Virus record (IMG/VR): IMGVR_UViG_3300009636_000024
Location: 1-32,129 of that record
Length of the DNA stretch: 32,129 nucleotides
Source: a virus
Reading direction: 5' to 3' (one strand)
Part shown: piece by piece, positions 1-32,129 of the stretch
How positions within the stretch are numbered: the first letter of the stretch is position 1
Layout of the letters: every line of letters starts with the position of its first letter
Notes under the pieces: generated by a model
The model's input: the letters and a program-made list of their open reading frames with translations, nothing else
Database searches by the model: none
What the model was told of the DNA's origin: nothing
Translations under genes and position numbers: made by a program

Positions 1-1
1 C

Positions 2-2218
2 TCATGGGGCAATGGCACGACGGTTCTTTTCACTTGGGCAACTGGCGCGACTCCACCGACATACTATCTTAGTGGGAGTTCGGGTGCGACCGAGAGCGTC
101 GTTCGCGGCGATCCCTACGTGATCGTGAACTGGAACTCCAGCGGCACGTTCGGGGTCATCAAGGCTCCTACCTATATCGGGAATGGGGGAAGCTACCCCA
201 CGACTGGTACCGCACTTGTCTTTGCGACCAGCGGAACGGGGACGCAGTATGTCCAAGGCACGCCCGGAGTGACGATTCCCAAGGGCCATCCGGCGCGAAT
301 CGACTTACTGGAATCTACGGCCAACTATGCCTACGCCCGTGGCGTCGGGCTAGAGGCCGATTACATGGGGACGCCGAATACCACGACCGGCAGCCGGGTG
401 CTCACCAATCAGCGTGAAGTGCTCTACCTTTTGCCCAAGCTGTTCCTGGTCTACGACCGCACGCAGCAGACGCATCAACTCCAGCAGGCGGTGAGCTTCA
501 CGTCGATAATCGATGCGGCGGGCGGGAACCCCATCGCGCTGGTCACGGGCGGCCACACGTTTCACAGCGGGATGCAGGTTAAGCTCACCAGCGTCGCGGG
601 GACCGGATGCAGCGGCCTGAATAATCAGACCTACACCATCACGGCCCTGGATGGGACGCACTTCAGTCTGAATGGTCAGACGACGGCGCTTGGGGCAACG
701 GCTTGCACGGGCACGGCAACGGGCAACAAGTGGGGCCAGCAGCTGATCTCCTGGACGACCGGCGCAATTCCCACGGAAGTCACCACGAGCGGACAGATCG
801 CCGCTGGGATGCGCCAGTGGCACGTCAAAGCACCCGCCGTCAGCATCGCCAGCATCGGCAACACGACGCCCGTGAAGGTAGTGACGAGCGCTCCGCACCT
901 GATGAACAGCGGCATGAGCACGGTGATTGCCGGACAGAGCGGCGGATGCGCAGGGCTGAATGGCGCATGGTGGATCACCGCCGTAGATCTATACACGTTC
1001 ACGCTCAACGGCTCAACGGCGTGCGGGGCAGTCGGGGCGGTCGGCACCAGCCAGAAGTTCAACGGAGCCATCACCACGATCAAGCCGCTCACGCCACCCG
1101 CAGTCCTGCAAGATCCAATGCTGACCGTCGGGCAGACCAGCGGCTCGGGCATGATCTATCGGCTAGAGATTCACGATCCGCGAAACTGCACCTCGAACGC
1201 TTCCTGGTGCTTGGCCTCGGGCGCGGATACTGCCGACTCGCAGAACTGGCTTACGGCCTTGGATGCCAGCGTCTCGGCGTCCGACACGGCCACCCTGACA
1301 CCGCTGACAGCGACCAATGCCGACATGGTGCAGGTGACTACGGGCATCGTGGCGGGCTTCCAGAACGCGCAGGTGGGCAGTGGGAATTGCTCGAACTACA
1401 CTTGCACGCCGCCCGTTCCCGTTCTGCCGATCTCGTACACCTTCACTTACCAGTCGAGCTCGACGGCGCACACTCTGGCCGGGATGCTCCCGAGCACGGC
1501 CTACAAGGTGGACACCTCCACGCTAGGCAGCGTCGCCATTACCGCCAGCGGCAGCGGAAGCACGGTAACAAGCACGGCGAACGGCGTCCTGGCTTTCACG
1601 AGCGCCGGGTCCAGCAGCCCGCCAGCACCTACGATCACCGGCCTGTCACCATCCTCCGCGACTGCTGGCGGGGCGCAGTTCACACTCACGATCAACGGTG
1701 CAAACTACGACTCAAGCTGCGCGGCGACTTGGAACTCTACCAGCCTGGCCACGACCTACGTGGGCACGACGCAGTGCACCGCCGTCGTTCCGGCGCTTCT
1801 CATCGCCGCACCGGGGACCGCCAGCGTCACGGTGACGACCACGGGCGGCGGGACTTCGAGCCCGAGCACGTTCACGATCAACGCCACCAGCGCACCCACC
1901 ATCTCCAGCCTGAGCCCAGCTACGAAGCTCATGGGCAGCACCGGGTTTACGCTCACGGTGAATGGGGCAAACTATGATGCAACCGCCGTGGTCTACTGGA
2001 ACGGCACTCCGCTCGTGACCACCTACGTCGGCCCCACTCAGGTCACGGCCCCAATCACTGCGGGCATGGTCGTGAGCGCGGGGACGTTCCCCATCACCGT
2101 CTCGACGACTACCAGCGGTGCAACATCTTCGCCCTACAATTTCAGCGTTAATGCACCCTTTGTGCCATCGCAGATTGGCGGCAAGGTGACACTAGGCGGA
2201 AAGATCCAGGTTCACTAG
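2..2218 (+). CDS. Phage surface/tail protein with heparinase-like and TIG domains (5' partial)
   Basis: The frame is open to the left edge, so the gene starts outside the window; the GTG at 119 is internal. The visible 738 codons begin with a region resembling the C-terminal beta-sandwich of heparinase II/III-type proteins (motif LYLLPKLFLVYDR near nt 422-460, and RLEIHDPRN and NWLTALDAS near nt 1158-1275). Two small beta modules of the type often labelled 'E1 FCCH-like' in phage proteins lie within it at about nt 527-725 and 869-1060. Two TIG/IPT immunoglobulin-like domains follow at about nt 1620-1890 and 1890-2145. Cysteines tend to pair within modules, which suggests disulfides. The likely role is glycan binding or degradation on the host surface; enzymatic activity is unproven because the catalytic part would lie upstream. 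The gene is 26 bases before an adaptor gene, within a rightward structural operon. Confidence 0.6.
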   Translation, partial: SWGNGTTVLFTWATGATPPTYYLSGSSGATESVVRGDPYVIVNWNSSGTFGVIKAPTYIGNGGSYPTTGTALVFATSGTGTQYVQGTPGVTIPKGHPARIDLLESTANYAYARGVGLEADYMGTPNTTTGSRVLTNQREVLYLLPKLFLVYDRTQQTHQLQQAVSFTSIIDAAGGNPIALVTGGHTFHSGMQVKLTSVAGTGCSGLNNQTYTITALDGTHFSLNGQTTALGATACTGTATGNKWGQQLISWTTGAIPTEVTTSGQIAAGMRQWHVKAPAVSIASIGNTTPVKVVTSAPHLMNSGMSTVIAGQSGGCAGLNGAWWITAVDLYTFTLNGSTACGAVGAVGTSQKFNGAITTIKPLTPPAVLQDPMLTVGQTSGSGMIYRLEIHDPRNCTSNASWCLASGADTADSQNWLTALDASVSASDTATLTPLTATNADMVQVTTGIVAGFQNAQVGSGNCSNYTCTPPVPVLPISYTFTYQSSSTAHTLAGMLPSTAYKVDTSTLGSVAITASGSGSTVTSTANGVLAFTSAGSSSPPAPTITGLSPSSATAGGAQFTLTINGANYDSSCAATWNSTSLATTYVGTTQCTAVVPALLIAAPGTASVTVTTTGGGTSSPSTFTINATSAPTISSLSPATKLMGSTGFTLTVNGANYDATAVVYWNGTPLVTTYVGPTQVTAPITAGMVVSAGTFPITVSTTTSGATSSPYNFSVNAPFVPSQIGGKVTLGGKIQVH

Positions 2219-2244
2219 GGACTTCGATTCCCAATAAAGAAGCT

Positions 2245-3414
2245 ATGGCCCAATTTACGGAAACTCTCCAGTCGATGCAAAATCGCGTGTGCAAGCAGCG
2301 CATTGGTCTGGACCGGACTCTGGCCGTAGACTTCCTTAACGAGAGGTTGCGGCAAATACTCGACCGTAAGCCGGATTGGTCTAGTCTACTGAAGCGTAAC
2401 CTTCTATCCATCCCGCAGGCATACTCTATTGGGACGATTGCGGTTACAACTGGGTCTACGCTCGTCGCGGGGGCGGGAACAAATTGGCCTGTCGATGACG
2501 TAGTGAACACCCACATCCAGGAGCCGTTACGGGCAGCTAGGACCGTTTGGGTCACTCCCGACAGCACTGTCGGCATCACGCCCAGCAGCCTGCTCTACGT
2601 GGACTCCGCAAGCCCTTACCCTGAGACTGTAGCCGTGTTGGACATGATGGCAGGACGCATCCTGTGCGCCTTTCAATTCCCGCACGAGGCGAACTTCACA
2701 GCGACAGCAAGCTCTCTCGTCAACCTTCAGTTGCGTGTCAATTCAATTAACCCAATTTTCACCGTGCAGGCGGTAACGAGCCCCACGAGTCTGTATCTAG
2801 ACAATCCGTGGGGACAGGTTGGCGCTGCGGGGATGGCCTATCAGATTTTGCTAGCCTATACGCCTTTTGCTGGGGACGTAAAAGAACTGGTTGTCGTTGT
2901 GGATAATTTTCAGCAAATCGCGCTCCGGTTGCAGGTATCTCAGGAAGAACTCAACCTGTACGACCCGAACCGAACGGCGACTGATTCTCCCAACTGTATT
3001 GCCAATTTGGGGCCGAACCTCAACGGCCAGCAAATGTACGAGATTTATCCTCCACCGTCAATTCCGTACCAGCTTTCTTACCTTTACCATGCCCGTTGGA
3101 AGGGGATGAGGCTCCCAGACGATACTCCTCCTGCGGGAATCAACCCCAATGCCCTCATATATGGGGCTCTGGCAGATGCCTTTGCTACGCCTTGCCCTCG
3201 TCCTCCAGACATGAAGGATGCGTTCTTTAGCCTGGAAACGGCGAATATGTACCAAGCTCGGTTCGAGCAGGCCGTTATTGAGATAATGAACAGTGAGGAA
3301 AGTTCCTATCAGAAGGCCTTTACTTGGAATTTCGCTCAGACTTGGGGAGGAATGGGGATGGGGGCGAACTGGGAGCAATCGCATTCTTGGGAAGCGGCGG
3401 CTGGAGATTACTAA
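2245..3414 (+). CDS. Adaptor-like neck protein 1 (389 aa)
   Basis: I read this as a head-tail connector of the podoviral adaptor type, which links the portal to the tail nozzle. The N-terminal LNERLRQILDRKPDWSSL segment looks like the first helix of adaptor proteins. The C-terminal part has the typical IYPPPSIPYQLSYLYHARW strand followed by helices (ALIYGALADAF and the 320-350 region). A beta-rich insertion at about residues 50-200 makes it longer than classic adaptors (about 200 aa). The ATG follows an AAAGAAG Shine-Dalgarno-like stretch. It ends one base before the tailspike-like gene. It is one of three adaptor-like proteins here (others at 6325 and 8791), so it could instead be a specialised neck or tail-decoration paralogue. 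The family assignment rests on motif resemblance only. Confidence 0.5.
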   Translation: MAQFTETLQSMQNRVCKQRIGLDRTLAVDFLNERLRQILDRKPDWSSLLKRNLLSIPQAYSIGTIAVTTGSTLVAGAGTNWPVDDVVNTHIQEPLRAARTVWVTPDSTVGITPSSLLYVDSASPYPETVAVLDMMAGRILCAFQFPHEANFTATASSLVNLQLRVNSINPIFTVQAVTSPTSLYLDNPWGQVGAAGMAYQILLAYTPFAGDVKELVVVVDNFQQIALRLQVSQEELNLYDPNRTATDSPNCIANLGPNLNGQQMYEIYPPPSIPYQLSYLYHARWKGMRLPDDTPPAGINPNALIYGALADAFATPCPRPPDMKDAFFSLETANMYQARFEQAVIEIMNSEESSYQKAFTWNFAQTWGGMGMGANWEQSHSWEAAAGDY

Positions 3415-3415
3415 T

Positions 3416-5671
3416 ATGAAACACTTTCCTTTTCCTGTCTTGATTGCTTTCTCTCTCTTCACGGCGAAAGCTCAGACCATCCCCCAGCCGCTCCAAGTGG
3501 TTAGGGTCTACAACGTCACAAGCGCCTCTCAGGTGTTCGACAACCGCTCCACGGCGGCTATGGGCTGCAACTACTTCAGTTACTACGTGAACAGCAACGT
3601 AGGGGCCTATACGATCCAGTTGGAGTACAGCGACGTGAGTAGGACTGGGCCGTGGACGCCATTCCCCACAAGCCAGATCACCAACACGTCCTTTGTCCCA
3701 ATTGGCGTTGGCAACGGGTATCACAGTTGGGTGCGCCTCAACACGCTTTCGGGTAGCACATCTTCAACGCTCTCCTGCTCCAAGGACTACTTCATCACCT
3801 CTTCGGCTTCCTCAATCAGCGCCATAGCGGACCCTGGCTTCAATTGCATCCCATTCCGTAGCGGGCCGGGGATGTCGCGGTGTGCGACCGAGGCGGACTT
3901 GCCCGTAACGATTTCCCCATCGGGGGACACAACTGGGGCTACGGACCTAGCGAACATTCAGGCAGCGATCAATGCCGTTTCAACCAACGGCTATACCATC
4001 GGGATGTACCCCGGAACGTACTACACGAACAGCACGGTCCAGATGGGCAATGGTTCGGCGAGCGCCGCCTCGACAACGGCTGGCATTAAACTAGCTTGCT
4101 TGGGTGCTGGCCCCGGCTGCATCGTAAACTCTTTAAGCTCCGGCCCGGCCTTTCAGATCAATGGGCCGATGGACGGATGGGGTATTAGTGGAATAAACAT
4201 CGTCCTCAGTGCTCCCAACGCTATCGGTATAGAGCCGGTCTCTGCTACCTGGGGTAAGGTGGAGAACGTCAACATCTCCCTTTTTGCTGCCAACCAAATA
4301 GCTATTTACGAAACTACAAACAGCGCGACCTCCGGGACTGGACTCAGCAACACGATGCACAACAAGTGGACGCAAGTGTCTATAGTCATGGGCACGACTG
4401 CCACGAACGCTCAGGGAGTCTATCTCACTGGCTATCCGACCGCCTACCCTCCTGGTCCGTCCTCCGATGCCTGCCTGGAAGAATACGACAACCTGACGAT
4501 CAATGCGATGCTCGCAAACCAAACCGGCGTCCATTTGCAGAATACCGACAGCGATCAATTCTTCTACTTTCATCAGTACAATACCAACGTGGGCTGTCTC
4601 GTGACTGCTCCTTGCCAGAGCATCATTTGGTTCGACTACACGGGCGATCCGTTCTACCCTTCGGATGTGAATTTCTTCAGTCTCACGGGCGGAGGCCAGC
4701 ACCGGGTTTACACGACTGGCACCCCTTCTGGTGCGACACCCAATGCCATCTACGGGCTGGGCCTGACGAACGGAATGCAGATCCCGGTGTACGTTGCCAA
4801 TTTGAACACGCTAGCGAACGAGAATATAATCTTCAACACCAACGGGAATGTAGTGGGGACGGCAGGCCCAGGCCTAGAGTTCATCACGGGGATTTACCAG
4901 CCGTACCTAAATTCAGCCTTCCCCGCTGGCGGGCAGGGGGCCTACGACCACTTTATAGGATATTCAGACAACAGTGCATCAATACCAGCAGGAAGCAAAG
5001 AGACCGTTATTAACTCTTTCAACAACCTGAGCCTCTACCGAATTATAGGCGAATCTGGCAGTTTTGCCGCTCCAGCCTTTACTTCTCTCTTCCAGTTTTG
5101 GTCCGATGGAACTGCACAATTTGGGCTGAATGTTCCCAAGACCAGCGATACTTTTACGGTAGGGAATAACAATCCAGTCTCGAATGTGACAATGACGGTG
5201 GAGATGGGTGGAGGTCAAGCGGCTACAAGCATCCCAGGGTTCAGGGTGGTGAATCCAGGGACCCCATTCAGCCTTGTCACCACTTCGGCGACTGCGAGTG
5301 GGGCTACGTTGCAATTCTCGGGCGGCACGACAGGCGTGGCGAATGGGCAGTATCTATCGGGGCCGAACATTCAGGCCGGGAGCACCGTCAGTTCGTACAC
5401 GGGCACGAGTGTTACCATGAACAACGGTGTCCTACTGACAGGAGTTTCCACGGGGGCGACGATCATTTTTTATCCAACCCCTGTGAATGTTTTCGCGGTC
5501 ACTGCGGGCGGCATCTCCGTGGGAACGATAAATATAGGCCAGTTAGCCTCCCAGCCCATCAATACAATCGCACGGTGTTCTAATTGTACTGTCGGCTCTT
5601 GCCTCACGGTCGGCAGTGGGGCGTGGGTTTTTTTCGACGGAAGCGGCCACTATACTTGCCCGATCCCATAA
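3416..5671 (+). CDS. Secreted beta-helix tailspike-like protein (751 aa)
   Basis: The start is set at ATG 3416, one base after the upstream stop, because the protein then opens with a clear Sec signal peptide: a basic start, a hydrophobic core and an AKA/Q cleavage site at residues 17-20. An upstream in-frame start at 3293 would bury this signal and overlap the neighbour by 122 bases. From about residue 155 the sequence has the pectate-lyase-superfamily entry pattern (DTTGATDLANIQAAINA, then MYPGTYY) and many short beta turns typical of a right-handed beta helix. These are common in phage tailspikes that bind or cleave polysaccharide. The C-terminus is a separate small cysteine-rich domain (about residues 700-751, five Cys). 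Catalytic residues cannot be assigned. A signal peptide on a tailspike is unusual. Confidence 0.6.
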   Translation: MKHFPFPVLIAFSLFTAKAQTIPQPLQVVRVYNVTSASQVFDNRSTAAMGCNYFSYYVNSNVGAYTIQLEYSDVSRTGPWTPFPTSQITNTSFVPIGVGNGYHSWVRLNTLSGSTSSTLSCSKDYFITSSASSISAIADPGFNCIPFRSGPGMSRCATEADLPVTISPSGDTTGATDLANIQAAINAVSTNGYTIGMYPGTYYTNSTVQMGNGSASAASTTAGIKLACLGAGPGCIVNSLSSGPAFQINGPMDGWGISGINIVLSAPNAIGIEPVSATWGKVENVNISLFAANQIAIYETTNSATSGTGLSNTMHNKWTQVSIVMGTTATNAQGVYLTGYPTAYPPGPSSDACLEEYDNLTINAMLANQTGVHLQNTDSDQFFYFHQYNTNVGCLVTAPCQSIIWFDYTGDPFYPSDVNFFSLTGGGQHRVYTTGTPSGATPNAIYGLGLTNGMQIPVYVANLNTLANENIIFNTNGNVVGTAGPGLEFITGIYQPYLNSAFPAGGQGAYDHFIGYSDNSASIPAGSKETVINSFNNLSLYRIIGESGSFAAPAFTSLFQFWSDGTAQFGLNVPKTSDTFTVGNNNPVSNVTMTVEMGGGQAATSIPGFRVVNPGTPFSLVTTSATASGATLQFSGGTTGVANGQYLSGPNIQAGSTVSSYTGTSVTMNNGVLLTGVSTGATIIFYPTPVNVFAVTAGGISVGTINIGQLASQPINTIARCSNCTVGSCLTVGSGAWVFFDGSGHYTCPIP

Positions 5672-5689
5672 TGGAGAAAGTGTAATTCG

Positions 5690-5706
5690 GCAGGGCTTCG
5701 GCCCGC
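5690..5706 (+). other. TTCG-tetraloop hairpin between genes
   Basis: GGGC (5693-5696), TTCG loop (5697-5700) and GCCC (5701-5704) form a perfect stem. A further GC/GC pair (5690-5691 with 5705-5706) is separated by a bulged A. No T-run follows, so it is not a canonical intrinsic terminator. It sits in the 59-base gap after the tailspike gene and could protect mRNA ends or reduce read-through. Confidence 0.5.
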
Positions 5707-5730
5707 TACATAATTGGAGAAAACAAATTG

Positions 5731-6021
5731 ATGCCAGATAACGCTTATAAGAACGGAGACACCCTCTATAAATGGGGCCTAAATCCTGGACAGATTATTA
5801 CGATCATCGTCCTGGTGATAGGCATGGCTGTCTCTTGGGGTAGTCTCTCTCAGCAGATTGCTACGCACACCGAAATGCTCGGCAGGATGGCGGTAGACCA
5901 AGCCACTATGAGCCGTGACCTCCTCGGATTGCGGGAAGAACAGGCGCGCGTTCGCGGCAAACTGGAAGAGCATGATCGTGAAGATTCCGCGTGGCGCGCG
6001 GCTCATCGTAAAGACAGGTAA
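5731..6021 (+). CDS. Single-TM coiled-coil protein, i-spanin/Rz-like candidate (96 aa)
   Basis: The protein has a short polar N-terminus, one hydrophobic helix at about residues 21-41 (ITIIVLVIGMAVSWG region) and then a charged helical region with heptad-like spacing (QQIATH to EEHDREDSAWR). This topology, N-in with an extracytoplasmic coiled coil, fits an inner-membrane spanin subunit (Rz-like), which helps disrupt the outer membrane at lysis. A membrane-anchored tail accessory or an antiholin-like protein is also possible. The ATG at 5731 has a GGAGA Shine-Dalgarno ten bases upstream; a TTG one codon earlier is an alternative start. The lysozyme gene lies less than 1 kb downstream, which supports a lysis role. 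No embedded o-spanin was identified. Confidence 0.4.
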   Translation: MPDNAYKNGDTLYKWGLNPGQIITIIVLVIGMAVSWGSLSQQIATHTEMLGRMAVDQATMSRDLLGLREEQARVRGKLEEHDREDSAWRAAHRKDR

Positions 6022-6034
6022 AAGAGAGGGCATT

Positions 6035-6325
6035 ATGCAGCGTAAACCAGACAACGGCGAGTCCACGTTCGACAAGTTTCGTTCTCCGCAGGCGGTCCCA
6101 GTGGAGCCTGAAGGTGAGATCCTTCAACGCATGGCCCAGTCGGACACCTACAACGAAAGCGAACGCAAGTCAATGGTGAGATCGGCGGAATGGCTTGATC
6201 GTGAGACGATGGGGCGGGAACTGTTTAACACACAGATGAACTCGCCTGGGGCTTCTACGTTCTCCAAGGGCCGAGTGTTCGATTGCCCAGAGCCGGAAAC
6301 CTCTGAGCGAAAAAAAGGTGCTTAG
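6035..6325 (+). CDS. Hypothetical phage protein (96 aa)
   Basis: I do not recognise this family. The start at ATG 6035 is preceded by a good AGAGAGGG Shine-Dalgarno, whereas an in-frame start at 5915 would overlap the previous gene by more than 100 bases. The protein is hydrophilic and mostly helical, with no membrane segment; its middle (ESERKSMVRSAEWLDRETM) looks like an amphipathic helix. The stop is part of TAGTG, shared with the next gene. A run of seven A in phase as A_AAA_AAA lies three codons before the stop, and a -1 slip there would continue into the downstream adaptor protein. Its place next to a neck gene suggests a virion or assembly role, which is inference only. Confidence 0.6.
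   Translation: MQRKPDNGESTFDKFRSPQAVPVEPEGEILQRMAQSDTYNESERKSMVRSAEWLDRETMGRELFNTQMNSPGASTFSKGRVFDCPEPETSERKKGA
6310..6316 (+). promoter_or_regulatory. Candidate -1 ribosomal frameshift heptamer A_AAA_AAA
   Basis: In the frame of the 96-aa gene the codons read CGA AAA AAA GGT GCT TAG, so the heptamer is in the correct phase for simultaneous -1 slippage. The -1 frame reads AGG TGC TTA and then GTG, the start codon of the 217-aa adaptor gene, with no stop between. The fusion would be about 310 aa. A weak AGTG/CACT hairpin (6324-6327 with 6336-6339) lies seven bases downstream. The overlapping AAGGTG also serves as the Shine-Dalgarno of the next gene, so simple translational coupling is the competing explanation. 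Confidence 0.35.
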
Positions 6326-6978
6326 TGCCGCTTGTCACTCTCGGGGCCTTGAAAGCACGGGTTTATTCCAGGCTGGATGGCAACACATTACTTTACCAGC
6401 CGTCCGAAGTGGCTAGTGCGCTTAACGAAGCGGTCCAGGTCGTCAACCTCTCCACGGGGTTCATCCAAGGCACATTCCAGATTCCAGGGTGGTCTCAGGC
6501 CAACCGAATCTGGTACGACACCCCCGCTCAGATCCTCATTCCCCTGCGCGTCACCTTTGAGGGTATGTACCTTCAACCGACGACGCTTTGGCAATTGGGC
6601 GCTTCTTATCCCAATTGGACGGCAGACACAACCAGCAGTGTGGGGCTTCCTGTTTCCTATTGGGTCCCGTGTGGTCTGACGAAGTTCGGGATCTACCCCG
6701 CTGATTCCCTTGGTGGCTGTGACATCAGGGTAACTGGAGTGATGGAGCCAGTCCCATTGGTGGCCGATACGGACATCCTTAATCTCCCCAACGAGTACGC
6801 CAGCGCCGTTGATTTTCTGGCGGCACATACTCTCATGCTGAAGGAATCTTCGACTATCTTTGCCCACGGATCGACGGACTATCAGAAGTACCTGTCCGTC
6901 AACAAGAAGATGACAATATGGAAGGGGCTGACGCAACCGCGCTACTTTATCCCAGAGGCGCAGCAGGCGAAAACATGA
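6325..6978 (+). CDS. Adaptor-like neck protein 2 (217 aa)
   Basis: Length and layout match the podoviral head-tail adaptor family: an N-terminal helix with ALNEAVQVVNLSTGF, a beta-rich middle, and a terminal helical part with KFGIYPADSLGGCDIRVTG followed by LPNEYASAVDFLAAHTLMLKE. In known phages such proteins form a dodecameric ring under the portal. Of the three adaptor-like genes in this window it is the most compact. The GTG start overlaps the previous stop (TAGTG) and is preceded by AAGGTG. Its own stop overlaps the lysozyme start (ATGA). A -1 frameshift at 6310 could add the upstream 96-aa protein to its N-terminus. Confidence 0.6.
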   Translation: MPLVTLGALKARVYSRLDGNTLLYQPSEVASALNEAVQVVNLSTGFIQGTFQIPGWSQANRIWYDTPAQILIPLRVTFEGMYLQPTTLWQLGASYPNWTADTTSSVGLPVSYWVPCGLTKFGIYPADSLGGCDIRVTGVMEPVPLVADTDILNLPNEYASAVDFLAAHTLMLKESSTIFAHGSTDYQKYLSVNKKMTIWKGLTQPRYFIPEAQQAKT

Positions 6979-7496
6979 CCGACGAATTCAAGGCAAAACT
7001 GATCGACATGCTCTCTACCCACGAGGGTCGCAAGGCTTGGATGTATCCCGATACAGCGGGGAACGTGACCGTGGGGGTTGGGCACCTTATTTTTTCGTCC
7101 AGCGCTGCAACACAGTTAGGGTTTACCGACGTAAATCTCGACACAGCATCAGAGGAGGATGTTGTCAACGGATGGAATTTCGTCAAGTCCAGCAACCAGG
7201 AATACAAGTCCCTGATATTAGCAGACAGCGCAATTGACAATCTCCTGATGGGAGACGTTTCTCACTTCTACCTTGTCTTGATCCAGACTTTCCCGGCGTT
7301 TGAATCGTATCCCGAGCCAGCGCAATTGGGCCTCTACGACATGGTATTCAACCTGGGGAGCTTTCGAGCTTTCCCACGATTTGGGGCGGCTGTTCTAAAC
7401 CGGAATTGGGCATCGGCGGCAGCGGAATGCCAACGCGAGGGCATTGGAGCCGCCCGCAATCAGGATACAAAGAATCAGTTTTTGGAGTGCGCATGA
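6975..7496 (+). CDS. T4-type lysozyme (GH24 muramidase), 173 aa
   Basis: This enzyme hydrolyses the N-acetylmuramic acid to N-acetylglucosamine bond of peptidoglycan. The catalytic arrangement of T4 lysozyme (Glu-x8-Asp-x5-Thr) is fully present as Glu17, Asp26 and Thr32, within HEGRKAWMYPDTAGNVTVG and followed by GVGHL. The C-terminal MVFNLGSFRAFPRF segment is also typical of the family. No signal peptide or SAR anchor is visible, so release would need a holin, or the enzyme may be carried in the virion. The start at ATG 6975 is chosen because it overlaps the upstream stop (ATGA) and gives the usual family length. Both ends overlap tail or neck genes by four bases, an unusual site for a lysis endolysin. 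The 14-bp palindromic repeat occurs inside it at 7275. Confidence 0.9.
   Translation: MTDEFKAKLIDMLSTHEGRKAWMYPDTAGNVTVGVGHLIFSSSAATQLGFTDVNLDTASEEDVVNGWNFVKSSNQEYKSLILADSAIDNLLMGDVSHFYLVLIQTFPAFESYPEPAQLGLYDMVFNLGSFRAFPRFGAAVLNRNWASAAAECQREGIGAARNQDTKNQFLECA
7275..7288 (-). repeat. Dispersed 14-bp interrupted palindrome, copy 1
   Basis: On the minus strand it reads GTCTGGATCAAGAC and is antisense to the lysozyme gene. It is identical over 15 bases to the intergenic copy at 29732. It lies inside codons for LVLIQTF, a reading frame unlike that of the copies in the large polyvalent protein. Confidence 0.7.
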
Positions 7497-8791
7497 AACA
7501 AATAGCCTTGGCGTTGCTTATCTTCGCTTCTTCCCTTTGTGGGCAGACTGCCGTATTCCCCAGCGCTGCGGTTACGGACGGTAAAATTGGCGTAGCTGCC
7601 AACAATGTTTCAACTACCCTTTTTTTGCCCCTTACGGCAACCAGTACTAGTGTGATCGTATCAAGCGCGACTGGGATTTCTCCAAATATGTTATTGACAA
7701 TCTCTCCACCTAGCGGGACAAGTGGAACCGCAGAGGTCGTGATGGTTTGTAATGTCTCTGGGAACACTTTGTCGGTAGGTTATAATGGGTGTCCCAATCT
7801 GGCAGGAAGAGGGTTTGATGGGACAAGTGCTGGTGAGTATCCATCCTCTTCGTCTGTGTCTAATTACGTGGTCGCGTGGAATTTCAATTCTATGCGAAAG
7901 GAAATAGAAGCGCTTGAAGGCTGGCTCCTGTCTGGTAACTTAGCTCCTAAGACAATGGGGACCTCTGGCTATTTCCCCACTGTGACTGGAGCAAATGGAT
8001 GGGGCGCGTACTTTTCTCCGCAGGGTATCGGCGATACGAAGGTTATGCTGGCGGGCACAGTCGCTTCCTCTGCTGGCCAGACTCTCTGTACAGACGGCAA
8101 CTATGGCGCGACGACTAGTGGTTGTTCTTCAGGTAGCGGCGGTGCGACCATCGCGAGCACTACGAATCTCATCAAGGGCGACGGGGCGGGCAATGGCATC
8201 GCCAGCACGGCCTATCTGGATGGGTCTGCTGTCCTGCAAAATCCAGGCGGCTTCGGGACGGTCGGTAGCACAAATACTGGGATTCTCGATCTGACCGGGA
8301 AAACAAGCTCCAGTACGGTTGTGGTGACGGTCGATGACTCCACGTCAGCCTATACAGTGAAGTTACCGGTCACCGCCGCGACTGGGGCATGGAAGGGCAC
8401 GCTTTCGGGCAGTACGCTGACACTGACGCCCATTTCCACCGCGCGTGGCTTCGGGTACACCTTCAACGGGGCCGGGACGGCGCTCACGTCTGGGCAGACG
8501 GGCTATCTCACGGTTCCGTTTTCCTGCACTATCAGCGCATGGAACATGAGCGTGGACACGGGCACGGCGACGGTGGATGTCTGGAAGATCGCCAGCGGGA
8601 CGGGTCTGCCGACCATCTCGAACACAATCACGGCCTCGGCTACCCCCGCCATTGCGTCGAATAATTCCCTACATTCGACCACCCTGACTGGCTGGACGAC
8701 GGCAGTGGCGGCAAATGACATCGTAGGGATCAACCTCAAAGCAACGGCTAGCGCAACGGTGGTCAATCTGACCGTGGAGTGCGACCAATAA
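7493..8791 (+). CDS. Secreted tail-fibre-like protein (432 aa)
   Basis: ATG 7493 overlaps the lysozyme stop (ATGA), has a GGAG Shine-Dalgarno, and gives an N-terminal signal peptide (MKQIALALLIFASSLCG, then QTAVFP); an earlier in-frame start at 7406 would hide it. The region around residues 40-120 resembles a fibre-shaft attachment module ending in AGRGFDGTSAGEYPSSS. A short helix (MRKEIEALEGWLLSG) and a Ser/Gly/Thr-rich shaft follow. The last about 115 residues form a beta domain seen in many phage fibres (PFSCTISAWNMSVDTGTATVDVWKIA, with the preceding GQTGYLTV), likely a receptor-binding or trimerising tip. Several cysteines suggest folding in an oxidising compartment. Like the product at 3416 it appears to be exported, which is unusual for a phage tail protein. 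Confidence 0.6.
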   Translation: MKQIALALLIFASSLCGQTAVFPSAAVTDGKIGVAANNVSTTLFLPLTATSTSVIVSSATGISPNMLLTISPPSGTSGTAEVVMVCNVSGNTLSVGYNGCPNLAGRGFDGTSAGEYPSSSSVSNYVVAWNFNSMRKEIEALEGWLLSGNLAPKTMGTSGYFPTVTGANGWGAYFSPQGIGDTKVMLAGTVASSAGQTLCTDGNYGATTSGCSSGSGGATIASTTNLIKGDGAGNGIASTAYLDGSAVLQNPGGFGTVGSTNTGILDLTGKTSSSTVVVTVDDSTSAYTVKLPVTAATGAWKGTLSGSTLTLTPISTARGFGYTFNGAGTALTSGQTGYLTVPFSCTISAWNMSVDTGTATVDVWKIASGTGLPTISNTITASATPAIASNNSLHSTTLTGWTTAVAANDIVGINLKATASATVVNLTVECDQ

Positions 8792-9711
8792 TGGGAACTT
8801 GGAACAGCGGCGAATGGAATACGTTCCCTTGGGGATCAGGAGCGGGTACTACCGTTAGCACCAGTACCCCTCCTGGACCATTCGTTGAAATCTTCCCGGC
8901 CCGCCTTTTCCCCATCCTATATGGCCTCTACCGGCAGTGTGCCGCGATCTTGCTAGAGGATGGCGGATTCCAGTTGGGCCTCCTAACGGATAGCGAGTTC
9001 TACACCATTGCCAATGAAGTCGTAATGGACTTCTTGAGCAAGACGCAGATCATCAAGAAGATCTTCAATGTCCCCATCGTTGTCGGGGTGGACACGTACA
9101 CGAAGCCCGATCAACTGGGAGAGATTGACGAAGCGCTTGCGGGACAGACGCACATCAACCGGACGAGCGGGTTCTATTTGGACAATTCCGATCCTTTGTG
9201 GCCGACGCAGTTCAATCAATCACAATACTTCAAAGAAGATGAGGTTACAGTCAAGCAGATCCAACTGAGCCCTATGCCAAACGTGGAAGGAGAATTGACC
9301 TACACCTACGATCAGGGCTACGGCGTGCCCGCCTCCACGTCTGGCGCGGTTGACTTCGACATCCAGGCAAATCCGTCTACTCCTGGCTACGGGGTGTTTG
9401 CCGAAGCTCTTGGAAATCCATACTTGGAAGCCACCGGACCTGGGTATGGGGTATATGCCGACATAGTGTGTTCCACGGGGAATCTGACGATGATTGGGAA
9501 TGTCATCCCGACCGATCCGACGTATATTCAGCTAATCCCCGCTTCGTTCCAGTGCTACTTGAAGTATGGGATACTCTCCAGGATCTTTTCCACAAACAGC
9601 GAATTGAAAGACGAACAGAAAGCCGCCTATTGCCAAGCGCGGTATGCTGAAGGTGTGAACTTAGCAGGAGCAATTATGGCCAACATCTACACGGAGCAAG
9701 CCAATGCCTGA
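8791..9711 (+). CDS. Adaptor-like neck protein 3 (306 aa)
   Basis: This is the third protein here with an adaptor-like layout. It has an N-terminal helical part (DSEFYTIANEVVMDFLSKTQII), a long beta-rich middle, and a C-terminal helix pair with IQLIPASFQCYLKYGILSRIF followed by DEQKAAYCQARYAEGV, typical of phage adaptor proteins. The middle carries a small internal duplication (STPGYGVFAEALGNPYLEATG then GPGYGVYADI, about residues 194-225). The ATG overlaps the upstream stop as TAATG and is preceded by GGAG. It lies two genes before the nozzle-like protein, the position of the T7 adaptor (gp11) relative to the nozzle (gp12), so it may be the adaptor that contacts the nozzle. Confidence 0.55.
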   Translation: MGTWNSGEWNTFPWGSGAGTTVSTSTPPGPFVEIFPARLFPILYGLYRQCAAILLEDGGFQLGLLTDSEFYTIANEVVMDFLSKTQIIKKIFNVPIVVGVDTYTKPDQLGEIDEALAGQTHINRTSGFYLDNSDPLWPTQFNQSQYFKEDEVTVKQIQLSPMPNVEGELTYTYDQGYGVPASTSGAVDFDIQANPSTPGYGVFAEALGNPYLEATGPGYGVYADIVCSTGNLTMIGNVIPTDPTYIQLIPASFQCYLKYGILSRIFSTNSELKDEQKAAYCQARYAEGVNLAGAIMANIYTEQANA

Positions 9712-9940
9712 TGCCATCACCGTTACTTTCAGAGGGATCGTCATCGAAGACTTCATGATGGTCACTGTTGCTGGCCCTACCACTACGACCGTTCTTGGGG
9801 TAGGCCCTGGCGTAGCCGTCTCTCCCTTTGTCATGGCAGCAGATGATCCAGGCGCGGCAACGGCTGGAGTCCCCGTTGGCGGGATTTATGTCGTCACGTC
9901 AACTCCAGGGAATAGCTACCTCAAGGCCAGAATGAGCTAA
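9704..9940 (+). CDS. Small hypothetical protein between adaptor and nozzle (78 aa)
   Basis: I do not recognise a named family. The protein is short and beta-strand-rich, with many Val, Thr and Gly residues and a near C-terminal VGGIYVVTSTPGNSYLKARMS. There is no membrane helix or signal peptide; the Val-rich stretches alternate with polar residues. The ATG overlaps the adaptor stop by eight bases and has GGAG upstream. It ends six bases before the nozzle gene, so the three genes are probably translated together. A small virion or tail-assembly protein is the simplest reading, by position only. Confidence 0.6.
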   Translation: MPDAITVTFRGIVIEDFMMVTVAGPTTTTVLGVGPGVAVSPFVMAADDPGAATAGVPVGGIYVVTSTPGNSYLKARMS

Positions 9941-9946
9941 GGCAAC

Positions 9947-12900
9947 ATGGCTGACCTCCAACCTATTTCCCGTGCTTTCCCCAACGGCGGGCTCCAACTG
10001 AAGCAGGACCCGGCCCTGTTGGACGAGTCGCACTACAGCGAATTGACTAACGTAGTCAGTGTCCAGGAGGGGAACATCACGGTTAGGGCGGGGAGTCAGA
10101 AGCTCACCAGGGCTGACGAATGGCAACAGGATTTCGACGAAGCTCCGGTCATCCATTCAATCTCTGCGTTGCACGTAGGGGACTTGGGGGAGGAAATCTT
10201 ATACGTTGGCGAGGATGTGAACATTTGGTCTCGGATCAACGGCGGAGATTGGAATGAGATTGCAACTGGCGTAGCCCCATCGGACGCTTACGCTCGGCAG
10301 AGATTCAGCGCTATCTCCTATTCTGCTGGGTCTAGCGGACTCCCCTACCAGTACTTCGCCTGTCCAAGCGCGATGCTGAAGGATAGCGGGACAAACCCAG
10401 CCACAGTTTCACCGGGACTTCAAAAGTGGGGGATATTGCCTCCAGTGCAACCAGTCCAGGCAGCGTTGGGCGCGTACGCGCTGCTGCCTCCAGACATGGA
10501 CGTGGTTTACAACTTAGCCGTAGGCTCAGACATAAGCAGATTGCCCTATATGTCCGTCGCAGAGGCTAGCGGGACAGTCCCAGGGAACATCACCATCACC
10601 CCGTCTACTATGTCTGGGATCAACGTGGGGATGCTGTTGCAGATCGTAACTCCGGCTATTGGAGGGGTTTCAGCCTACACTCAATACGCTCCCGTTCTCT
10701 CCAGCGATTCGACTACCTTCAGCGTGTATCTGGAAGATATACCCAATGTCGGGGACTTGATTCAAGCGGCAGAGGATTTAGATACGGACACTGGTTCAAG
10801 TGACTTCGTAACGCTTGCGACGATGGCTATAGCGTTAGATGCTTCTTTCGACGGAATCCCGTCAACTGGGTATTCCACGGATGATCTTGTTCACATTTCG
10901 GTCTACGCCTCAGACCCGTCTCAATATACAGACATCCGGTTCCGAGTCTTGGTCAACAATAGCAACTCCGACTATTATGAAAAATCAATCCTTCCGACTG
11001 CGATCCAGCCGCAGGTTACGGGTACGCAGACTTCTACCCAGAACCTCAGCAATATCGGAGCAACCATTCCTCAGAGCGCCCTTAACGACACTCCGTATAT
11101 CAGCCAGGAAATCACTCAAGCTAAAGCCCAAGCACTGGCTGCCGTATCGGCTGAAGCTGCCGATTCAGGCAACGCAGTCTGGACAGAGATTAGCATTCCA
11201 AAGTCTCAATTCTTGGCTGTCGGAAATGCCGGGAACCCGGTGTATTCGTGGAAGAATGTAACTGGGTTTCAGGTCGTTTATAAGACTGTTGCGGTCCCAA
11301 CCGGAAGCCCCGAGCTTGGCATTAGCAGCATTTATATCGCCGGTGGGGCTGGGCCAAACGCGGTTACTACTTCATCGGACTTCCCCCTCCAGCCGTACAG
11401 TTACATTTTCACGTTCCGTAACCCCATTACTGGGGCCGAAGGCAATCCCTGCGCCTTGATGATTCCAACGGCGGCGGTGAGCCCACAACGGCAAGGCGTT
11501 GATTTAACTCTCTACGGGACAGACGATCCTCAGATAACTGGGGAGAATTCCATTTCGGTCTACAGGGCTGGGGGCTCTTTTGCTGACTCGTACTATCGGT
11601 TTGTCGGCTATGCTGCTAATCCTGGGGCTGGCGAGACTGTCATTTTCAGCGATCAGCAGAGCGACCAGAGCATAGATATTAACAATCTAGTAGACTTTGA
11701 CAACGATACGCCGGTAACGAGCGCCCTTCCAACCCCAGTGGTAATGACTTCCTCCACTGTGGCCGTAGCCAATACGCTTGCGGTTTTGAACGTAATAGTC
11801 ACCTCCGGCTCGCTGGCAAGCCTGACCGTAGGGACACCTCTCACTGTGGGCATAAACACGCTGACGCAAGAAACGTCGATCTTGGCGGCTGTGGATGCAG
11901 TCGGCGGGACGGTTACGCTGTTTCTCCAGTACGACCATGCGGACGCGGCTACGAACCCGATCACGATCCAAGCTGACGCTATTGCCAACCAACCCGTAAC
12001 TCTTTCCCTAGAAGCGTTTGATTCGATATTTCTTGCAGGCGATCCGAACAATCCGCATGTCCTTTACCAGTCAAAGACTGGCAGGCCCGAGGCTTTCCCG
12101 ATCATCAACCTAACGACGAACGTAGCAAACGCCATCAACGTCGGAACCCCTTCCAATTACATCGTTAACCTGACGGAATTCTCTGGCGGGGTTCTGTGCA
12201 TGAACCTAAACAACCTGTACTACGTGGCTGTGGCGTCTGGCCAGATGGAGGCCCCTATTGCCACCCCTGCCCAAAGGGGCTTGTTGGCCACTAAGGCATG
12301 GTGCATGGCGGACAACGAGTTGTGGTACTTGTCTTACGACGGGATCTATTCGTGGAGCGGGGGGATGAGCGCCTGGAGAAGCCAAGACCTAGACCCGCTG
12401 TTCAATGGAAATGCGATTGGATCTTATGCCCCAATCGACACTCGACCTCATCTTGGGACGGCAGGCGCAGACGTAGTTACGATGGAGTACAACGACAACG
12501 AGGTGTTTGTCTCCTACTTGGACACCCTTGGCATCCCACACCGTCTCAGATACCATACTAAGTTTAAGAGATGGAGTATTGAAAACCTGAGCGATACTTT
12601 AGCCAACGGGGCTCCTGTTGGCATAACTGCTCAATTGAACGACAAGACGGCAGGGATTCTCTATTCGGCCAAGAGCCCAAGCACATTCGCCTTTCTGTAT
12701 GAAGAGAATTCTGGGACGTCCGATGGCTGGGTGGATACACCAAACGATGGGCAGGCCATCGTCTATTCCTTGACTCCAGCGGCCTTCACGGCGAATGCTC
12801 CTAGCGCTAATAAGACATTTGCGGATCTCATCCTGGAGATGAAGTCCACCGACATCGTGACCATCCAGACGTTCTACGACTTCTCGACAACGCAGGACGA

Positions 12901-13975
12901 GTTGTTCACGATTGTTCCCAACCCCAATCGGGTTCGTATTCCCAATTCAATCCAGGGTGGATACCACAAGGAAGCCTATGCCATCCAGACAAGGATCTCT
13001 GGGACGACAACAGGCGGAGGCTCCTTCTATTCGTTGACGTTGAACGTCGTCCCCTTAGCTCAGATCCAGGTGGGGCGTGCTTACGATTGGGACGATTTGG
13101 GATGGCCCTTTGATAAGAGACTATACCAATTGGTGATGGAATATGACATCCCGGTGGGGCAAACCGTCGTGATGAACATGGACACGATGACCGGCGTTAT
13201 CGGCGTCCAGCAAGAGAACACGGCTGTTCAGTCTTTCGTCTTAGCCCCTCCAACCACTACGGGAGGGAAGCCTAACCGGATCACGGCCAACTTCGCCTTG
13301 AATGACAACATGATCGTCAAGAAGGTTCGGTTGCGGCCAACGGTTGCGGGCGTCCCCTTTAAGCATTTCTCTTACTCGTTTCCCGGCCTCAGTAAGTATC
13401 CTGCCGACAGGACTCTCTATACAGAGTGGAGCGACCTGGAGTATTCTGGCGACAAAGTTTTCAGGACTCTCAACCTAGAAATGAATTCATCGGGGTTGCC
13501 ATGCGCGGTTCAACTGCAAGGGGATTCTGGGAATCTGGGGGATCCGATCTCTGTTGTCACCACGTTGAATGACCGGGCTCGTATCTTGACTCTACAGAGC
13601 GACTTGATCTCGAAAAACACTCGGCTTGTTTTCACGCCATCTCCAGGGGGATACTCCCAATACTTCAAGCACAGTTTCGATTTCTGGAAAGAGCCGATGG
13701 CTGTGTCTCATTGGGATTCCTACGAGTTCAACTTCGGATACGATGGATACAATTTCGTCAAGCAGGCGTGGCTGGAGTACACTTGTTCTGTGCCAATTCG
13801 GGTGACATTTTACGGGGACGACGGAGAGCCGTTTTATCAGATTACCCTACCGGCGCACCCACAGCGGGACGTTGAACGGTTCTATTTGCCCGCTTCTCTC
13901 ATAGACAACGAAGGTGATGTTTCTCTGAACAAGAGCAAGCGGAAAAGGATGACAATTGATACGGTTGCCAGCTAA
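9947..13975 (+). CDS. Tail nozzle-like protein (1342 aa)
   Basis: The N-terminus (GGLQLKQDPALLDESHYSEL, then NVVSVQEGNITVRAG) resembles the start of P22 gp10 / T7 gp12-type nozzle proteins, which open with a proline/glycine strand, an 'NV..' element and an 'R.G' element. Central segments such as FLAGDPNNPHVLYQSKTGRP, MADNELWYLSYDGIYSWSGG and VSYLDTLGIPHRLRYHTKFKRW look like beta-propeller blades of that family. It is far longer than T7 gp12 (about 800 aa), with extra beta-rich sections at about residues 180-500 and 1000-1342. It would form the hexameric lower tube through which DNA leaves. It directly follows an adaptor-like gene and a 78-aa gene, as expected for a podoviral neck/tail cluster. 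The Shine-Dalgarno is weak (AAGG). Confidence 0.6.
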   Translation: MADLQPISRAFPNGGLQLKQDPALLDESHYSELTNVVSVQEGNITVRAGSQKLTRADEWQQDFDEAPVIHSISALHVGDLGEEILYVGEDVNIWSRINGGDWNEIATGVAPSDAYARQRFSAISYSAGSSGLPYQYFACPSAMLKDSGTNPATVSPGLQKWGILPPVQPVQAALGAYALLPPDMDVVYNLAVGSDISRLPYMSVAEASGTVPGNITITPSTMSGINVGMLLQIVTPAIGGVSAYTQYAPVLSSDSTTFSVYLEDIPNVGDLIQAAEDLDTDTGSSDFVTLATMAIALDASFDGIPSTGYSTDDLVHISVYASDPSQYTDIRFRVLVNNSNSDYYEKSILPTAIQPQVTGTQTSTQNLSNIGATIPQSALNDTPYISQEITQAKAQALAAVSAEAADSGNAVWTEISIPKSQFLAVGNAGNPVYSWKNVTGFQVVYKTVAVPTGSPELGISSIYIAGGAGPNAVTTSSDFPLQPYSYIFTFRNPITGAEGNPCALMIPTAAVSPQRQGVDLTLYGTDDPQITGENSISVYRAGGSFADSYYRFVGYAANPGAGETVIFSDQQSDQSIDINNLVDFDNDTPVTSALPTPVVMTSSTVAVANTLAVLNVIVTSGSLASLTVGTPLTVGINTLTQETSILAAVDAVGGTVTLFLQYDHADAATNPITIQADAIANQPVTLSLEAFDSIFLAGDPNNPHVLYQSKTGRPEAFPIINLTTNVANAINVGTPSNYIVNLTEFSGGVLCMNLNNLYYVAVASGQMEAPIATPAQRGLLATKAWCMADNELWYLSYDGIYSWSGGMSAWRSQDLDPLFNGNAIGSYAPIDTRPHLGTAGADVVTMEYNDNEVFVSYLDTLGIPHRLRYHTKFKRWSIENLSDTLANGAPVGITAQLNDKTAGILYSAKSPSTFAFLYEENSGTSDGWVDTPNDGQAIVYSLTPAAFTANAPSANKTFADLILEMKSTDIVTIQTFYDFSTTQDELFTIVPNPNRVRIPNSIQGGYHKEAYAIQTRISGTTTGGGSFYSLTLNVVPLAQIQVGRAYDWDDLGWPFDKRLYQLVMEYDIPVGQTVVMNMDTMTGVIGVQQENTAVQSFVLAPPTTTGGKPNRITANFALNDNMIVKKVRLRPTVAGVPFKHFSYSFPGLSKYPADRTLYTEWSDLEYSGDKVFRTLNLEMNSSGLPCAVQLQGDSGNLGDPISVVTTLNDRARILTLQSDLISKNTRLVFTPSPGGYSQYFKHSFDFWKEPMAVSHWDSYEFNFGYDGYNFVKQAWLEYTCSVPIRVTFYGDDGEPFYQITLPAHPQRDVERFYLPASLIDNEGDVSLNKSKRKRMTIDTVAS

Positions 13976-13983
13976 AGGATTTT

Positions 13984-15414
13984 ATGTCACTTCAAATCAG
14001 TTCGGTCGGCTCGACGAAGTACTCCGAGGTGCCATGCACGACGACGATGACATTGATGCAAGCGGTTGTGGATCAATTAGTTCTCTCAGGCTGGACCATT
14101 TCGCAGCAGTTTGCCGCCACTGGGGATGTGCTGGTTACCGGCTACCCAAATCCGGGCTGGACGATTACCTTCTCTAGCCCTTGGGCATTGTTCCCGACGC
14201 AGGTCTGGACCTACGTTGCGACCATCACCGGGGCAAACCAGATTCTAGTTGGGGCCAACCTGCCAGCGGTGGCTGCGAATCTTGCTGCGGCAATGACTAG
14301 TACCGGGCTAATGACGGCGACCGTTGACGGCACCAACAATTTACTGATTCACTTAGTCTCGGCTGGAACGGGCGCGGCAGCCAACAGCATCATCGGGATT
14401 GCCGACCCCACTGCTTCCTGGGGATCGCCCAATCTATACATAGGCGGTCTCGGCACTTTTTACACGCCGTTCCTTACCGGTGGTGGCTTTTTCATGCTTT
14501 CCGGGGTAACGGCTCAGGGCTTGCAAATGGGCCTATTTGTAGAGAATGGTGGCGATTATGTCAGATTTAGGGTGGCCTCAGTCCTGCAAGACGTGGTGAG
14601 CTTTGTCCTAACTAACAGTGCGCGCCAGGCTGCGGTCACCAACACTGCGGGGATTGTTAACGTCCTATGCTATTCAAACCCCACCCGTGTCCTGGAATTC
14701 GTATCGAATGCTCATCAATGTTTCTTGTGGTTACTGGCGGACTCTACTACGGGCTATACCAGGATGGCATTCGGCATCCCCTACGTTCGTGCGTTCAATG
14801 CACCAATTTTAATTTCCGCCGCTAGTAATACGAGCCCGGTTGTTCTGGCGACAGCGACGGCGCACGGCAGAACTACCGGAGATTACGTCTTCGTGGCCGA
14901 CGTGCAAGGGAACACAGGCGCAAACGGCTATTGGCAGTGTGTCGTGATCGACCCGACGCACCTTTCACTGACGGGATCAACAGGTACGGGCGCATACACG
15001 AGCGGTGGCCTGCTCGCGGGCGCTTCTACTCAACTGGCTCGCGCCGCGTGGTTTACCGGTGAAAACTCGCCATTTTTCAGGCTTAGTCTAGGCACTGGGT
15101 CATCTGCGTCTACTTGGGTCGTAACAAACCAACTTCCTGTGGGTGGACCGCCAGTCAGCCTGAAGTCTTCCGGTCCATTTTCCGGTGGTAGCTCCATTGT
15201 CTCCGCTTATGGCTCAATCCCGAGCGCCATGGACCCGGTGATTTGCTGGGTGCCAGAAGGAACGAGCGGGTCTCTGTATGAGATCGGGCAATTGTGGGAT
15301 TCTTTCATCACGATGGAAAACGTCCCAATGGACCGAGTGGCCCCGAACTTTCTTGGATTCCCGTGGGTGCAATATACAAATTCAGGATATTCGATGTGGC
15401 TGAAGAGGGGTTAA
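13984..15414 (+). CDS. Phage tail protein with FCCH-like module (476 aa)
   Basis: This looks like a phage tail or fibre-base protein. It is beta-rich with no signal peptide or membrane helix. An ANLAAAMTSTGLMTATVDG segment near residues 93-115 followed by a LIHLVSAGTGAAANSI motif is typical of tail proteins of this kind. At about nt 14825-15015 there is one copy of the small FCCH-like beta module (VVLATATAHGRTTGDYVFV, then GYWQCVVIDPTHLSLTGS) also found in the genes at 2 and 15416. The C-terminal part contains conserved-looking aromatic stretches (WDSFITMENVPMDRVAPNF) but no recognised enzyme motif. The ATG follows AAGGA; the stop is one base from the next start. Confidence 0.6.
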   Translation: MSLQISSVGSTKYSEVPCTTTMTLMQAVVDQLVLSGWTISQQFAATGDVLVTGYPNPGWTITFSSPWALFPTQVWTYVATITGANQILVGANLPAVAANLAAAMTSTGLMTATVDGTNNLLIHLVSAGTGAAANSIIGIADPTASWGSPNLYIGGLGTFYTPFLTGGGFFMLSGVTAQGLQMGLFVENGGDYVRFRVASVLQDVVSFVLTNSARQAAVTNTAGIVNVLCYSNPTRVLEFVSNAHQCFLWLLADSTTGYTRMAFGIPYVRAFNAPILISAASNTSPVVLATATAHGRTTGDYVFVADVQGNTGANGYWQCVVIDPTHLSLTGSTGTGAYTSGGLLAGASTQLARAAWFTGENSPFFRLSLGTGSSASTWVVTNQLPVGGPPVSLKSSGPFSGGSSIVSAYGSIPSAMDPVICWVPEGTSGSLYEIGQLWDSFITMENVPMDRVAPNFLGFPWVQYTNSGYSMWLKRG

Positions 15415-15415
15415 T

Positions 15416-16513
15416 GTGGCTCTGAGTACAGAAGAATACCTCTTATACCCGGTCTACTCCTATCCCAATTGCTTCGGCGGGGATTGGCCGGAGACTGTCT
15501 ACACGATGGGAGAGACCCTTGCCCCGCTTACGGCCACGAATGCGATTGGGACTTACCCTGTCACGCTTGCATTCGCCTCTCACGCGCTTTGGAAGTACGA
15601 GAACGTCTGGGTCACGGGCGTCGGCGGCGGGGTGGATGGCAGCCGTCAGGTGCTCCAGGTGCTCAGCGGCACGCAAGTCACAATCGACGCGGTAGGCAGC
15701 GGGCACTACTTCGGCTCGGATAGTGGCGTTGACGTTGCCCCGCACGACATGACGGGGAACTCCACTCCTTCGCCTTATGCGGTCACCACCTCTGGGAGCT
15801 ACTTCGGAACGCCGTGGAAATACTTCGACGGCGACAACACCACAACCGATCCGCTGAGTTTCAGCGGAAGTTGCTGGGTTAAGATAGACTTAGGTTCCGC
15901 TTCTGCTAATCCAGTCTTGGCGTATCGTATAGTTGCCGACAATTACAGCAGCCAATCGCGCGTGCCGAAGAACTGGACCTTGCAGGGGAGTAATAACAAC
16001 AGTACGTGGTACACGGTTGATACACAAACGAATCAGACTGGCTGGGGTCCCTACGAGACGCGACAGTTCACATGCGCCGTTTACTCGACAGCCTATCGTT
16101 ACTATCAGGTTGTCGTTACCGCGAACAACGGCGACGGTTCCTATTGCGAGTTCATGGAACTCTATCTCTATACCAGCCTCCCTGTGGTCACAACGGGGAT
16201 CGTCACCCCGACCGATGAGCTTGTTGGCACTAATCTGGCAGAGGGTCTTTTTCTGGCAGAGAGAGATGTCCTTATGCCAGCAAACCCGTTCATCACTCTT
16301 TCGACAACTGTTTCGACCACTGTTTCGACCACTGTTACTGTGACAACGACGGTTACCCCTACGGTTAGCCCCACCATCACCCCAGTTGTTGGATTGCCGG
16401 TCTTTAAGCTCTATGCGGATGGGTCGCGATTAGAATGGATGGCCTGCGGAGCCGATCAAAGGTCGGCGTATCAGCAGACAACCCTTTCAACGCTGATGGC
16501 TCCAAGGATCTAA
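15416..16513 (+). CDS. Tail/fibre protein with discoidin (F5/8C) domain (365 aa)
   Basis: Residues about 105-255 have the F5/8 type C (discoidin, CBM32-like) pattern: WKYFDGDNTT, WVKIDLGS, VPKNWTLQGSNNNSTWYTVD and RYYQVVVTAN ending in FMELYLY. Such domains bind sugars, so this protein may help recognise host glycans. The N-terminal 100 residues include a degenerate FCCH-like module (PVTLAFASHALWKYENVWV, then QVLSGTQVTIDAVGSG). After the discoidin domain comes a Thr/Val linker built from tandem STTV units (residues about 295-308) and a short C-terminal knob. The GTG start at 15416 is one base after the upstream stop and has a strong AGAGGGG Shine-Dalgarno. The stop is one base before the next gene. 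Confidence 0.7.
   Translation: MALSTEEYLLYPVYSYPNCFGGDWPETVYTMGETLAPLTATNAIGTYPVTLAFASHALWKYENVWVTGVGGGVDGSRQVLQVLSGTQVTIDAVGSGHYFGSDSGVDVAPHDMTGNSTPSPYAVTTSGSYFGTPWKYFDGDNTTTDPLSFSGSCWVKIDLGSASANPVLAYRIVADNYSSQSRVPKNWTLQGSNNNSTWYTVDTQTNQTGWGPYETRQFTCAVYSTAYRYYQVVVTANNGDGSYCEFMELYLYTSLPVVTTGIVTPTDELVGTNLAEGLFLAERDVLMPANPFITLSTTVSTTVSTTVTVTTTVTPTVSPTITPVVGLPVFKLYADGSRLEWMACGADQRSAYQQTTLSTLMAPRI
16299..16334 (+). repeat. Tandem 12-bp repeat coding STTV
   Basis: Three consecutive 12-bp units (TTTCGACAACTG, then TTTCGACCACTG twice) at 16299-16310, 16311-16322 and 16323-16334 encode STTV-STTV-STTV. Less exact Thr/Val codons continue to about 16380. Because the unit is a multiple of three, copy number can change without breaking the frame, so this linker may vary in length between related phages. 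Confidence 0.8.
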
Positions 16514-16514
16514 A

Positions 16515-17156
16515 GTGCCAAACACGAGCGGCTACGCAGAGTTAAAAACATCGGACCTCCAGGACGAAACCCTCTTCGCCCTGAATCAGAGGATGCGCTA
16601 TCTATACCAGAAGGTGTCTGGCGTTTACGGACAAAACTCCCCCAATCTGCTCTCGTCCCCTACTCTGGCGACAGCCTACTCTTCGCAGCAGACGGCCCAG
16701 AATGTATCCCCAAACGAGTTCATCACGAACGCGGTTGCCAATAAGCTCTACGGGATAGCAGCTATCCAGGCGGCAATCAATAGCGGCAAGCTTCAGGTTG
16801 GTGGGCCGAACGGCCAACAGGTAGCACAGGCAGCACTTTTCACGATCATCACCCTAGCGCAGCTTCCTACGGCTGGAACGCTGGCTACAAATGCCGACAA
16901 TGCCGGGATGACGTTCTTCATCAGCGACTACTACCACTGGCTCCAGTTTAACGGGACAGGGTATCAATGGCATCCGTGGGAGCCGGATGGATCAGCCTAT
17001 TACCGACTAGCGGCCTCTTCTCCCAATTGGGGTAGGTGGGTTTCAGTCAGCAGCGGAGGAACAGCCGCCTTCCTGCAATCTAACGGGACGTTGGGGTTGG
17101 CTACCCTGACAACAGTGACGCCGGGGTTCTTTACAAGCGTATGGTTCAGGCAATAA
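16515..17156 (+). CDS. Phage tail/fibre-associated protein (213 aa)
   Basis: I recognise only a general phage tail character. The N-terminal half is helical (ETLFALNQRMRYLYQKVSGVYG and an Ala/Asn/Gln-rich stretch). The C-terminal half contains short aromatic strands (FFISDYYHWLQFNGTGYQWHPW, YYRLAASSPNWGRWVSVSSGG) as seen in small domains of phage fibre proteins. No signal peptide, membrane helix or catalytic motif is visible. The GTG start is one base after the previous stop and is preceded by AAGGA. The 3' end overlaps the next gene by 16 bases in another frame. It closes the host-contact cluster before the ejection-protein genes. Confidence 0.55.
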   Translation: MPNTSGYAELKTSDLQDETLFALNQRMRYLYQKVSGVYGQNSPNLLSSPTLATAYSSQQTAQNVSPNEFITNAVANKLYGIAAIQAAINSGKLQVGGPNGQQVAQAALFTIITLAQLPTAGTLATNADNAGMTFFISDYYHWLQFNGTGYQWHPWEPDGSAYYRLAASSPNWGRWVSVSSGGTAAFLQSNGTLGLATLTTVTPGFFTSVWFRQ

Positions 17157-17734
17157 CTCTCAAAAAAGACGGTCCTCTCTACACGATGGGCGATCTGATC
17201 GTGGCCCCAGTCTCGATGGACCTTCTCGCCAGCGCGTATCTGACAATGAAAATGGACGGCACGCTCTCCGTGCTGTTCTACGAGTCAGATCCCGGCATTC
17301 CAAAGTTTCTTGCCACGTACTCTGATCCCAACGCCATCACCTACGGCTGCTACCTGAAGTCTGGAGACAAGACAAGCCTTATTGGGATCGGACATATTGC
17401 TGTGCCCCTGGGGAGAGGGGATGGAAGCAAGAAATCAGAACTGGGCTGTGCCTTTTTTGCTGGATACCAGCATCGGGATGTGACCTTCCCGCTGTCCCAG
17501 ATGATGTTGGAGCAGACCTTCGACCGCTACGACATCGACGTTCTGTTTGGGACGACGCCCGAAAAAAACAGAGCCATGCTGATGTTTATGAAGAATCTGG
17601 GGTTTGGGCACACTGCCGAGCCCGTCCCATACTTCACCACTTGGAAGGGCGAGGTTTGCGGGGTCTATATTTCGTGGATTACGCGGGAGATGTGGGAGGA
17701 GCTTAGTCCTTTCAAGGACCACGATTCCCAATAA
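17141..17734 (+). CDS. GNAT-like acyltransferase-fold protein (197 aa)
   Basis: The segment at residues about 138-160 (GTTPEKNRAMLMFMKNLGF) matches the GNAT helix with the Asn and the LGF turn that follows the acetyl-CoA-binding region. ELGCAFFAGYQHRD and the following helix fit the strand and helix before it. The C-terminal WKGEVCGVYISWITREMWEEL is typical of small phage GNAT-like proteins. Several T7-like phages carry an acyltransferase-like protein at the gene 13 position, just before internal virion genes 14-16; this gene is in the same position. Whether it still acetylates anything is unknown; a structural or chaperone role in core assembly is possible. It overlaps the upstream gene by 16 bases and has no strong Shine-Dalgarno, so coupling is likely. 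Confidence 0.6.
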   Translation: MVQAITLKKDGPLYTMGDLIVAPVSMDLLASAYLTMKMDGTLSVLFYESDPGIPKFLATYSDPNAITYGCYLKSGDKTSLIGIGHIAVPLGRGDGSKKSELGCAFFAGYQHRDVTFPLSQMMLEQTFDRYDIDVLFGTTPEKNRAMLMFMKNLGFGHTAEPVPYFTTWKGEVCGVYISWITREMWEELSPFKDHDSQ

Positions 17735-17748
17735 AGGAGCAGTAACTT

Positions 17749-18531
17749 ATGGGCGGCGACCAAGGACAAGGCCAGCAGAATCAGATCACCCAGCAGCAAT
17801 TGGGCGTCGAACAACAGTACCTCGGGATGGCGCAGAACCAGCTTGCCCAAGAGCAAACATTGACGGCCCCGCAAAAGACGTACAATACCGGAGTCATCAA
17901 TGCGGCTGAAAGCGGCAACTATTCTAACCTGATCTCTGCCGCAGGCCCCGCCACTGGAACCATCGCTCAAACCGAGAAGCAGGCGCAAGAGCAAATCATG
18001 AATTCAGTCCCCGCAGGGCCGGGAAGAGATTATGCTCTCGCTGCCTCCAAGCAGGGCGAAGCAACGCAGATGTCCACCACGCTCAACCAGCTTTTCCAAA
18101 ATGCGCTTCAGTCCAATACCAATATCGGGTTGGCATCAGCGGGTATCGGTCTTCAGGAAACTGGCGCATCTTTGAACGCTGGAGGGCTTGCGAGCCAAAG
18201 CAACCAAGCCGTGATGAGCGCCAACGAGCAGGGCAAGGCCAGCACCATGGGCATGATCGGCGCAATTGCGGGCGGCGCGGGTATGGCTATTGGCGGAAGG
18301 CCCTGCTGGATTGCCGAAGCTCTCTATGGGGTGGATGATTCTCGTGTCCATCTTATTCGGGCATGGTTGGTTGGCCCATTCTCTGAAACCGCCATTGGCC
18401 GGATTGTCGTTTCTATTTACCGAGCGATTGGTCGTCAAGTGGCATGGGGTGTGCGACGGTCCAGTTTCCTTCGGGCTATTTTCAAACCGCTTTTCGACCA
18501 AGCACTTAGACGGGCCATTGCCGCACAGTAG
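17749..18531 (+). CDS. Putative small ejection protein (gp14-like position) with CFI-box-type C-terminus (260 aa)
   Basis: The first 60 residues are Gln-rich and helical, the middle is Ala/Ser/Gln-rich, and a Gly-rich hydrophobic stretch (MGMIGAIAGGAGMAIGG, about residues 167-183) could enter a membrane. Right after it comes CWIAEALYGVDDSRVHLIRAW (Cys186 onward). This resembles the C-terminal 'CFI-box' motif (Cys-Phe-Ile-Ala-x-Ala-x-Tyr-Gly) found at the end of unrelated bacterial proteins and in some phage virion proteins. T7 gp14 is similarly short and enters the outer membrane during DNA ejection, and gene order supports the parallel. AAAGGAG lies 11 bases before the ATG. The 14-aa extension after the motif is basic (ending RRAIAAQ). 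The function of the CFI box is unknown to me. Confidence 0.5.
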   Translation: MGGDQGQGQQNQITQQQLGVEQQYLGMAQNQLAQEQTLTAPQKTYNTGVINAAESGNYSNLISAAGPATGTIAQTEKQAQEQIMNSVPAGPGRDYALAASKQGEATQMSTTLNQLFQNALQSNTNIGLASAGIGLQETGASLNAGGLASQSNQAVMSANEQGKASTMGMIGAIAGGAGMAIGGRPCWIAEALYGVDDSRVHLIRAWLVGPFSETAIGRIVVSIYRAIGRQVAWGVRRSSFLRAIFKPLFDQALRRAIAAQ

Positions 18532-18536
18532 GAGGG
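18530..18536 (+). promoter_or_regulatory. Strong Shine-Dalgarno fixing a TTG start
   Basis: AGGAGGG overlaps the upstream TAG stop and lies seven bases before TTG 18544. No ATG or GTG lies at suitable spacing, so this site decides the TTG start of the 613-aa gene. Confidence 0.8.
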
Positions 18537-18543
18537 TACGGTT

Positions 18544-20385
18544 TTGTCTACTACTCCCATCACCACGAGTCCACCTCCCGAAACTGCTCAGACGACGGCT
18601 ACGACGGCCAATCCCGCAGCCGGGCCGTTCAGTTCATTCCTAGACCCGTCTCAAGTCGCGCCTTCTACCTATCAGGCTTCCCAGCAACGCCCTAGCGGTT
18701 ATATGGGGAAGCTGGGCAAGGGGGCGATGATAATTGACAAGTTCCTTGAAGGAATGTCCAAGGGCCGGGCAATGCAATATGCCAAGTCGCGGCAGAAAGA
18801 AGCGGATATTTATAACCGGATTGGGCAGACAGAGGAGTACGTCCGTAAATCTGACATTGACCCAGCTTTGCAGAAGCAGCAAATTGACAAACTAGAGGCC
18901 TTGAGGCTTGGGATATTGAGGGATCAGACTAGCCCCGACGCGGCGGGCGGAGGCGGAGATTCTGGGCAGGGCGGCAAGAAGAAGGGGAAAAAGGACGATC
19001 AAGATCAAAGCCCCATCGTGAAGTTTTTCCATCAGGCCGCAACCAACATGCTTGGTCCCGGTGCTCAGGCGTCGTCTTTCGACGAGAAGACCGTAAGGGC
19101 AACGCTGGGCGACGTGTCGCATGACGTGAGGATGGCGCAGTCGCAAACGGCACAGATTGCTCAATTCGGATCAATTGCTATAAACAAGATAAGTAAAGGG
19201 TTGTCGGACGGCACTATTAAGAGCAGGGCGGATATTTTCAAAGATCCAGAACTTGCTCAAATCATGAATGCTTTAGGGAAAACCCCAACCGACAAATTAC
19301 CTTCTGGTTTAGTTGAAATAATCAAATCCATCCCAGAGAAGGCCGAAACAGCTAAAGTCACCGACTATGGCACAGCCGAAGTGGACGGGAAACAAATCAA
19401 TGTCGTTAGGACAGACAAAGGATTAGAGGATGGGAAGGGGAATCCCGTTTCTCTTGACACCATCAAGCCGGGAAGCCTTCGCATGGGCAATGAATCCGCC
19501 CCGAAGCCCCCCACAGAGAAGCAGGTTGAGCTTGACCGCGCCTATGCGTCTTGGTCTAAGACACTGGGCAAGGATAAACTGGACGACGGCGAAAAGAGCA
19601 TCGTTGCAAAACTGGAGAGGAACCCCGACAACCCTCTCAGTATTTCCGTCCAGGCCATTCTCAACAAACAGCCGAAGGGCGCTAAGAATCTTCAGGGCGC
19701 TTACGATGCCGCCATTAACCTGAGCGATAGGGAGAGGCAGACCAAGATTGCAGAATCCGCTTCTAATGCCAGCCTCAATGCGGCATTAAAGAAACTGACG
19801 CTTGACGACAAAAAGGACAAGTACAATCCCAGGGAACTGGACGATGTTTCCAGGTCTATCGTCAACGACGTTCACGGAGATGGGACGCCTGCATCTGAAG
19901 CGGAAATTGCTCGGCTCAGAAAGTCAGCGAGTGATCCGAAAGACCCCAAGCGTACCGAGAGTGCGGATGCTCTTAGGAAATGGGCTGTTGGCAATGTCAG
20001 GGATCACCCAGAGTTCTATCAACACCTAACTGACCAACAGCGCGAACAAGTCATCCATCACATCGACGGGATGCCGGTGGATAAGATGGTGGGCAGGGGC
20101 GGGAGCGCGGCTGCCGCTACGACGTTTAACGACCCATCTAAGGCGAAGGCGGATGCGTCTAAGTCCAACGGCGCGGCTGGCGCAATGAGAAGGACCGATG
20201 CAGTTCCAGAAACCAAGGCTGAGAAAACCGCTTCCAATGTTCCACCAGGGGCTATTATTCCCAAGGCCACTAAGCCTGTCACCACTGAATCACAATTACG
20301 AGCGGATGCAAAAGCCAAGGGGATGCAGACCGCAGCAATTGATGCTATGGTGAAGCACTATAAAGATTTAGGGTATGTTAGGTAG
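18544..20385 (+). CDS. Putative internal virion/ejection protein (gp15-like position), 613 aa
   Basis: The protein is hydrophilic, Lys/Asp/Ala-rich and predicted almost wholly helical, without signal peptide, membrane helix or Cys. It has a low-complexity Gly/Lys stretch (about residues 136-155), a small beta element (TDYGTAEVDGKQINVVRTDKG, about residues 277-297) and a C-terminal helix resembling a packing motif (AAIDAMVKHYKDLGYVR). I do not recognise a named domain. Placed between a gp14-like and a giant gp16-like gene, it fits the middle ejection protein, which in T7 forms the periplasmic tunnel. The TTG start is set by a near-perfect AGGAGGG seven bases upstream. It ends nine bases before the next gene. 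Confidence 0.5.
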   Translation: MSTTPITTSPPPETAQTTATTANPAAGPFSSFLDPSQVAPSTYQASQQRPSGYMGKLGKGAMIIDKFLEGMSKGRAMQYAKSRQKEADIYNRIGQTEEYVRKSDIDPALQKQQIDKLEALRLGILRDQTSPDAAGGGGDSGQGGKKKGKKDDQDQSPIVKFFHQAATNMLGPGAQASSFDEKTVRATLGDVSHDVRMAQSQTAQIAQFGSIAINKISKGLSDGTIKSRADIFKDPELAQIMNALGKTPTDKLPSGLVEIIKSIPEKAETAKVTDYGTAEVDGKQINVVRTDKGLEDGKGNPVSLDTIKPGSLRMGNESAPKPPTEKQVELDRAYASWSKTLGKDKLDDGEKSIVAKLERNPDNPLSISVQAILNKQPKGAKNLQGAYDAAINLSDRERQTKIAESASNASLNAALKKLTLDDKKDKYNPRELDDVSRSIVNDVHGDGTPASEAEIARLRKSASDPKDPKRTESADALRKWAVGNVRDHPEFYQHLTDQQREQVIHHIDGMPVDKMVGRGGSAAAATTFNDPSKAKADASKSNGAAGAMRRTDAVPETKAEKTASNVPPGAIIPKATKPVTTESQLRADAKAKGMQTAAIDAMVKHYKDLGYVR

Positions 20386-20394
20386 CAGAAGCCA

Positions 20395-23300
20395 ATGGCA
20401 ACCCCGCCGAATTCGACTGCGGACCTGATTAGCCTGTGGCAAGGACAGCCGCAACCACATTCTACGCCTAAATCCAGCAAGTCGGAGCTATCTACTCCTA
20501 AGACTACAGCAGATCTGATTGGTTTGTGGAGTCAGGCTCAGCCCACTACCGCGCAGCCAACCACCCCTCCGCCAGTCCCAGGGATGGGCGCTTTAGGCCC
20601 TCCTCCGCCTGTCGCCGCGCCAAAGGTCAACGTGCAGCCGCAGGGTGGTCTGGGGATGCGAGCCTATGGGATAGCAAACCAGTTCGCCGAGCAGGCGCAG
20701 ACTGGCTTACCACAAACATTAACCGGCAAATCCCTAGCCCAAAGAACGGAAGAGGCTAATCAAAACCAAGTCATTACTATCCCGAACCCTAGTGGTGCGC
20801 CTTATATTCTGCCTCCAGGGACATGGGGCCACGATTTTGTTTCTAAAATGCGCGAAAAAGGCGCTGGTTTAGCCGACTTTATGATGTCGCCGTTAGGTGT
20901 GACAAGTCTTATAGGCCCAGCCGCCGCAGGGGGAAAGGCGCTTATTTCGCGACTTGTTAGCGGCGCGTATGCAGTCCAGATGGTCCCAAGTGCCATAGAG
21001 AAGACCGCTAAGGCTATCAAGAACCCAACTGGGGCCAATGTTGCCGATGCGATTGGCGATGCTCTTATGGCTGGCCCGTTAGCAGCGCATACGGTCATGC
21101 CTGAAGGGGCCACAGCCACAGGAGAGCCACCCACCAAGAGCGAGGCGGTTAAAGAAGCCGTAGGAGAAGCCGCTGCCCCTCCGCCCGATACCCTTCGCAG
21201 AGAACAGGTCGAAGTCGGCAAACTGAAGCAGGAAGATGCTCAGGCCAAAATCTTGGCCCGCAAAGAGGAATTGGCTCGTCAGAAAACGCAAGCCCCTGCT
21301 GTTACGGCTGCGCCGCCTGGAGAGGCCCCTGTTGAGCCGCCCAAAGAATCTGTGCCCGTAACGCCAAAGAAAGGAGGTCCTCCTAGTGCTCAGCAAGTTG
21401 CTCAACCGGAGCAAAGGGAGGTGATCCAGCCGTCTAGCGCGGAGGCCCCTGCCCCGAAGACAGAGGCGGGGGCTACTGCGCCTACGGCGGATCTCAAGCC
21501 GGGGCAAGTGTGGAACCTGAACGGCGGTCTCTACTCCGTCACGGGCATCGAGGCCGACGATTCCGGCAAGCCTATCGTCAAATACGACTTCACCGGGCCG
21601 AAGGGGAACAAGAACCCCAACCAGAAGATCCCACATGCGGCGTTTACCAGCATGATGTCGAAGGGCAAGCTCCAGGGTGCGGCAGAGGGCACTGCTGCGC
21701 CGCCAGCGGCGGCGGAGCCTCCGGTCAAGGCGGAAGCGGCCAAGCCCGTAGCGAAGCCGCCAGCGGCCACTACGTTCTATCGAGGGACGGTCCCCGGATC
21801 TACGGAAAGGATAAAAGAACCATTTGAAGCCGCTAAGGGGAAAACCTTCGTAGCCCGCAAGCCTGAATCGGCCCGTAACTACGGGAGCGAGATTGAAGAA
21901 GTTAAGGCCAAGCCTGGAGCCAAAATACTTTATGAGGGGACTCCTGAGTTTGGGAAAATATGGGGCCACAAGAAGTATGACCCAGAGTTAGACTTCACCA
22001 ACCAAACCAAGAAGGGAGAGAACCAAACCGGCGTTGTAAACGAGATGGTTCGCAAGGCGCAATCGGCGGGGTACGACCTTATTTCTTTCAAGCGAGATTC
22101 GGACATCGGCTCAATCATATTGAACGAGGATGCCTTTATAAGAGGCCGCAAGCCGACCGAGCCGCCAGCGGCCAAGGCAGAGCCAATTAAGCCGCCTCTC
22201 AAGCCGAAGCCTGCGCCGAAGCCCGCTGAGTCTGTATCCAGACAAACCCCGCCCGCTGCTGCGGCTAAAGCCGCAGAGCCGCCCGCACCGAAGATTGACC
22301 CTGAAGAACTCCCGGCGATGAAGAGGCTGAGAGCGGCAGGGCAAGCCATCTCCGACACGGAACTGACGCAGCTTCAACTACCCAAAGCCAAAGTGATACT
22401 GGCGAAGCTCAAGCAAGTAGGGGAAGCCGCATTGGCGGAAGCCGACAAACAGGCCGATCCCAATGCAGCGGCAGAGCTAAGAAGGGTAGCGGCAGAGACG
22501 GACAAGCGTGCGGATGCCATTAGAAACAGAGCAAAGGTGCTGGAGCAAGAGCAGGCGGCGAAGGCCGCGCCGAAGGCGACACCAGCGCCGCCTACTACAC
22601 AAAACGCTCCCTCAAATGAGGCGAAAAAACAGGAAGTAGCCGCACCTCCGCCAGAAGCGAAGCCCGCGCAACCTATTGAGCCGCCAGCGGCTAAAGCGGC
22701 TGAAGCGACAAAACCTGCTCAAATTATTCCAGAAAATATTCCGCCTGTGCCTGCGGTGGATACTGCCGCAATCAAGCGCACAACCCCGGCTCTCAAAACT
22801 CCTGAGAGAGATAAACTCGAAGCCGACTACGAGGCGCGTAAGCAAGAGAGCGAAGCGCTGTGGGAACAGGTCGGTGATCTTGAGAAACAACGCAATGCTG
22901 CTAAGCCCTACAGTAAGAAGAGGGAAGCTCTTGAATCTAAGATTGAAAAGCTCAAAGACAAACGTGGGAAAATTGATGCGGAGTATGAGCCACTACGGAA
23001 GCAGAGCTACCAAGCCGAACTAGAAGACGCTGCATCGCAGACCGAAAATGAAATTGCTAGGATCACTGCTGAGCGTAAGATTGAAGAGATGCGCCTTCAG
23101 GACGAAACGAAGGCTGGTAAGTTCAATAATGAAGAGTCTCTGAAATTCCAGAGGGGATGGAAAGCGGCGCACCAAGCTATCGTTGATGAACTAAGGAAGA
23201 AAGCACCAGAGGTTGATTCTAGGGAAGATAAATACGAATCCCTAAAGAAGCAGTTGGCGTCTCTTTCTCCAGAAGAAAACGCTAGGGCAATAGAGGACGC

Positions 23301-26300
23301 TCTTGATAGGCTAGCTAGGGACTTTATTGACCATCCGCTTTTGGCAACTGACGACATAGGGAAGCGACTGGAGGGCTTCCTTTACGGCTCCAGAAATAGG
23401 GTCATAGCGGAGAAGGTCAAGACCTATGGGGAAGCCAAGCTGAACGAGATTGAAGCCCGCTACATGAAGGCGGCTGGCAACGCCCCTCCGAAGTCGTGGG
23501 AATTCGCAGATGCCCGAAGGAAGGTGGAAGAGGCCCCAAGCATCGAGGCTGCCGATAAAGCTCTAGAGAACATTACCGCTCTCACCGATGGATTGATCGA
23601 ACAGAAGCGCCTGCAAGAAAAAACAGCCAAGCGAGAGACTAGAGATTTTTCTAAGTCCTTTCGCCCATTGTCAGGGATGCGCTCTCCGGCTATCACAGAA
23701 ACGGACGCCTGGAAGGGGAACGTAACAGAAGGGGATCTTGCCTTCGATGGTAAGAGCGTTATCGACACTAGCGCTATTAAGGATAAGTCTAGGGCGGAAG
23801 GAGTCAAAGCTCCATCTAAGGTCCAGTTTGAGAGGTATCCGAAAGAAAACGCCGCTAAGTCTTGGGGGAATATCAAGAAGGCAGCTACCACAAGTTTAGA
23901 GGAAATCGGTCACGCCGAACAAAAGGGAATTGATTACGCCGTCTATGCAATGCCCGATGGCTCCGCGATTGTCCTCAGCGCTAAACAGGTCCGGTTGATA
24001 AAAAGTCTGACTGGATTTGACGAAGCGCGTGGAAGCGGGATAGACAAGCCAGTTGTTTTCTACAAGAAGGGCAACGCGGTTGCAGCCACAATGCCATACA
24101 TAAACGCTGCAACCGTCGATCTCGACGTGGCTCGGAAAGCAGCCAAGGGAGCAAATACCCCACCTCCTCCTGGGGCCGAAACTGCTTCTGCGGAGCCTCC
24201 CGCAGCGGCAGAAGCCGCAGAACCGCCGCAGGCGGCAGCAGTGCCGGAGTCTGCATCCAGACAGACGGCTCCCCCTCCTGGGGCTCCTGCGCCGAAGACG
24301 CCCCCAGGCGGGGAGAAGCCCACTCTCGGGGGTAACGTCCTTGAACGCTTGGTTGATGCAGGCCGCGAAAGCGACAAGTGGCTCCGAGAAAATGGGATCA
24401 TCGGCGGGGGATCGCTTTCGGCTAACCGCGCTCTCGACCCGCAAGCTGTCTACCACCTCACGCGATCAATAGCGGGCGATGTTGCCAGGGGTGTTATCTC
24501 TCTACAGGACGCTGCCGCTAAAACCCTGAAAACGCTGCGAGAAAAGTTTGAGATTGGAGCATTGTCGGCGCGCGATATTGAGGGGAAAATCCAGGAGCAT
24601 ATTGACAAAGCATCGGCGCTTTCTCAAATAACTGAAAAGATAGGGAATAAGCAGATCAGCCCAGCTTCTCCGTACTTGTCCAGAACAAAGGCGAATGTCC
24701 GAGAGTCTTGGAGGCCGCTAGGCGAAAACGTAGCAAAGGCATGGGAAGCTACGCGGGCCGCTCCTAAGCGTCTCTGGGAAGCATATGAGAAACTAGCGCC
24801 ATGGACAAGCTTTAAGGATACTGTCGGTCGTTATGACGGGCAGTTGCAGTTCGGCTCTTGGGAGATGAAAAAGTTCCGAGACACGATCAGAACTGCAATC
24901 CCAGATAAGCTCAGGCGTGAAGCCATCACCAATTATGTGCAAGCCAATGGGGATATGTCCGTCCTGGAGCAGCGGGCTAAATCTTCATCTTCGGCTCATC
25001 GTCCAGGCTATAACACTGCGCTGACACTCAACCCTGCTGAAATAGAGATCGCCAAGAATGTTCGGATCTATTTTGACCAGAAGCTCGACGAGGCCCATAA
25101 CGCAGGGATGCTAAAGGATGGTGTTGAGAATTACGTGAACCAGATATGGGACCGTGATCCAGACAACCCCGCAGCCAAGAACCTTATTGCCGCCGCCGCT
25201 TTTCATGAACTCCAACCGAATCCAGCCTTCCTTAAGAAAAGGATTTTCGAGAGCTATTTTGAGGGTGAGCAGGCAGGATATAGGCCACGCGACAAAGACA
25301 TTGGTGCTCTGATTGCCGCTTACGATCAGAGCTTCAATACGGCGGTAGCCTCTCGTGCGTTCATCCGAAACCTGCATGACGGCGTGGCGTCTGACGGACG
25401 ACCTATTGTGGAGATTGCGGGAACTGGGAGGAAAGCCGAGCCCACTCCAGGAGAAGTTCAGATCTATATCAAGCCGAAGGTAAGGCCAGAAAATACTATT
25501 GACTATAAACCAGTAGACCATCCCGCCCTGCGGGGATGGAAGTGGGCAAGCTCCGACGAAAAAGGCAACCCCATTTTTGTTCAAGGAGACTTCCTGGTGC
25601 ATCCCGAGTATGCGCAGAAGCTCAAGAACATCTTGGGGCATAGCGCCGTTCGTAACTATGCTGTGGGACGAGCCGCCTTAGCCTTGTCTAATGGATTCAA
25701 ACAGACGTTACTAACGCTCTCACCATTTCACCAAGTTCAGATTGGAGTCCACGCGCTAGAGCATACTGTCAGCCCCGTCAATGTTCCTAAATTGGATCTT
25801 AATAATCCAACGCAGCGGGCGCTTGTTAATCACGGTCTGATGGTAGCTGAATTTCGAGGAATGGATGAGTTTGCGGAAGGAGTCTCGGGGACGGGGCTTC
25901 TCAAATTGGTGCCGGTCTTGGGGCAAAAGATGGAAGAGTATCAAGACTATCTCTTCCGCGAGTACATCCCGCGCATAAAGATGTCGATGGCCCAAGAGGC
26001 GCTGGAACGCAACCGTGGCAGATACGCAGGGAAACTGTCGGAAGACCAAATCCTAGCATTAACCGCGAACCAAGCAAATGCGGCATTCGGGCATCTCAGC
26101 TATAAGTTACTGGCGCGTAATCCTACTTTCCAAGACGTCTTCCGTCTTTTAGCCCTAGCCCCTGATTTCCTAGAGGCTCGTTCCCGCTTTGTTGCACAGG
26201 CGGCTAAGCCTTATGGCCGCGAACAGTTACGAGCCTTAGCTTTAGGTGCTGCCGCAATGACGGCGGGGAAATTCGTCATCGGGCAAGTGGCAGGCGAAAA

Positions 26301-27084
26301 GCAAGACTGGAGCCTTAACCATTTGTTTTATGTCCGCCTCGGAGGGCGCGAATATGGGCTGCGAACGATCCAAGGGGATCTGGCCCACATGCTAAGCGAT
26401 CCGCGCAGTTTCATTAGTAACCGTCTCAACCCAGCGGTTACCAAGCCCGTAATGGAGGGAATAACTGGACGCGATCAGTTTGGAAGAAGGCGTAGCGCCA
26501 TCAAACAATTCCAGGATTATTTCAAGACCGCCGTGCCAATCCCATTTAAGGGGTTGTTGCCAGATCAGCCGCAGGACTTAATCAGTACATTCCTGCAATC
26601 TACAGGTGTTCAGAGCCGCCAATACACCAGCAAAGCGCAGCAGGTGATTAAGGATTACTACGGTGATAACCCATTGTACGAGCCCACAGAGAGGACCAAA
26701 GCGGCAAAGCAGATAGTAGACGCCGCTCGATCTGGTGATATGGCTAAGGCGCAAAAAATAGGAGAACAGGCAATCAAGGCTGGGGTATTACAAGAGAAGG
26801 ACGTAGGCCACGCGATTGAGAAGGGGCGAAAGGGACCTCTGGCCGCTGGGGTTAAGTATGTCCCATGGACGACAGCGATTAAGGTTTATGAGGCGGCGAC
26901 TGACGAAGAGAGGCAGCAGATTGGCGAGGTTGTTGCCAAGAAGCTAGAGAACGCTTACAAGAAAGACCCCGCAAGTTTTACTCCTGAAGTTTGGAAGAAA
27001 CTGACGGAGTTGGGATTCATTGGCGCTGAATCACCAACGTCGGAACAGCGAACCGCTCCCCCTCCAGGGGCAGAGAGGATGTAG
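20395..27084 (+). CDS. Giant polyvalent ejection-type protein with candidate ADP-ribosyltransferase domain (2229 aa)
   Basis: This is the largest gene and sits where T7 has gp16. Two N-terminal short repeats (TADLISLWQGQPQP and TADLIGLWSQAQPT, residues 9-22 and 38-51) are followed by helical and Pro/Ala/Lys linker regions. A small beta module lies at about 368-420. A candidate ADP-ribosyltransferase fold spans 459-582, with Arg463 (FYRG), FVARKPESARNYG at 485-497, a GYDLISFK segment and Glu578. Charged coiled coils follow at about 800-1090. An unassigned alpha/beta domain (1096-1244) ends with VVFYKKGNAVAATMP. About 900 helical residues follow, with a hydrophobic stretch near 1943-1966. Large polyvalent proteins of phages commonly combine such domains and are injected with DNA. 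No peptidoglycan hydrolase domain was recognised. The ATG has only a weak Shine-Dalgarno (AGAAG). Confidence 0.55.
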   Translation: MATPPNSTADLISLWQGQPQPHSTPKSSKSELSTPKTTADLIGLWSQAQPTTAQPTTPPPVPGMGALGPPPPVAAPKVNVQPQGGLGMRAYGIANQFAEQAQTGLPQTLTGKSLAQRTEEANQNQVITIPNPSGAPYILPPGTWGHDFVSKMREKGAGLADFMMSPLGVTSLIGPAAAGGKALISRLVSGAYAVQMVPSAIEKTAKAIKNPTGANVADAIGDALMAGPLAAHTVMPEGATATGEPPTKSEAVKEAVGEAAAPPPDTLRREQVEVGKLKQEDAQAKILARKEELARQKTQAPAVTAAPPGEAPVEPPKESVPVTPKKGGPPSAQQVAQPEQREVIQPSSAEAPAPKTEAGATAPTADLKPGQVWNLNGGLYSVTGIEADDSGKPIVKYDFTGPKGNKNPNQKIPHAAFTSMMSKGKLQGAAEGTAAPPAAAEPPVKAEAAKPVAKPPAATTFYRGTVPGSTERIKEPFEAAKGKTFVARKPESARNYGSEIEEVKAKPGAKILYEGTPEFGKIWGHKKYDPELDFTNQTKKGENQTGVVNEMVRKAQSAGYDLISFKRDSDIGSIILNEDAFIRGRKPTEPPAAKAEPIKPPLKPKPAPKPAESVSRQTPPAAAAKAAEPPAPKIDPEELPAMKRLRAAGQAISDTELTQLQLPKAKVILAKLKQVGEAALAEADKQADPNAAAELRRVAAETDKRADAIRNRAKVLEQEQAAKAAPKATPAPPTTQNAPSNEAKKQEVAAPPPEAKPAQPIEPPAAKAAEATKPAQIIPENIPPVPAVDTAAIKRTTPALKTPERDKLEADYEARKQESEALWEQVGDLEKQRNAAKPYSKKREALESKIEKLKDKRGKIDAEYEPLRKQSYQAELEDAASQTENEIARITAERKIEEMRLQDETKAGKFNNEESLKFQRGWKAAHQAIVDELRKKAPEVDSREDKYESLKKQLASLSPEENARAIEDALDRLARDFIDHPLLATDDIGKRLEGFLYGSRNRVIAEKVKTYGEAKLNEIEARYMKAAGNAPPKSWEFADARRKVEEAPSIEAADKALENITALTDGLIEQKRLQEKTAKRETRDFSKSFRPLSGMRSPAITETDAWKGNVTEGDLAFDGKSVIDTSAIKDKSRAEGVKAPSKVQFERYPKENAAKSWGNIKKAATTSLEEIGHAEQKGIDYAVYAMPDGSAIVLSAKQVRLIKSLTGFDEARGSGIDKPVVFYKKGNAVAATMPYINAATVDLDVARKAAKGANTPPPPGAETASAEPPAAAEAAEPPQAAAVPESASRQTAPPPGAPAPKTPPGGEKPTLGGNVLERLVDAGRESDKWLRENGIIGGGSLSANRALDPQAVYHLTRSIAGDVARGVISLQDAAAKTLKTLREKFEIGALSARDIEGKIQEHIDKASALSQITEKIGNKQISPASPYLSRTKANVRESWRPLGENVAKAWEATRAAPKRLWEAYEKLAPWTSFKDTVGRYDGQLQFGSWEMKKFRDTIRTAIPDKLRREAITNYVQANGDMSVLEQRAKSSSSAHRPGYNTALTLNPAEIEIAKNVRIYFDQKLDEAHNAGMLKDGVENYVNQIWDRDPDNPAAKNLIAAAAFHELQPNPAFLKKRIFESYFEGEQAGYRPRDKDIGALIAAYDQSFNTAVASRAFIRNLHDGVASDGRPIVEIAGTGRKAEPTPGEVQIYIKPKVRPENTIDYKPVDHPALRGWKWASSDEKGNPIFVQGDFLVHPEYAQKLKNILGHSAVRNYAVGRAALALSNGFKQTLLTLSPFHQVQIGVHALEHTVSPVNVPKLDLNNPTQRALVNHGLMVAEFRGMDEFAEGVSGTGLLKLVPVLGQKMEEYQDYLFREYIPRIKMSMAQEALERNRGRYAGKLSEDQILALTANQANAAFGHLSYKLLARNPTFQDVFRLLALAPDFLEARSRFVAQAAKPYGREQLRALALGAAAMTAGKFVIGQVAGEKQDWSLNHLFYVRLGGREYGLRTIQGDLAHMLSDPRSFISNRLNPAVTKPVMEGITGRDQFGRRRSAIKQFQDYFKTAVPIPFKGLLPDQPQDLISTFLQSTGVQSRQYTSKAQQVIKDYYGDNPLYEPTERTKAAKQIVDAARSGDMAKAQKIGEQAIKAGVLQEKDVGHAIEKGRKGPLAAGVKYVPWTTAIKVYEAATDEERQQIGEVVAKKLENAYKKDPASFTPEVWKKLTELGFIGAESPTSEQRTAPPPGAERM
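21699..22691 (+). repeat. Four dispersed GCCGCCAGCGGC units in linker codons
   Basis: The 12-mer GCCGCCAGCGGC, itself an inverted repeat (GCCGC-CA-GCGGC), occurs exactly at 21699-21710, 21756-21767, 22161-22172 and 22680-22691. It encodes Pro-Pro-Ala-Ala-type linkers between domains of the giant protein. Codon reuse in duplicated linkers explains it most simply. Confidence 0.7.
22230..22243 (-). repeat. Dispersed 14-bp interrupted palindrome, copy 2
   Basis: On the minus strand it reads GTCTGGATACAGAC. The sense strand encodes ESVSRQ (residues 612-617 of the giant protein) in the linker just after the ADP-ribosyltransferase-like domain. Confidence 0.7.
24249..24262 (-). repeat. Dispersed 14-bp interrupted palindrome, copy 3
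   Basis: On the minus strand it reads GTCTGGATGCAGAC, identical to copies at 27974 and 30679. The sense strand encodes ESASRQ (residues 1285-1290 of the giant protein). The identity with the 30679 copy extends to 20 bases (24244-24263 against the reverse complement of 30678-30697). Confidence 0.75.
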
Positions 27085-27087
27085 GGT

Positions 27088-27288
27088 ATGCCTTGGACAC
27101 CAGGATCAACTAGGAAATTCACGAAAAAAGCGAACACACCTAAACGGCGCAGAATGTGGAGCCACGTCGCCAACGCGGCCAAGCGTCGTGGAGCAAGCGA
27201 CCAGTCGGCCATCCGGCAGGCGTCTGCCGTAGTGGCTAGGGCTGGGAAGAAGCGGGGCCGGAAGCGTCGGGCTTCGGGGCGGCATTGA
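27088..27288 (+). CDS. Small basic phage protein, MPWT-start family (66 aa)
   Basis: The sequence MPWTPGSTRKFTKKA followed by WSHVANAAKRRGASDQSAIRQA resembles a family of short phage proteins that begin MPW(T/S) and end with an 'A..AN....G..E..AI..A' helix; I know no function for it. It is strongly basic (a Lys/Arg tail, KKRGRKRRASGRH), so nucleic-acid binding is plausible. The ATG is three bases after the giant gene's stop, with GAGAGGA upstream. The last 53 bases overlap the end of a leftward gene, making this the junction of the two transcription blocks. Confidence 0.65.
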   Translation: MPWTPGSTRKFTKKANTPKRRRMWSHVANAAKRRGASDQSAIRQASAVVARAGKKRGRKRRASGRH

Positions 27289-27466
27289 GCCGTTGAATGT
27301 CCTTAATCAGACCAAGTGGATTGCTGGATTCCCTGATCTTCTTTGTCAATTCGGCTAGCCCGCGATTGATCTCTTCGTCGAGCTTAGCGAACCTTTTATC
27401 CAATCTAGCGGCTCTGCGAAGAACCCAACCGGGGATTGAGGGCATAGCGTGTTCAAGATCGCTCAA
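27236..27466 (-). CDS. Small helical protein, TTG start (76 aa)
   Basis: I do not recognise a family. TTG 27466 is chosen because TAGGAGG lies just upstream and overlaps the preceding stop; a longer version from 27556 would ignore this signal and overlap the neighbour. The protein is a single charged helical region (RRAARLDKRFAKLDEEINRG, then LAELTKKIRES) with likely coiled-coil character and a Pro/Ser-rich end. It is the last gene of the leftward operon, and its 3' end overlaps the end of the rightward 66-aa gene by 53 bases. Confidence 0.6.
   Translation of the reverse strand: MSDLEHAMPSIPGWVLRRAARLDKRFAKLDEEINRGLAELTKKIRESSNPLGLIKDIQRLNAAPKPDASGPASSQP
27261..27275. other. GC-rich hairpin in the convergent overlap
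   Basis: GAAGC (27261-27265) and GCTTC (27271-27275) form a five-base stem around GTCGG. It can be extended past one G/G mismatch by CC/GG (27258-27259 with 27277-27278). It lies where the two gene blocks meet. There is no T-run on either strand, so a role as a bidirectional terminator is only possible. Confidence 0.3.
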
Positions 27467-27470
27467 ATTA

Positions 27471-27477
27471 CCTCCTA
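27471..27477 (-). promoter_or_regulatory. Strong Shine-Dalgarno overlapping a stop, fixing a TTG start
   Basis: On the minus strand TAGGAGG combines the stop codon of the upstream CxxC gene with a near-perfect Shine-Dalgarno, four bases before TTG 27466. It supports coupled translation of the two genes. Confidence 0.75.
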
Positions 27478-27702
27478 AACTTCGGGCTTCTTGTCCGTAG
27501 CGTCGTCCTGCGGTTTTCTTATAACCAGTTGCCCCGTAAATGGCGTGACCCGCCAAGGCACAAAGGCCATCATGTTGTTAAGAGCCGCCTGCCTCTTACG
27601 GCAAGCGGAGCAGGGGGTAATGCCTATCGCTTTCGTAAACTTAGCGACAAGGTCCCCTGCCCCGATGGACTTGGTTAGCCCTTTAATTCTGATGTTCATC
27701 AT
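27475..27702 (-). CDS. Small CxxC phage protein (75 aa)
   Basis: The core, GAGDLVAKFTKAIGITPCSACRKRQAALNNM, matches a common type of small phage protein with 'G..PC..C..R...LN', which may bind metal or nucleic acid; its function is unknown to me. Only one CxxC pair (about residues 31-34) is present, so a zinc site would need a partner chain. ATG 27702 follows GGGGAAAAG on the minus strand; ATG 27699 is an alternative. The gene overlaps the upstream membrane-protein gene by 20 bases, and its stop is part of the next gene's Shine-Dalgarno. Confidence 0.65.
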   Translation of the reverse strand: MMNIRIKGLTKSIGAGDLVAKFTKAIGITPCSACRKRQAALNNMMAFVPWRVTPFTGQLVIRKPQDDATDKKPEV

Positions 27703-27961
27703 ACTTTTCCCCGTCTTTGACCTCAACCCCTAAGATCGTTCCCGGCTCACGGAACCATTGCTTGTGCTTCTCTCTGTTCTCAACCTCTTTGGCTCTTAGT
27801 AACCAGTCCAGCCCCGCGCAAATACAGATGAAAATCCACACCGCCCCCAGAAAGTAAGTGGATGTTGTCCCCTGTTTGAAGAGCCAGATTGCGATGTAGA
27901 CTGGCACGGTGATTTCCACTACCACCTTAACGGACCAAGCGAAGATTCTAAGTACTAGCAT
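27683..27961 (-). CDS. Two-helix membrane protein, holin candidate (92 aa)
   Basis: Two hydrophobic segments, residues about 5-28 (WSVKVVVEITVPVYIAIWLF) and 36-56 (YFLGAVWIFICICAGLDWLL), are joined by a short polar turn and followed by a charged C-terminal tail of about 35 residues. Size and topology fit a class II holin, which would open the inner membrane for the lysozyme encoded at 6975. It is far from that gene and on the opposite strand, so a different membrane role is possible. The ATG overlaps the end of the methyltransferase gene by 14 bases, with GAGG upstream. One 14-bp palindrome copy lies 12 bases before the start codon. Confidence 0.45.
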   Translation of the reverse strand: MLVLRIFAWSVKVVVEITVPVYIAIWLFKQGTTSTYFLGAVWIFICICAGLDWLLRAKEVENREKHKQWFREPGTILGVEVKDGEKYDEHQN

Positions 27962-28607
27962 CTGGGGCCTCTTGTCTGGATGCAGACTTTAGCAAAAAGC
28001 AGAAGTACACATCTGGGCCAGCGGGCACGTCTACGCGGCAGTCGAATGGGTCTACGATCTCTAACCCTGCCTTCAGAAACAGCCCACGCCACCCCTCTTG
28101 GCCGAAACAGGAATAGTGGTTAGCGTTTCGGAAATGCTCACTAGGCGTGCTAGGGCTGGGGACTTCCACATAAAGGAACCCGTCAGGGGTAAGCTGATCT
28201 CTTAGGGCTTCCAGGAGGAAGAGGGGGATGGGGGAGTGCTCGACGATGTGCCGAGCCCAGACCAAACTGAATATCCCTTTGGGCCAGAGGGCGATCTCGT
28301 GCATGTCGGCTTGCTGGAAACAAAACTGCGTTCCTGCCGCCCACAGATCGTCCGGTACGTCCTCCAGGCGGGACGTAACCCCCTTATAGGTTTTGTACCC
28401 AGCTTCTCCAAACATCTTTAAGGCAAACCCATCCGCACAGCCTACGTCCAGAACCTTTACACGCTTTTCTGGGGGAATGGACTTGAGCACTCGCTGAAAG
28501 ACTTGCTGAGAGATTGAGGCATGAAAGGCAAGGTTGTCGGGAGGTTCGGCGTAAGCCGTAGCGCCACAGCGAAGGACGAATTCAGCGAGTTTGGAAGCAA
28601 GGTCCAT
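27948..28607 (-). CDS. Class I SAM-dependent methyltransferase (219 aa)
   Basis: Motif I (VKVLDVGCADG, residues about 50-60), a later acidic strand (QQADMHEIALWP) and SLVWARHIVEHSPIPLFLLEA, followed by LTPDGFLYVEVP, fit the methyltransferase 11/23-type Rossmann fold. It transfers a methyl group from S-adenosylmethionine; the substrate is unknown, but two glycosyltransferases in the same operon suggest a sugar or modified base. No (D/N)PPY DNA amino-methylase motif or Cys-containing C5 motif was seen. The start at ATG 28607 shares one base with the preceding stop (TGATG); an in-frame start 15 codons earlier is less likely. Its C-terminal KSASRQEAP resembles the SRQ linkers of the giant protein because of the shared 14-bp repeat. 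Confidence 0.8.
   Translation of the reverse strand: MDLASKLAEFVLRCGATAYAEPPDNLAFHASISQQVFQRVLKSIPPEKRVKVLDVGCADGFALKMFGEAGYKTYKGVTSRLEDVPDDLWAAGTQFCFQQADMHEIALWPKGIFSLVWARHIVEHSPIPLFLLEALRDQLTPDGFLYVEVPSPSTPSEHFRNANHYSCFGQEGWRGLFLKAGLEIVDPFDCRVDVPAGPDVYFCFLLKSASRQEAPDAST
27974..27987 (+). repeat. Dispersed 14-bp interrupted palindrome, copy 4
   Basis: On the plus strand it reads GTCTGGATGCAGAC. It lies in the last codons of the methyltransferase (SASRQ) and 12 bases upstream of the start codon of the two-helix membrane protein. Confidence 0.75.
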
Positions 28608-29704
28608 CACGCCTCGCAGACGGCCAGCAAATCCTTCGCGCATCGCTCCCAAGTCAAATTGGCCTTGATGAACTCCATCCCCTTGCGACCCATAATCTCC
28701 CTGTCGATGGGGCCAAGCTTGTAAGCCTGTTCGACAGCATCGACCACTTCTTCCAACTCCGGCTCAACCCAGCCATTCTCGACCGTAGGCCCGCCGATGC
28801 AAATGGCGTGATCCTCCAGGACTACATCCGAGTGCCCTGTCCCATTGGTAGCGACGATGGGGATACCGCAGGCCATAGCCTCACACATAGGCATGTTGTT
28901 CCCGGCTTCTCCTCTGTTGGGGAACAGCCCAATGTGCGCCTGCCGGTAAACCTGCGGCATCTTCCAGTTGGGCACCATGTCCACCAGCGTATAGCGGTCG
29001 GAGGAAATGCCATTGATGGTCAGGTTGGCTTGGATGCGATCCTTCCAGGTAGCGCCCATCGTTGGGATGTAGCGGATGTGCTTAGAAGCGCAGAGCGAAT
29101 TCATGGTTTCCAGCCACAGGTTACCCCACGCTGCGATCAGGTGCATGTCGGGGTACTTCTGGGAAAGGATCTTGTAGGCCGCGATTACGATGTCCGTCCC
29201 CTTGCGATGTTCGGCCTTGCCGCCGCTGAAGATGTAGAACTTGCCGTCGTTCTTCGGCCCTTCCCCTTCCTTGGGGGCAAACACGTCCGTATCAACCCCT
29301 TGGATGGCAACGGTCGGATGCAGCCCAAGCTCTTCCAGCTTCTCTTTGCACCATGTAGAGCCTGCGACGAGATGCTGATAGTAGCGGTCAACGTGGGGCA
29401 CGTTGCGTTTCGCTTGGTCAGGAAACTCCGTATAGACCCAGCCCACATTGCGCTTCCAGGACCAAGCGTTAGGGTTCACCGGCATGAAAGATACACCGCC
29501 CGTCGCCAGATGCAGCATAGGGTCGTCAGACGCATAGGGCACGTCAGGGCTGAACTCTGGCGGGCAATACTTCTCCATGGGATGTCCTGGAGGCACCTTA
29601 GCCAACATACGGATGTCCGTGAGGGAGGCCATCGTGGGGACGAGGTTGTGCCCCATAATCCCTGCGCCCCACGAGTCCCCAACTACCAAAGAAAGGTTAA
29701 TCAT
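28607..29704 (-). CDS. GT-B family (GT4-like) glycosyltransferase (365 aa)
   Basis: The C-terminal half carries the GT4 pattern: FYIFSGGKAEHRKGTDIVIAA (about residues 156-176), then FPNRGEAGNNMPMCEAMACG, with Glu266 and Glu275 where retaining GT4 enzymes bind the nucleotide sugar, then GIPIVATNGTGHSDVV. The N-terminal Rossmann half begins MINLSLVVGDSWGAGI. It would transfer a sugar from an NDP-sugar to an unknown acceptor such as phage DNA, a virion protein or a host glycan. AGAGGA lies six bases before the ATG. It follows a 75-base gap that holds the 14-bp palindrome and is directly coupled to the methyltransferase by TGATG. Confidence 0.8.
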   Translation of the reverse strand: MINLSLVVGDSWGAGIMGHNLVPTMASLTDIRMLAKVPPGHPMEKYCPPEFSPDVPYASDDPMLHLATGGVSFMPVNPNAWSWKRNVGWVYTEFPDQAKRNVPHVDRYYQHLVAGSTWCKEKLEELGLHPTVAIQGVDTDVFAPKEGEGPKNDGKFYIFSGGKAEHRKGTDIVIAAYKILSQKYPDMHLIAAWGNLWLETMNSLCASKHIRYIPTMGATWKDRIQANLTINGISSDRYTLVDMVPNWKMPQVYRQAHIGLFPNRGEAGNNMPMCEAMACGIPIVATNGTGHSDVVLEDHAICIGGPTVENGWVEPELEEVVDAVEQAYKLGPIDREIMGRKGMEFIKANLTWERCAKDLLAVCEA

Positions 29705-29779
29705 ATTCCTCTATCCTATATCCGCTTCAGTGTCTTGATCCAGACAAAGCGGCGTACTCTGCTGGACGCCTTCATGGAG
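29705..29779 (-). promoter_or_regulatory. Intergenic gap with palindrome; possible internal promoter region
   Basis: This is the only clear gap in the leftward operon; elsewhere genes overlap or nearly touch. It holds palindrome copy 5 about 28 bases upstream of the glycosyltransferase start. On the minus strand a TTGTCT element is followed after 19 bases by GATATA, a poor sigma70-like match. A promoter with an operator is possible but not shown. Confidence 0.3.
29732..29745 (-). repeat. Dispersed 14-bp interrupted palindrome, copy 5 (intergenic)
   Basis: On the minus strand it reads GTCTGGATCAAGAC, identical to the copy in the lysozyme gene. It is the only copy outside coding sequence, which argues that the element is not kept merely for the peptide it encodes. 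Confidence 0.7.
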
Positions 29780-30028
29780 CTAGCTTCTCCAAGAGGGCTG
29801 AGTGGGATCGACTGGCGGCTTTTCATTGATGGCAATACTAGCATTGGCCCATTGCACGCACTTCTGAAGATCTGTTAAGGCTAGGGACTTCTCCCGCGAC
29901 TCGGGGCAAGCTCCGTTTAACAGGAGAGCAAACTTCTTAGCGGCCTCGCGGATTCTGCCGTACCTCTCCGCTTGATCCCCGACTGGGGCATGGTACGTGA
30001 AAATATCCTCAATCTGTTCTTTCGTCAC
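29780..30028 (-). CDS. Small protein resembling the Acb2/Tad1 hairpin family (82 aa)
   Basis: The sequence shows the pattern of a widespread small phage family: FTYHAPVGDQAERYGRIREAAKK (residues about 10-32), CPESREKSL (41-49), LTDLQKCVQW and ANASIAIN (61-68). From memory, proteins of this pattern are grouped with the Acb2/Tad1 hairpin domain. Acb2 and Tad1 are phage proteins that sequester cyclic nucleotides or cyclic-ADP-ribose variants and so block CBASS or Thoeris defence. The predicted two-helix hairpin and small size fit, but the ligand is not established. The GTG start overlaps the upstream stop by four bases and has AAGGAA before it. The alternative is an unrelated two-helix phage protein. 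Confidence 0.5.
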   Translation of the reverse strand: MTKEQIEDIFTYHAPVGDQAERYGRIREAAKKFALLLNGACPESREKSLALTDLQKCVQWANASIAINEKPPVDPTQPSWRS

Positions 30029-31365
30029 AAGTATTCCTTCTTTCTCAATGCTTCCTTAACCGCTTCCACCACGGGAGTCCAGTCTCCCAACTTCGTCTGC
30101 CGAAAGATCCGCATCGACCTGTACCACTCTGTCGTATCCCTCGTCATCCCCCAGCGCCAATCTACAATGAGCGGCATGAGCAGATAGCAGGGCACGCCCA
30201 GAGTCCCTGCCAGATGCGCGATGGCCGTGTCCACGGTGATAACCAGATCGAGCCGCTGGATGGCTTCTATCGTAGCAAACCAGTTGGGGAATTCGAGCGT
30301 GAAGTCAAACGCCGCTTTCTCTTCCGGCGAAGCGCCAAATTGCAGGCAGACCGAAGCCGGATCATCGAATAGCGACTTGTCCATCAGTTGCCGCATTACG
30401 TCGAAACTCATAGAGCGGAAACGGTCGTGCGAGTGATTGGCGTTCCCCTTCCAGCAGTACCCAATCCGGCCCTTTACTCTATTAGAAACAGGCGGCAGGG
30501 GATTCTCTTCTGGGATGAGGAAGGGCAGCTTCCGGTCATTCAAGTAACGGAGTGTGGACATCAGAGGGAATTGACAATCCGTAACTGGAATTCGGCCCAT
30601 TGCCGGGTGGCACACTTCAACCCCAAACAGCCGCGCATAATCAGCGATTGTGTCGTCGCACCAGCAGTACCAAGTTGTGTCTGGATGCAGACTCCGGAGC
30701 ACCTTGAAGTAGCGGGCAAACTGGAAGGCGTCCCCAGCCCCTTGCTCTCCGACAATAAGCACTTTCTTCCCACCCAGCGTAGCCCCAGCCACATGCTCGT
30801 AGTGCGGTGTGGGGACAGGCACCCACGGGTTCAGAGTCTTCAGGCGAGCCTCGTAGAATTGCAAGCCTCTGTCCCATTGCCTATCGAGCATGAGCATCAT
30901 GCCAAGGCTCTGCTCTCCTACGGCATTACCAGGGGAAGCGGACAAGGCCGTTTCGTACTCGCTGATCGCGGCTTTGATGTTGCCGCGATACTGCGAGTTC
31001 ATTGCAATTGCAGCGAAGCACTCGAAAGGAAACTGTGCGTTAAGCTCCAAAGACCTAATTAGGTGCTCCCGTGACTCGTCAAGCCTGAGACACACCTGAA
31101 GGGCAACGCCATAGTTGAGGTGCATCGCGGCGTTGTCAGGGGCGATCTTCAGCCCCTCTTCCAATGGGCCAAGCGCCTTCTCCGGCGTCTTCATGTTGAT
31201 GAAGGCGGCTCCCTCGTTCGAGTATGCGTCGGGACAGTGTGGCGAAATCTCAGCCGCCTTCCGAAAGAAAGCGACCGCTTTGTCGGCAGCTTTCTCAGAG
31301 CCCATCATAAATGCTCCAAGCTTGAGGAGGTCGGTTTCTGTCAGGTTAGCGTCGATCTGAATCAT
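30025..31365 (-). CDS. TPR protein fused to a GT9/GT41-like glycosyltransferase domain (446 aa)
   Basis: Residues about 15-185 contain TPR-type repeats (for example AVAFFRKAAEISPHCPDAYSN and ALGPLEEGLKIAPDNAAMHL). From about 205 the sequence changes to a GT-B-like domain with KKVLIVGEQGAGDAFQFARY, GRIGYCWKGNANHSHDRFRS and LVITVDTAIAHLAGTLGVP, as in heptosyltransferase (GT9)-like domains that follow TPRs in many bacterial and phage proteins. The acceptor is unknown; TPRs usually bind a protein partner or acceptor. ATG 31365 overlaps the resolvase stop (ATGA); a longer start at 31413 is unlikely. Copy 6 of the palindrome lies in codons for SLHPDT, in a different frame from the SRQ copies. Confidence 0.75.
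   Translation of the reverse strand: MIQIDANLTETDLLKLGAFMMGSEKAADKAVAFFRKAAEISPHCPDAYSNEGAAFINMKTPEKALGPLEEGLKIAPDNAAMHLNYGVALQVCLRLDESREHLIRSLELNAQFPFECFAAIAMNSQYRGNIKAAISEYETALSASPGNAVGEQSLGMMLMLDRQWDRGLQFYEARLKTLNPWVPVPTPHYEHVAGATLGGKKVLIVGEQGAGDAFQFARYFKVLRSLHPDTTWYCWCDDTIADYARLFGVEVCHPAMGRIPVTDCQFPLMSTLRYLNDRKLPFLIPEENPLPPVSNRVKGRIGYCWKGNANHSHDRFRSMSFDVMRQLMDKSLFDDPASVCLQFGASPEEKAAFDFTLEFPNWFATIEAIQRLDLVITVDTAIAHLAGTLGVPCYLLMPLIVDWRWGMTRDTTEWYRSMRIFRQTKLGDWTPVVEAVKEALRKKEYL
30679..30692 (+). repeat. Dispersed 14-bp interrupted palindrome, copy 6
   Basis: On the plus strand it reads GTCTGGATGCAGAC, inside the TPR-glycosyltransferase gene. The 20 bases 30678-30697 are the exact reverse complement of 24244-24263, although the two genes translate them in different frames (SLHPD against ESASRQ). 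Confidence 0.75.
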
Positions 31366-31856
31366 TTGAGTACTGTCTCGGCAGCGGTGATGGCGACGGC
31401 CAAGGCTGACCACGTATCGGCAGCGAACCCATGCAAGGGGCCGTAGCCGGTCTTCTTCGTCCCGATAGCCTTATCCTTGCCGCCGTAGCGGTCAATGAGG
31501 GCCTGTCTGATGTTGGCGTCTTTGGCTTTCGTGCTTCCGCAGAAATGGATTTTCACGGCTTTGCGAGGAATCCTCACCACGGAGTCGAGGCCGAAGCACT
31601 GAGCGAAGATGCCGCTCCAGTAGACTGTCTCAAACACTTCAGCGCCTACGGCCATGCCGTAGCTGGCTATCTGTTCAATCGCGCAGTAATCGAAATACTG
31701 CACGCCCACGCCGACCAATTCTCCGTCAAGGTCAATCTGTTCCAGGAGAGCCTTGTTTTTGATCTTTCCCCAGTTGAGAGGCTTCCGGTTCTCGGAATCG
31801 TATGAGACCCAAGCTGATTCTTCGCAACCAGGGTCGATAGCTAGGATTGTAGGCAT
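31362..31856 (-). CDS. RuvC-like Holliday junction resolvase (164 aa)
   Basis: The protein has the RuvC-type RNase H fold signature: ILAIDPG with Asp8, YCAIEQI with Glu61, and HGFAADTWSALAVA with Asp147, giving the acidic residues that hold metal ions. Such phage enzymes cut branched DNA before packaging or during recombination. Length is close to RuvC (about 173 aa). The fourth catalytic acidic residue usually found three positions from the last Asp is not obvious. ATG 31856 shares one base with the stop of the 54-aa gene (TGATG); the GTG one codon earlier is an alternative. It heads a coupled set with the TPR-glycosyltransferase (ATGA). Confidence 0.8.
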   Translation of the reverse strand: MPTILAIDPGCEESAWVSYDSENRKPLNWGKIKNKALLEQIDLDGELVGVGVQYFDYCAIEQIASYGMAVGAEVFETVYWSGIFAQCFGLDSVVRIPRKAVKIHFCGSTKAKDANIRQALIDRYGGKDKAIGTKKTGYGPLHGFAADTWSALAVAITAAETVLK

Positions 31857-32020
31857 CACTCTTCCGGCCCGACGATGAAATAGACCCTATGCCCGTCTTT
31901 ATCGTCAAAGTAGAAGTGCCGCTCTGCCATCACGGGATCAAATTGGCGGCTCTCTAAAGGAAGTTGATTCCAAACGCTAAGCCATTCTTTCAGGCTTAGC
32001 TCGATCTTTTCGTAGGGCAC
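31856..32020 (-). CDS. Short hypothetical protein (54 aa)
   Basis: This is a small open frame from GTG 32020 to TGA 31858-31856. The sequence starts MPYEKIELSLKEWLSVWNQL and ends GHRVYFIVGPEE. It is acidic and aromatic, with no membrane helix, and I do not recognise a family. Support comes from position: its stop overlaps the resolvase start (TGATG), it begins two bases after the stop of the next gene, and GAGG lies 10 bases before the GTG. A GTG start and short length lower confidence slightly. Confidence 0.55.
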   Translation of the reverse strand: MPYEKIELSLKEWLSVWNQLPLESRQFDPVMAERHFYFDDKDGHRVYFIVGPEE

Positions 32021-32022
32021 GG

Positions 32023-32129
32023 CTACGCCGCCTCGTCAGGAGTGTCTTCCCACGGCGGAGCTTCGCCCGCAGGCTCTTCGATGGCAGGCTGGGTATCGCC
32101 ATGCACCTTGCCCTTGCGTCGGCGCGGCC
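32023..32129 (-). CDS. C-terminal end of an unknown protein with an acidic tail (partial)
   Basis: The gene runs off the right edge; only the last 34 codons are seen. They read a basic stretch (PRRRKGKVHGD), then an acidic Pro/Glu-rich tail ending PPWEDTPDEAA. Acidic tails with a 'PPW.D' look occur in some phage DNA-replication or recombination proteins, but this is not specific. The stop (TAG 32025-32023) is two bases before the GTG of the 54-aa gene, so it belongs to the same operon. Confidence 0.6.
   Translation of the reverse strand, partial: PRRRKGKVHGDTQPAIEEPAGEAPPWEDTPDEAA

What the first reader, a model, noticed from the sequence alone, without database searches (positions are those of the whole stretch)
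20395..27084. A giant putatively injected protein carries a candidate ADP-ribosyltransferase domain
Residues 459-582 show an ART-like order (FYRG, FVARKPESARNYG, GYDLISFK, ILNEDAFI) inside a 2229-aa protein at the T7 gp16 position. Phage T4 delivers the Alt ADP-ribosyltransferase from the virion, and large polyvalent proteins of phages are known to carry toxin-like domains. An ejection protein that also modifies host targets on entry would be notable.
Basis: partly seen in the sequence, partly recalled or inferred. Interest (0 to 1): 0.62.

Follow-up and report, generated by a model that had tools for sequence, protein, structure and literature searches.

The report
ART-like domain in phage ejection protein
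A giant phage protein that is probably injected into the bacterium with the viral DNA carries a small domain that folds like the enzymes that attach ADP-ribose to proteins; it belongs to an unnamed, mobile subfamily in which arginine replaces the usual histidine, within an already described class of injected phage proteins.

Summary
The ORF (20395-27084, 2229 aa) and the four motifs are real. Alone, the domain (residues ~455-590) matches no ART profile beyond chance. Homologues settled the fold. Five strong relatives (phmmer 5e-42 to 1e-20) in unrelated large phage proteins, plus a distant one (L081), gave a 7-row alignment with no Pfam ART-PolyVal member in it. AlphaFold2 with it rose from pLDDT 40 to 81, and Foldseek's top PDB hits are AcrIF11, a phage ADP-ribosyltransferase, then a cyanophage A4 pre-ejectosome chain, then RES toxins. 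Named viral hits are largely PolyVal ARTs. Profile comparison links the subfamily to PF18760, and three relatives sharing the window protein's C-terminal core carry true PF18760 domains. So the ART idea is supported. The subfamily has invariant Arg where described H-Y-D polyvalent ARTs have His. Virion packaging is inferred from gene order and family; catalysis is untested. The concept, ART cargo in injected polyvalent proteins, was published in 2017; the unnamed R-type subfamily is the new part.

The parts
20395..27084 (+). 2229-aa giant ORF, putative ejected polyvalent protein
   Evidence: C-terminal core shared with about 100 viral loci
21757..22164 (+). ART-like domain, residues 455-590 (folded construct)
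   Evidence: AF2 pLDDT 80.6, pTM 0.76 with a 7-row alignment; Foldseek top hits; homologues
21781..21783 (+). codon of Arg463, strand 1, invariant; His in PF18760
21847..21849 (+). codon of Phe485, strand 2, invariant; at the Tyr position of H-Y-D ARTs
21880..21885 (+). codons of Tyr496-Gly497, invariant, after the helix that follows strand 2
21895..21897 (+). codon of Glu501, invariant, strand 3
22069..22077 (+). codons of Gly559-Tyr560-Asp561, invariant; Asp561 opens strand 5, likely catalytic acid
   Evidence: PMC5512222
21487..21669 (+). residues 365-425, small domain with a sub-threshold KOW-like match (EFP_N, E 0.056)
24790..26628 (+). residues ~1466-2078, conserved C-terminal core of the family (LAPDFLEAR block)
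18544..20385 (+). 613-aa ORF immediately upstream, at the T7 gp15-like position (position only)
   Evidence: same tight arrangement in relatives
17749..18531 (+). 260-aa ORF at the T7 gp14-like position (position only)

Best explanation
The ORF encodes a very large virion protein of the ejection or 'polyvalent' type: a conserved ~600-aa C-terminal core that goes with the internal-protein cassette, and a long variable N-terminal half in which small effector domains are swapped between phages. Residues ~455-590 are one such effector, an NAD-dependent ADP-ribosyltransferase-fold domain of an undescribed subfamily (R463-F485-D561 in place of H-Y-D). The protein is packaged in the capsid, enters the cell with the DNA, and this domain modifies a host (probably defence or transcription) protein in the first minutes, like T4 Alt in delivery and like AcrIF11 in fold. 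Shown here: the domain, its homologues, the predicted ART fold, the modular exchange. Inferred: packaging, injection, catalysis, target.
For: Fold: AF2 of the window domain with 7 sequences, none a Pfam-defined ART-PolyVal member, gives pLDDT 80.6, pTM 0.76, against 39.6 without alignment. PDB Foldseek: rank 1 6kyf (AcrIF11, prob 1.00, E 1e-3), rank 2 9k3a_B (cyanophage A4 pre-ejectosome, prob 0.99), then MbcT and RES toxins; tankyrase, PARP14, PARP4 and KptA lower. BFVD: 11 hits at E <= 0.001, among them a PARP-domain, a PolyVal ART and an ART-PolyVal-like protein. Sequence bridge: window to L081 (33% identity); L081 to PF18760 as its only Pfam hit at E <= 10 (0.043; 6.5e-4 per record); window+L081 against an ART-PolyVal profile beats all 500 shuffles, and the six rows without L081 beat all 400. 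Modularity: same domain in L132, L138, L154, L168, L135, in which the core was not found; L132's 3251-aa protein also holds two PF18760 domains; core-sharing L092, L094, L095 carry PF18760 above cut-off. Invariance of R463, F485, E501 and GYD561 at 31-55% identity argues for a kept function. Context: a 200-816-aa ORF lies directly upstream of the core ORF in nearly all relatives; one member carries an SLT lysozyme domain.
Against: No curated profile recognises the window domain itself. TM-scores to solved structures are modest (0.43-0.53 among the leaders). The strand-1 His of described polyvalent ARTs is Arg, and the strand-2 Tyr is Phe. NAD binding was not modelled and model coordinates could not be inspected. 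Packaging rests on gene position; neighbours of the window have no recognisable homologues.
Confidence: 0.66

Rival explanations
1. The domain has an ART fold but consumes NAD (glycohydrolase or phosphorylase, like the RES toxins MbcT and ParT) instead of modifying a protein; on injection it would deplete NAD or counter NAD-based defence.
For: Foldseek ranks 3-7 are RES-type NAD-degrading toxins (6fkg, 6gw6, 9r35) at TMq 0.43-0.53; Arg instead of His in strand 1.
Against: RES profile PF08808 finds nothing in any of the seven records carrying the domain; the sequence bridge goes to ART-PolyVal.
Confidence: 0.17
2. Catalytically dead ART-like domain kept as a binding or packing module in the capsid or ejection channel.
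For: H to R and Y to F at two of three positions of the described polyvalent ART active site; no enzyme assay.
Against: R463, F485, E501 and D561 are invariant across seven sequences at 31-55% identity to the window, unlike decaying sites; Arg in strand 1 is what active R-S-E ARTs use (R-S-E in PMC5512222).
Confidence: 0.17
3. The protein is not a virion component; it is a large cytoplasmic phage protein, so the domain acts after expression.
For: No direct proteomics; window neighbours lack homologues.
Against: Conserved arrangement with tightly coupled upstream ORFs in relatives, SLT cargo in one member, general virion context of polyvalent proteins (PMC5512222), structural match to a chain of the solved cyanophage A4 pre-ejectosome.
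Confidence: 0.15
4. The motifs are a chance resemblance and the region is not ART-like.
For: No Pfam hit for the window domain; window alone is not significant against the ART profile (19/500 shuffles).
Against: Homologue-based fold and Foldseek results, profile-profile tests.
Confidence: 0.05

Closest known systems
ART-PolyVal (Pfam PF18760; Tox-ART-HYD2-related ARTs of polyvalent proteins, PMC5512222)
   Same: Order of motifs; GYD with Asp at the start of strand 5; aromatic in strand 2; cargo domain of giant phage proteins; coexists with two PF18760 domains in one 3251-aa protein (L132 record); L081 is a sub-threshold intermediate
   Different: Arg instead of invariant His in strand 1; conserved YG..IE and AKIL blocks; the profile does not find the window domain
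AcrIF11 (6KYF), phage/plasmid ADP-ribosyltransferase that modifies Csy1 (PMC12421852)
   Same: Top solved-structure match, similar size; Asp115 of AcrIF11 is needed for activity
   Different: Stand-alone protein; AcrIF11Pae2 relies on His20/Tyr46; about 12% identity; target unknown here
Cyanopodophage A4 pre-ejectosome (9k3a_B; Hou et al. 2025, cited in PMC12810830)
   Same: Second structure match, a large protein inside a podovirus head; A-4L ORF27 has an ART-PolyVal-like stretch at residue 1424
   Different: No sequence similarity to the window protein; that chain B is ORF27 is inferred; ORF27 has YHG, not YRG
T4 Alt
   Same: ART delivered with the DNA from the virion
   Different: R-S-E (Alt/VIP2) clade, not inside a polyvalent protein
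T7 gp16
   Same: Position as the last and largest gene of an internal-protein cassette; one family member carries an SLT lysozyme domain like gp16
   Different: No sequence relation found; the window protein has no SLT hit; variable effector cargo

Membership tests
ART superfamily (fold) | ART fold | tested here: met
   predicted, not solved: AF2 pLDDT 80.6 with a 7-row alignment; Foldseek top ranks ART-superfamily in PDB and BFVD
ART superfamily (fold) | NAD binding and ADP-ribose transfer | not testable with these tools
   needs protein and assay
ART-PolyVal PF18760 | Pfam profile at or above gathering score | tested here: not met
   window none; L081 15 bits against 31.2
ART-PolyVal PF18760 | His in strand 1 | tested here: not met
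   Arg463, invariant Arg in the subfamily against invariant His
ART-PolyVal PF18760 | Tyr in strand 2 | tested here: inconclusive
   Phe485 invariant; the prototype RPP1 also reads LFFT there
ART-PolyVal PF18760 | Asp in strand 5 | tested here: met
   GYD559-561 invariant, strand 5 begins at 562 in the model
R-S-E ARTs (T4 Alt/VIP2) | Arg in strand 1 | tested here: met
   Arg463
R-S-E ARTs (T4 Alt/VIP2) | ExE catalytic motif | tested here: not met
   DIGS/DIGT before the penultimate strand; Glu578 not conserved
RES NAD-degrading toxins | PF08808 profile | tested here: not met
   no match at E 10 in seven records; control genomes rang
Phage polyvalent proteins | Giant multidomain protein with exchangeable effector domains | tested here: met
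Phage polyvalent proteins | Encoded among virion genes | tested here: inconclusive
   window has tail and endolysin PHROG hits nearby and cassette-like order; no capsid or terminase gene identified
Ejection (internal virion) proteins | Present in virions and ejected | not testable with these tools
   needs proteomics

The most novel reading that the evidence does not exclude
An undescribed R-type subfamily of virion-delivered ARTs, spread as a mobile module among unrelated giant phage proteins, with an Arg-Phe-Asp active site intermediate between the H-Y-D and R-S-E classes and its own host target, delivered as part of the DNA-ejection machine.
Probability: 0.45. Interest if true: 0.68.

Novelty: new variant of a known kind. 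Interest (0 to 1): 0.5.

Why it matters
It adds an unnamed subfamily to the small set of enzymes that phages may deliver with their DNA, shows that one ejection-protein core exchanges such domains freely, and gives small, expressible homologues with which the question of whether ejection proteins also act as host-modifying enzymes can be tested. It also corrects which residues to mutate.

Tried and rejected
Direct Pfam, NCBIfam, PHROG, phage and plasmid searches with the window domain: nothing. Single-sequence AlphaFold2: pLDDT 39.6, not used. Window-only comparison with an ART profile: not beyond chance. Searching 185 and 398 bacterial genomes with PF18760 gave only a few members, and the window+L081 profile gave none in 398. 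Weak phmmer hits L045, L111 and L075 were judged chance. RES membership was rejected at profile level. Sequence search of PDB with the subfamily gave only noise. A motif scan for a CWIA..YG marker upstream in relatives found none. The PNAS paper on A4 is not held. One mistaken call with a placeholder query returned an error and was not used.

Full report
Observation. The window is an IMG/VR virus record of 32129 bases. The ORF 20395-27084 (+) starts with ATG, has 2229 codons and no internal stop. The protein has no usable Pfam, PHROG or NCBIfam match anywhere, and no relative in 50,697 phage records.

What the protein is. Its C-terminal ~600 residues are a conserved core. Starting from it, one scan found 4 relatives, an alignment-based scan 19 loci, and a third 80; some contigs recur among these. 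Three more lie on bacterial MAG contigs. The N-terminal ~1440 residues are Pro/Ala-rich linker with small domains and differ from phage to phage. One relative carries an SLT lysozyme domain and one a MutS_I domain (by their motifs these are L010 and L016). Three carry Pfam ART-PolyVal domains above the curated cut-off: L092 4.6e-11, L094 2.2e-9, L095 3.6e-8. In nearly all relatives an ORF of 200-816 aa abuts the core ORF directly upstream, often with another of about 180-400 aa before it. The window has 613 and 260 aa there. This is the arrangement of a podovirus internal-protein cassette, but only by position: the neighbours have no recognisable homologues.

What the domain is. Alone, residues 455-590 are not significant against ART profiles (19 of 500 shuffles do as well) and AlphaFold2 without an alignment fails. 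Homologues changed this. Searching all ORFs of the core-bearing loci, L081 gave a hit (33% identity, full-sequence E 1.9e-4), better than the best hit of any of 60 shuffled queries, whose best was 0.023 (that control searched a larger ORF set). The blocks shared with L081 (YG..IE and AKI) were used as a DNA pattern over the viral collection and found five strong homologues, L132, L138, L154, L168 and L135 (phmmer domain E 5e-42 to 1e-20). The C-terminal core was not found in their sequenced parts. L154 also has the polyvalent-associated domain LPD23. L132 belongs to a 3251-aa protein that also holds two classic ART-PolyVal domains. So this is a mobile cargo module of polyvalent proteins.

Fold. 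With the seven natural sequences as alignment (A6), AlphaFold2 gives mean pLDDT 80.6 and pTM 0.76. No Pfam-defined ART-PolyVal sequence was in the alignment; one row, L081, is the sub-threshold bridge. Foldseek against PDB: rank 1 is AcrIF11 (6kyf, prob 1.00, E 1.0e-3, TM 0.51), rank 2 a chain of the cyanophage A4 pre-ejectosome (9k3a_B, prob 0.99), ranks 3-7 MbcT and RES-Xre toxins; tankyrase, PARP14, PARP4 and KptA appear lower with weak scores. In the viral library 11 hits reach E <= 0.001; named ones include a PARP catalytic-domain protein, a PolyVal ADP-ribosyltransferase, an ART-PolyVal-like protein and a MuF fusion. Profile comparison with ten phage and prophage ART-PolyVal domains (drawn): window+L081 beats all 500 column shuffles (27.7 against a maximum of 21.4), and the six rows without L081 beat all 400 (24.1 against 22.8), aligning YRGT with YHGT and TFVARKPESARNY with YFT...A..Y. 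L081 hits PF18760 as its only Pfam family (E 0.043).

Active site. The polyvalent ARTs are described as His in strand 1, Tyr in strand 2, Asp in strand 5 (PMC5512222). In alignment A7 of such domains the strand-1 His and the Asp of GxDG are invariant. In the window subfamily the equivalents are Arg463 (invariant), Phe485 (invariant; the prototype from Roseovarius podovirus also reads LFFT there) and Asp561 (invariant, just before strand 5 of the model). Equating the published strand-5 Asp with GxDG is my reading of the alignment. Also invariant: Gly464, Thr465, Ala493, Tyr496, Gly497, Ile500, Glu501, Ala509-Leu512, Phe519, Gly559, Tyr560. AcrIF11, the closest solved structure, needs Asp115 (Pae1) and His20/Tyr46 with Asp146/Glu147 (Pae2) (PMC12421852).

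Mechanism. Most likely the protein is packaged with the internal proteins, enters with the DNA, and the ART-like domain uses NAD to modify a host protein early. Shown: domain, homology, predicted fold, modular exchange. Inferred: packaging, injection, catalysis, target. A RES-like NAD-consuming activity and a dead, binding-only domain remain open.

Precedent and novelty. ARTs as the commonest protein-modifying cargo of virion-associated polyvalent proteins, with T4 Alt as the model, were described in 2017 and surveyed again in 2022 (PMC5512222, PMC9503650). In Anabaena phage A-4L, taken here as the A4 of the solved pre-ejectosome, ORF27 (1717 aa) has an ART-PolyVal-like stretch at residue 1424 (E 3.3e-5 among four proteins); that chain B of 9k3a is this protein is inferred from its length and the motif, and the paper could not be read. 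The concept is therefore not new. New here: an R-type subfamily with no entry in Pfam, NCBIfam or PHROGs, and its recurrence in unrelated giant phage proteins.

Noticed in passing
window 24790-26628 and loci L003-L110: The ~600-aa C-terminal core (ENYVNQIW and LAPDFLEAR blocks) is an uncharacterised family found at about 100 viral loci with no Pfam or PHROG name for the window member.
   Followed up: partly
L016 3466-11259: 2598-aa relative; by motif it holds an M15-like peptidase start, the MutS_I domain reported for one member, and a VYHETS stretch (residues ~1516-1600) that looks like another unrecognised ART-like domain.
   Followed up: no
L174 20116-25269 (-) (Anabaena phage A-4L ORF27): Annotated 'tail protein' has an ART-PolyVal-like stretch at residue 1424 and may be the chain matched in the A4 pre-ejectosome structure.
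   Followed up: partly
L175 1612-11364 (-): 3251-aa phage protein with three ART-like domains (one R-type at residue ~700, two PF18760 at ~1988-2115 and 2184-2344).
   Followed up: partly
window 30025-31413 (-) and 28607-29704 (-): Minus-strand ORFs at the window end: a TPR protein with a weak Glyco_transf_9 match and a protein resembling a glycosyltransferase by eye.
   Followed up: no
window 6918-7496: 192-aa lysozyme-like ORF (PHROG endolysin, E 1.2e-6).
   Followed up: no
L002: A 15-kb IMG/VR contig (3300009618_000135) is identical over residues 1-411 of the giant protein and then ends: probably a fragment of the same phage.
   Followed up: no
L168 2285-6178 (-): Upstream of the R-type domain lies another possible ART-like end (GFDSVAYMHDTPNGPVKHIVMI), suggesting tandem ART-like domains.
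   Followed up: no
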